A stretch of 42,935 bases of DNA from positions 1 through 42,935 of the forward strand of contig CAJOLR010000010.1 of assembly GCA_905235565.1 (NCBI GenBank), read 5' to 3'. The notes under the pieces were generated by a model. It did no database searches. It was not told where the DNA came from and saw only the letters and a list, made by a program, of their open reading frames with translations. Shown one piece after another: positions 1 through 42,935 of this stretch (positions are counted from its first letter, which is position 1; each line of letters opens with the position of its first letter). Source of the stretch: an uncultured Bacteroidaceae bacterium. Its GTDB lineage: Bacteria; Bacteroidota; Bacteroidia; Bacteroidales; Bacteroidaceae. The position numbers and the translations under genes were made by a program.

Positions 1-662
<662 letters not shown>

Positions 663-673
663 ATAAAAAAATA

Positions 674-1339
674 TTAGACCTTAAGTTCTTTAAGAGAGGT
701 TATTGTTTGATCAGATTTATAGGTCATGCTCAACAATTCTTTATTATTCAACCATGCCGTCTGACATCCAATGGAGGCGGCGGGAAGGATGTCTTTTTCC
801 AGGCTGTCACCTATCATGAGGGTTTCTGATGGTTCAAATCCGAGAGCCTTTACCCCCAGACGGAATATCTCCGGATCTGGTTTTCGGACTCCTACAACGG
901 CCGATTCTATTACGTCTTTGAAGAGGTGACTCAGGCCGAACTCATGCAGGACGGTGTGCATATTGCCGTAGAAGTTGGTTACCAACACCATTGGAAGTTG
1001 TATCCTTTCCAGAACGGGTTTGGATACGGTAGATATATGCTTTACCACCTTGTTGTAGCAGGTGTCAAGGATGGTGTCCTGGGCGGTTAAGGTTACACCA
1101 TTGGACTGCAGATACTCGGTCTGCAAAGCTATCTTGGTCTGCAGGGTCTTGCAGAATGTATAGTCGGGTCCTATGATGGGGTTGCGGCCTAAGGTGCGCT
1201 CGGTATGAACGTAGGCATCCCAAAAAAGCGACTCGGGGACATCGGCCACAAGGGCGTAGGCATCACGGAATTGGTCAAACCAGTGGATGCCGTCGGAGTC
1301 TATGGTTCCGCCAAAATCTATGAGTATTCCCTTAATCAT
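674..1339 (-). CDS. HAD-superfamily hydrolase, last gene of the lipid-type cluster
   Basis: A 221-residue HAD hydrolase. Motif I is DFGGTIDS with nucleophile Asp8, motif II Thr121-Asn122, motif III Lys153 in RKPDPEIF and motif IV Asp178 and Asp183 in GDSLEKDI. The residue two after the nucleophile, usually the acid/base Asp of DxD phosphatases, is Gly10. The same replacement occurs in active HAD phosphatases such as YihX, so activity is not excluded. Its start overlaps the end of the flippase-like gene by 8 bp, so it is translated as part of that operon. By position it may dephosphorylate a phosphorylated head group or precursor (inference). A general sugar-phosphate or nucleotide phosphatase is the alternative. 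Confidence 0.85.
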   Translation of the reverse strand: MIKGILIDFGGTIDSDGIHWFDQFRDAYALVADVPESLFWDAYVHTERTLGRNPIIGPDYTFCKTLQTKIALQTEYLQSNGVTLTAQDTILDTCYNKVVKHISTVSKPVLERIQLPMVLVTNFYGNMHTVLHEFGLSHLFKDVIESAVVGVRKPDPEIFRLGVKALGFEPSETLMIGDSLEKDILPAASIGCQTAWLNNKELLSMTYKSDQTITSLKELKV

Positions 1340-2363
1340 TCCGTTTGCACACCTTAATTAAGATTACACCTATCACAGTCCAGACCACCTGGCGCAGGCG
1401 GGCCACCAATGCTGTATAGAGTCCGTATGCACCGGGCACCTGGACACCTCCGGCAGCAAGGGCCATACCGCCCTCAAAACCTCCCATCTGCATGGGCGAG
1501 AAGAATATAAGGTTGCTGAACAGTGATGAGAATGCCATTACCAGTATGCTGTCCCAGAACGTGAATCCGGGCATGAGCATTCCTATAAGGAGCCAATACT
1601 CCAGGCACGATACCACGCGGGCGGCATACTCCAGAAACAGCGACCACCAGAACGGTGCTCGGCGCCGGGTATGAAGGAACGCTATCTGGCTGTCCACATC
1701 CTCCAGATCGGCACGGTGTTTATTCAAATATCCTGCAGCCCATTTCTTTACAAAAGGAATGTGGCTTAAAAGAGCAAATACCTTGACCACGAAACCCTTG
1801 CGGTAACCCAGAGAGAATATCCACAGCACTGCCACAAAAATAACCGTCATCACACCCAGAATAATGCATATCCACAGATTCAGCGCATAACCATCGGCTG
1901 TAAAATGCAGCACCACATAGAGTGCCACTGCCGACAGCCAGAAACAGAAATGGGAACAGATGTGCATCATGGAGTACAGGATTACGGCCGATGTGGCTTT
2001 CCTGCCGCCCACATATCCCTGGAGTTCAAGTATTCGGTAAGGCTCGCCACCCATAAGTCCAAGAGGAGTGACATAGTTTAGGGCATACCCTGAAACAGTC
2101 AGCTGGAACACCTTACCAGGCGGCACTCTCCTACCCGTTCCGTCATTTATTATCAGTCCGAACGAGCAGGCGTTCATCAGGTAGATGAATCCCCAGAGCA
2201 CGACAATTACCGGAAACCATATCCCTGCCTCAGCCAGGACTTCCTTGACGCGGGTCCAGTCTGCATCGAACGTGAGCAGCATCAGTACTACTGCCGCCAG
2301 TCCTAACAGGAAGAATATGGTACGCCAGTGCCTCTTCATATATTGGCTGTCATTTCCCGGCAC
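1332..2363 (-). CDS. Flippase-like integral membrane protein (LPG synthase TM-region family)
   Basis: A 343-residue polytopic protein with about eight hydrophobic segments, the first near residues 12-30 (FFLLGLAAVVLMLL). It belongs to the PF03706/UPF0104 family, the membrane part of lysylphosphatidylglycerol synthase, where this region moves lipid across the inner membrane; no aminoacyl-transferase domain is present. Typical features are the central YALNYVTPLGLMGGEPYR stretch and a late MQMGGFEGG loop. It overlaps the CDP-alcohol phosphotransferase by 28 bp and the HAD gene by 8 bp, which ties it to both. The family is often annotated as a flippase-like domain, and I infer that it handles the product of the upstream transferase. 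Substrate unknown. Confidence 0.8.
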   Translation of the reverse strand: MPGNDSQYMKRHWRTIFFLLGLAAVVLMLLTFDADWTRVKEVLAEAGIWFPVIVVLWGFIYLMNACSFGLIINDGTGRRVPPGKVFQLTVSGYALNYVTPLGLMGGEPYRILELQGYVGGRKATSAVILYSMMHICSHFCFWLSAVALYVVLHFTADGYALNLWICIILGVMTVIFVAVLWIFSLGYRKGFVVKVFALLSHIPFVKKWAAGYLNKHRADLEDVDSQIAFLHTRRRAPFWWSLFLEYAARVVSCLEYWLLIGMLMPGFTFWDSILVMAFSSLFSNLIFFSPMQMGGFEGGMALAAGGVQVPGAYGLYTALVARLRQVVWTVIGVILIKVCKRND

Positions 2364-3262
2364 ACCCTTTCATGTGATGCTCTCATTCCAAAGAATATCA
2401 CGTTCATCACTGTCAGCTCAAATACGAAGTATATCCATGGCTGACCGATAAGCAATGATATGTAGAGGGCTATGGCCCGGGTATTGAAAGTTGATATGTT
2501 GGTCCATTTAAGCAGATGATATGTGCGGCGGCAGAACTCTGCCCCAAGCTCATGCGGAATCCTGCCGGCGTACTTGACGCGAACAGCGTTGCGGAATTTC
2601 TGGAAGCATGGCGTCATTCGCTCCTGGCTGCGTGTATAGTTCTGATAGAAGAAGAGCCAAATCTTCCAGAACCAGCGCTCACGCCATTGAGTAGAAGACT
2701 GTTGGGCAGCCAGTTCCCGGCTGTCATTAAGTTCAGAACTATCACCATGGAACAACAGGTAGATGTTCCTGTAATAATCGGCCAGACTGGCCTGACGTGT
2801 ATGGAAAACCAGACCGGATGTGGCCTCCAGTATCCATATCCAGATGCCCCATATACGTCCGCCGCCAAACGGCATGGGCTCAAAGGTGAGCCTTAAACCT
2901 ATGAAAACATAGATGAATATGAACCACAGATCACCGGCAAAACCGTCAAGCAGGCGCCCCCACATAGTCTTCTTGCCTGTCATGCGCGCCAGCTGACCGT
3001 CGGCACTGTCCAAAAAGTTTGCCAGCATGAGCATGAGTATGCCCAGAACAGTCCACTCCATTGTGGTGTGCCACCAGCAGAACCCTGCAAACACACCGAG
3101 GAATATGGAAATGACAGTAACTACATTGGGATGCACACCCAGCATTTCAAAGAATCGGGCTATGATATACCCGATGGGTCTTGTGAACCATATGTCCAGC
3201 CACTCCTCGGTATCCTTTGACTTGAATGTGGACTCAACAGTTCTTGTTTTCTTTCCTGTCAT
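2336..3262 (-). CDS. CDP-alcohol phosphatidyltransferase-family protein with shifted fourth Asp
   Basis: A 308-residue membrane enzyme of the CDP-alcohol phosphotransferase family, which joins a CDP-activated group to an alcohol to make phospholipid heads or phosphodiesters. The signature is present: Asp85, Asp88-Gly89, Ala92-Arg93, eight residues, Gly102, Asp106. The fourth Asp, expected at 110, is Gly, and an Asp stands at 111 (DGFAGD). It has several hydrophobic stretches before and after the motif and is longer than the roughly 200-residue minimal enzymes. It starts within the ATP-grasp stop region (4-bp overlap) and overlaps the flippase-like gene. A nucleotidyltransferase two genes upstream could make its CDP-substrate, as in the archaeal inositol-phosphate cytidylyltransferase/DIPP synthase pair. 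The head group is unknown. Confidence 0.85.
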   Translation of the reverse strand: MTGKKTRTVESTFKSKDTEEWLDIWFTRPIGYIIARFFEMLGVHPNVVTVISIFLGVFAGFCWWHTTMEWTVLGILMLMLANFLDSADGQLARMTGKKTMWGRLLDGFAGDLWFIFIYVFIGLRLTFEPMPFGGGRIWGIWIWILEATSGLVFHTRQASLADYYRNIYLLFHGDSSELNDSRELAAQQSSTQWRERWFWKIWLFFYQNYTRSQERMTPCFQKFRNAVRVKYAGRIPHELGAEFCRRTYHLLKWTNISTFNTRAIALYISLLIGQPWIYFVFELTVMNVIFFGMRASHERVCREMTANI

Positions 3263-4074
3263 CTCTTATCCATTATCAACCTGGCAATCTTCTGCGCCGC
3301 ACCTACCGTGCAGGTTCGGAAACTTGGCCAGTCATTGAAATCTATTATAGTAATCTTCCCGTCATCACCCACTACGGCATCGCCGCCATATACATCGACA
3401 CCCAGTATGTCCGATGCCCGCCCGGCAACGGCAGTCAAAGCATCCATATCGACACGGCCTGATTCCGGTTGGTCATTAAAACGCTCCAGACCGAACTTGC
3501 CATCCCGAGCCGATGCGGCATAACAGTCAGTAAGGCCGAAACCCCTGACGCCGTAAAACTTTATCAGCCATCCCTTAACGTGAGCCTGGATTACACACTC
3601 ACGGAAGCCGCGCTCTGAAAGACTGCGCATAGCAGCGTCCAGATTGTCGGCATCCTGAATATACTGCACATCATCCTTATCCACAGCATGGCTGTCAGCA
3701 CGTTTTATCCAACAGGGGTATTTATTCCATCCTTGTGGAATACCGTCAGTGCTGCAAATAATGCTGTCGGGAATTAGTCCTGTGCCGTTCAACAGTGCGG
3801 TTTGCGATGCACGGCCGCAATTCCTTACAGCCTGTACGGCGTTGGTTACCGGAACTGACGCCTGCTCCAGGATGGACAACGCCTCATGGCTACGGGCCAT
3901 CTGGAATATGCCGTCTATGCCATCGGGAATGGATTCAAGTTCCTGCTCACTGACACAGATAACCTCATGACCTGAACGGTCCAGTTCTGAGGCTACTCCA
4001 CGGAATACGGCGGCATCGCCCGCGGTACGGTTAGGCGAATACAACTCGGCACGGCTTACTCCAAGGTATCTCAT
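3259..4074 (-). CDS. ATP-grasp family protein
   Basis: A 271-residue soluble protein with the layout of an ATP-grasp enzyme. ATP-contacting Lys124 lies in CWIKRAD, the adenine-side segment in VIQAHVKG (161-168), Lys172 follows, and the metal-binding strand carries Asp232, Asp245 and Asn247 (IIDFNDWPSF). ATP-grasp proteins are mostly carboxylate-amine ligases through an acyl phosphate, but some are kinases, including inositol phosphate kinases of the ITPK type. It overlaps the nucleotidyltransferase upstream and the CDP-alcohol transferase downstream by 4 bp each, so it belongs to the same pathway. It could attach an amino acid to a head group or phosphorylate a polyol (inference); the sequence alone does not decide. 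Confidence 0.75.
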   Translation of the reverse strand: MRYLGVSRAELYSPNRTAGDAAVFRGVASELDRSGHEVICVSEQELESIPDGIDGIFQMARSHEALSILEQASVPVTNAVQAVRNCGRASQTALLNGTGLIPDSIICSTDGIPQGWNKYPCWIKRADSHAVDKDDVQYIQDADNLDAAMRSLSERGFRECVIQAHVKGWLIKFYGVRGFGLTDCYAASARDGKFGLERFNDQPESGRVDMDALTAVAGRASDILGVDVYGGDAVVGDDGKITIIDFNDWPSFRTCTVGAAQKIARLIMDKR

Positions 4075-4751
4075 AGTTTTGCTATCTCCTGTGCGCGGGC
4101 AACATCACTCACATGGTCCACATCGACCACCGGTCCCATATCGAATGCCTTCAACATCATTCCTGCCTCCAGGAGCCGGCGCTGGAAATAGCGCATCCTG
4201 GTCTGTCCGCTGCCAACACACTTACCAAGGACCTCCAGTGCAGGTGCCTTTAGGGCATATATTCCGGCAGAAACATATCGGAGACCATCCTGCATATCAT
4301 GGAAACCACAGATCATCATATCGGAATCAACATCCACGTAAAGTGGTTTCTCATCATCAATCAGTGATGTAACACCCATAAGACCGTCAAACGGGGTCTT
4401 TGAAAACTCATCCATCATCAATCTGAAACGGTTCTCGGAGAAGACGGTATCAACTGTGGTAACGCAGAACCGGTCACCCTCCAGATAGGGAGCAAGTTCC
4501 ATAAGGCTATGCATGGGTGTGGGTGTTTTCTTAACCACCAGGTCAACCGGCAATCCCTTAAGCAGACTGACAGTTTCCGGATTCTCTCCGTTTACTATAA
4601 CGGCTATACCATCGGCACCGCATCCCTTCATAATGCCCACCAGACGTATAATCATGGGTATGCCGTTTATTGGCACCAACGGTTTAGGCTGACTGAATCC
4701 TTCGGATGCCAGACGACTGCCTTCACCTGCAGATATGATGCCGAATCGCAT
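4071..4751 (-). CDS. Sugar/polyol-phosphate nucleotidyltransferase
   Basis: A 226-residue single-domain nucleotidyltransferase. The N-terminus has the pyrophosphorylase signature AGEGSRL followed by QPKPLVPING, and the metal-binding Asp probably lies in TTVDTVF. It lacks the left-handed beta-helix of GlmU and the C-terminal domain of glucose-1-phosphate enzymes, so the substrate is not read from architecture. It is the first of five overlapping genes that include a CDP-alcohol phosphotransferase. I therefore infer a CTP-dependent enzyme making a CDP-polyol, comparable to inositol-1-phosphate cytidylyltransferase. It begins 18 bp after the pdxA stop and probably shares the rlmN-pdxA transcript. 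A UTP- or GTP-using sugar enzyme is the alternative. Confidence 0.8.
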   Translation of the reverse strand: MRFGIISAGEGSRLASEGFSQPKPLVPINGIPMIIRLVGIMKGCGADGIAVIVNGENPETVSLLKGLPVDLVVKKTPTPMHSLMELAPYLEGDRFCVTTVDTVFSENRFRLMMDEFSKTPFDGLMGVTSLIDDEKPLYVDVDSDMMICGFHDMQDGLRYVSAGIYALKAPALEVLGKCVGSGQTRMRYFQRRLLEAGMMLKAFDMGPVVDVDHVSDVARAQEIAKL

Positions 4752-4769
4752 TGACGCCGAAGGGTGTGT

Positions 4770-5861
4770 TTACTCCTTGTCAGGATTGAGATGCTTCAGC
4801 TTGTCGCTGTCATCGCGTCGGTCAAAGTAGAGTTTGCCCAGCGGATTGGCATGAATCGCCTTCTCTGTCTGACGTGAGCGGTATATGTCTATTGCCGTGA
4901 ATATAGCCTCGCGCATGGATGCCTCGCTTGCCACTCCCTGGCCAGCTATGTCATAAGCGGTTCCATGATCGGGCGATGTACGTACAACAGGCAGGCCTGC
5001 CGTATAGTTCACGCCGCACTCCATGTCAAGAGCCTTGAGTGGAATAAGTCCCTGGTCATGATACATGGCCAATACAGCATCAAACTTACGGTACTCGCCG
5101 CTGCCAAAAAATCCGTCAGCCGGGAAGGGGCCGAAACACTGAATCTTGTCGGCCACAACCTCATCGATGGCGGGCTTGATTATTTCATTCTCCTCCTTGC
5201 CTATAAGTCCGTCATCGCTGGCATGCGGATTGAGCGCAAGTACTGCTATACGGGGTATCTCTATCCCGAAATCCTGTTTCAGGGATTTATGGAGGATTCT
5301 GAGTTTCTCCTTGATAAGGTCCCTGGACAGAAGCGATGCCACCTTGGATATAGGCTCGTGAACAGTGGCCAGAGCAACTCTCATGGAGCTGTTCATAAGA
5401 ATCATAAGAGCCTTATTGCCATCTCCCAACTTTGCCTCGATATATTCGGTGTGACCGGGGAAATTGAATGAGTCAGAGTGAATGGTCTTCTTGTTTATAG
5501 GTGCGGTAACCAGCACATCAATCTTACCCTCGCGGTACTCCTTTACGGCACGTTCCAGAGCCAGGAATGCAGCATGTCCACTCTCCTCGGTTGGGAGTCC
5601 GAAATCCACCTTGACATCCTCCTTGTTGCAGTTTACCACATTCAGGCGGTCCTGCTGTGCATCGGACGCGCTGTCTACCACATTGAAATTAGTGGGGGAA
5701 TCTATCGCCTTGCGATGGTATGTCATAACCTTGGGGGAGCCATACACCACAGGTGTGCAGAACTCAAACATGGTGGGATCCTCAAAAGTCTTGAGGATAA
5801 CCTCATATCCTATTCCGTTCACATCACCCTGGGTGATGCCTACAACTATCCTTTCACTCAT
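4770..5861 (-). CDS. pdxA: 4-hydroxythreonine-4-phosphate dehydrogenase
   Basis: A 363-residue PdxA that oxidises 4-phosphohydroxythreonine in the DXP-dependent route to pyridoxal phosphate; the family is cytosolic, dimeric and metal-dependent. It starts with the typical GITQGDVNGIGYE, and the three metal-binding His are seen as His168 (VHEP), His213 (NPHASDDG) and His268 (MYHDQG). FPGHTEY around His137 and SPDHGTAYDIAG near residue 299 are also family hallmarks. It is slightly longer than the 330-residue E. coli enzyme, with a charged C-terminal tail. It lies 15 bp after the DUF4837 gene and 18 bp before the nucleotidyltransferase, inside the rlmN-led unit. No pdxJ is present in the window. 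Confidence 0.95.
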   Translation of the reverse strand: MSERIVVGITQGDVNGIGYEVILKTFEDPTMFEFCTPVVYGSPKVMTYHRKAIDSPTNFNVVDSASDAQQDRLNVVNCNKEDVKVDFGLPTEESGHAAFLALERAVKEYREGKIDVLVTAPINKKTIHSDSFNFPGHTEYIEAKLGDGNKALMILMNSSMRVALATVHEPISKVASLLSRDLIKEKLRILHKSLKQDFGIEIPRIAVLALNPHASDDGLIGKEENEIIKPAIDEVVADKIQCFGPFPADGFFGSGEYRKFDAVLAMYHDQGLIPLKALDMECGVNYTAGLPVVRTSPDHGTAYDIAGQGVASEASMREAIFTAIDIYRSRQTEKAIHANPLGKLYFDRRDDSDKLKHLNPDKE

Positions 5862-5876
5862 ATCTTTTCTTTCAAA

Positions 5877-7061
5877 TTAGTCTTCGGGGGTTATTAATAT
5901 CTCTTCCAGATTATAATTGAATTTCTCCAGATCCAGTTCATCCGGCAGGCGCAGTGTATAGAGTGCCGCCTCCAGTTTCTTGAGAATGTTACGCTTTGGC
6001 TGGTTGGGGTAATAGACAAAGGCCTCGGCCACAACAACACGCTGGTTCTTTTCGTCAACACGTGAAACCGATACGAACGGACCTCCCATATCGTAACCCT
6101 TGATATTCCAGAGTCCGCGTACTACCTGGGCATACTGGCCATGAACCGTCTCGTCCGATATCAGATTGAAACCTTTTGTAGTCATCATGTATTGTCCCTC
6201 TTTAGGTCCGGGGACATTGGCCTTCATGACCGAGTCACGCTTATGGACAAAGTATGCCTCGGTAAAGGTGTTTACGTGACGGTACGGGTAAGAATAGACT
6301 ACAATGTTCAGGTTCTGTTCAACGTTTCTGGGGAATCTGTCCTGACTGGCAGCCCATACAAAATTCCTGCCGGTCTTGGTCCTGGTCAACTCCGTCGGAG
6401 CCCACATATCACATCCGAAAGTCTTCTTCACGGCCTCACGTATATGCGGCTGGTGGTCATTCCTGAGCAGATCTATCTGGCGGTTCAGTTCAGCCCTGGT
6501 AAAGAATTCTATGATGGCATCGTGATTCTCAACCACAAAGTCCTTGAACTTGAGCGCATTGGGTGCCTGAATGGTCATCACTATCTGAGGGGCTGCATAC
6601 ACATCCCTTGAGAACTTGAACTTGCAACTGGAATAAGTGGCAGGATCAATCTTGATGATCACTATGTTACGGCACAGGCGCAATGTCTTGGAGAGGTTGT
6701 TCTTGGTTATTTTGGAAACCTTGAAACAAGGCTCAGACTGCGCTACACCGGCCAGATCGTCGGTAAGGACAGCATAGAGGGAGTCAACCGCGCCATTATG
6801 GAAATCATCCTCGTCTGCAACCAGAAGGATCTCATATGGGGAGCCGGCAGATGTTGGAGTAAGGATGGATTTCTTTTTACCGCGGCCAACCCTGACATCA
6901 CCTTTTTGGGATTTCTTGGCGTTACCTGACTTAACCGGAACCTTTGCTTCGGTCTGGGCCCCATCGGCCTTTGACTGTTCTCCTTTACGGGAATTGCCGC
7001 ATGCAACGGTTACCATTACCGCCAGCAACGCCATGCAAACTTTATAGAAAAACTGTTTCAT
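5877..7061 (-). CDS. DUF4837 family lipoprotein
   Basis: A 394-residue predicted lipoprotein: Lys/Phe-rich start, hydrophobic core and lipobox VTVAC-G near residue 21. A low-complexity, Lys/Ser-rich linker runs to about residue 65, followed by a globular part beginning ILTPTSAGSPYEILLVAD. This matches the Bacteroidota family DUF4837, whose function is not established. In Bacteroidales it is commonly found between rlmN and pdxA, as here (4 bp after rlmN, 15 bp before pdxA), which supports the family call. The long charged linker after the lipid-anchored Cys suggests a domain held away from the membrane. No catalytic motif is recognisable. Confidence 0.85.
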   Translation of the reverse strand: MKQFFYKVCMALLAVMVTVACGNSRKGEQSKADGAQTEAKVPVKSGNAKKSQKGDVRVGRGKKKSILTPTSAGSPYEILLVADEDDFHNGAVDSLYAVLTDDLAGVAQSEPCFKVSKITKNNLSKTLRLCRNIVIIKIDPATYSSCKFKFSRDVYAAPQIVMTIQAPNALKFKDFVVENHDAIIEFFTRAELNRQIDLLRNDHQPHIREAVKKTFGCDMWAPTELTRTKTGRNFVWAASQDRFPRNVEQNLNIVVYSYPYRHVNTFTEAYFVHKRDSVMKANVPGPKEGQYMMTTKGFNLISDETVHGQYAQVVRGLWNIKGYDMGGPFVSVSRVDEKNQRVVVAEAFVYYPNQPKRNILKKLEAALYTLRLPDELDLEKFNYNLEEILITPED

Positions 7062-7065
7062 GATC

Positions 7066-8097
7066 TTATGGTTTTAATGATTCTTCATTTGCAGTACTCA
7101 ACATTCCGCAGGCAGCCCATATATCCTCGCCACGCGATGCGCGGATTGTGGCAAACACGCCGTGAGTGGTAAGCCAGTCGCGGAACTCCGTCATTTTCTG
7201 TTCCGATACCGGACGCAGCGGACTGTCGGGGATGGCATGGAAACGTATCAGGTTAACCCTGCAACTCAGTCCGCTGAGCGTTTTGACCAGCTGACGGGCA
7301 TCGTCCATAGAGTCATTCACACCGTCAAACATGGTGTACTCGAATGACAGACGGCGCTGATGGCTGAAATCATACCGGCGCAGCACCTCCAGCATCTCGG
7401 TCATGGAGAATGCCTTCTCGGCCGGAATAAGTTCACGGCGCTTATCCGGTGTGGGAGCATGCAGGCTCACTGCGATATGACAGTCACAGCCCTCAATAAG
7501 CTGTTTAAGCTCGCGGCGCAGGCCTACTGTCGATATGGTGATGCGTTTGGGACTCCAGCCGAATCCCCACGCAGATGTGAGTATCTCCTGGACGGCCAGT
7601 ACATTCTCCAGATTATCTAAAGGCTCACCCATACCCATAAACACCACATTGGTCAGGTTCTCCTTACCCGGCAGAGAAAGTATCTGGTTAAGTATCTCAC
7701 CTGCTGTAAGACTGGCGGTATAGTGCTGGCGGCCTGTCATGCAGAACACGCAGCCCATCTTGCAGCCTACCTGACTGGATATGCAGAGCGTGGCGCGGTC
7801 ATCATCAGGAATATAGACCGCCTCAACATAGTGGCCGTTCTGAACGGGAAACAGGTATTTGACCGTACCGTCGGCCGATGCTGCCTTGTGCGAAGGCTCA
7901 GCCAGACCTACCTCATAGTTCTCTGCCAGCTTGGCCCTGTGCTTAAGAGATATATTGGTCATGCCGTCAATGGAGCGGACCTGCTTTACGTAGAGCCAAT
8001 CGGCCATCTGCCTGGCTGTAAACAGGGGCATACCGTTCTCCACAGCCACCTGCTGCAGCTGTGCCAATGTCATTCCAACCAGATTCTTCAGAGCCAT
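7066..8097 (-). CDS. rlmN: Dual-specificity rRNA/tRNA adenine-C2 methyltransferase RlmN
   Basis: A 343-residue radical-SAM methyltransferase that methylates C2 of A2503 in 23S rRNA and of A37 in some tRNAs. The 4Fe-4S cluster motif is Cys112, Cys116 and Cys119 (GCKMGCVFCMTG). The Cys that forms the protein-RNA adduct is Cys330 in IWAACGML. VVFMGMGEPLDN and ISTVGL further identify the family. It is the first gene of a minus-strand unit reaching to 674; a good -7 box lies about 60 bp upstream. Length and motifs are complete, so an active enzyme is expected. Cfr is very similar, but the core-gene neighbours argue for RlmN. Confidence 0.95.
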   Translation of the reverse strand: MALKNLVGMTLAQLQQVAVENGMPLFTARQMADWLYVKQVRSIDGMTNISLKHRAKLAENYEVGLAEPSHKAASADGTVKYLFPVQNGHYVEAVYIPDDDRATLCISSQVGCKMGCVFCMTGRQHYTASLTAGEILNQILSLPGKENLTNVVFMGMGEPLDNLENVLAVQEILTSAWGFGWSPKRITISTVGLRRELKQLIEGCDCHIAVSLHAPTPDKRRELIPAEKAFSMTEMLEVLRRYDFSHQRRLSFEYTMFDGVNDSMDDARQLVKTLSGLSCRVNLIRFHAIPDSPLRPVSEQKMTEFRDWLTTHGVFATIRASRGEDIWAACGMLSTANEESLKP

Positions 8098-8155
8098 TTT
8101 TCTATTCCTTTACCCCAAAAACGTAGTGTTTTCCGCATTACGTCTTAAAAGTTTA

Positions 8156-8163
8156 CAAAGGTA
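8156..8163 (-). promoter_or_regulatory. -7 promoter box for the rlmN unit
   Basis: The minus strand reads TACCTTTG, a full match to the Bacteroidota -7 consensus TAnnTTTG. A start near 8150 gives rlmN a leader of about 50 nt. No clear -33 TTTG is visible. The box lies only 14 bp from the plus-strand -7 box of the glycosyltransferase gene. Confidence 0.65.
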
Positions 8164-8177
8164 TTAAAATAATTCAT

Positions 8178-8185
8178 TATTTTCG
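8178..8185 (+). promoter_or_regulatory. -7 promoter box for the glycosyltransferase gene
   Basis: TATTTTCG differs by one base from TAnnTTTG, and a TTTA at 8152-8155 could serve as the -33 element. The box ends five bases before the ATG at 8191, so the transcript would be leaderless or nearly so. Confidence 0.5.
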
Positions 8186-8190
8186 CTGAT

Positions 8191-9528
8191 ATGATTCACA
8201 CCATTGATTTACCCCAATACGGCAGTTCAACGCAATTTGTCAGAGAGACGCTGAACGCATGCCGTGACCAGTATATCCTGCTCAATCTGACCGGCAGGGA
8301 AGTGACAATAACCGATGAGGCTGCAGAGCGTCTTAAAGAGTATGCACGGGCCAAAGGCGCAGGTATGGTCTACTCCGATTACATCAAGACCTTAGGGGCC
8401 GATGCTACCGTTCCAGCCCCGCTCATTGACATACAGAGCGGCAGTCTGAGAGACGACTTTGACTTTGGTGCACTGGTGCTTCTTACACCGGCAGGCATTG
8501 ATGCCTGTCTGGCATTCCCGGGAGAGGAGTTCAAAACCGCAGGTTTCTACCAGATGCGTCTGGCCATCCAGCGCAATCTGCCAATAGTACGCCTTCCGCA
8601 GCCGCTATACACAATTGCCGAGACTGATTTCCGCACATCGGGCCAGAAACAGTTTGACTACGTGAACCCGCGCAACCGCGATGTCCAGATAGAGATGGAG
8701 GCAGCCTGCACCGAGCATCTGAAACTGATTGACGGCTATCTCAAACCCGGAGCCGGAGCATCCGTAAACACCAATGAGGGCAGTTTCCCCGTGCTGGCAT
8801 CGGTCATCATTCCTGTCCGCAACCGCGAGCGTACCATTGCCGATGCTGTGAAATCGGCCATGATCCAGCAGTTGGACGGTCCGTACAACGTAATTGTGGT
8901 TGACAACCACTCCACAGACAGCACCACTCAGATACTCTCTGATCTTGCAAAGGCCGACAAGCGTCTGGTACACATAATTCCCGAGCGCACAGACCTGGGC
9001 ATAGGCGGCTGCTGGAATCTGGCGGTCAACGACAGCCGCTGCGGGCGGTTTGCAGTCCAACTGGACAGCGATGACCTCTACAGCAGCCCCGGCACTTTGC
9101 AGAAAGTTGTTGACAAGTTCCGTGAGGGCGGTTACTCCATGGTGATAGGCAGTTACCGCATGTGCAACTTTGACCTTGAGACCCTGCCTCCCGGAATAAT
9201 AGACCACCGTGAGTGGACTGACGGGAACGGGCCGAACAATGCGTTGCGCATAAACGGACTGGGTGCGCCCCGTGCTTTCTACACCCCTGTAGTACGTAAG
9301 ATAGGGTTCCCCAACGTCAGTTACGGAGAAGATTATGCGGTAGCCATCCGCATTGCAGGAGAGTACCGGATCGGCCGCATATTTGACGAACTTTACCTGT
9401 GCCGACGTTGGGAGGGCAACAGCGACGCCGCCCTGAGCCCCGAGAAGGTGAATGCGAACAATCTTTACAAAGATTCACTCCGCACTGCCGAGTTGCAGAG
9501 ACGTATCACATCTAACCGCATCAATTGA
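8191..9528 (+). CDS. Family 2 glycosyltransferase with extra N-terminal half-domain
   Basis: A 445-residue cytosolic protein without membrane segments. A GT-A domain of family 2 begins near residue 203 ([14 protein letters not shown]). The nucleotide-binding strand is [12 protein letters not shown], the metal-binding motif is QLDSDDLY, and a GEDYA motif near residue 390 fits the catalytic-base region. Residues 1-200 resemble the second half of another GT-A fold (MVYSDY, then a strand-helix ending [15 protein letters not shown]) without the nucleotide-binding first half, so that part is probably non-catalytic. The stop overlaps the ATG of the DUF4922-SpoIID gene (TGATG), so the two are translationally coupled. 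Donor and acceptor are unknown. Confidence 0.85.
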
Positions 9529-11684
9529 TGGAAGACATTTTCAAGCACCTTGACCAGTGTCTCCAGGAGCAGTTGGCCGCATGGCCGGCCGCAAAACAGG
9601 CTTTTGACAATCTGGAGCAGGTACAGACCCGGGTATTGTCATCATCGGGACTTGCCCTGCAGCATAATCCGGCCCGTATTATATCCACTACAGCCAAGAT
9701 AAAGCCGGCCGAGATTGCCGCCCGGTCATGTTTTCTGTGTGAGGACTTCCGTCCGCGTGAACAGAAATCCATAGAGCTGGATGACAGGTTCTACCTGCTG
9801 GTAAACCCCTACCCTATACTCCGTGAGCATTACTGCGTAGTAAGCCGCGAACACCGGCCCCAGCTGTTCAGGGACTGCTACAGGGAGATGCTTGACATTG
9901 CATCCCGTCTTGAGCCCGGATACATGATATTCTACAACGGGCCCCGCAGCGGTGCATCGGCACCTGACCACCTGCATATGCAGATAGGAAGGTCCCAGGG
10001 TATTCCGCTGGTGGACAAACTGCGTGAGAACGAGCCCCCAGCAACCGATGAACCCATTACAATCCAGCCGTTCGGATTCCCGGTTATTGTAATAAAAGGA
10101 TCTGACCCTGACAAACTCTGGAACTACATTTGCGGTATGACTGTTTATGACGGTGAGAGCGAGCCACGCATGAACGTACTCTCATTCAACCGCAACGGCC
10201 AGGTGATGACCGCAATCATACCCCGCAGCAAGCATCGTCCGGACTGCTATTATGCCGAAGGCGATGACAAGATAATGGTCAGTCCCGGAGCTGTCGATAT
10301 GTTCGGACTGGTAATAACTCCACGTAAGGAAGACTTTGAATCACTGACCGAAAAGCAGGTGCTTGACATTTACCGTCAGGTCACCCCGCAACAGCCCAAA
10401 ATCAGGGTTGGCATAATGGCTGCCCGCGAGATACGTTTCTGCCTGAACGACAGCTACACTGACGACCGCAGCAGTTTTGAAGGCGAGATGTGCATCAGTG
10501 CCGTCCAGGGGCGCCTCAATTGGAACGGCGTGCTTATAGACAGCCTTACTCTCAAGCCCAACGAACACGGAGCCACATTCACCCTGCATGACGTAACCAT
10601 CGGCATTGGATTCCACTGGGAGCGCCGTGAGGAGCAGACATTCTCCGGCCAGCTCAAGTTCATAATTGAGGACGGACTGGTAAGAGCCATAAACATTCTG
10701 TCTGTAGAGGAGTACCTGACCAGCGTGATATCATCGGAGATGAAACCCACTGCCAGCCGCGAGTTCCTGCGCGCCCACGCCGTAATTTCACGCAGCTGGG
10801 TATTGGCACAATTGCGCTCACCCTACAGGACAGTCCAAACGGCTGATAAAGCGGAGCCCACTCACGGGCATATACTGGACCGCATAATAAAATGGTATGA
10901 TCATGACCAGCATACCCTATTCGATGTCTGTGCCGATGACCACTGCCAGCGTTATCAGGGCCGGACACGTATAATAAGCGCAGCAGCACAGGCTGCCGTA
11001 AAGGATACATTCGGACAGACACTGGTAAGTGAAGGACATTTGTGCGATGCACGGTTCAGTAAATGCTGCGGAGGCATTACCGAGCAGTTTGAGACCTGCT
11101 GGCAGGATGAGCACAAGCCTTATCTGGTGGCGCTGCGTGACAGCAGCATAAACGAAGGCGTGCTGCCCGACCTCACCGTTGAGAAGAATGCCCGCCAGTG
11201 GATTCTCTCCGGGCCCAAGTCATTCTGCAATTCGGCCGACGGCAATATACTGTCAGAATCGCTCAACGGCTACGACCTGGAGACCCCGGACTTCTACCGC
11301 TGGACGGTGCAATACACCACCGCTCAGATATCGGACATATTCCGCCGTAAATCAGGTCTGGATATTGGCGATATAATTGATATGCGTCCTATAAAACGCG
11401 GACCGTCGGGCCGTATCTATGAGCTGGAGATTGAAGGTACCAAGAGTACCGTAACAATAGGCAAGGAACTTGAAATACGCCGCACGCTGTCAGAATCACA
11501 CCTGTTCAGCAGTGCGTTCATACTGGAGAAAACTCAGGACGGATTCATAATTAAGGGAGCCGGCTGGGGTCACGGAGCAGGACTCTGCCAGATAGGAGCC
11601 GCGGTGATGGCCGCCAAAGGCTACACCTACCGCGAGATCCTGCAGCACTACTATCCCCACACCACCCTGGGCCGTTTCTATTAA
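9528..11684 (+). CDS. Fusion of GalT/HIT-like (DUF4922) and SpoIID/LytB domains
   Basis: A 718-residue protein; I chose the ATG at 9528, which overlaps the upstream stop as TGATG. The N-terminal part (to about 320) is DUF4922-like: a CFLC pair near residues 68-71 that may bind zinc, NPYPILREHYCVVS, and a HLHMQ motif (His148, His150) like the HxHxQ of galactose-1-phosphate uridylyltransferases and sugar-nucleotide phosphorylases. The C-terminal part from about 385 is SpoIID/LytB: VEEYLTSVISSEM with the Glu expected for a lytic transglycosylase, SKCCGGITE, and GWGHGAGLCQIGA. There is no signal peptide or membrane segment, which is odd because known SpoIID acts outside the cytoplasm. A role in cytosolic glycan salvage is possible (inference). 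Confidence 0.8.
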   Translation: MEDIFKHLDQCLQEQLAAWPAAKQAFDNLEQVQTRVLSSSGLALQHNPARIISTTAKIKPAEIAARSCFLCEDFRPREQKSIELDDRFYLLVNPYPILREHYCVVSREHRPQLFRDCYREMLDIASRLEPGYMIFYNGPRSGASAPDHLHMQIGRSQGIPLVDKLRENEPPATDEPITIQPFGFPVIVIKGSDPDKLWNYICGMTVYDGESEPRMNVLSFNRNGQVMTAIIPRSKHRPDCYYAEGDDKIMVSPGAVDMFGLVITPRKEDFESLTEKQVLDIYRQVTPQQPKIRVGIMAAREIRFCLNDSYTDDRSSFEGEMCISAVQGRLNWNGVLIDSLTLKPNEHGATFTLHDVTIGIGFHWERREEQTFSGQLKFIIEDGLVRAINILSVEEYLTSVISSEMKPTASREFLRAHAVISRSWVLAQLRSPYRTVQTADKAEPTHGHILDRIIKWYDHDQHTLFDVCADDHCQRYQGRTRIISAAAQAAVKDTFGQTLVSEGHLCDARFSKCCGGITEQFETCWQDEHKPYLVALRDSSINEGVLPDLTVEKNARQWILSGPKSFCNSADGNILSESLNGYDLETPDFYRWTVQYTTAQISDIFRRKSGLDIGDIIDMRPIKRGPSGRIYELEIEGTKSTVTIGKELEIRRTLSESHLFSSAFILEKTQDGFIIKGAGWGHGAGLCQIGAAVMAAKGYTYREILQHYYPHTTLGRFY

Positions 11685-12385
11685 CTATCAAGCCAGGCGC
11701 GGCGTTCGCTCTCAGGGAACTTCTCAATAGCGTACCGGAGTGCGGTACGGGGCATTGTATGTACACGGGGACGGAGCCATTGGCGCAGCTCATCCGGATT
11801 GCGCTTGCCGGCTTCACGCAACAGCCAGCCTACGGCTTTCTGAATCAGGTCGTGCTTGTGACCCAGCAGTATTTCGGCAATGGCGTAGGTATCGGCAGTC
11901 TGGCCGTGACGGATAAACTGCATGGTGCTTACCATTCCTATACGCTGCTCCCAGATGGTCTTGCCGCTGCGGGCCAGATCATATAACAGACTGCGGTCCT
12001 TGTCAAGCAGCCAGGTTCCAATCAGGGGGTAGCATGAAAGGTCCACAAGATCCCAGTTGTTTATGTAGTCTGTATGCGACAGATAAAAATCCACGCACTG
12101 TTTCTGCAATTCAGGACTCTTTTTGTTGTGGCTGAATATCTCGACAAGTGCAAGCAGTGCCGCCAGACGCACTTCGTGATACTTGCTGGTAATGCACTCC
12201 TCAAGTTCGGTAAAGCCCACATCCTTCCAGCATTCCTTTACTGCCGTACGCGTAACCGGCACCTTGATTCCCAGGAAAAGGTCACCATAGCCGTATTGGC
12301 CGGGGCCGGTCTTGAAGAACCGCATAAGGCCCTCCACCTGTGTGGGGTCCGCATGCTGCAGCATACTTTCAAGCAACTTATTCAT
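11681..12385 (-). CDS. DNA alkylation repair protein, AlkD-like
   Basis: A 234-residue all-helical HEAT-like repeat protein of the DNA alkylation repair family (PF08713). Typical parts are LGIKVPVTR near residue 41, INNWDLVDLSC, FIRHGQTADTYAIAE, and the late AVGWLLREAGKRNP. AlkD excises N3- and N7-alkylpurines without flipping the base. Here the gene is last of three: its start overlaps the MurU-type stop by 8 bp, and its 3' end overlaps the convergent SpoIID fusion by 4 bp. Its link to the two sugar genes may be only transcriptional. Family call firm; catalytic proficiency not judged. Confidence 0.88.
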   Translation of the reverse strand: MNKLLESMLQHADPTQVEGLMRFFKTGPGQYGYGDLFLGIKVPVTRTAVKECWKDVGFTELEECITSKYHEVRLAALLALVEIFSHNKKSPELQKQCVDFYLSHTDYINNWDLVDLSCYPLIGTWLLDKDRSLLYDLARSGKTIWEQRIGMVSTMQFIRHGQTADTYAIAEILLGHKHDLIQKAVGWLLREAGKRNPDELRQWLRPRVHTMPRTALRYAIEKFPESERRAWLDS

Positions 12386-13121
12386 AGTACGCCTTGATTA
12401 TCTGTGATGCGCGTTCCAGAGTCTCAGGTTTACCTGCATCGACCCAATTGCCTGGGTCCGATAAAACCGATCTCAGCCTTAGACGTGCTGCATTATCCAC
12501 ATAGAAATCCGTTATTGAGAACCTTGGCTCCGGTATGGCATCCAGCAAAGGCAGCAACGTTTGCGACAACACATGAATACCCTGGAAAGCACAAGGGGCA
12601 AAACGGGACTTGTCAAAGTCCGGGTACGGGGAGCGTACCTGCCCGGTCTTTTCATTGCTCCAGCCGCACAGCAATCCGCCGGTATCAAAATAGAGGTAAC
12701 GTGATGTGGAACGCTGAGCCACAAGCAGGGTAGAGTCGGCCCCACTCTCAATATGGGCCAGATACAACGCCTTTAAATCTGCCGATGAGAATATGTCCAC
12801 GTTGTGGACCAGCACAGGCTGTTCATTGTCAAACAGGCGCATTGCCTTGCGGATTCCGCCTCCGGTATCCAGCAGCAGGTCTGTCTCATCGGACAGAAGG
12901 ATATCAAGCCCAAAGTTATCATGCTCCTCAAGGAAGGCCTTGACCTTAGGTGCAAAGTGGTGTATGTTGATTACAAAACGGTCAAACCCGGCAGCAGAAA
13001 GATGCCGCAACTGATGTTCCAGCATAGTACGCCCGCAAACCTCTACGAGTGCCTTGGGGCGGTCCGATGTAAGTTCTCCCAACCGGGTTCCCAGTCCCGC
13101 TGCAAGTATCAGCGCATTCAT
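12378..13121 (-). CDS. MurU-type sugar-1-phosphate nucleotidyltransferase
   Basis: A 247-residue nucleotidyltransferase. The signature is LILAAGLGTRLGELTSDRPKAL, with metal-binding Asp in VHNVDIFS. Size and sequence fit MurU (N-acetylmuramate-1-phosphate uridylyltransferase) and related single-domain enzymes. The gene directly upstream, overlapping by 4 bp, encodes an AmgK-like kinase. In Pseudomonas, AmgK and MurU together turn MurNAc into UDP-MurNAc, bypassing de novo synthesis and fosfomycin-sensitive MurA. I infer the same salvage here. Other hexose-1-phosphate specificities are possible, since the family is broad. Confidence 0.8.
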   Translation of the reverse strand: MNALILAAGLGTRLGELTSDRPKALVEVCGRTMLEHQLRHLSAAGFDRFVINIHHFAPKVKAFLEEHDNFGLDILLSDETDLLLDTGGGIRKAMRLFDNEQPVLVHNVDIFSSADLKALYLAHIESGADSTLLVAQRSTSRYLYFDTGGLLCGWSNEKTGQVRSPYPDFDKSRFAPCAFQGIHVLSQTLLPLLDAIPEPRFSITDFYVDNAARLRLRSVLSDPGNWVDAGKPETLERASQIIKAYYE

Positions 13122-14560
13122 AACTCAGTGCGTTTGTTCTGTTCCCGATGCTCAAGTACTATACGTATCCTGTCACCGTACTTATCCTTTAGATGTGCGG
13201 CCAGATGGTTGGCGCAATAGAGAGAGCGGTGCTGTCCGCCGGTGCAGCCGAATGCCACCATAAGATTGCTGAATCCGCGCTCGACATAGTTGGTCACAGC
13301 CGGATCAACCAGACCGTAAACATTCTCCAGGTATTTCTGCACCTCGCCCTGGCTCTCCAGGAACTCTATCACGGGTGCATCGGCTCCGGTTATGCCTTTA
13401 TACTGCTCATAGCGTCCGGGATTATGCATTGCGCGGCAGTCAAACACAAATCCGCCTCCGTTGCCGCTGGGATCCTCCGGCACGCCGCCTTTGCGGTAAC
13501 TGAAACTCATTACGCGGACTGTAAGTTTGCCGTCAGAGGGCTGAGCGGGAACGAACTGAGGCAATGACACCAACCCGCGTAACACCTCTGCAAGATAAGG
13601 ATAATCTTCTGAGCCCACACCTGCATCCAGCAAATCGCGCAGGTTGCCGATTGCCCCGGGTATGCTCTCTATAAAGTGCTGCTTGCGCTCAAAATAACCG
13701 CGGAACCCGTATGCTCCCAGTACCTGCAAGGTGCGGAACAGCACAAAATGCATCAGCCCGGCGCGGAAGGAATTACCGTCAACCTTGCGGTAACGGGCAA
13801 TTGACTCCACATATGTATCTATAAGGTGATTACGCAAGTCCTGAGGATATGCGGCACGAGCCTGCCAGAGGAACGACGCCACGTCATACTCCACCGGTCC
13901 GCGGCGACCGCCCTGGAAATCTATGAACCAGGGCTCACCTTCCCTGACCATAACGTTACGTGCCTGAAAATCGCGGTACATGAACGTACTGTACGGTGCA
14001 TCGGCCAGCAACACAGAAGCCAACCTCCCGAAATCATCCTCCAGGCGGGCCTCATGGAACTCCAGTCCGGTAGCCTTGAGAAAACTGTATTTGAAATAGT
14101 TAAGGTCCCAGAATATGCTGCGACGGTCAAACGCCTCGCAAGGGAAGCAGACACTGTAGTCCATTCCCTTTCCTCCGCGGAACTGGATATCGGGCAGCAG
14201 ACGCATCACCTTTTCCAGCAAGCCGGTCTGATACTCATCATATGAGCCTCTCTTACGGGCACTCTCCATAGCCCCGAAGAGGGACTCATCGCCCAGGTCC
14301 TCAAGCAGGTAGTACATACCGCTGTCAGATACCGCCAATATCTCTGGAACAGGCAATCCCGCAGCACGCAGACGGCGCCCTATGGTCAGGAACGCACGGT
14401 TCTCATCGGGATTGGTACCCTCTACTCCCACAACCGTACTGCCGCCGGGAAGAGTACATCTGTAATAAACACGATTGGAGCCTGCGGCAGTCAGTCTGGT
14501 GACCGCCTCAGGCTCACAACCGGAATATTTTAAAAGCAACTCTTTAAGTCTCTCATTCAT
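13118..14560 (-). CDS. AmgK-like sugar kinase fused to RapZ C-terminal domain
   Basis: A 480-residue two-domain protein. Residues 1-330 form an aminoglycoside-phosphotransferase-type kinase like AmgK: AAGSNRVYYR glycine-rich region, LLEDLGDESL hinge, catalytic Asp197 and Asn202 in YRDFQARN, and metal-binding Asp214 in FIDFQGGRRG. Residues 345-475 match the C-terminal domain of RapZ: VMSFSYRKG, FDCRAMHNPG and GCTGGQHRS (438-446). The P-loop N-terminal half of RapZ is absent. AmgK phosphorylates MurNAc/GlcNAc at the anomeric position; RapZ in E. coli senses glucosamine-6-phosphate through its C-terminal part. I infer a wall-sugar kinase with a built-in amino-sugar sensor. A -7 box ends 8 bp before the ATG. 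Confidence 0.85.
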   Translation of the reverse strand: MNERLKELLLKYSGCEPEAVTRLTAAGSNRVYYRCTLPGGSTVVGVEGTNPDENRAFLTIGRRLRAAGLPVPEILAVSDSGMYYLLEDLGDESLFGAMESARKRGSYDEYQTGLLEKVMRLLPDIQFRGGKGMDYSVCFPCEAFDRRSIFWDLNYFKYSFLKATGLEFHEARLEDDFGRLASVLLADAPYSTFMYRDFQARNVMVREGEPWFIDFQGGRRGPVEYDVASFLWQARAAYPQDLRNHLIDTYVESIARYRKVDGNSFRAGLMHFVLFRTLQVLGAYGFRGYFERKQHFIESIPGAIGNLRDLLDAGVGSEDYPYLAEVLRGLVSLPQFVPAQPSDGKLTVRVMSFSYRKGGVPEDPSGNGGGFVFDCRAMHNPGRYEQYKGITGADAPVIEFLESQGEVQKYLENVYGLVDPAVTNYVERGFSNLMVAFGCTGGQHRSLYCANHLAAHLKDKYGDRIRIVLEHREQNKRTEL

Positions 14561-14568
14561 AATGAGAC

Positions 14569-14576
14569 CAAAGGTA
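14569..14576 (-). promoter_or_regulatory. -7 promoter box for the kinase-RapZ operon
   Basis: TACCTTTG on the minus strand is a full consensus match, eight bases from the ATG at 14560, implying a leader of only a few nucleotides. No convincing -33 element is seen in the A/T-rich sequence upstream. Confidence 0.6.
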
Positions 14577-14624
14577 CTTTTTTTTTCCTTTCTCTATATC
14601 ATACTGCAGGAATAATCACACACA

Positions 14625-15845
14625 TCAGAATATGTGCATGAAAGATATGTCGGAGTTGCAGCTTGTAACCTGCTCCACTGCGCCCGTGGCGGGATCATAT
14701 GAGAATATGCCCGACTTGTCAACTCCGTAGGCCGAAAAATAGAACTTGCCCTGATACTCCTCTATGGAGCAACTGTGGCCGTCGGTATAAGGTATGCCGT
14801 CTATCTTGGCAATGGTCTTGGCGTTAAGGTCAATCACCGTTGCCATAGTGTTTCGGGCAGTATAGGGATTGTCTCCGTTCAGTTCAAGTATTCCCACATA
14901 TGCCAGCACCTTGCCGTTGCCTATGTAGGCCGAATTATAGATGGTTGCGGGTTTCCAGCCGTCTGTTCCTTCAATGGCAGTTGTGCTGACATCCCATGAG
15001 CGGCTGGGATCAAACTCCTGCTGACCGTTGGGTATGCATACGAATCCGCTCTTGAGATATGAGGGATCATATCCGAAATAACCTGCGCACGCCACATAGA
15101 TATCCTTATTCTCGTTCATGAATATCATGCCGGGAAGGAACGGGCGTGTGGGGAAGCAGAGTCCGGTCTGATTCTCTGATATAACCTTGACAACCTGATC
15201 AGTAGTGATATCTATGATAGCTACATCGGCCTGACGGTAATTCTCAAAAGGCATCCATGTGGCACCTATCTGATCAAGTGCCAGATAGAGGTAGTTGCCG
15301 CGGATAATACCCATGGCAGGATCGGCGCACTGGTCAGAGAATCCGTACTGCGTCAGGTTGATAGTGCCTGTGGTCTCCAGTGTCTTGGGATTGACGACCA
15401 TCACGTTGCCCTGGCCATAGAGAGGAATGTATGCCTTGCTGTCATTGACATAGATAAGGCAGTAGGGGCTGGAGCCGGGAACGATCTGCTTGGATGCCAC
15501 CTGTCTGAGTCCATCCTTTGAGCGCTCGTAGCGCACCAGTGTCTGGCTGCTCTTGGCCATATCGGTAGGGAACATGTAAATGTCATTCCCTTGAACGGTG
15601 AATGTTGCGGCAAATCCAATCTGAATGGCATTGTCAAAACTGATTTTACTGCTAAAATCCTCTATCTGAATAAGATAAGATGAACCACTGGTTCCGTCAT
15701 CGTTCTTGACGGTGGGCTCCAGAAGTATATGACCCTTGCCGCCGGGCAGTTCATCGGTTTCCTGTTTTTTCTCCTTGTCACATGACGTCAGTGCCAGTGA
15801 CACTGCGCACAGCATGGCTGCGCTGTATAAAAGTCTCTTTTTCAT
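14625..15845 (-). CDS. DUF4374 lipoprotein, partner of TonB receptor
   Basis: A 406-residue lipoprotein with lipobox SLALTSC (Cys22) and an acidic/Lys-rich linker. The rest has repeated beta-strand segments resembling a seven-bladed propeller, for example DIYMFPTDMAKSS, KAYIPLYGQGNVMVVNP and MATVIDLNAKTIAKID. It matches the Bacteroidota family DUF4374, usually found beside a TonB-dependent receptor, as here: it begins 26 bp after the receptor's stop. The family is often seen near iron or heme uptake genes, but the ligand is not established. I infer a surface or periplasmic partner of the receptor. Confidence 0.85.
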   Translation of the reverse strand: MKKRLLYSAAMLCAVSLALTSCDKEKKQETDELPGGKGHILLEPTVKNDDGTSGSSYLIQIEDFSSKISFDNAIQIGFAATFTVQGNDIYMFPTDMAKSSQTLVRYERSKDGLRQVASKQIVPGSSPYCLIYVNDSKAYIPLYGQGNVMVVNPKTLETTGTINLTQYGFSDQCADPAMGIIRGNYLYLALDQIGATWMPFENYRQADVAIIDITTDQVVKVISENQTGLCFPTRPFLPGMIFMNENKDIYVACAGYFGYDPSYLKSGFVCIPNGQQEFDPSRSWDVSTTAIEGTDGWKPATIYNSAYIGNGKVLAYVGILELNGDNPYTARNTMATVIDLNAKTIAKIDGIPYTDGHSCSIEEYQGKFYFSAYGVDKSGIFSYDPATGAVEQVTSCNSDISFMHIF

Positions 15846-15871
15846 TGTTGTAATATGTTTATTGATGATTG

Positions 15872-18232
15872 TTATCTGAGTATGTAGCGGAGTTTCAGCC
15901 CTAGTGTACGACCGGGCAGCGGGCAGTTGTATTCCGATATGACGGTGGCATCGGCCACATTCTTTATGCTGCCCGATATATAGAGCCTCTGGTCAAAGAA
16001 ACTGTGCTCAAACCCCAGGTCAAAGGTCAGGCTGCGGGGTATGCGGCGTTTCTCATTTTTTGTTAGTTCAAAATCATAGAAATACTCCTCTATGAATGAC
16101 ATGTCGGCAAACAGTCGGGTGTTCTGCCCGGTTCCGCCAAACAGGTTCTCCTTATGGAACTCCAGTCCGGCATTTGACATAAGATACGGGATATTGGGCA
16201 TACGCTTGCCCTTAGTGGGATTAGGCATTTCCGTTCCGGCCTCATGATCGCGGGTGTCACGCAGGTCCTGATAGGTTGCATTGACATATCCGTACAGGCA
16301 AGGTAGCATATCGGCCTTAACCTCGGCTTCAACACCTAAGGTGCGCATCTGACCAAAGTTCTGATACTGTGCGCCAAGTATGCCCTTGACAAAACGTATC
16401 ATGTCATCCACATGCATGTAAAAGCCGTTCACTTCTATCTGCAGGTTTGAGGGATGTATTCCTGTAAGGTCATACAGCAGTCCGGCATTGGCACTCAGGT
16501 TACGCTCGGGCAGCAGGTCACGCGCCGGGGTTATGGTGGCACCATCACCCAGCAACTCGTTTTCGGCCGGTATACGGACATCATATCCGCCGGACAGTTT
16601 TGCCATCAGGCCAGGGGTGATACGGTAACGCATGGCCTCGCTGTAACCCCAACTGGTCTTGCGCAGGGTGATAGGCTCGGACGGCACGTTGACATAGACG
16701 TTCTGGTATCGGGTATCCATGCCGTACCAGTAATAGCGTCCGGTAAGGGAGTTAAGGAAACGCTGGTCAAGAGAGCGGTAATCATAAGTGAGTCCCACCA
16801 CCCAACTGCGCATACGTGAATCAAAGTCTACCTTCTTGCCCAGACTGAGTATCTTAAGGTCATCACTGGGACGGCCGTCGGCAGTCTGAAGCACAGAATT
16901 GAAGATAACAGAGTTGCGCTTGTTTATCAGGTATTCTATATAGAGTTTGTTGAGGAGGGTGAGTTTTCGGTTATCGGAGTCCGATGCAAACCTGTTGTTG
17001 GTAATCTCACCTCCATAGACAGACGGTGTGGGATACCCAAGGCCTGTCCAGTCATAATAGGTCTTGGCTGTGTCAATCATATGGTATCTGGTATATGCCA
17101 CAGCTGTTGACATGTCAAAATCCAGTCCTTCCAGGAATAAGTCATCCTTTTCAAGCTTGAAGTTGAGCAGGAATCCGTCCGATTTGGTATGTGCGTGACG
17201 TATATCGGTGTCAATACCCTGTATCTCATGGTAGGTGCGCAGATATACCGGCTCCAGTTCAACTTCATCAAACCACCAGTTGTGGGCCTTCATGCTACCG
17301 CCCATGAGTACCTTTTTGTAGGTATCATGGTCACGTTTAATCTTGAGGCCTTTTACATACGGCGACTCCATCACGTAGTCGTTATCGGCATAATTGAAGC
17401 CCCCTCCAACTCCGTACACCAGGCCGTGTTTGCGGTCGTTCTTTTTGAGTACCGTCTGGAAACGGTTGGTATTGTATGACTCGCGCTGATAACTGACATC
17501 GGCATAATGGTCGGGATACTCCTTTATGACTATGTTTACCGCACCTCCCATGGCCGATCCGCCGAACTTGGCGGGTACCACACCTTTATATATCTCTATG
17601 CGGTCAATCATATCGATAGGAATATCGTTAAGGTCCAGGAAATCAGACTGGTCGGCCATAGGAGTCTCATCAATGAAAAAGCCTATGCGCTTGCCTTCAA
17701 GACCGCGGACAGAGAGTCTGGAGGTGCTTCCCATTCCGCCCGAGGCCCTTATGGTAACGCCTACCGTCCTGGCCAGAATGCTCTGTATGTCACTCACCGT
17801 TCCCTGCAGCTGCTGCATGCTTATTACCGATACCGGCATAGCCTGCTCACGCAACAGTCTTGCCTGGCTTTTCTCCGATATGATAACCTCCGAGAGTGAC
17901 ATGGACTCCGGTTTGAGTCCTATGTCATTTGAACGGTTACCCTTATCGGTACTTACGGTTTTCTCCTGCGGGTGATAGCCCAGGAACTGAACCTTCAGCG
18001 TGTATGTGCCGTCCGGTATATCTGTTATGCGGAAAACGCCTTCATTATCCGATATAACCCCTCTCTCAAGTTCTTCAATGTAAACGGTGGCGCCGGCTAG
18101 GGGAGAGTTGTCATTCACGTCATAGACCGTACCTATTATATCTATCTCTTTTTCCAGGTCATCGGCCCGTAATGGTCCGATACTCAACATTGCAATCAAA
18201 CCCGTCATCAGGGCTCTGTACATGTGTTTCAT
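15872..18232 (-). CDS. TonB-dependent receptor with carboxypeptidase-like N-terminal domain
   Basis: A 786-residue outer-membrane receptor. After a signal peptide (to about residue 23) comes a CarboxypepD_reg-like domain (about 30-115; GTVYDVNDNSPLAGATVYI). The plug follows (120-230), with LSVRGLEGKRIGFFIDETPM, IEIYKGVVPAKFGG and AVNIVIKE, then the barrel, which ends GRTLGLKLRYILR. No SusD-type gene is next to it; the partner is the DUF4374 lipoprotein, so a siderophore, heme or metal-chelate ligand is more likely than a glycan (inference). A consensus -7 box stands about 30 bp upstream. Confidence 0.92.
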   Translation of the reverse strand: MKHMYRALMTGLIAMLSIGPLRADDLEKEIDIIGTVYDVNDNSPLAGATVYIEELERGVISDNEGVFRITDIPDGTYTLKVQFLGYHPQEKTVSTDKGNRSNDIGLKPESMSLSEVIISEKSQARLLREQAMPVSVISMQQLQGTVSDIQSILARTVGVTIRASGGMGSTSRLSVRGLEGKRIGFFIDETPMADQSDFLDLNDIPIDMIDRIEIYKGVVPAKFGGSAMGGAVNIVIKEYPDHYADVSYQRESYNTNRFQTVLKKNDRKHGLVYGVGGGFNYADNDYVMESPYVKGLKIKRDHDTYKKVLMGGSMKAHNWWFDEVELEPVYLRTYHEIQGIDTDIRHAHTKSDGFLLNFKLEKDDLFLEGLDFDMSTAVAYTRYHMIDTAKTYYDWTGLGYPTPSVYGGEITNNRFASDSDNRKLTLLNKLYIEYLINKRNSVIFNSVLQTADGRPSDDLKILSLGKKVDFDSRMRSWVVGLTYDYRSLDQRFLNSLTGRYYWYGMDTRYQNVYVNVPSEPITLRKTSWGYSEAMRYRITPGLMAKLSGGYDVRIPAENELLGDGATITPARDLLPERNLSANAGLLYDLTGIHPSNLQIEVNGFYMHVDDMIRFVKGILGAQYQNFGQMRTLGVEAEVKADMLPCLYGYVNATYQDLRDTRDHEAGTEMPNPTKGKRMPNIPYLMSNAGLEFHKENLFGGTGQNTRLFADMSFIEEYFYDFELTKNEKRRIPRSLTFDLGFEHSFFDQRLYISGSIKNVADATVISEYNCPLPGRTLGLKLRYILR

Positions 18233-18261
18233 TGTTTCAATTATCAGTTAAAGAACGGTTG

Positions 18262-18269
18262 CAAAGGTA
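18262..18269 (-). promoter_or_regulatory. -7 promoter box for receptor-DUF4374 operon
   Basis: The minus strand reads TACCTTTG, a full TAnnTTTG match, giving a leader of about 25 nt before the ATG at 18232. Confidence 0.6.
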
Positions 18270-18322
18270 TCTCTGAGAGGTATCGGGGGCAATCACTAAA
18301 AATAGGGATTTAATCACGGCCA

Positions 18323-18354
18323 TTGTCGGCATTATCAGTTTTTCATTATCTTCG
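18323..18354 (+). promoter_or_regulatory. Promoter of the glutathione peroxidase gene
   Basis: TTG at 18323-18325, a 21-bp spacer and TATCTTCG at 18347-18354 fit the Bacteroidota promoter with one mismatch. The start codon at 18377 lies 22 bp further, favouring it over the upstream in-frame ATG at 18323. Confidence 0.6.
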
Positions 18355-18376
18355 CACCGGACAACAAACCTTAATT

Positions 18377-18907
18377 ATGAGAAAGTTAATCACTGCTATC
18401 ATGCTGATTATGGCCGTCACGGCTGTTTCAGCCCAGGAGAACATCTATTCTTTCAAGGTAAAGAATGATCAGGGTAAGGAAGTAAGCCTTGAGCAATACA
18501 AGGGCAAACTGCTGCTTATTGTCAACACCGCCACACGCTGCGGATTTACCCCTCAGTACAAGGACCTGGAGGACATTTATGAGAAATTCAATGAGGAGGG
18601 TTTCGAGATACTGGATTTCCCCTGCAACCAGTTCGGTCAGCAGGCTCCCGGTACCATAGCCGAGATCAAGGAATTCTGCTCGGCCAACTATCACGTCAAA
18701 TTCACCCAGTTTGACAAGATTGAGGTGAACGGAGACAATGAGATTCCTCTCTACACCTGGCTCAAGGCCAATGCCGAAAACAAGAACAACATTCGCTGGA
18801 ACTTCACCAAGTTCCTGATATCGCCCGACGGCAAGGTCCTTAAACGCTTTGAGCCCGGCGACAAGATGACCGATGTAGAGGCTGCAGTGAAAGAGGCTCT
18901 TAAATAA
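18377..18907 (+). CDS. Exported glutathione peroxidase (thiol peroxidase)
   Basis: 176 residues from the ATG at 18377, which I prefer to the ATG at 18323 because it starts a clean signal peptide (MRKLITAIMLIMAVTAVSAQ) and follows the promoter. The mature protein is a GPx-family thioredoxin fold: peroxidatic Cys55 in NTATRCGFTPQY, then FPCNQFGQQ with the catalytic Gln and IRWNFTKFLI with the catalytic Trp and Asn. It is a Cys, not Sec, enzyme and probably uses thioredoxin-like reductants to remove peroxides. Export to the periplasm is suggested by the signal peptide. Its stop overlaps the ATG of the AraC gene (TAATG). Confidence 0.92.
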   Translation: MRKLITAIMLIMAVTAVSAQENIYSFKVKNDQGKEVSLEQYKGKLLLIVNTATRCGFTPQYKDLEDIYEKFNEEGFEILDFPCNQFGQQAPGTIAEIKEFCSANYHVKFTQFDKIEVNGDNEIPLYTWLKANAENKNNIRWNFTKFLISPDGKVLKRFEPGDKMTDVEAAVKEALK

Positions 18908-19707
18908 TGCAAGCCACGCCCCACTCAGCACCCGGAATGGATTATTCAGCCTGCAGGTTTTTTATCCGCAGGCTGAATTCGCATACCCCCGGCAAACCAG
19001 CTGAGATTCCACCCGCATCACTGCCTCTCATAGGATTCATATATGTGACATCGGGCCAAGTCCTGGTTGAGACCGACGGCAATCCGTATCTCTGTCAGAC
19101 CGGACATGCATTGATCATACCGGCCAGTCACCCGTTCTCAGTCAGGTATTACCATGATGCCGCAGGTTACACAGGGGCATTCTCCACTTCACTTCTGTCC
19201 GATACCAAGCCGCTGCGTTTTCTCACCGAGCCGGTTCACCAGGCTTTCTGGTTTGACGAGGGTGTCTTTATGGGAGAGTTGTTCAACATGATACTACTCT
19301 CTTTTGAAAAAGGTGATGACCTTTTCATAAACAAAGCCATGGACCTGTTCCTGTCACGTATCAAATCCGGCAAGACAGTTGCTGTTCCTGACATAGTGAA
19401 CCGGTTCCTGGAATCGGCTTTCAACCCCGACCTCGGCATCGGAACGATATCATCATATGCCGCCCAAGCCGGTATAAGCGAAAACTATCTGAGCCGTCAG
19501 GTAAAGCAAAGCACAGGGCGCAGCGTAGGAGAATGGATCGATGCAGTGCGTATAGTCAGAGCCAAGAAACTACTGTCCGAGACATTCCTCCCCATCATTG
19601 ATGTGGCAACGGCTGTAGGCCTGGCAGACCAGTCCTATTTTGCACGTTTCTTTAAGCGGGGGACAGGACAGACACCGTCCGAATTCCGCAAAACCATGCA
19701 AGGATAA
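18907..19707 (+). CDS. AraC-family transcriptional regulator
   Basis: A 266-residue regulator. The N-terminal half is a cupin-like sensing domain (GHALIIPASHPFSVRYY). The last 100 residues carry the two helix-turn-helix units of AraC/XylS: ISSYAAQAGISENYLSRQVK and IDVATAVGLADQSYFARFFKR, ending GQTPSEFRKTM. It is translationally coupled to the peroxidase by a TAATG overlap and lies 63 bp before the next TonB receptor, which it may regulate (inference from position). Effector unknown. Confidence 0.92.
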   Translation: MQATPHSAPGMDYSACRFFIRRLNSHTPGKPAEIPPASLPLIGFIYVTSGQVLVETDGNPYLCQTGHALIIPASHPFSVRYYHDAAGYTGAFSTSLLSDTKPLRFLTEPVHQAFWFDEGVFMGELFNMILLSFEKGDDLFINKAMDLFLSRIKSGKTVAVPDIVNRFLESAFNPDLGIGTISSYAAQAGISENYLSRQVKQSTGRSVGEWIDAVRIVRAKKLLSETFLPIIDVATAVGLADQSYFARFFKRGTGQTPSEFRKTMQG

Positions 19708-19754
19708 TCCTAATTATTGTACTTTAAGTTCTAAAATGACACGTTGTTTTTGCG

Positions 19755-19762
19755 GACCTTTG
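19755..19762 (+). promoter_or_regulatory. Possible -7 box for the TonB receptor gene
   Basis: GACCTTTG keeps the TTTG half of the consensus but has G for T at the first position; it ends 8 bp before the chosen ATG. There is no well-spaced -33 element. A weak candidate. Confidence 0.3.
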
Positions 19763-19770
19763 CAACCGCT

Positions 19771-21963
19771 ATGACAACGATGTTTCTTTTATCCCTATTT
19801 GCAGCAATATCACCCATAGAAGACACTCTTACGCAGCAACTACCCATGATAACCATTGCTGCGCTCAAGGAGCAGGTGCCTTTGGAAAGAGTCGCTTCGG
19901 CCGTATCGGTCATATCATATGAAACCATACAGAGAAATAGCACCTATCGTCCTAGTACTCTGTCATCGGTCATACCCAGTTTACACATCCCCGACTACGG
20001 TGCATCACTTACATCAACCATCTATCTGCGCGGATTGGGTTCCAGAATGGAGAATCCTGTGATGGGCCTATACATTGACGGTATTCCGGTAATTGACAAG
20101 AACGCCTATGACTTTGACTGGGAAGGCATAAACCGGGCAACCATGCTGCGCGGACCGCAGGGTACCCTATACGGCCGCAACGCGATGGGTGGCGTGCTGT
20201 CACTCACCACTTTCTCACCCAGTGATGGCTACCGCCCCACCCTCAGTATTGAATACGGTACGGCAAACACCGTGAGGGCCGGAATTTCTTTCACTGCGGG
20301 AAACAACGCCCTGTCGGCCACTTTCCGCCACACCGACGGTTATTTTGACAACGTCTTCAGGGACAGCCCCTGTGATCCATATGACGGCCTTGCCCTGCGC
20401 TGGAAACTGGTCAGCCACTGCACCGAGCGTCTGTGCATGACCAACACCCTGTCGGCCAACATATCTGACGAGGGAGGTTTTGCCTACGGCATGTGGAAGG
20501 ATGGTGTACAGCACCCTGTATCCTATAATGATGAAGGCAGTTACAAAAGACTGTCGGTAATTGAGGGCTACCGCCTGCACCGTCGAGGAGACCTGATTGT
20601 AACCGATGCCACAGCATCGCTCCAACTGCTGGCCGATGATATGCACATGGACCAGGATTACACGGAGAAATCAATCTTTACACTGCAGCAGAAACAACTC
20701 AGCGGCGCCGGCACTGTGGAGTTAACCGTACGCAGAGCCGACGAGGAAGCCATCTGTCAGCCGCAGACAGGACTGTTCGGATTCTACCGTCTCAATCAGC
20801 TGAACGCCCCCGTAACATTCAAGCGGGAGGGAATCGAGACCCTTATACTGAACAACGCAAACAGCCATATACCCACGGATATAGGCCAGCTTGCCATATC
20901 CGACCCGGAGATGCCTGTAAATTCCGACTTCATGATTGATACCTGGAATGCTGCCCTGTTCCACGAGTCGGTCTTTGACCTGGACCGATGGCTCATAACA
21001 GCCGGCATAAGGTTTGACTATGAAGGCGGTACAATGGACTATGACTGCATGACCCGTCTGCACTACCGCTTTGAACCCGTCATGACGGCCGACAGGGACC
21101 TGTCCATCCCTTATAAGGGTACGGTAAGTCACAGCCACTTTCAGGTGCTTCCAAAACTGTCGGCACTGTTCAGGGCAACCGGTGCAGTCTCATTATTCTA
21201 TACAGTATCCAAAGGTTACAGAGCCGGCGGATTCAACACCCAGATATTCTCGGACATCCTGCAGAACATGACCATGACCGCCACAATGAACGATATGGGA
21301 GTCTATCTGGACCGCCCGTTCGTATCGGTCAATGCCAAGAATACGGAGTATAACCCTGAAACAGCCTGGAACATGGAGTTGGGAACACGCATACGTCATG
21401 AGTCATTGAGCGTGGAGTCATCGGCCTATTATTTGGATGTAAGGAACCAGCAGCTTACGGTATTCCCGCCGGGAATGTCAACGGGACGCATGATGACCAA
21501 TGCCGGCCGCAGCCGCAGCATAGGCGTGGAGACTGAACTGGGATGGACACCGGGACAGTTCCGCTCACATGTCTCCTACTCATGGTGTGACGCCCGTTTT
21601 GTGAGTTTCAATGACGGCAACAATGACTATTCCGGCAACCGCCTGCCTTATGTTCCCGAACACACGCTGTTCCTTAACGCGGGGTACAGTTTCAAGGCAG
21701 GAAACAAGACACTTGACGTGGACGCATCCCTTCGCGGCGAGGGTCCTTTCTGCTGGAACGAATCCGGAACACACAAGTGGCCGTTCCATCTCAAGGCCAA
21801 CGCACGGATAGCGCTCGTCTCTGACAATTGGGAGTTCTTTGTCAGGGCCGATAACCTGACCGATGAGAACCGCCCGAGTTTCTATTTCAAATCCATGGAC
21901 AACGAGTTCTTTGCATCGGACAAACCCAGAATAATTATGACAGGAATAACTTTAAAACTATAA
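19771..21963 (+). CDS. TonB-dependent receptor (siderophore type)
   Basis: 730 residues from the ATG at 19771; a TTG at 19744 in the same frame would add nine residues, but the ATG gives a standard signal peptide (MTTMFLLSLFAAIS). No carboxypeptidase-like extension is present. The plug contains STIYLRGLGSRMENP, LYIDGIPVIDKNAYDFDW and RGPQGTLYGRNAMGG, the form typical of siderophore-type receptors rather than SusC. The barrel ends with an aromatic strand (PRIIMTGITLKL). It follows an AraC regulator and precedes a calycin-like lipoprotein by 4 bp, suggesting an uptake unit. Ligand unknown. Confidence 0.92.
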   Translation: MTTMFLLSLFAAISPIEDTLTQQLPMITIAALKEQVPLERVASAVSVISYETIQRNSTYRPSTLSSVIPSLHIPDYGASLTSTIYLRGLGSRMENPVMGLYIDGIPVIDKNAYDFDWEGINRATMLRGPQGTLYGRNAMGGVLSLTTFSPSDGYRPTLSIEYGTANTVRAGISFTAGNNALSATFRHTDGYFDNVFRDSPCDPYDGLALRWKLVSHCTERLCMTNTLSANISDEGGFAYGMWKDGVQHPVSYNDEGSYKRLSVIEGYRLHRRGDLIVTDATASLQLLADDMHMDQDYTEKSIFTLQQKQLSGAGTVELTVRRADEEAICQPQTGLFGFYRLNQLNAPVTFKREGIETLILNNANSHIPTDIGQLAISDPEMPVNSDFMIDTWNAALFHESVFDLDRWLITAGIRFDYEGGTMDYDCMTRLHYRFEPVMTADRDLSIPYKGTVSHSHFQVLPKLSALFRATGAVSLFYTVSKGYRAGGFNTQIFSDILQNMTMTATMNDMGVYLDRPFVSVNAKNTEYNPETAWNMELGTRIRHESLSVESSAYYLDVRNQQLTVFPPGMSTGRMMTNAGRSRSIGVETELGWTPGQFRSHVSYSWCDARFVSFNDGNNDYSGNRLPYVPEHTLFLNAGYSFKAGNKTLDVDASLRGEGPFCWNESGTHKWPFHLKANARIALVSDNWEFFVRADNLTDENRPSFYFKSMDNEFFASDKPRIIMTGITLKL

Positions 21964-21967
21964 AAAC

Positions 21968-22438
21968 ATGAAGAAAACAGTATTGATTCTCGCTGCTATA
22001 GCAACAGTTCTGGTGAGTTGTGACAAGGCTGAAACCGACAACGGAAATCAGGAAGAAATTGTGACAGTAAGCAACGACACCGTATTCTATTCAGGCACCT
22101 TGCTTGCAAACGCATCAAGCGGAGACTGCCAGACTCCAGACACCAGGATCAGCATCAACCCTTCAGACAAGGCTGATTCTACGTCAATCACCATATTCAA
22201 GGCCAAACTGGCCGAAAGAATGCCGGCCATGGATATCATCATTCCGGGCATTGCAGTACAGAAGAACGGTGACGTAACCGTTCTCTCTGCCGACAGCACC
22301 ATTCCACAGGCAATGGGCAACCCCTTCCCCAAGTACGCTGTCACCGGGTTTGAAGGTGAGATCCTGAACGACGAGATTACATTCTCACTCAAGTTCGGCT
22401 CAACTCCCACCAGCTTCAACGGCAGGATTACAGAATAA
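21968..22438 (+). CDS. Calycin-like lipoprotein
   Basis: A 156-residue lipoprotein with signal peptide and lipobox TVLVSC-D near residue 18. The mature part, beta-rich with NDTVFYSGTL, ISINPSDKADSTSITIFKAKLAERMP and a late DEITFSLKFG, fits the calycin-like domain found in many Bacteroidales lipoproteins, a small beta-barrel. It begins 4 bp after the TonB receptor stop and is probably its surface or periplasmic partner. A hairpin terminator follows at 22466, so it closes this transcript. Its ligand and the exact family assignment are not certain. Confidence 0.7.
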   Translation: MKKTVLILAAIATVLVSCDKAETDNGNQEEIVTVSNDTVFYSGTLLANASSGDCQTPDTRISINPSDKADSTSITIFKAKLAERMPAMDIIIPGIAVQKNGDVTVLSADSTIPQAMGNPFPKYAVTGFEGEILNDEITFSLKFGSTPTSFNGRITE

Positions 22439-22465
22439 TCTGATCCCATCTATAGTAGCCCGATG

Positions 22466-22499
22466 CCCCTTCCGGAAGCTTTCCGGGAGGGGTCGTTGT
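22466..22499 (+). terminator. Hairpin terminator after the calycin-like lipoprotein gene
   Basis: CCCCTTCCGGAAG pairs with CTTTCCGGGAGGGG (ends at about 22492) with one G-T pair and a bulge, followed by a short T-rich run. It separates the lipoprotein from the flavodoxin gene, whose promoter begins inside the tail. Confidence 0.65.
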
Positions 22500-22526
22500 T
22501 TACAGTCACTTTTTTTTATATATTCG
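22496..22526 (+). promoter_or_regulatory. Promoter of the flavodoxin-AmpG-kinase unit
   Basis: TTG at 22496-22498, a 20-bp spacer, and TATATTCG at 22519-22526 match the Bacteroidota promoter with one -7 mismatch. The leader before 22562 would be about 30 nt. The -33 element directly abuts the upstream terminator. Confidence 0.6.
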
Positions 22527-22561
22527 CAGTCAGGAATACAAACACAACAAATAATAGTATT

Positions 22562-23116
22562 ATGAAAAAAAATCTGTTAATGATGCTGGCAGTCATGTTC
22601 ATGACCGTTTGTTCAGCAAAGGATCCTAAAGTACTGATAACTTATTTCTCCGCATCGGGAACAACAAAATCACTGTCACAGGACCTGGCCAAGGCCACGG
22701 GTGCCGACCTCTTTGAGATTGAGGGCGCACAGCCTTACACCGCCGACGATGTTAATCTGGGCAACCGCGAGGCACGCGCCTTCAAGGAGATGGCCGACAA
22801 GACCTTCCGTCCTGAACTCAAGGAGAGCCCCAAAAACCTTAAGAGTTATGATGTAGTGTACATAGGATTCCCCATCTGGGGCGATGCAGCACCCAATATC
22901 ATCTACACCTTCATCGAGAAAAATGACCTTAAGGGCAAGACAGTCATTATATTCTCAACATCAGGCAGCAGCAATCTGACCAACTCCTTCAACAAACTCA
23001 AGGAGCAGTATCCCGACCTGACACTGGTTGAGGGTACCACACTTAAGCGCAACCCCACCCCTGAGGCACGCCAGGAGGTAATAAACAAGCTCAAGGAGGC
23101 TATCCCTGCTGAATAA
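22562..23116 (+). CDS. Exported flavodoxin
   Basis: 184 residues from the ATG at 22562; an in-frame ATG at 22463 lies inside the terminator hairpin and is rejected. MKKNLLMMLAVMFMTVCSA is a signal-peptide-like start. The mature part is a flavodoxin (Flavodoxin_4 type): FMN phosphate loop TYFSASGTTK, IGFPIWGDAAP and IIFSTSGSSNL. Such exported flavodoxins occur in Bacteroidales; their redox partner is not known. The stop overlaps the start of the AmpG-type permease (TAATG), so expression is coupled, though an electron-transfer role in sugar salvage is not obvious. Confidence 0.88.
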   Translation: MKKNLLMMLAVMFMTVCSAKDPKVLITYFSASGTTKSLSQDLAKATGADLFEIEGAQPYTADDVNLGNREARAFKEMADKTFRPELKESPKNLKSYDVVYIGFPIWGDAAPNIIYTFIEKNDLKGKTVIIFSTSGSSNLTNSFNKLKEQYPDLTLVEGTTLKRNPTPEARQEVINKLKEAIPAE

Positions 23117-24381
23117 TGGTAAAACCCAGGACATCGTGGGCATGGGTGCCCACACTGTATTTTGCCGAAGGACTGCCCTATGTGTTAGTGGTAACCGTAT
23201 CGGCCATAATGTTCAAGCAATTGGGCATAAGCAATGCCGATGTAGCCCTTTATACAAGCTGGCTCTACCTGCCTTGGGTTATTAAACCTTTCTGGAGCCC
23301 CTTTGTGGACCTTGTTAAGACCAAACGCTGGTGGCTGTTGCTTACACAGGTGATCCTGGGAGCAGGACTGGCCGGAGTAGCCCTTACGCTCAACACCACA
23401 AACTTTTTCCGTTGGTCACTTGCCATCATGTGGCTGCTGGCATTCAGTTCGGCCACCCATGACATATCCATTGACGGATTCTACATGCTTGGCCTGGACG
23501 AGGGCGAACAGTCGTTGTTTGTGGGTATCCGCAACACGGCTTACCGTATAGCCATGATTGCCGGACAGGGCGGTCTGCTGATTCTGGTAGGACTGTTTGA
23601 GAAACAGTTCGGATCCGCCGTACGCGCCTGGAGTCTTGGATTCCTGGTAGCCGGCGGTCTCATGATACTGCTCTGGCTTTACCACTTCTATATCCTGCCC
23701 CATCCGGTTGCAGACTGCACCACGGGCACATCGGGCAGCAACATACTAAAGGAGTTCGGAATGACTTTTGTAAGTTATTTCAAGAAACCGGACATACTGC
23801 CGGCCCTGCTCTTTATCCTGCTGTTCAGGTTCCCCGAGGCTCAGTTGGGCAAGATTGCTCCGCTGTTCCTGGTTGACTCGGAGGCTGCCGGAGGTCTGGC
23901 TCTTACCACAAGCCAGGTGGGTTTTGCACAAGGCACGCTGGGAGTCATAGGACTCCTTTTGGGTGGCATACTGGGAGGCCTTACCCTTTCACGGTTCGGA
24001 CTCAAAAAGTGTATCTGGTATATGGTGGCTGCCATTTCGGTACCGGACCTGGTATACGTATATCTGAGTTGGATGCCCACACAGAACATGACTCTGGTAA
24101 GCACCTGCATATTCATTGAGCAGATGGGATACGGATTCGGATTTACGGCATATACACTGTTCCTTATGTATTTTGCACACGGCGAACACCAGACTTCACA
24201 TTATGCCATAAGTACAGGAATAATGGCTCTGGGCATGATGCTTCCGGGTATGATATCCGGAATCCTGCAGGAACACATGGGCTACCGCACATTCTTTATT
24301 TGGGTGATAGCCTGCTGCGCAGTAACCTGCATCGTTTCGGCAATAATCAAATATGAACCTGATTTTGGAAAGAAACAATGA
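23116..24381 (+). CDS. AmpG-type MFS permease for muropeptides
   Basis: A 421-residue major facilitator with about twelve membrane segments. AmpG hallmarks include LYFAEGLPYVLVV at the start, YTSWLYLPWVIKPFWSPFVD, and HDISIDGFYMLGL. AmpG brings GlcNAc-anhydroMurNAc (peptides) from the periplasm to the cytosol for wall recycling. It overlaps the flavodoxin stop by 1 bp and the kinase start by 4 bp; the kinase could act on the released GlcNAc. A peptide- or acyl-CoA-type MFS carrier (SLC33-like) is the alternative within this family. Confidence 0.82.
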   Translation: MVKPRTSWAWVPTLYFAEGLPYVLVVTVSAIMFKQLGISNADVALYTSWLYLPWVIKPFWSPFVDLVKTKRWWLLLTQVILGAGLAGVALTLNTTNFFRWSLAIMWLLAFSSATHDISIDGFYMLGLDEGEQSLFVGIRNTAYRIAMIAGQGGLLILVGLFEKQFGSAVRAWSLGFLVAGGLMILLWLYHFYILPHPVADCTTGTSGSNILKEFGMTFVSYFKKPDILPALLFILLFRFPEAQLGKIAPLFLVDSEAAGGLALTTSQVGFAQGTLGVIGLLLGGILGGLTLSRFGLKKCIWYMVAAISVPDLVYVYLSWMPTQNMTLVSTCIFIEQMGYGFGFTAYTLFLMYFAHGEHQTSHYAISTGIMALGMMLPGMISGILQEHMGYRTFFIWVIACCAVTCIVSAIIKYEPDFGKKQ

Positions 24382-25232
24382 AACTTGTAGTTGACAGCGG
24401 ATCAACCAAGACAGACTGGAGCTTTTTCAGTTCTGTCAGCGACCTTAAAGTATATAAGACACAGGGCATAAACCCATGTCATCAGAGTGCCGATGAAATC
24501 AGGCGGATCATAACCGGAGAGTTGCTCTCACAATGTGTCGGCCAGGATACAGCTGCAGTGGAACAGATATTCTATTATGGTGCCGGATGTGCCACAGAGT
24601 CCATATGCTTACAGATGGCAGATATCCTCAGGGAATTCTTCCAGGGCGCACAAATCATGGTTGACAGCGATATGCTTGGAGCCGCACGCGCGCTCTGCGG
24701 ATGCTCCGAGGGTGTGGCTTGCGTGCTTGGCACAGGTTCAAACTCCTGCCTTTACAACGGAAAGGAGATTGTCGATCAGGTTCCTTCGCTGGGGTATATC
24801 CTGGGGGACGAAGGCAGCAGCGCTGCTATCGGCCGCCGCTTTATCAGCGACTGCCTCAAGCGTCAATTGCCCGAGCTGGTCAGCCGCGAGTTCATGGAAA
24901 GGTATTCGCTGACAAAGGATATCATAATTGAGAATGTGTATCGCAAGCCGTTACCAAACCGTTACATTGCCGGATTTGCGCCGTTCATCTATGAAAAGCG
25001 TAATACCCCCGAGGTCCACAAGTTGATAATCCAGTGTTTTCAGGAGTTCTTTACCCGTAATGTGATAAGTTACCACAAGCCATGGATGCCGGTTCATTTC
25101 ATAGGATCATTGGCCAACAGTTTTGCCGATGAGCTCAAAGAGACTGCCGAGCTTCTTGGTATGACGATAGGGAAGATTGAGACAAGCCCGATGAACGGAC
25201 TTGTGGATTACCACGCAACGGATAATGCGTAA
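24378..25232 (+). CDS. BadF/BcrA-type ATPase, likely N-acetylglucosamine kinase
   Basis: A 284-residue ASKHA-fold kinase. Phosphate-1 motif DSGSTKTDWSFF at the start, phosphate-2 region LGTGSNSCLYNG near residue 118, and ILGDEGSSAAIGRRFI near 141, all typical of the GlcNAc-kinase branch of the BadF family. It overlaps the AmpG-type gene by 4 bp. Together they suggest import of wall fragments followed by phosphorylation of GlcNAc. The 3' end overlaps the convergent phosphopantetheinyl transferase by 25 bp. Glucosamine or another amino sugar could be the real substrate. Confidence 0.8.
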   Translation: MKLVVDSGSTKTDWSFFSSVSDLKVYKTQGINPCHQSADEIRRIITGELLSQCVGQDTAAVEQIFYYGAGCATESICLQMADILREFFQGAQIMVDSDMLGAARALCGCSEGVACVLGTGSNSCLYNGKEIVDQVPSLGYILGDEGSSAAIGRRFISDCLKRQLPELVSREFMERYSLTKDIIIENVYRKPLPNRYIAGFAPFIYEKRNTPEVHKLIIQCFQEFFTRNVISYHKPWMPVHFIGSLANSFADELKETAELLGMTIGKIETSPMNGLVDYHATDNA

Positions 25233-25774
25233 CCCTTTTCGCGGTTGACCTTTGTGCCGGTAGTTACCCCTCCCGACAGTATATTATGCAGGTTATCGGT
25301 TATTCCGGTACCCTGCATTTTAAATACCGCCTCCTTGCGGGTCCAATAGCACGCAAACGTTTCCTGGGGATCGGCCGATGCCAGTATCTCGGCCTTTTCG
25401 GTCTCATTCATGGTCTTGTCCAGAAGACTTTCGCTGTAATGGCGGAAAGACTCCACGTCAATACCAACAGGCTGGCCGCTTACCACCACCGCAATGGCTT
25501 TAAGGCAATGGCTTATATTGAAATGGATATCGGGCCTGCCTGCTATATAGGGTTTGCCGTGCTCCCCCGTTTCCATACTGAACTCATCCAGTCCAAACTC
25601 CTGCTGAATCAGATTGGCCAGCATAAGATATGACTTAAGGCAGGCAAAACGCCCGAATGTATGTTTGAACTTAAGCGCATCGCTACGGCGCGGTTCCGGG
25701 ACAAGCGGAATCATTCGCTCCACCTCCTGGTCGGTGCAGAGCGTCATATCATCAAATACAGACACGTTAATCAT
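25208..25774 (-). CDS. 4'-phosphopantetheinyl transferase
   Basis: A 188-residue Sfp-type transferase that moves phosphopantetheine from CoA to a carrier protein Ser. The metal-binding motif is GIDVESF (Asp106, Glu108) and the second motif WTRKEAVFKMQGTG (Trp144, Lys147, Glu148, Lys152); FNISHC near residue 85 is the usual substrate-side element. It is coupled to the ThrE-type gene by TAATG. No carrier-protein or NRPS/PKS gene is in the window, so it may be a housekeeping enzyme for fatty-acid or aryl-polyene carriers. Its 3' end runs 25 bp into the convergent kinase gene. Confidence 0.88.
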   Translation of the reverse strand: MINVSVFDDMTLCTDQEVERMIPLVPEPRRSDALKFKHTFGRFACLKSYLMLANLIQQEFGLDEFSMETGEHGKPYIAGRPDIHFNISHCLKAIAVVVSGQPVGIDVESFRHYSESLLDKTMNETEKAEILASADPQETFACYWTRKEAVFKMQGTGITDNLHNILSGGVTTGTKVNREKGYALSVAW

Positions 25775-27018
25775 TACTTCCTACGGGCAATCTTGAACAT
25801 ACGCCCCGGAAGGCTTGTCATGAATATGATTCCAAGTACTATGGCTACTGCCATGCCGAGTGCCGTGAAGCCTGTGGTGACGGCTGTCGACAGATCCTTG
25901 TTCACTATATAGTATACCGTCCAGAAGATTCCAGCACCGGGAATGAGCGGAAATACACCGCAAATCTGATACACTATGACGGGACAGCGTCTGTCAACCG
26001 CCATGAACCTGGAAACCAGCACTACCACCAGAGTTGCCACAAAGGTGGACTCTATTACAGTGGCACCAGCCATACGCATCATGGCCAGATAAGACAACCA
26101 GCCTATGGTACTGCAGACACTTACATGGACATATTCCTTTCTTGGAACTCCGTACAATACTGCAAATCCGGCAGTTCCCAGGAATGCCGAAAAAGCCTGG
26201 ACCAGCCAGCCGGAAGTCTCCGGACTGACCTGCATTCCATCCAGCACAATGATACCGTTCTCTATACGTCCGTCAACAAGGAATGTCAGGGCCACTCCGG
26301 CTGCAATGCAGAAGAACACCGTCAGGGCATCCATCATCCTGGTTGACCCTGCAATATAATCCTCATTGGCAAGGTCACGGATACCGTTGGTGAAAGGTAC
26401 TCCCGGAATAAGCGGTATGAGAGCCCCTATGATCATATTACCCGGATGCTCGCCGAAACCTATCCTCATGAAAATGACTGAGAGGGCTGTTGCCAGGATA
26501 CTGCCCAGAATGTTAGTCACAATCTTGGACATTCCCCTACGGCTTACCAGAAGCACGAATACATATAACAGCAAACCTGTTGCAAAAGATGCTGCACAGT
26601 CCAGATAACTACCGCCGAAAATGGCACAGAAAGCGCCACTGCCTACTGCCGAGCCCATAACCTGTTCCATGAAAGGTTTGGCTTTCATCGTCTTGATTTC
26701 AAAAAGACGCTCACGGGCTTCCTGTATGGAACAACCGCCCTTCTCTATCTCACGCGACAGACGGTTTACAGCAACCACTTTCTCCAACTGGGCACCCTTG
26801 AACGGGATGAATTCCACATTTGAGTATCGGGTTCCGCCCGATGTCAGTATGCCGTTACTCAAGACAAAGAAATGACCTGAGTCAATGCCGTAATGGCGGG
26901 TGATGCGTTCCATGGTCTCCTCCACACGGAATATCTCGGCTCCGTTCTCAAGCATGATATGCCCGGCCCCGGTAGCCACCTGCATCACCTCTGTCAACTG
27001 GTCATCCCTTTTGTCCAT
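25774..27018 (-). CDS. ThrE-type threonine/serine exporter (fused two-domain form)
   Basis: A 414-residue membrane protein. The N-terminal soluble segment (1-115) has ENGAEIFRVEETMERI, typical of the ThrE/DUF1212 domain, followed by membrane helices and a second hydrophobic domain (ThrE_2-like, from about 265), so both halves are fused in one chain; in many bacteria they are separate genes. IPLIPGVPFTNGIRDL and VFPLIPGAGIFWTVYYIV are paired conserved loops. Proton-driven export of threonine or serine is the known role in Corynebacterium; in some bacteria the same family exports dicarboxylates. It begins 5 bp after the DUF1846 stop. Confidence 0.88.
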   Translation of the reverse strand: MDKRDDQLTEVMQVATGAGHIMLENGAEIFRVEETMERITRHYGIDSGHFFVLSNGILTSGGTRYSNVEFIPFKGAQLEKVVAVNRLSREIEKGGCSIQEARERLFEIKTMKAKPFMEQVMGSAVGSGAFCAIFGGSYLDCAASFATGLLLYVFVLLVSRRGMSKIVTNILGSILATALSVIFMRIGFGEHPGNMIIGALIPLIPGVPFTNGIRDLANEDYIAGSTRMMDALTVFFCIAAGVALTFLVDGRIENGIIVLDGMQVSPETSGWLVQAFSAFLGTAGFAVLYGVPRKEYVHVSVCSTIGWLSYLAMMRMAGATVIESTFVATLVVVLVSRFMAVDRRCPVIVYQICGVFPLIPGAGIFWTVYYIVNKDLSTAVTTGFTALGMAVAIVLGIIFMTSLPGRMFKIARRK

Positions 27019-27023
27019 ACAGT

Positions 27024-28505
27024 TTATTTTCCGTTGGGAAAGTATTTCTTCTTGACCGGATCGCAGGTCAGCCCCACACCCAGTTTACGGAATATCTTGC
27101 GATCCACCTCACTCAGCAATACCGTGCAGTGAACCTGGCATCCGCGCAGTTCAGGGAGCATATTCAGCGCTCTTCGGCAATTATCGTCCTGCTGACTCAG
27201 TATGGAAAGAGCCACCAGGACCTCATCGGTATGCAGACGCGGATTGTTTCCATGCAGATAATCAACCTTGGTCTTCTGTATGGGCTCTATCATGTTCTGC
27301 GGAATGAGCTTGACATTATGGTCTATTCCGGCCAGATGCTTGGTGGCGTTGAGTATCAGTGCAGCGCTGGGACCAAGCAGAGGTGTAGTCTTCGAGGTGA
27401 TGATGGTTCCGTCATTCAGTTCCATTGCTGCAGCAGGAACACCTGTTTCCTCCTGACGCTCCTTGGCAGCTACCGTTGTACGGCGGGTTGCTGTTGTGAT
27501 ACCGGCCTTGTTCATGAGAAGAGCTATGCGGTTCACCTCAACCTCATTGGTCTTGCCGCTGGCCATATCGCCCAGAGCGGTATAGTATCGGCGTATCACC
27601 TCATCCTTGGCGGCACGGCAGCACACCTCATCATCACTGATGCAGAAACCTGCCATATTCACGCCCATATCGGTGGGTGACTTATAGGGATTATCGCCAT
27701 AAATACCTTTGAACAGAGCATCCAGCACGGGGAATATCTCTATGTCGCGGTTATAATTGACAGTGGTCTGGCCGTACGCTTCAAGATGGAACGGGTCTAT
27801 CATGTTCACGTCATCCAGATCGGCGGTGGCGGCCTCATACGCTATGTTTACCGGATGATTGAGCGGCAGGTTCCAGATGGGGAATGTCTCAAACTTGGCG
27901 TAACCTGCCTTGACTCCGTGTTTCTGCTCCTGATAGAGCTGGCTCAGGCAGACTGCCATCTTGCCGCTGCCCGGACCAGGCGCAGTGACAACTACAAGCG
28001 GACGTGCGGTAACCACATAATCATTACGGCCGAATCCCTCATCGGAATCGATAAGAGCCACATTGTTTGGATATCCCTCTATTATATAGTGTACGTATGT
28101 CACTATGCCCAGACGTTTCAGACGCTCGCGGAACGCATCGGCACTGGACTGTCCGTTATAGTGCGTGATCACCACCGATCCCACCATAAGGCCACGGCTC
28201 TGGAACTCCTCACGCAGACGCAGCACGTCCATATCATAGGTAATTCCCAGGTCACTGCGCACCTTGTTCTTCTCTATGTCCACTGCACTGATAACTATGA
28301 CAATCTCGGCGTAGTCGCTCAACTGTTTGAGCATACGCAACTTGCTGTCAGGCTGGAAACCGGGGAGTACGCGGCTGGCGTGGTGGTCATCGAAGAGCTT
28401 GCCTCCGAACTCAAGATAAAGTTTGTCGCCGAACTGAGCTATGCGCTCCTTGATGTGTTCGGACTGTATCCGCAGATACTTTTCGTTGTCAAATCCGTAT
28501 ATCAT
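27024..28505 (-). CDS. DUF1846 family protein
   Basis: 493 residues from the ATG at 28505, chosen because the family begins IGFDNEKY-like and because a longer in-frame start (28679) would lie inside the divergent gene. It matches DUF1846, a conserved protein of anaerobes and Firmicutes without an established reaction. Visible are GFDNEKYLRIQSEHIKERI at the start, VVVTAPGPGSGKMAVCLSQLY (P-loop-like, near 170) and a C-terminal region with SALILNATKHLAGI. Soluble, no signal peptide. It leads an operon with the ThrE and phosphopantetheinyl transferase genes. A consensus -7 box lies nine bases before the ATG. Confidence 0.88.
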   Translation of the reverse strand: MIYGFDNEKYLRIQSEHIKERIAQFGDKLYLEFGGKLFDDHHASRVLPGFQPDSKLRMLKQLSDYAEIVIVISAVDIEKNKVRSDLGITYDMDVLRLREEFQSRGLMVGSVVITHYNGQSSADAFRERLKRLGIVTYVHYIIEGYPNNVALIDSDEGFGRNDYVVTARPLVVVTAPGPGSGKMAVCLSQLYQEQKHGVKAGYAKFETFPIWNLPLNHPVNIAYEAATADLDDVNMIDPFHLEAYGQTTVNYNRDIEIFPVLDALFKGIYGDNPYKSPTDMGVNMAGFCISDDEVCCRAAKDEVIRRYYTALGDMASGKTNEVEVNRIALLMNKAGITTATRRTTVAAKERQEETGVPAAAMELNDGTIITSKTTPLLGPSAALILNATKHLAGIDHNVKLIPQNMIEPIQKTKVDYLHGNNPRLHTDEVLVALSILSQQDDNCRRALNMLPELRGCQVHCTVLLSEVDRKIFRKLGVGLTCDPVKKKYFPNGK

Positions 28506-28511
28506 AACGGA

Positions 28512-28545
28512 TTGCAAAGATACATAATTATTTTTTATATATTTG
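28512..28545 (+). promoter_or_regulatory. Promoter of the MG2-like exported protein gene
   Basis: TATATTTG at 28538-28545 is a full -7 match; TTG at 28512-28514 with a 23-bp spacer (slightly long) may be the -33 element. The leader would be about 22 nt. Confidence 0.6.
28515..28522 (-). promoter_or_regulatory. -7 promoter box of the DUF1846 operon
   Basis: TATCTTTG on the minus strand is a full consensus match. It leaves only about five nucleotides of leader before the ATG at 28505. It adjoins the -33 element of the divergent promoter. Confidence 0.65.
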
Positions 28546-28572
28546 CAGCAATAAAATAGTAATAAACCGATT

Positions 28573-31158
28573 ATGTCAAACAGGATTGTCCTACTTCTGT
28601 GCTCGTTAGTCATAGCGGCCGCTCCATGCAGGGCACAATCATCAAGTGTGGATTCACTGATGAAATTTGCCGGCAACATCCATCAGTTCAATAGCATCTT
28701 CCCTCAAGAGAAGGTCTACCTTCAGTTTGACAACACTTCTTACTATACCGGTGAAACCATCTGGTTCAAGGCTTTCGTTACCAGTGCATCAAACCTGAGC
28801 AGGTCTCAGAGCAAGGTCCTGTACGTAGATCTCATATCCCCCACAGGGGTAGTGCTCAAGCAGCAGAAACTCATGATCGTGGCCGGACAGGCCGACGGTT
28901 CCCTGCCGCTTCTGGACGGTTCCACAGCCCAGGCGCGCGAAAAGCGTGGCGTGGTGGAATATCCCAGCGGTTTCTACGAGGTCCGCGCCTATACCAACTT
29001 CATGCTGAATTTCGGTGACAACGTGGTATTTTCAAGAGTCTTTGCCGTTTATGAAAAGCCTAAGGAAGAGGGTAAGTTCTACGAATACAATCCCACCATC
29101 CGGATCAGGAGGTCCGACAATGTAGACCTGCGTCCCAAGGCAGACAAGAAACGTGACATCAACGCCGAGTTCTATCCTGAAGGAGGCCACCTGATAATAG
29201 GCAAGCCATGCCGTGTGGCGTTCAAGGTAACCGATGAGACCGGATTCGGAATCGATGCCGAAGGAGCACTCCAAGACCCCTCCGTATCTTTCGCCACCGT
29301 ACATGACGGTATGGGTGAATTCGTATTCACGCCGCAAAACAGGCGCAATGAGGTCAATATAACCGCTGGAGGCAATACCCGCACTTTCAACCTGCCGCAG
29401 GCAGAAACGGCCGGTATCTCCCTTCACGCATCTCCAGTCATAGATGACGTTATCACAATCAGTCTGGATGCCACATCCCAATTCAAGGGCTCCACTATGG
29501 GCATCACCCTTACATGCCGCGGTGAGCTTGTTGACTTCAGTACCGTGGATATCGGTTCCGGACTGGCCGAAAAGGAATTCTCCCTGCAAGGTGTACCGGA
29601 AGGAGTCTGCAGGATTCACGTATTTGACAGCAAAGGCAACCTGTACGCCAGCCGTTCTTTCTACCATCGCAGCCAGTTGATCAAGTCTCCCGTTCTTGAA
29701 GTCACCTCCGACAAGGACAGTTACGGACCGTTTGAAAAGGTCAGTCTGGATTTCAGCCTTGTTGACGGGCACGGCAATCCGTTCCGTGACAGGTTCTGTC
29801 TTGCAGTCCGCGACTCCCGCAGCCAGAGCAACGCTTTTACCGATGACCTTAGGACATCGCTGCTCCTGTCATCAGACCTCAAAGGACTCATTGAGACTCC
29901 CTCCTGGTATTTTGACTCCGACTCACCCGGGCGCGACCGTGCCCTTGACCTGCTCTGCATGATTCAGGGTTGGGAACGCTATGACTGGAAAACAATGACC
30001 GGACAGTCAGCCTTTGTCGAGAAGCACCGCATTGAAGAGGGGCTTACCCTGAACGGTTGGATACGCAACTCGTCCGGCAAAGAGCCCATGGATAAAGTTG
30101 AGGTGGTTGCCGCATTGGTTCCCCAAGACAGGAAACTCACCGAAACATTCTCCTACACCACCGATTCCACCGGCTATTTCGGTTTTGACATAGGTGTGGC
30201 TTTCTATGACAGGGCCCGTTTCTCCATCAGTGCCTATCCTGAAAAGAAAAAGCTGATAGGACCGAGCGCCCGTATTGTGTTTGACCGTTCCATGTTCCCT
30301 GGTATCCGCCCGTATCAGCCCGAAGAACTTGTATTCAGCGGATATCAGAGCATCAAGAAGAAAACCGGAAAGGCGCAGACTGTCCCCGAAGACGACGGAC
30401 TGCCCACAATCGTTAACGTTGAGACCGGATTCGTACTCCCGGACGTTGACATCGAAGAGGAGAGAATGTATATAGACTACTTTACCTTTGACGCATATGA
30501 CGTGGTTCAGGATGTGGAATCCGAACTGGACAAAGGAGAATACTCCACCGACCTCTGGGGTTACCTGCTCGAAAAGGGCTATGATATCTACCCGAGTGAT
30601 TCCGGAGGTGTTCGCATCAACGGATTCGAACCTTTCTTCTACATCCACGATTCACAGAAATTCCTGGATCAGGGCATATTCAGCGACCCGTTGACCGTTG
30701 ACGCCAAGGATATTAGAGGTATCATAGTTTATGACCGTCCCATGTTCCTGATGAACATACTCACGCTGTGTCCAATGTTCCAGAAATACCTGGACAAAAG
30801 GCTTGAGATAATTGACACAGACAGCCTGTACTCACGTTTTGTACTGGTTGACATATTGACCAAGGAGGAATATGAGCGCAGCACACGTAAGGAACTGATG
30901 GACATAACCAAACGCGTCACGACAGTAGACGGTTATTCACGTCCTTACAGTTTCTATTCACCTGAATATCCAGACGGTCCCATCCCCGGCGACGTGGATT
31001 ACCGCCGCACATTGTACTGGAATCCCAACGTGATAACAAATGAGAACGGCAATGCCAAAGTTGAGTTCTACAACAGTTCAATCACCCGGCATTTCAACAT
31101 AGAAGCTGCCGGCATCACCTCATCAGGAGTACCCTACATACTTGACGCAGGATTCTAA
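28573..31158 (+). CDS. Large exported MG2-like (alpha-2-macroglobulin-fold) protein
   Basis: An 861-residue exported protein with signal peptide ending in CRAQ (near residue 22). The region 35-150 is an MG2-type domain: PQEKVYLQFDNTSYYTGETIWFKAFV, and LYVDLISPTG. Further beta-sandwich repeats follow. Residues 690-720 (VRINGFEPFFYIHDSQ and IRGIIVYDRP) look like a remnant of a TonB-receptor plug. The end, YWNPNVITNENGNAKVEFYNSS followed by a last beta strand, resembles the tail of many Bacteroidales family members. No thioester CGEQ motif and no barrel are seen. A surface or periplasmic binding role is inferred; function unknown. Confidence 0.75.
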   Translation: MSNRIVLLLCSLVIAAAPCRAQSSSVDSLMKFAGNIHQFNSIFPQEKVYLQFDNTSYYTGETIWFKAFVTSASNLSRSQSKVLYVDLISPTGVVLKQQKLMIVAGQADGSLPLLDGSTAQAREKRGVVEYPSGFYEVRAYTNFMLNFGDNVVFSRVFAVYEKPKEEGKFYEYNPTIRIRRSDNVDLRPKADKKRDINAEFYPEGGHLIIGKPCRVAFKVTDETGFGIDAEGALQDPSVSFATVHDGMGEFVFTPQNRRNEVNITAGGNTRTFNLPQAETAGISLHASPVIDDVITISLDATSQFKGSTMGITLTCRGELVDFSTVDIGSGLAEKEFSLQGVPEGVCRIHVFDSKGNLYASRSFYHRSQLIKSPVLEVTSDKDSYGPFEKVSLDFSLVDGHGNPFRDRFCLAVRDSRSQSNAFTDDLRTSLLLSSDLKGLIETPSWYFDSDSPGRDRALDLLCMIQGWERYDWKTMTGQSAFVEKHRIEEGLTLNGWIRNSSGKEPMDKVEVVAALVPQDRKLTETFSYTTDSTGYFGFDIGVAFYDRARFSISAYPEKKKLIGPSARIVFDRSMFPGIRPYQPEELVFSGYQSIKKKTGKAQTVPEDDGLPTIVNVETGFVLPDVDIEEERMYIDYFTFDAYDVVQDVESELDKGEYSTDLWGYLLEKGYDIYPSDSGGVRINGFEPFFYIHDSQKFLDQGIFSDPLTVDAKDIRGIIVYDRPMFLMNILTLCPMFQKYLDKRLEIIDTDSLYSRFVLVDILTKEEYERSTRKELMDITKRVTTVDGYSRPYSFYSPEYPDGPIPGDVDYRRTLYWNPNVITNENGNAKVEFYNSSITRHFNIEAAGITSSGVPYILDAGF

Positions 31159-31210
31159 GACATTTTGCAAAAAATATTCATTTAAGCCCTATATTTAAAT
31201 AATAAAGTGC

Positions 31211-31218
31211 TATCTTTG
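31211..31218 (+). promoter_or_regulatory. -7 promoter box for rpsA
   Basis: TATCTTTG is a full consensus match. A start near 31223 gives an rpsA leader of about 75 nt that begins with a hairpin. The A/T-rich region upstream has no well-spaced TTTG. Confidence 0.7.
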
Positions 31219-31222
31219 CGCC

Positions 31223-31248
31223 CGCCAAGTGCCCAAGGTGTCTTGGCG
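31223..31248 (+). promoter_or_regulatory. Hairpin at the 5' end of the rpsA leader
   Basis: CGCCAAG (31223-31229) and CTTGGCG (31242-31248) form a perfect 7-bp stem with a 12-nt loop, starting at or within a few bases of the predicted transcript 5' end. No T-run follows, so it is not a terminator. A role in mRNA stability or S1 autoregulation is inferred. Confidence 0.55.
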
Positions 31249-31298
31249 TGTGTTTACAACATATTGTCTAACTTTATCTTAGTTTCAAAATTTAACTA

Positions 31299-33092
31299 AT
31301 GGAAGATTTTAAGAATGTAGCTCCCCTTCAGGAATTTGACTGGGATGCTTTTGAAAACGGAAGTGCCGCAGCAGGCATGTCAAAAGAGCAGCTCGAGCAG
31401 GCTTATGACACAACTCTGAACAAGGTTGCCGATAACGAAGTCGTTAACGGTACCGTAACAGCCATAAACAAGCGCGAGGTTATCGTAAACATCGGTTACA
31501 AGTCCGATGGTATCATCCCCATCAGCGAATTCCGCTACAACCCCGATCTCAAGGTAGGTGATGAAGTTGAGGTTTACATTGAGAACACAGAGGACAGGAA
31601 GGGTCAGCTGCTTCTGTCACATAAGAAAGCCCGCGAGTCACGTTCATGGGACCGCGTAAACGAGGCTCTCGATTCACAGGAGATTGTAAAGGGTTACATC
31701 AAGTGCCGCACAAAGGGTGGTATGATTGTCGACGTATTCGGCATCGAGGCCTTCCTGCCCGGTTCACAGATCGATGTAAAGCCCATCCGCGACTACGATG
31801 TATTCGTTGGCAAGACCATGGAGTTCAAGGTCATCAAGATCAATCAGGAATACCGCAACGTAGTTGTATCTCACAAGGCTCTTATCGAAGAGGAGCTTGA
31901 GCAGCAGAAGAAAGAGATCATCAGCAAGCTCGAGAAGGGTCAGGTACTCGAGGGTACCGTCAAGAACATCACCTCTTACGGTGTATTCATTGACCTGGGC
32001 GGTGTTGACGGTCTTATCCATATCACAGACCTCAGCTGGGGCCGCGTAAGCGATCCTAAGGAGATAGTTGAGCTTGACCAGAAGATCAACGTCGTTATCC
32101 TTGACTTTGATGACGAGAAGAAGCGTATCGCTCTGGGTCTCAAGCAGCTCACTCCGCATCCATGGGATTCACTTGATGAGAACCTCAAGGTTGGCGACGT
32201 TGTCAAGGGTAAGGTTGTCGTTATGGCCGATTACGGTGCATTCATCGAGATTGCTCCGGGCGTAGAGGGCCTTATCCACGTATCAGAGATGTCATGGAGC
32301 CAGCACCTGCGTTCAGCTCAGGACTTCATCAAGGTTGGCGACGAGGTTGAGGCTGTAATTCTGACACTTGACCGTGCAGAGCGCAAGATGTCTCTTGGCA
32401 TCAAGCAGCTCAAGCAGGATCCTTGGGAGAACATCGAAGAGAAATATCCTATCGGTTCAAAGCACACCGCTACCGTACGCAACTTCACCAACTTCGGTAT
32501 CTTTGTTGAGATTGAGGAGGGTGTTGACGGTCTGATCCATATCAGCGACCTGAGCTGGACCAAGAAGGTTAAGCATCCGTCAGAGTTCACAACCATCGGT
32601 GCTCCTATCGATGTTGTAGTTCTTGAGATAGATAAGGAGAACCGCAGGCTCAGCCTTGGTCACAAGCAGCTTGAGGAGAATCCTTGGGATGCATACGAGT
32701 CAATCTACACTGTTGATTCAATCCACGAGGGTAAGATCACCGAGATGATGGACAAGGGTGCAGTTATCTCTCTGGCCGAGGGCGTTGAGGGCTTTGCTAC
32801 TCCCAAGCATCTTGTAAAGGAGGACGGCTCACAGGCTCAGCAGGGTGAGACTCTCCAGTTCAAGGTTATCGAGTTCAACAAGGATTCCAAGAGAATCATC
32901 CTTTCACACAGCCGCATATTCGAGGATATCGCCAAGGCAGAGGCTAAGGCTGAGAAGAAGGCTGCACGTAAGGCTGGTGCCAAGAAGGAGAAGGAGGAGC
33001 CGGTTATCCAGAACCAGGCAGCTTCCACCACCCTTGGTGACATTGATGCTCTTGCAGCTCTCAAGGAGCAGCTTGAAGGTGGCAACAAGTAA
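31299..33092 (+). CDS. rpsA: 30S ribosomal protein S1
   Basis: A 597-residue S1 with six S1 RNA-binding repeats, starting near residues 45 (VVNGTVTAINKREVIVNIG), 127, 215 (LEGTVKNITSYGVFIDLGG), 298, 385 and 470. Repeats 3-5 keep the GLIHIxDLSW-type motif best; the first, second and last are more divergent, as usual. A Lys/Ala/Glu-rich tail follows residue 555. S1 binds mRNA at the 30S platform; in Bacteroidota, which seldom use Shine-Dalgarno pairing, it is probably important for initiation. The codons are strongly biased, as in highly expressed genes. The gene has its own promoter, leader hairpin and terminator. Confidence 0.97.
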   Translation: MEDFKNVAPLQEFDWDAFENGSAAAGMSKEQLEQAYDTTLNKVADNEVVNGTVTAINKREVIVNIGYKSDGIIPISEFRYNPDLKVGDEVEVYIENTEDRKGQLLLSHKKARESRSWDRVNEALDSQEIVKGYIKCRTKGGMIVDVFGIEAFLPGSQIDVKPIRDYDVFVGKTMEFKVIKINQEYRNVVVSHKALIEEELEQQKKEIISKLEKGQVLEGTVKNITSYGVFIDLGGVDGLIHITDLSWGRVSDPKEIVELDQKINVVILDFDDEKKRIALGLKQLTPHPWDSLDENLKVGDVVKGKVVVMADYGAFIEIAPGVEGLIHVSEMSWSQHLRSAQDFIKVGDEVEAVILTLDRAERKMSLGIKQLKQDPWENIEEKYPIGSKHTATVRNFTNFGIFVEIEEGVDGLIHISDLSWTKKVKHPSEFTTIGAPIDVVVLEIDKENRRLSLGHKQLEENPWDAYESIYTVDSIHEGKITEMMDKGAVISLAEGVEGFATPKHLVKEDGSQAQQGETLQFKVIEFNKDSKRIILSHSRIFEDIAKAEAKAEKKAARKAGAKKEKEEPVIQNQAASTTLGDIDALAALKEQLEGGNK

Positions 33093-33116
33093 TATCTGAT
33101 TATTACATTATTTAAT

Positions 33117-33148
33117 AAAAAGGACCGCATCACGCGGTCCTTTTTTTT
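33117..33148 (+). terminator. Intrinsic terminator of rpsA
   Basis: GGACCGC-ATCAC-GCGGTCC, extended by A/T pairs to a 12-bp stem, followed by eight T (33141-33148). A strong intrinsic terminator 24 bp after the rpsA stop. Confidence 0.92.
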
Positions 33149-33149
33149 G

Positions 33150-33157
33150 TACTTTTG
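33150..33157 (+). promoter_or_regulatory. -7 promoter box for the rnz-sigma unit
   Basis: TACTTTTG, a full TAnnTTTG match, starts two bases after the terminator T-run; its -33 region would fall within the terminator hairpin. The rnz leader would be about 8 nt. Confidence 0.6.
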
Positions 33158-33170
33158 AGGCACGCCAATT

Positions 33171-34085
33171 ATGGAAAAGTTTGAAATCACCATATTGGGA
33201 TGCGGCTCTGCCACTCCCGGCCCCAAGCACTACACGTCATCACAGGTTGTTGAAGTGCGTGGCAAACTGTTCATGGTGGATTGCGGCGAGGGCACTCAGA
33301 TACAGCTACGCCGTTCCCATGTGGCATTTGCACGCATCAACCACATATTCATATCGCATCTGCACGGTGACCACTGCTTTGGGCTTTTAGGCATGATATC
33401 GTCATTCGGACTTCTGGGCCGCACCGCACCTCTTTATATTCACGCGCCACAGGAACTCGGTCCCATGCTCTCGCAGGAGATGTCTTTCTACTGCCGCGAT
33501 CTGGAATTTGAGGTAGAGTTCCAGGGATTTGATCCTTCAGAGACTGCCGTGGTCTATCAGGACCGTTCACTTACCATAACAGCATTCCCTCTGCGTCACC
33601 GCGTTCCCTGCGCCGGATTCCTGTTCCGGGAGAACTCCACAGCCGACCATCTGGACCGCGCCGCAGCCGATTTCTACAAAGTCCCCCAGTGGGAGTACAA
33701 CCGCATTAAGGATGGCGGTGATTTCATCACTCCGGATGGCACGCTGATACCGCATGAGCGTCTTACCAAACCGGCAGGACCGGTACGCAGCTACGCATAC
33801 TGCTGTGACACCATCTATAATCCGTCCATGCTTCCTGTAATAAAAGGTGCCGACCTGATCTATCATGACTGCACCTACTCGTCCGTTGATGAGGAGCGTG
33901 CCAGAAAGCATTTCCACAGTACAGCCGCCGATGCGGCACGGACAGCATTGGAAGCCAATGCCGGACGTCTTATGCTGGGCCATTTCTCCGCCCGCTACAC
34001 AGATGAGAGCATACTGCTTGAAGAGGCACATCAGATATTCCCCAATACAGTCCTGGCCAAGGAAAACCTAACCGTAACTATCTGA
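33171..34085 (+). CDS. rnz: Ribonuclease Z (tRNA 3' endonuclease)
   Basis: A 304-residue metallo-beta-lactamase-fold RNase Z that cuts 3' trailers from tRNA precursors. The zinc motif is HLHGDH (His63, His65, Asp67, His68), preceded by the DCGEGTQIQL motif; a further His lies in PLRHRVPCAGF, YHDCTYSS gives a metal-bridging Asp, and a final His is in LGHFSARY. A complete enzyme of normal length. It is 3 bp before an ECF sigma gene and probably shares its transcript, linking tRNA maturation and the sigma unit only through promoter sharing. Confidence 0.95.
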   Translation: MEKFEITILGCGSATPGPKHYTSSQVVEVRGKLFMVDCGEGTQIQLRRSHVAFARINHIFISHLHGDHCFGLLGMISSFGLLGRTAPLYIHAPQELGPMLSQEMSFYCRDLEFEVEFQGFDPSETAVVYQDRSLTITAFPLRHRVPCAGFLFRENSTADHLDRAAADFYKVPQWEYNRIKDGGDFITPDGTLIPHERLTKPAGPVRSYAYCCDTIYNPSMLPVIKGADLIYHDCTYSSVDEERARKHFHSTAADAARTALEANAGRLMLGHFSARYTDESILLEEAHQIFPNTVLAKENLTVTI

Positions 34086-34088
34086 ACA

Positions 34089-34652
34089 ATGGCAATGATG
34101 GCATACGATGAACACAGGATACTGGAGATGCTCCATGAGGATGACATTTCACGCCGTCGAGCCTTTGAATCCATAGTCCGCAATTTCAGTGAGCAGCTAT
34201 ACTGGCAGATACGTCATATGGTACTTTCGCATGATGACGCCAATGACATTCTCCAGAACACATTCATCAAGGCCTGGACCAATCTGGATTCATTTATGGG
34301 TTATTCCAGAATATCCACATGGCTCTACCGGATAGCCATAAACGAGACCTTGACTTTCCTTAACCGTCAAAAGTCCACAATACCTTTGGAGACCGATGAT
34401 GATGACGAACTGAGCGTAGCTGACCGGTTGGAGAGTGACCCCTATTTTGACGGAGACCTGACCGAGAGACAGCTTCAGGAAGCCATAGCAACCCTTCCCG
34501 AAAAACAGCGTCTGGTCTTTAACATGAAGTATTTCAATGAAATGAAATATGAAGAAATATCCGAGGCCCTCGGAACAAGCGTAGGGGCTTTAAAAGCGTC
34601 ATTTCATATCGCAGTCAAAAAAATTGAAGAGTATTTCAATAATATAGATTAA
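34089..34652 (+). CDS. ECF-type RNA polymerase sigma factor
   Basis: A 187-residue sigma-70 family member with only regions 2 and 4. Region 2 (about 25-90) has DANDILQNTFIKAWTNLDSF and STWLYRIAINETLTFLNRQ; region 4 (about 130-185) has LPEKQRLVFNMKYFNEMKYEEISEALGTSVGALKASFHIAVKKI as its helix-turn-helix. An acidic stretch (DDDDELSV) links the two. ECF factors respond to envelope stress through partner proteins; the following small single-span membrane protein (32 bp on) is a candidate partner. Start at 34089 is one of three nearby ATGs. Confidence 0.93.
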   Translation: MAMMAYDEHRILEMLHEDDISRRRAFESIVRNFSEQLYWQIRHMVLSHDDANDILQNTFIKAWTNLDSFMGYSRISTWLYRIAINETLTFLNRQKSTIPLETDDDDELSVADRLESDPYFDGDLTERQLQEAIATLPEKQRLVFNMKYFNEMKYEEISEALGTSVGALKASFHIAVKKIEEYFNNID

Positions 34653-34684
34653 ACCATTTATCTGTAAACCAGTCAAAACAACGG

Positions 34685-35056
34685 ATGAAAAAAGAAAGAA
34701 TATACAAGATTGATGAACATGAGCCACGCAGGCCGTTCACTGTTCCGGAAGGTTACTTCGATAACCTGACGCAGAACATTATGGCCTCTTTGCCACAACA
34801 GGAATCAATCTATTCCACCAGGATTACCGTTACTCCTTGGATGCGCATCAGGCCCTATCTTTATGCTGCTGCAGCATTTATCGGCATATTCTTCTGCATC
34901 AAGGCAGCAGTAGGCATCAACGCACGGAACAACGCCTCAGAAATGGCACAGGTCGAAGAGACCACCATCTACTCTGATGAGTACATAGACTTATTTCTTG
35001 AGACAGCCATGATAGATGACTGCACGCTTTATTATACCCTAGTCGATGTAAATTGA
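34685..35056 (+). CDS. Small single-span membrane protein, possible anti-sigma factor
   Basis: 123 residues: a charged N-terminal cytosolic part (1-50, including FTVPEGYFDNLTQNIMASL), one membrane segment (about 56-76; YAAAAFIGIFFCIKAAVGI), and a short acidic outer tail. No zinc-finger (ZAS) motif is present. The position between an ECF sigma factor and a periplasmic coiled-coil protein, with 7 bp to the next gene, suggests an anti-sigma or sensor part. The EGYF-x-N motif is common to small Bacteroidales proteins encoded next to sigma factors. I do not recognise a named family. Confidence 0.6.
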   Translation: MKKERIYKIDEHEPRRPFTVPEGYFDNLTQNIMASLPQQESIYSTRITVTPWMRIRPYLYAAAAFIGIFFCIKAAVGINARNNASEMAQVEETTIYSDEYIDLFLETAMIDDCTLYYTLVDVN

Positions 35057-35063
35057 CCGCCAT

Positions 35064-35645
35064 ATGAGAAAATCAGTAATACTCATGTTGTGTATGCTGG
35101 CCTCCGTATTGGCATCGGGTCAAGTCCAGCAGCCCAACAATAACAACCAGAACGTCAGGCAGTTCTGGCCTTATCAAAACCGTAACATCCAGAACCGGCT
35201 GGTTCCTAACCGCAGTGGTCAGTTCTCGCCCACTGAATATTGGAAACAGCAGAAAGCATTCTTTACAGAGAAGGCCGGTCTTACAGAAGATGAGGCCGAT
35301 AAATTCTTCCCGCTTTATAATGAGCTCCAGCAGAAAAAACGTGATCTTAACCGGGAAGTCAGACGAATGTCATATCAGGACAACCAGACCGAGGATCAGG
35401 CACGCAAGACATTGGATGTAATTGCTGAAACCAACCTGAAGATAGCCCAATTGGAAAAAGATTATCTGGAGAAGTTCAAGGAGGTACTCCCTGCCTCCAA
35501 GATTCTTAAGGTCCAGAATGCCGAAGATCAGTTCAACAGTCAGATTCTTAAGGATATTCAGCAGTCACGCGGCCATCAGTTCCAACAGGGACCTCAGCAA
35601 AGACCGCAGCAGCCGCAACTCAATTACTCCAGACATAACAGATAA
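35064..35645 (+). CDS. Exported helical protein, Spy/CpxP-like in outline
   Basis: 193 residues with a signal peptide (MRKSVILMLCMLASVLASG). An Asn/Gln-rich segment follows, then a helical core: LTEDEADKFFPLYNELQQKK, later VIAETNLKIAQLEKDYLEKFKEVLPASKILKVQNAE, and a Gln/Pro-rich tail. The LTxxExxxFFPLYxE pattern and the LP(A/S)SK-L-E element resemble the repeated LTxxQ motifs of Spy/CpxP-type periplasmic chaperones, but the match is only in outline. As third gene of the sigma unit it could be an envelope-stress sensor or target (inference). A bidirectional terminator follows. Confidence 0.65.
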   Translation: MRKSVILMLCMLASVLASGQVQQPNNNNQNVRQFWPYQNRNIQNRLVPNRSGQFSPTEYWKQQKAFFTEKAGLTEDEADKFFPLYNELQQKKRDLNREVRRMSYQDNQTEDQARKTLDVIAETNLKIAQLEKDYLEKFKEVLPASKILKVQNAEDQFNSQILKDIQQSRGHQFQQGPQQRPQQPQLNYSRHNR

Positions 35646-35662
35646 CATTGCGAATCAATTAC

Positions 35663-35701
35663 AAAAAATGAGCAGGTCAATTCAGCCTGCTCATTTTTTT
35701 T
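35663..35701. terminator. Bidirectional terminator between convergent units
   Basis: A six-A run plus TGAGCAGG (35663-35676) pairs perfectly with CCTGCTCA plus a T run (35686-35699) around a 9-nt loop. T-runs on both strands let it end the sigma unit (plus) and nrdG (minus). The nrdG stop (35691-35693) lies in the stem. Confidence 0.9.
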
Positions 35702-36146
35702 GGAAACTGACCGTAATATCCACAAGTTCACCACATTCAATCCTATACATTCGCTGATTCGTATCAGGACTGGGTAGCGGCCCTCGACTCTCTATATAAG
35801 GCCCCACCTTTACGTAGTCCAGTGACTCTTTCCGGAAACAATCCGGCAGTTCCTGACGGCCTGAGTACCAGGCTGTCCTTATTCCCGCGGCATGTACACG
35901 GTCGGCCAACCGCATTACCTCCCCCGGCTCGCGGTCGCCGCCCATAAAACATACACACGTCACATCACGTCCATAGCGTTCCAGCAGTCCGTCAAGCATG
36001 TCGTCATCCAATAACAAACCTATATCTTCCTGCAACATCGGGCTGTGACAACCCGGACAGCGGTTAGGACACTGGGAGAGGTTAAGCGATAGCGTAACCT
36101 CTCCCGGTACATCCTGGAAAACTATATCGTATGATGCAATTTTCAT
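35691..36146 (-). CDS. nrdG: Anaerobic ribonucleotide reductase activating protein
   Basis: A 151-residue radical-SAM activase that puts the glycyl radical on NrdD. The cluster motif is Cys26-xxx-Cys30-xx-Cys33 (SQCPNRCPGCHSP), followed by CFMGGDREPGE as the SAM-side glycine motif. Length and start (MKIASYDIVFQDVPGEVTLSL) fit the short Bacteroidales NrdG. It starts immediately after the nrdD stop, without overlap, and must be co-transcribed and co-controlled by the upstream riboswitch. The stop lies within the bidirectional terminator. Confidence 0.93.
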   Translation of the reverse strand: MKIASYDIVFQDVPGEVTLSLNLSQCPNRCPGCHSPMLQEDIGLLLDDDMLDGLLERYGRDVTCVCFMGGDREPGEVMRLADRVHAAGIRTAWYSGRQELPDCFRKESLDYVKVGPYIESRGPLPSPDTNQRMYRIECGELVDITVSFQKK

Positions 36147-38228
36147 TTAAAGAGTTGCGTAATAGCGCTTGCTTGCCTCCACCTGACGGGCAGCCGAGAA
36201 GTTGCTTACGCGCTTCATGTAGCCTATAATACGTGTCAGGTAGTCAACGTTTGTCGAGTGGCAGTGCGGACACTCCTTAAGATAACGCTTGTCAATGGTT
36301 CCGCATTCGTTGCAGATGGTGTTGGGGATGTTGAACGTAAAGTAGTTGCAACCCTCCTGTGCGGCCACACGCAGCAACTGACGGTACTGAGCCTTGGACA
36401 GATGCTCCTCCAGATTACAGTGCAGAGCAGATCCGCCGGTCAGGTGCTCGATATACTTGACACCGTGCAGACGGAAACGGTCTATTACGTTAAGAGTGGT
36501 ATCTTCAACCTTGTAGAAGTAGCTGTTGTAGCAGTCACGCGGTACAACGTAACCATCCTCCTTATCCCACTTGGCGTTCTTTACACCTACATTCTCGGCC
36601 GGTATCATCTCACAGTTGAACATCACGCCCTTTGAACGGTACTGCTTGTTCAACTTCTCAATGATGCCAAGCACAGTCTGAACGTATTCCGTATAACGCG
36701 GGTTGTCACTGATCTCAATGCCCAGGAACTCGGCACTCTCAACCAGGCCGTTTACACCAATGGTCAGATACTGACGGCCGATGTTGATATAACCGGAATC
36801 GAACAGCGGCAGCATACCCTTGTTCTGGAGTTCCTTAAGATTTTCATTGTATGCCAACTGAACCTTATGCATCAGGTCTACAACCTCTTCAATGTACTTC
36901 TGATAAGGGATACCCATGCGCTGAGCATACTGAACGCAACGGTTCAGGTTGATGGTGAGCACGCTCTTGGATCCGGTACTTACGCCACCGGCGCCAAGTG
37001 TATAAGAGAATCCGTTATCGGTAATCTGGTTGCGCAGACGGCAGCAACTGGACAGAGAGTCTGCGTTGTCGCTGATATAGGTAAAGAATGAGTGACCTTC
37101 GGCATACATCTCGGCGGTAAAATCACCGTACTCCTTATCCTTGACATCACCGTTCTCGGTGAGCAGAGCCATGGTCTCAACAGGGAATGTAAGCACACAG
37201 CGCAGACGCTCCTGGTTGAACCACTTCATGAAACGCTTCTGCAACCATGAGAGTGACTCCCAATGGGGCTTTTCGCCATCCGGGAAACGGAACTCGCCAA
37301 ACAATGACTCAAAGTAGTAGCGGTCATAGTAGCTGATGTTCCAGAACACTGACTGGAAATTACGTGCGCCGGTAGGCTGGTTGATAGAGTAAACCACCTG
37401 CTGGAAGCAGTCGGTTATCACCTTATCTATGGTACGTTTCCTAAGGCTCAGGTCAACCACCTCATCGGCACGCTTGTAATAATCCTCTCCGTACTCCTTC
37501 TCAATGAAGTAGTTCATGTACATAAGGAACTCAGGAGTAGCGCAAGCACCGGAGAGCATGGATGAAACCATGAACACCATGTTTATGAAACCGCCGCAGA
37601 AAGCCTTCAGGTTGGTAGGCTGTGTAGCGTTGCCGCCTATTGACTTGGTACCGCCAAGCAGCCAGGGATACATGGTTATACTTGCGCAGTAGTTGGCCAG
37701 ATTGGTCTCATCGTTCTTATATATGAAGTGCTGATGCAGCAGACTCATATACTTGTCGGCCACCTCCTTTCCGTACATCTGGCGGATGCGGTCACACAAC
37801 AGACGGCGGTTAAGACGGATAAAGCCTTTCTTGGGCAACTCACCTATCAGAGTTGCGATGTTCTTGTTCTCAACATTAGCATTTGCATCAAACTTGCTTC
37901 CTTCAGCAGCGTTTGCAGCCTGACAATAGCCCATAAGGAACTCGAGTTTTGACTTAGTCTCACGGTCCTCAGCGTGACGGTTGCGGTACAGCATGTACGT
38001 CTTGGCAACCTGATAATAGCCCTCGGCCATCAATGCAACCTCAACCTGGTTCTGGATTTCCTCAACGCTGATACCGCTCTGAATGTTCAGATGGCTCAGG
38101 ATACCGGTCATCACCTCCTCGGTTGCGAATGCTCCCGATGCCAGGAATGATTTGGAAATTGCGGCCTTGATCTTGTCGATAGTAAACACCTCGTGCTTAC
38201 CATCACGTTTCACAATATATGTCTCCAT
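36147..38228 (-). CDS. nrdD: Anaerobic (class III) ribonucleoside-triphosphate reductase
   Basis: A 693-residue glycyl-radical enzyme making dNTPs without oxygen. The N-terminus is an ATP-cone (VKRDGKHEVFTIDKIKAAI) for allosteric control. The zinc site near the end is Cys639, Cys642, Cys653 and Cys656; the glycyl radical is Gly669 in RIIGYMKRV. Active-site Cys are expected near SGACATPEF and SLSSCCRLR. A normal-length, complete enzyme. It is followed directly by nrdG. Upstream by about 130 bp is a cobalamin riboswitch on the same strand, suggesting repression by B12. Confidence 0.96.
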   Translation of the reverse strand: METYIVKRDGKHEVFTIDKIKAAISKSFLASGAFATEEVMTGILSHLNIQSGISVEEIQNQVEVALMAEGYYQVAKTYMLYRNRHAEDRETKSKLEFLMGYCQAANAAEGSKFDANANVENKNIATLIGELPKKGFIRLNRRLLCDRIRQMYGKEVADKYMSLLHQHFIYKNDETNLANYCASITMYPWLLGGTKSIGGNATQPTNLKAFCGGFINMVFMVSSMLSGACATPEFLMYMNYFIEKEYGEDYYKRADEVVDLSLRKRTIDKVITDCFQQVVYSINQPTGARNFQSVFWNISYYDRYYFESLFGEFRFPDGEKPHWESLSWLQKRFMKWFNQERLRCVLTFPVETMALLTENGDVKDKEYGDFTAEMYAEGHSFFTYISDNADSLSSCCRLRNQITDNGFSYTLGAGGVSTGSKSVLTINLNRCVQYAQRMGIPYQKYIEEVVDLMHKVQLAYNENLKELQNKGMLPLFDSGYINIGRQYLTIGVNGLVESAEFLGIEISDNPRYTEYVQTVLGIIEKLNKQYRSKGVMFNCEMIPAENVGVKNAKWDKEDGYVVPRDCYNSYFYKVEDTTLNVIDRFRLHGVKYIEHLTGGSALHCNLEEHLSKAQYRQLLRVAAQEGCNYFTFNIPNTICNECGTIDKRYLKECPHCHSTNVDYLTRIIGYMKRVSNFSAARQVEASKRYYATL

Positions 38229-38361
38229 AAATAACTAAAAGTATTCATCAAGTAAATACGGCAGAGAGAACACGTCTCTCCACAAAGTATGTTGCATTAT
38301 CTGTCAGGATAACTCCCAAAATCCCGGTCTCGTAGTCCTGCAAGAACCAAGGACCTGTTTG
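38229..38361 (-). other. Leader region between riboswitch and nrdD
   Basis: This 133-bp leader contains GTCCT...AGGAC and GAGAGA-N5-TCTCTC hairpin arms (the second at 38264-38280 on the plus strand) but no coding frame and no obvious T-run. It probably holds the expression platform. Confidence 0.5.
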
Positions 38362-38537
38362 TCATTGGCAGGTCTTCTGACTTATCCCGTCCCGTGCGCC
38401 TTCCCGGTCCCTTATCGGCCAGTGGCAGAGAGTGCACAAGACTTGTAATCAGGGATTTACAGCAGCAGGTACTGTTCCGGATTTTCACCGGATTCCAAAT
38501 TACGCCTTCAGGGGATAACCCCTACGGCAACCAATGA
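38362..38537 (-). ncRNA. Cobalamin (B12) riboswitch in the nrdDG leader
   Basis: Read on the minus strand, the closing stem P1 is TCATTGG (38537-38531) with CCAATGA (38368-38362). Inside are the conserved blocks: CCGGTGAAAATCCGG, then CTGCTGCTGTAAATCCC, then GCCACTGG with GGGAAGGCGC, and finally the B12 box AGTCAGAAGACCTGCC (38382-38367). This is the core of the class I cobalamin riboswitch. A -7 box lies just before it. No terminator with a T-run is seen between it and nrdD; the leader holds a hairpin at 38280-38264. Control at transcription or translation is unresolved. Confidence 0.93.
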
Positions 38538-38543
38538 TGCTAG

Positions 38544-38551
38544 CAAAGTTA
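38544..38551 (-). promoter_or_regulatory. -7 promoter box for the riboswitch-nrdDG transcript
   Basis: TAACTTTG on the minus strand matches TAnnTTTG; the predicted start near 38538 coincides with the first base of the riboswitch closing stem. Confidence 0.65.
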
Positions 38552-38652
38552 TGATAAAAAAGATAAGTTGGTGCGGGTTGTTGATAACAAAAAAGCCCTA
38601 TTTGCAGAGAAGTTTTCAACAACCCCCGCCACAGCTGTTTCTTTCCACATTC

Positions 38653-38690
38653 GGAAAACTTTTAGAAATTTTTTTGCACAAAAGTTTTCC
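38653..38690. promoter_or_regulatory. Candidate operator of the NikR-like gene
   Basis: GGAAAACTTTT (38653-38663) and AAAAGTTTTCC (38680-38690) form a perfect 11-bp inverted repeat with a 16-bp spacer that covers the -33 element. The 16-bp spacing equals that of the E. coli NikR site (GTATGA-N16-TCATAC), though the sequence differs. A third copy, AAGTTTTC, lies at 38610-38617. It precedes the predicted transcript start, so it acts as DNA. Autoregulation is inferred. Confidence 0.6.
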
Positions 38691-38706
38691 AAAATGTATA
38701 ACTTTG
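38673..38706 (+). promoter_or_regulatory. Promoter of the NikR-like gene
   Basis: TTTG at 38673-38676, a 22-bp spacer, and TAACTTTG at 38699-38706 fit the Bacteroidota consensus. It gives a leader of about 20 nt to the ATG at 38730. Confidence 0.65.
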
Positions 38707-38729
38707 GATTGAACATTAAGTGTATTGTC

Positions 38730-39131
38730 ATGGCGCTGAAAAGATTCGGAGTTTCACTGGAGGATGAGTTGCTGGAGCAGCTTGACTCTTTTGTAAAGGA
38801 GGACGGTTACGCCAACCGTTCGCAGGCCATACGCTTCCTGATAGAGAAGAACCTAGCAGAGAAGAAATGGCAGTGCAACCACATAGTGGCCGGTACCATA
38901 TTTATTATATATGACCAGCAGCGCTCCGATATCACCGCACGCATATCGGATATACAGATCCGCCACCAGAATCTTGTGCTCTCATCACAACAGCACTATA
39001 TCAGCGAGGGCACCTGCCTGCACGTGTGCACAGTCATGGGCGAAGCCCGCCTGCTTACCGCACTGGCCGATGAGATGACATCCATCAAGGGTATCCGCCA
39101 CGGCAAGCTGCTTATGAGCCGGGCTGATTAA
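38730..39131 (+). CDS. NikR-like ribbon-helix-helix metalloregulator
   Basis: 133 residues from the ATG at 38730, the length of E. coli NikR; an in-frame ATG at 38568 is rejected because it lies upstream of the promoter. Residues 4-45 form the ribbon-helix-helix DNA-binding part (KRFGVSLEDELLEQLDSFV, NRSQAIRFLIEK). Residues 50-131 form the ACT-type metal-sensing part ending KGIRHGKLLMS. Aligned without gaps to E. coli NikR, Cys96 matches the nickel-binding Cys95, but positions of His87 and His89 are Gln88 and Tyr90, with His89 between; the His76 position is Ile77, with His79 nearby. Nickel may be bound differently or another metal sensed. A TonB receptor gene follows. Confidence 0.88.
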   Translation: MALKRFGVSLEDELLEQLDSFVKEDGYANRSQAIRFLIEKNLAEKKWQCNHIVAGTIFIIYDQQRSDITARISDIQIRHQNLVLSSQQHYISEGTCLHVCTVMGEARLLTALADEMTSIKGIRHGKLLMSRAD

Positions 39132-39134
39132 AAT

Positions 39135-39149
39135 AATCGTGTTACGATT
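39135..39149. promoter_or_regulatory. Palindrome over the receptor promoter
   Basis: AATCGT-GTT-ACGATT is a perfect 6-bp inverted repeat ending on the first T of the -33 TTTG element. It looks like a regulator site; its sequence differs from the inverted repeat in front of the NikR-like gene. Confidence 0.45.
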
Positions 39150-39179
39150 TTGTCGGTTCGTGCTACTTATATATCTTTG
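39149..39179 (+). promoter_or_regulatory. Promoter of the second TonB receptor unit
   Basis: TTTG at 39149-39152, a 19-bp spacer, and TATCTTTG at 39172-39179: a full match to both elements, with a 20-nt leader to the ATG at 39205. Confidence 0.8.
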
Positions 39180-39204
39180 CAGATAATAACTAACCCTATC
39201 TGCA

Positions 39205-41073
39205 ATGAAACACATTACACTGATTCTAGCAGCTGCGGCCATGTCATTCAGTGCCGTGCATGCAACCGAAATTCCAGACACCCTACAGGAAGTAGTAATA
39301 ACCGGCACACGTGCCGCCACCGATGTGCGCCAACTGTCACAGACGGTGAATGTGATAGACCGTACCGCAATTGAGGAGACCAACCGTGCATCGCTCCTGC
39401 CACTGCTTACCGAGCAGGTTCCGGGGCTCTTCATCACTCAGCGCGGATACTCCGGTTACGGCGTATCAGGCGGTGCGGCCGGTAACATATCCATGCGCGG
39501 TATGACCGGAGGCGCAGCCCGGATGATAGTTCTTATTGACGGGCATCCCAACTATGCCGGCATATACGGTCACCCCATTGCCGATTCATACCAGTCACTC
39601 ATGACCGAGAGAGTCGAGGTACTGCGCGGTCCGGCATCAATCCTGTACGGATCTGGTGCTATGGCCGGAGTCATCAACATAGTTACCAAAAAAGAGGAAG
39701 GCACGCATGCCCGCCTGCACGCCGGTTACGGTTCATTCAATACTGCCGAGACCGAGTTCACGGCAAGCACCCGGCAGGGTAAAATGAGCGCAGTGGCATC
39801 GGGCTCTTACAACCGCACCGACGGACACCGCGACAATATGAACTTTGAGCAGTTTGGCGGTTATGCCAAGTTGGGATATGATATATCAGACAACTGGAAT
39901 GCATCGGCCAATGTGGATGTAACCCGTTTCAAGGCTTCACAGCCGGGTTCTGAAAGCGCTCCACTGATAGATGCCGACCAGAAGATAACCCGAGGAACCT
40001 CTGCCCTGTTCATTGAGAACAGATACGCTCGCACACAAGGTGCCGTAAGCCTGTTCTACAGCTGGGGTGACCATTGGATCAATGACGGATATGCACCCGG
40101 CTCTACCCCTAAGCTGTTCCGTTTCATATCTTACGATGAGATGCTGGGAGCATCGGCCTGGCAGAGTGCAAGCCTGTTTGACGGCAACCGCATTACCCTG
40201 GGATTTGACTACTACCGTTACGGTGGCAAGGCCGATAACCATTTCGTTGACGGACCTACCGCCGGTCAGGATGTACCTCAGGTCGATGAGCGTGAAGATG
40301 AGTTTGCCGGATACCTGGAGATGCGTCAGGAGATAGGTTCACTGCTTACACTTAATGCAGGACTGCGTGTGGACCACCACTCAAAGGCAGGTACCGAGCT
40401 GGTACCGCAGGCCGGCGCAGCATTCCATCTGCCTGCCGATGCCGAGGTAAAACTGTCTGTAGGCAAGGGATTCCGCTATCCTACAATAAGGGAGATGTAC
40501 ATGTATCCTCCTCATAACCCCGACCTTGAGGCCGAGTCACTCTGGAACTATGAGCTCTCATTCTCACAGAGGCTTCTAAGCGGCAAACTGTATTATGGAA
40601 TCAATCTGTTCCACATGGACGCCAAGAATATTATTCTGACATTGCCCAATCCCACCGCTACGCCTCCAATGCTCAACCAGAACAGCGGCGAACTCAAGAA
40701 TACAGGTGTTGAGGTTGAGGCATCATACCTGATTTCAAAGTCATTCGCAGCCAACTGCAACTATAGTTACCTCAAGATGGAGACTCCAATTGTAGGCGCA
40801 CCTGAGCACAAGGCTTATCTGGGTGGTTCATACACCAGCAACGGCTGGCATGCCAGCACCGGTCTGCAGTATGTAAACGGCCTCTACTCGGCTGTAGGCC
40901 CCGACGAGAAGGAGGATTTCCTGCTTTGGAACGCCCGCCTGTCATACCGGCTGTCCGATATGCTCCAACTCTGGTTAAACGGTGACAACCTGCTCAACAC
41001 CAAGTATCAGATCAACGCAGGTTATCCCATGCCCGGCATCGCCTTCATGGGCGGCATCAACCTGTCGTTCTGA
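39205..41073 (+). CDS. TonB-dependent receptor, metal/cofactor type
   Basis: A 622-residue outer-membrane receptor: signal peptide to about residue 21 (MSFSAVHA), a TonB-box-like LQEVVITGTR, plug with ISMRGMTGGAARMIVLIDGHP and VEVLRGPASILYGSGAMAGVINIVTKK, then the barrel, ending GIAFMGGINLSF. The short length and BtuB/CirA-like plug fit metal chelate, siderophore or cobalamin uptake, not a SusC glycan porin. The gene directly follows the NikR-like regulator with its own promoter, so a metal ligand is inferred; the B12 riboswitch nearby does not control it (other strand). Confidence 0.92.
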   Translation: MKHITLILAAAAMSFSAVHATEIPDTLQEVVITGTRAATDVRQLSQTVNVIDRTAIEETNRASLLPLLTEQVPGLFITQRGYSGYGVSGGAAGNISMRGMTGGAARMIVLIDGHPNYAGIYGHPIADSYQSLMTERVEVLRGPASILYGSGAMAGVINIVTKKEEGTHARLHAGYGSFNTAETEFTASTRQGKMSAVASGSYNRTDGHRDNMNFEQFGGYAKLGYDISDNWNASANVDVTRFKASQPGSESAPLIDADQKITRGTSALFIENRYARTQGAVSLFYSWGDHWINDGYAPGSTPKLFRFISYDEMLGASAWQSASLFDGNRITLGFDYYRYGGKADNHFVDGPTAGQDVPQVDEREDEFAGYLEMRQEIGSLLTLNAGLRVDHHSKAGTELVPQAGAAFHLPADAEVKLSVGKGFRYPTIREMYMYPPHNPDLEAESLWNYELSFSQRLLSGKLYYGINLFHMDAKNIILTLPNPTATPPMLNQNSGELKNTGVEVEASYLISKSFAANCNYSYLKMETPIVGAPEHKAYLGGSYTSNGWHASTGLQYVNGLYSAVGPDEKEDFLLWNARLSYRLSDMLQLWLNGDNLLNTKYQINAGYPMPGIAFMGGINLSF

Positions 41074-41133
41074 TATGGAGTGTCAAAAAATTAGACGATT
41101 TTAGGGTAAAAAAGACTATTCGGCATTAAAAAC

Positions 41134-41165
41134 TTGGAGTAAGGCAAGGGGGAGCGATACTTTTG
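41134..41165 (+). promoter_or_regulatory. Promoter of the TolC-HlyD unit
   Basis: TTG at 41134-41136, a 21-bp spacer, and TACTTTTG at 41158-41165 match the consensus. The leader to the ATG at 41190 is about 20 nt, which rules out the TTG at 41163 as a start. Confidence 0.65.
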
Positions 41166-41189
41166 GGCTGTCAATCAAAACACAGAAGT

Positions 41190-42671
41190 ATGAGACAGCT
41201 AATCAGAATATCGCTCCTCCTTGTTTTGCTGAACATATCAGCCATCGGCCTTGCCGCCGGCGGCGATACGGTTCGGCTCACCATGAGCCAGGTTATACGC
41301 ATGGCTCAGGAGTCATCGCCGCAGGCGGTGCAGGCACGCAACACGTTTGAGTCGGCATGGCTCAGTTACCGCAGCTACAGGGCCAGCATGCTCCCCACCC
41401 TGTCACTGTCGTCATCGCCGTCACTTAATCACAGCACCAATTACGTGACTCTGCCCGACGGCACCGAGCAATATGCGCAGAGCAACAGCATGCGCAACAA
41501 CCTGTCGCTTGACCTCACGCAGAACGTGTGGTTTACAGGCGGCACCATTTCTCTGTCCGGCAGTCTGAGCCGTCTGGACCAACTGGGCGACAATCCCACA
41601 CACAGTTACTACTCTCAGCCGCTGCAACTGAGTTTCTCACAGAGCCTTAACGGCTACAACTCATTCAAATGGAGCCGCAAGACCGAGCCCATAGAGTATC
41701 GTAGGGCACGCAAGCAGTATGCCGAGACCATGGAGCTGGTGGCATCGCAGGCTGCAATGGTGTTCTTTAATCTGGTATCAGCCCAGACGGAGCTGGAGAT
41801 TGCCCAGCTCAACCACGCCGCTACCGACACCCTTTACACCTACGGGCTGGGCCGATACAATATAGGCACCATAACCGAGAATGAGCTGCTCCAGCTGGAA
41901 CTCAACAAACTCAACAGCGAGACCAGCATCATGTCATCGCAGATGTCGTTCGATGACGCCGTTGACCAGCTCCGCAACTTCCTTAACCTGACATCGGACA
42001 CACAGATAGAGGTTGTTACCACCGACAGCATTCCGCATTTTACGGTACCGCTTGACCAGGCAATGGAGCTGGCCCGTCAGAACAGTCCCGACATAGAGAG
42101 CATGGAACTGAGCCGCCTGAACTCGGAGAGCAATCTGGCATACTACAAGTCACAGGCAGGATTCAAGGCATCCATCTATATGCGTCTGGGACTGGCTCAG
42201 ACGGCCGATGAACTGCCCGAGAGTTTCCGTAACCTTAACGACGAGCAGTCAGTGAGCGTATCAGTCAGCATTCCCATTCTTGACTGGGGACGTGCCCGCG
42301 GCCGCGTAAAGATTGCACAGAACAACCTGGAACTTACCCGTATGCATATAGAGCAGAATGAGGTGAGTTTTGAAAAGATGGTCACCCGCACCGTGAGCCA
42401 GTTCAACCTGCAGGAGCGTCAGGTGGATATAGCCCGCCGCACCATGCAGACTGCCCAGCACCGCTATGAGGTGGCGCGCCACCTGTACGTAAGCGGCAAC
42501 TCCACCATACTGGACCTGAACTCGGCCATCACCGCCAAGGATTCGGCCTACAGGGGTTACGTATCGGCACTGAGCCGTTACTGGCAGCTATACTACACCA
42601 TACGCAGCCTCACAGCATTTGACTTTAATAATAATGAACTTATAGAACAGCAAGTAGAATATGGACGTTAA
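41190..42671 (+). CDS. TolC-family outer membrane efflux protein
   Basis: 493 residues from the ATG at 41190, with a signal peptide ending near GLAAG. Two repeats of the outer-membrane efflux family follow: the first begins VRLTMSQVIRMAQESSPQAVQARNTFESA, the second FTVPLDQAMELARQNSPDIESMELSR. Each is followed by long helical coiled coils with heptads (for example YNIGTITENELLQLELNKL and VSFEKMVTRTVSQFNLQERQ). TolC-type trimers form exit ducts for RND, ABC or MFS pumps. It overlaps the HlyD-type gene by 11 bp; the pump itself lies past the window end. Confidence 0.93.
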   Translation: MRQLIRISLLLVLLNISAIGLAAGGDTVRLTMSQVIRMAQESSPQAVQARNTFESAWLSYRSYRASMLPTLSLSSSPSLNHSTNYVTLPDGTEQYAQSNSMRNNLSLDLTQNVWFTGGTISLSGSLSRLDQLGDNPTHSYYSQPLQLSFSQSLNGYNSFKWSRKTEPIEYRRARKQYAETMELVASQAAMVFFNLVSAQTELEIAQLNHAATDTLYTYGLGRYNIGTITENELLQLELNKLNSETSIMSSQMSFDDAVDQLRNFLNLTSDTQIEVVTTDSIPHFTVPLDQAMELARQNSPDIESMELSRLNSESNLAYYKSQAGFKASIYMRLGLAQTADELPESFRNLNDEQSVSVSVSIPILDWGRARGRVKIAQNNLELTRMHIEQNEVSFEKMVTRTVSQFNLQERQVDIARRTMQTAQHRYEVARHLYVSGNSTILDLNSAITAKDSAYRGYVSALSRYWQLYYTIRSLTAFDFNNNELIEQQVEYGR

Positions 42672-42935
42672 GTTACCACCCAAGAAATGGTATGTAAAAT
42701 ACCGCATACACATAGTGGCCGGCATTCTGGCTTTAGGACTCATAGTGATGCTCATCAAGGTATCAACCGGCCCCAAGATAATAAGGATTAACTCTGACAG
42801 CGTGCAGACCGCAACCGTCCAGAGCGGCGAGTTCTCTGAGTACGTGAATGCCGAAGGTACCCTCCAACCCATCCAGACCATCAAGGTCTATACCCGTGAA
42901 GGCGGATTTGTGGAGAGCGTGCTGGTTCAGGACGG
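42661..42935 (+). CDS. HlyD/MFP-type periplasmic adaptor (3' end outside window)
   Basis: The frame from ATG 42661 is open to the window end (91 residues seen) and overlaps the TolC stop by 11 bp. It starts MDVKLPPKKWYVKYRIHIVAG, has one membrane anchor (about 17-34), and then a first beta-hairpin of the membrane-fusion type (VQSGEFSEYVNAEGTLQP, followed by KVYTREGGFVESVLVQDG). This is the typical start of the adaptor linking an inner-membrane ABC or RND pump to TolC. The pump gene should follow downstream. Macrolide-type (MacA-like) ABC export is one option. Confidence 0.85.
   Translation, partial: MDVKLPPKKWYVKYRIHIVAGILALGLIVMLIKVSTGPKIIRINSDSVQTATVQSGEFSEYVNAEGTLQPIQTIKVYTREGGFVESVLVQD

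Follow-up and report, generated by a model that had tools for sequence, protein, structure and literature searches.

The five overlapping genes found in the window, the whole 42,935-nucleotide stretch of DNA analysed here, are probably a copy of the "alternative" inositol-lipid cluster of the Bacteroides vulgatus/Prevotella type, complemented by a myo-inositol-phosphate synthase (MIPS) gene at another place in the genome, and would follow the route proposed below. The identity of the cluster and its link with inositol are highly probable, and the products are most likely inositol lipids made via CDP-inositol. Heaver et al. (2022) described in B. vulgatus a putative cluster of this type, composed of genes for a nucleotidyltransferase (NTP), a CDP-alcohol phosphotransferase (CDPAP) and a HAD-family hydrolase, for phosphatidylinositol (PI) or PI-dihydroceramide (PI-DHC); its pathway is itself only predicted, and the main text also notes an LPG-synthase-like neighbour (PMC9246714). 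The presence of MIPS in the genome, the co-occurrence of MIPS with the cluster in other genomes and the identical gene order of the published B. vulgatus cluster argue against the original prediction of an unassigned head group in a possibly new Bacteroidales lipid. Of the five genes, three (NTP, CDPAP and HAD) match a pathway that has been described, albeit as a prediction. What seems new is that an ATP-grasp enzyme (GRASP) is tied to the cluster and to inositol genes, that it is fused to NTP or to HAD in some genomes, that the two known inositol-lipid gene sets are interleaved in some loci, and that CDPAP belongs to a shifted subfamily.

In gut Bacteroidota, inositol lipids have effects on the capsule, on resistance to antimicrobial peptides and on fitness in mice, according to the abstract of PMC9246714. 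The chemistry of the commoner, GRASP-type set is only predicted, and the published prediction omits GRASP, which is present in 158 genomes, all with CDPAP. The pathway becomes directly testable by deletions and enzyme assays thanks to GRASP, the gene fusions, the displaced CDPAP signature and the loci where both sets interleave.

Layout of the gene run and its neighbours

All five genes lie on the minus strand. The gene for NTP, a MobA-like nucleotidyltransferase (4071..4751; PF12804, 3.6e-12), is followed by those for GRASP (3259..4074), recognized by profile search and a confident structure model, CDPAP (2336..3262; PF01066, 5.2e-12), a flippase-like membrane protein of the LPG_synthase_TM type (1332..2363; PF03706, 6.7e-21, 75.5 bits against a gathering score of 33.4) and the HAD-family hydrolase (674..1339; PF00702, 1.2e-17). 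From NTP to HAD, successive open reading frames overlap by 4, 4, 28 and 8 bp. The 28-bp overlap arises from the first GTG of the membrane protein; starting instead at an in-frame ATG (2339) reduces it to an ordinary 4 bp, the first start codon of the L034 orthologue is at the matching place, and this ATG is likely the true start. The open reading frames were confirmed as originally described. Twelve of the 39 loci compared carry all five genes side by side in this order, beyond what chance would give, which supports the claim that they form one conserved unit. As the window starts at base 1 of its contig, only 673 bases are visible beyond the HAD gene.

Upstream, on the same strand, are the genes for PdxA of the vitamin B6 route (4770..5861; TIGR00557, 373.5 bits, above cut-off), separated from NTP by 18 bp, for a DUF4837 protein (5877..7061; PF16125, 5.7e-94) whose N terminus looks lipoprotein-like to us, and for RlmN (7066..8097; TIGR00048, 347.5 bits, above cut-off). 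PdxA is also a neighbour of the cluster in same-genus loci and in L073, and DUF4837 and RlmN occupy the equivalent position in L034-L048 and L073. We regard PdxA as operon context and keep it outside the lipid pathway assignment. The LPG_synthase_TM gene also adjoins the gene sets of the B. thetaiotaomicron type (L088, L089) and sister clusters (L090, L091, L092, L094), and no such gene was seen between CDPAP and HAD in L029, L077, L078, L082, L085 and L086. On both counts, its product is not specific to this pathway.

Relation to known inositol-lipid clusters and co-occurrence with MIPS

Locus L073, which we take to be the chromosome of B. vulgatus ATCC 8482, has the same eight-gene order as the window, followed by MIPS 2.2 kb further on, and this order presumably fits the BVU_RS locus tags, if these step by five. 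The tags in the main text of the paper are BVU_RS13095 for NTP, 13105 for Ptrans and 13115 for HAD (PMC9246714). Identities between the window and L073 are 49% for NTP, 39% for GRASP, 57% for CDPAP, 50% for the LPG_synthase_TM protein and 41% for HAD. The window thus resembles the B. vulgatus cluster in having NTP, CDPAP and HAD in one locus, with the gene order and neighbours of L073, and there is a MIPS homologue in the genome. Unlike in L073, this MIPS is on a separate contig (C49), with none seen near the cluster, and the assembly has no serine palmitoyltransferase (SPT) above cut-off. The earlier statement that no inositol-phosphate synthase is seen therefore holds for the window but not for the genome, which rules out the argument from a missing MIPS to a non-inositol lipid. 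MIPS is present in 31 of the 37 genomes of the genus.

The B. thetaiotaomicron-type cluster (PIP synthase, PgpA-like PIP phosphatase, PI-DHC synthase and MIPS; L088, L089) shares with ours MIPS, an LPG-synthase-like neighbour and a PF01066 protein. It differs by the absence of NTP and GRASP in L088 and L089, by its own CDPAP, which retains a strict GxxxDxxxD, and by a PAP2-type PI-DHC synthase in the place of HAD. The genome of the window appears to be without this type of PIP synthase and PI-DHC synthase, in an assembly that is 90.9% complete: its only PF01066 matches are the CDPAP described here and PssA (TIGR00473 above cut-off, adjoining phosphatidylserine decarboxylase), and the PI-DHC synthase model NF052609 had no match in it, a result judged by the 49 of 249 genomes matched elsewhere because the search controls were silent too. 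The best SPT-family protein of the assembly (L102) is cut by a contig edge and matches the Sphingobacterium SPT less well than 7u7h and a cysteate acyltransferase (28eh); the remaining hits comprise a fragment and one match of 20 bits. Since SPT is above cut-off in 25 of the 37 genomes of the genus, an assembly gap is a possible explanation, the alternative being an organism without sphingolipids.

The suggested check of co-occurrence beyond this genome came out positive. GRASP (counted at E 0.001, weak members such as G087 and G145, near 1e-16, included) was found in 158 of 249 family genomes, and CDPAP (E 1e-30 or better) in every one of these; another 27 genomes have CDPAP without GRASP, making 185 CDPAP genomes altogether. 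MIPS is present in 138 of the 158 genomes with both genes versus 2 of the 27 with CDPAP only. The 180 MIPS genomes comprise 135 with GRASP only, 39 with PI-DHC synthase only, 3 with both and 3 with neither, with PI-DHC synthase counted at E 0.001 (49 genomes, 32 above the curated cut-off) and kinship among genomes ignored in all these statistics. The GRASP-type set is thus more than three times commoner than the characterized one. As to a nearby MIPS, the other suggested check, 47 of 111 comparable genomes have it no more than 15 kb from GRASP, with about one expected; 150 of the 158 GRASP genomes and 150 of the 180 MIPS genomes entered this test, 111 of them in both groups, and contig breaks can hide adjacency.

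No MIPS was found in 20 of the 158 GRASP genomes. The cluster is kept in the six that we inspected (L079-L082, L085, L086), suggesting that these organisms may take up the substrate from their surroundings or use a different one. In all seven inspected loci with CDPAP and without GRASP (L090-L096), CDPAP is paired with an IspD/ribitol-type cytidylyltransferase; L087 (G049), scanned along with the other loci, gave no match. Both inositol-lipid sets are interleaved in 8 of the 39 loci, which would not be predicted if the two pathways were interchangeable. We use "Muribaculaceae-type" as a working label for such loci, whose record titles include Muribaculaceae, Duncaniella, Porphyromonadaceae, Bacteroides sp., Bacteroidales and one "Staphylococcus sp."

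Features of the individual enzymes

In keeping with the description of the ATP-grasp step as unexplained, no paper that we recognized as naming or explaining an ATP-grasp enzyme in the cluster turned up among the matches listed, a search that reached neither closed-licence papers (e.g., Jorge 2015, on CDP-inositol lipids) nor supplements, and "ATP-grasp" has no occurrence in the main text of PMC9246714. GRASP had no Pfam match at 1e-3, and at loose E-values its 37 members gave scattered weak matches, with R2K_3 in 5 of 37 and ITPK (PF05770) in 1 of 37 (E 0.13), short of full-length similarity to ITPK. A profile search matched 7drm (4.6e-6), ArgX (3vpb; 6.9e-5) and ITPK4 (8.6e-4). The ATP-grasp fold together with a metal-binding Asp/Glu-x-Asn motif places GRASP in the ATP-grasp superfamily, and K172 and D245-F-N247-D-W-P are invariant across the 37 aligned sequences. 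In the structure model (pLDDT 90.8), the closest overall folds among the best 50 of 1557 Foldseek rows are ArgX/LysX (3vpb, TMq 0.75-0.76) and D-Ala-D-Ala ligases, with no ITPK among those 50. GRASP is nevertheless outside the RimK/LysX family as defined by TIGR00768 (19.5 bits against a cut-off of 143.4), and the RimK-family model matches its L073 counterpart at 5.2e-9, also under cut-off. The metal motif points elsewhere. The segment iDFNDWPSF aligns with VDLNYLPSF, VDVNVFPSY and IDINAFPGY of three ITPKs, giving a DxNxxPS[FY]-like motif, whereas two aligned ligases show LELN and NELN, i.e., Glu-x-Asn; the alignment to ITPKs is mostly confined to the last ~55 residues. Neither the scattered Pfam matches nor the whole-fold comparison was taken to decide between kinase and ligase; in the latter, the listed rows are ligases, yet ATP-grasp folds resemble each other. 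From its metal motif and gene context, we tentatively predict GRASP to be an inositol or inositol-phosphate kinase, a best guess at slightly less than even odds, given that the motif is ITPK-like but the whole fold is nearer to ligases. The enzyme also adjoins the PIP-synthase set in four genomes where CDPAP was not found, which we count in favor of a kinase. Fusions join it to NTP (L075/L097, from the same genome, L078, L098, L101) and to HAD (L068, L069, L071).

The family profile of NTP matches a CTP-inositol-1-phosphate cytidylyltransferase (2xme, 5.1e-8) and the archaeal IPCT-DIPPS fusion (4mnd, 4.2e-7). Better scores were obtained with sugar-1-phosphate nucleotidyltransferases (best 1.6e-11, a heptose-pathway protein) and with a phosphocholine cytidylyltransferase (9.4e-9). 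NTP is likely a CTP:inositol-phosphate cytidylyltransferase. The chain put forward originally, of CTP activation, transfer and dephosphorylation, agrees with some solved relatives (2xme, 4mnd, AF2299), with the reservation that several sugar-phosphate nucleotidyltransferases outscore them for NTP.

CDPAP matches NF040950 at 4.7e-14, under cut-off, and its model (pLDDT 87.0) shows an insertion of about 100 residues, polar and helical. The model and hydropathy suggest to us six membrane helices. The strict class I signature, DxxDGxxAR-x8-GxxxDxxxD, is not observed: its end is displaced (GRLLDGFAGD), so that the first seven of the eight residues are present in all rows while the last Asp, out of 34 distinct sequences, is displaced by one position towards the C terminus in 32 and lost in the other 2 (35 rows, L045 being counted twice with two start sites). 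CDPAP thus appears to represent a shifted subfamily that departs from the strict signature while retaining PF01066 and the six-helix core. The best Foldseek match, AF2299 (4o6m), is weak (TMq 0.52). CDPAP profile matches include AF2299 and 4mnd, and the NTP and CDPAP profiles between them match the two halves of 4mnd. The window therefore shares with the archaeal IPCT-DIPPS and AF2299 systems a cytidylyltransferase and a six-helix CDPAP, and differs from them by the separate genes, the insertion, the displaced catalytic-base position and the weak fold match. Six membrane helices are held to be typical of soluble acceptors, three or four more being found with lipid acceptors (PMC4634129), and the count seen here is thus an argument against a lipid as acceptor.

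In HAD, motif I is DxGGT, with DxG in place of DxD in all 21 aligned sequences. D8, G10, G11, T12, K153, D178 and D183 are invariant in the 21, and phosphatase activity would remain compatible with this sequence because the nucleophile Asp, K153, D178 and D183 are among them.

Candidate pathway and competing readings

In the route that we favor, MIPS would provide inositol-3-phosphate and GRASP would phosphorylate inositol or inositol phosphate immediately ahead of the NTP step, in which NTP would convert CTP and an inositol phosphate to CDP-inositol, the likely donor. The six-helix CDPAP would transfer phosphoinositol to a lipid acceptor, perhaps dihydroceramide directly, HAD would strip the extra phosphate at or after this step, and the flippase-like protein would move the lipid. 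By analogy, the kinase and HAD would follow the logic of the PIP-synthase/PIP-phosphatase pair of the B. thetaiotaomicron route. Direct transfer onto ceramide is supported by the report that ceramide-PI makes up 1% of the sphingolipids of B. vulgatus ATCC 8482, with no diacyl-PI detected (PMC10056535). Data on B. thetaiotaomicron homologues in the main text of Heaver et al. argue against skipping PI-DAG, and their thin-layer chromatography bands are consistent with PI-DAG too (PMC9246714), for which we lowered our estimate; direct transfer now stands a little below an even chance. The ligase-like fold of GRASP, the lack of a second Asp in motif I of HAD, the genomes devoid of a detected MIPS, the interleaved loci and the absence of an SPT above cut-off all count against the favored route.

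It is possible, though rather doubtful, that GRASP is instead a carboxylate ligase from which the inositol head group, or an intermediate, receives an amino acid or another acid; the cluster would then yield a decorated inositol lipid, either alongside plain PI-DHC or in its place. Its best profile matches (7drm, ArgX), its nearest folds and the RimK-family match in L073 fit such an activity, and the interleaving with the PI-DHC set suggests an extra product; against this, the motif Asp replaces the Glu of the two aligned ligases, and plain PI-DHC is made by B. vulgatus and Prevotella veroralis (main text of PMC9246714). The scheme of Heaver et al., in which CDPAP makes PI-DAG from CDP-inositol and diacylglycerol and HAD turns PI-DAG into PI-DHC, would leave GRASP as an accessory. 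CDPAP-HAD fusions, in the main text of PMC9246714 and here (L099, L100), are in line with it, as are the data on B. thetaiotaomicron homologues in that paper. It offers no role for GRASP, though CDPAP accompanies GRASP in 158 of 158 genomes. Moreover, HADs as a rule attack phosphomonoesters, and the enzyme here carries DxG. Together with the finding of ceramide-PI but no diacyl-PI in B. vulgatus (PMC10056535), these points make the scheme unlikely.

We consider two further readings very improbable. The cluster might make a soluble di-inositol-phosphate-like compound or polymer unit rather than a lipid, as in the archaeal IPCT-DIPPS route, where DIPP needs a phosphatase. The six-helix CDPAP is indeed closest to AF2299, which binds CDP-glycerol (PMC4634129), and also matches IPCT-DIPPS. 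However, the GRASP-type set and the PI-DHC synthase set nearly exclude each other, a flippase-like gene lies within the run, and inositol sphingolipids occur in species reported with the alternative cluster and without B. thetaiotaomicron-type homologues (main text of PMC9246714). A head group made of a polyol other than inositol would suit the 20 genomes in which MIPS was not found, and the related CDPAP of the sister cluster, with its IspD/ribitol-type partner in 7 of 7 loci, indicates that the family may serve other head groups, but the contrast in MIPS content between GRASP and CDPAP-only genomes and the adjacency of MIPS to GRASP argue for inositol.

The favored route can also be cast, with a low probability, as a third one to inositol sphingolipids, in which a GRASP kinase, CDP-inositol or CDP-inositol-phosphate, a displaced-base CDPAP acting directly on ceramide, bypassing PI-DAG, and an atypical HAD removing the surplus phosphate would operate together. 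The interleaved Muribaculaceae-type loci would then perhaps be ancestral, the Bacteroidaceae lineages each keeping one half.

Gene order, genomic context and the published cluster

The original prediction of five overlapping genes on the minus strand (674-4751) was borne out by ORF calls and family profiles, which assigned them to a MobA-like nucleotidyltransferase (NTP), an ATP-grasp-like protein, a CDP-alcohol phosphotransferase (CDPAP), an LPG_synthase_TM flippase-like membrane protein (LPG) and a HAD-family hydrolase. Neighbouring genes overlap by 4, 4, 28 and 8 bp, and the 28-bp overlap shrinks to 4 bp if the LPG protein begins at ATG 2339. Upstream on the same strand lie PdxA, DUF4837 and RlmN (4770-8097, minus strand), a trio also found ahead of the cluster in same-genus loci and in locus L073 of genome G229. 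Serine palmitoyltransferase (SPT) requires PLP, which raises a possible link between vitamin B6 synthesis and lipid genes.

The case for a new lipid had been built on a missing inositol-phosphate synthase and did not hold, as the window's genome encodes myo-inositol-phosphate synthase (MIPS) on another contig (G000:C49:8204-9457, 441 residues, PF07994 E 9.7e-96), where ArgR-like and aquaporin-like genes flank it. An alternative inositol-lipid cluster described for the gut commensal B. vulgatus comprises an NTP transferase, a CDP-alcohol phosphatidyltransferase and a HAD protein, with tags 13095, 13105 and 13115; MIPS is usually nearby, with exceptions including P. copri, and an LPG-synthase-like neighbour was remarked (Heaver et al. 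2022, PMC9246714). The term “ATP-grasp” has no occurrence in the main text of that paper. L073 has the order RlmN-DUF4837-PdxA-NTP-ATPgrasp-CDPAP-LPG-HAD, with MIPS 2.2 kb further. We take it to be the B. vulgatus locus of the published cluster. If, as we presume, locus tags step by five, one gene lies between each published pair, and at these two gaps L073 carries the ATP-grasp and LPG genes. Thus, by order and context, the window's cluster is the counterpart of this published, predicted-only cluster, MIPS being encoded on a separate contig. Within the reach of our literature search, four features are new: the ATP-grasp gene, the fusions it takes part in, the shift in the CDPAP signature and the interleaving of loci described below; we found no mention of ATP-grasp for the cluster in the open-licence PMC literature.

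Co-occurrence across the family

Among 249 family genomes of at least 90% completeness, 158 encode the ATP-grasp protein and 180 MIPS: 138 have both, 20 ATP-grasp alone, 42 MIPS alone and 49 neither (Fisher 6e-12, uncorrected for kinship). CDPAP was detected at E 1e-30 or better in 185 genomes, including all 158 with ATP-grasp. MIPS is present in 138 of these 158, versus 2 of the 27 that have CDPAP without ATP-grasp. The PI-dihydroceramide (PI-DHC) synthase model NF052609 matched 49 of the 249 genomes at E 0.001, 32 of them above its cut-off. Because the 180 MIPS genomes split into 135 with ATP-grasp only, 39 with PI-DHC synthase only, 3 with both and 3 with neither, the two sets largely substitute for each other in the family. 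Where both positions were tabulated (111 genomes), MIPS lies within 15 kb of ATP-grasp in 47, with about one expected; none was seen within that distance in the other 64, which is also the window's situation. In the genus, MIPS occurs in 31 of 37 genomes.

Interleaved loci, fusions and the ATP-grasp enzyme

In 8 of 39 loci (L051, L053, L054 of Duncaniella muris, L055, L057, L059, L060 and L072), the cluster is interleaved with B. thetaiotaomicron-type genes in the order NTP-ATPgrasp-PgpA-(BT1524)-PIP synthase-PI-DHC synthase-CDPAP-HAD, L072 being without a BT1524 match. Family membership was checked for L059 and, in L054, for its PIP synthase. Without its middle block, this order, which we call Muribaculaceae-type, is that of the window, the LPG gene excepted. 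L049 and L050 are also interleaved, with no NTP within the stretch examined; MIPS follows the interleaved set in these two and in L059 and L060. In L052, L058, L062 and L067, the ATP-grasp gene adjoins BT1524, PIP synthase and PI-DHC synthase matches, with no PgpA match in these loci and no CDPAP of the cluster's family in their genomes (E 1e-10). The ATP-grasp protein thus accompanies inositol-lipid genes of both kinds. Altogether, 6 of 18 genomes searched, of unstated completeness, gave no CDPAP match at E 1e-10; besides these four, they are the genomes of L063 and L066, whose ATP-grasp copies have neither inositol-lipid set in the stretch examined. L057, a Bacteroidales-type locus, lies on a 2.6-Mb contig labelled Staphylococcus sp., probably in error. 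L070, from a pasture record labelled Candidatus Binataceae bacterium and hence non-Bacteroidota by its label, has adjacent NTP and ATP-grasp relatives with a partial HAD upstream.

NTP and ATP-grasp share a single open frame in L075 and L097 (one genome), L078, L098 and L101, as do ATP-grasp and HAD in L068, L069 and L071, and CDPAP and HAD in L099 and L100; the last fusion is also reported for P. veroralis (PMC9246714). An LPG-HAD frame in L081 extends to the contig start. The fusions tie NTP, ATP-grasp, CDPAP and HAD to one pathway, and place ATP-grasp beside the activation step as well as beside the HAD protein, whose motif I reads D-x-G-G-T in 21 of 21 sequences.

The predicted ATP-grasp structure (pLDDT 90.8, pTM 0.87) is closest in whole fold to ArgX/LysX and D-Ala-D-Ala ligases, the top Foldseek matches, with no inositol-phosphate kinase (ITPK) among the best 50 of 1557. 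This resemblance would suit a ligase, which we rate as somewhat less probable than a kinase. Profile searches returned 7drm (4.6e-6), 3vpb (ArgX, 6.9e-5), ITPK4 (8.6e-4) and an Entamoeba ITPK (0.0033). Residues R8, D20, N78, K172 and W249 are invariant in the protein's family. In contrast to the whole fold, the metal motif is shared with ITPKs: in a small sample of five aligned structures, it is Asp-x-Asn in the three ITPKs, as in the window's protein, and Glu-x-Asn in the two ligases. To our knowledge, ligases in general carry Glu at the first position. We tentatively chose a kinase, which the motif suggests, at less than even odds, with a ligase next and the remainder undecided.

CDPAP, its product and a sister cluster

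NTP profiles matched CTP:inositol-1-phosphate cytidylyltransferase at 5.1e-8 and 4mnd, the IPCT-DIPPS fusion, at 4.2e-7, both outscored by several sugar nucleotidyltransferases and one phosphocholine cytidylyltransferase. CDPAP profiles matched AF2299 (4o6m, 1e-11) and 4mnd (4e-5), with vertebrate choline/ethanolamine phosphotransferases weaker (0.0057 and up). AF2299 was also the best Foldseek match (E 5.2e-4, TMq 0.52) to the predicted CDPAP structure (pLDDT 87.0).

None of 34 distinct CDPAP members has the strict GxxxDxxxD ending seen in four PIP synthases and in PssA: the last Asp comes one residue late in 32 and is missing in two (L082, L085). It aligns with D93 of mycobacterial PIP synthase, the proposed catalytic base (PMC4634129). 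In L082 and L085, whose genomes yielded no MIPS, the shifted Asp is replaced (ASQ, ASG), which may mean that the two proteins are altered or inactive.

HPLC-MS shows that PI-DHC is made by B. vulgatus and P. veroralis, and species without B. thetaiotaomicron homologues gave TLC bands fitting diacyl-PI (PI-DAG) as well as PI-DHC (PMC9246714). In B. vulgatus ATCC 8482, ceramide-PI is reported as 1% of sphingolipids, with diacyl-PI below detection (PMC10056535), so that the two papers pull apart on a PI-DAG stage. Our preference, held with considerable doubt, is that CDPAP moves phosphoinositol straight onto ceramide. From the model and hydropathy we read six membrane helices, together with a polar insertion around residues 156-256; transfer onto a lipid is disfavoured by this count, because six helices go with soluble acceptors, enzymes with lipid acceptors typically having three or four more (PMC4634129).

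SPT scored above cut-off in 25 of 37 genus genomes, a set that does not include the window's assembly, and many genus genomes carry lower-scoring SPT-family paralogues alongside SPT itself. An SPT-superfamily protein on contig C55 of the window's genome (L102:2-1078, minus strand) scored highest against 7u7h and the cysteate-C-fatty acyltransferase 28eh; the organism may, judging from sequence, make sulfonolipids.

A sister cluster was seen in 7 of 7 loci examined (L090-L096), which come from seven of the 27 genomes with CDPAP but without ATP-grasp. In it, a close relative of the CDPAP is paired with a cytidylyltransferase of the IspD/ribitol type, and the loci gave neither an ATP-grasp nor a HAD match. 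The D-ribitol-5-phosphate cytidylyltransferase model NF001183 scored above cut-off in L091 and L092, and the last CDPAP Asp again comes a residue later than in the strict form in 7 of 7. The product of this cluster may carry another polyol as head group. By our reading, PdxA/RlmN-like frames adjoin it in L090-L092 and L094, and in L090 it adjoins a B. thetaiotaomicron-type set.
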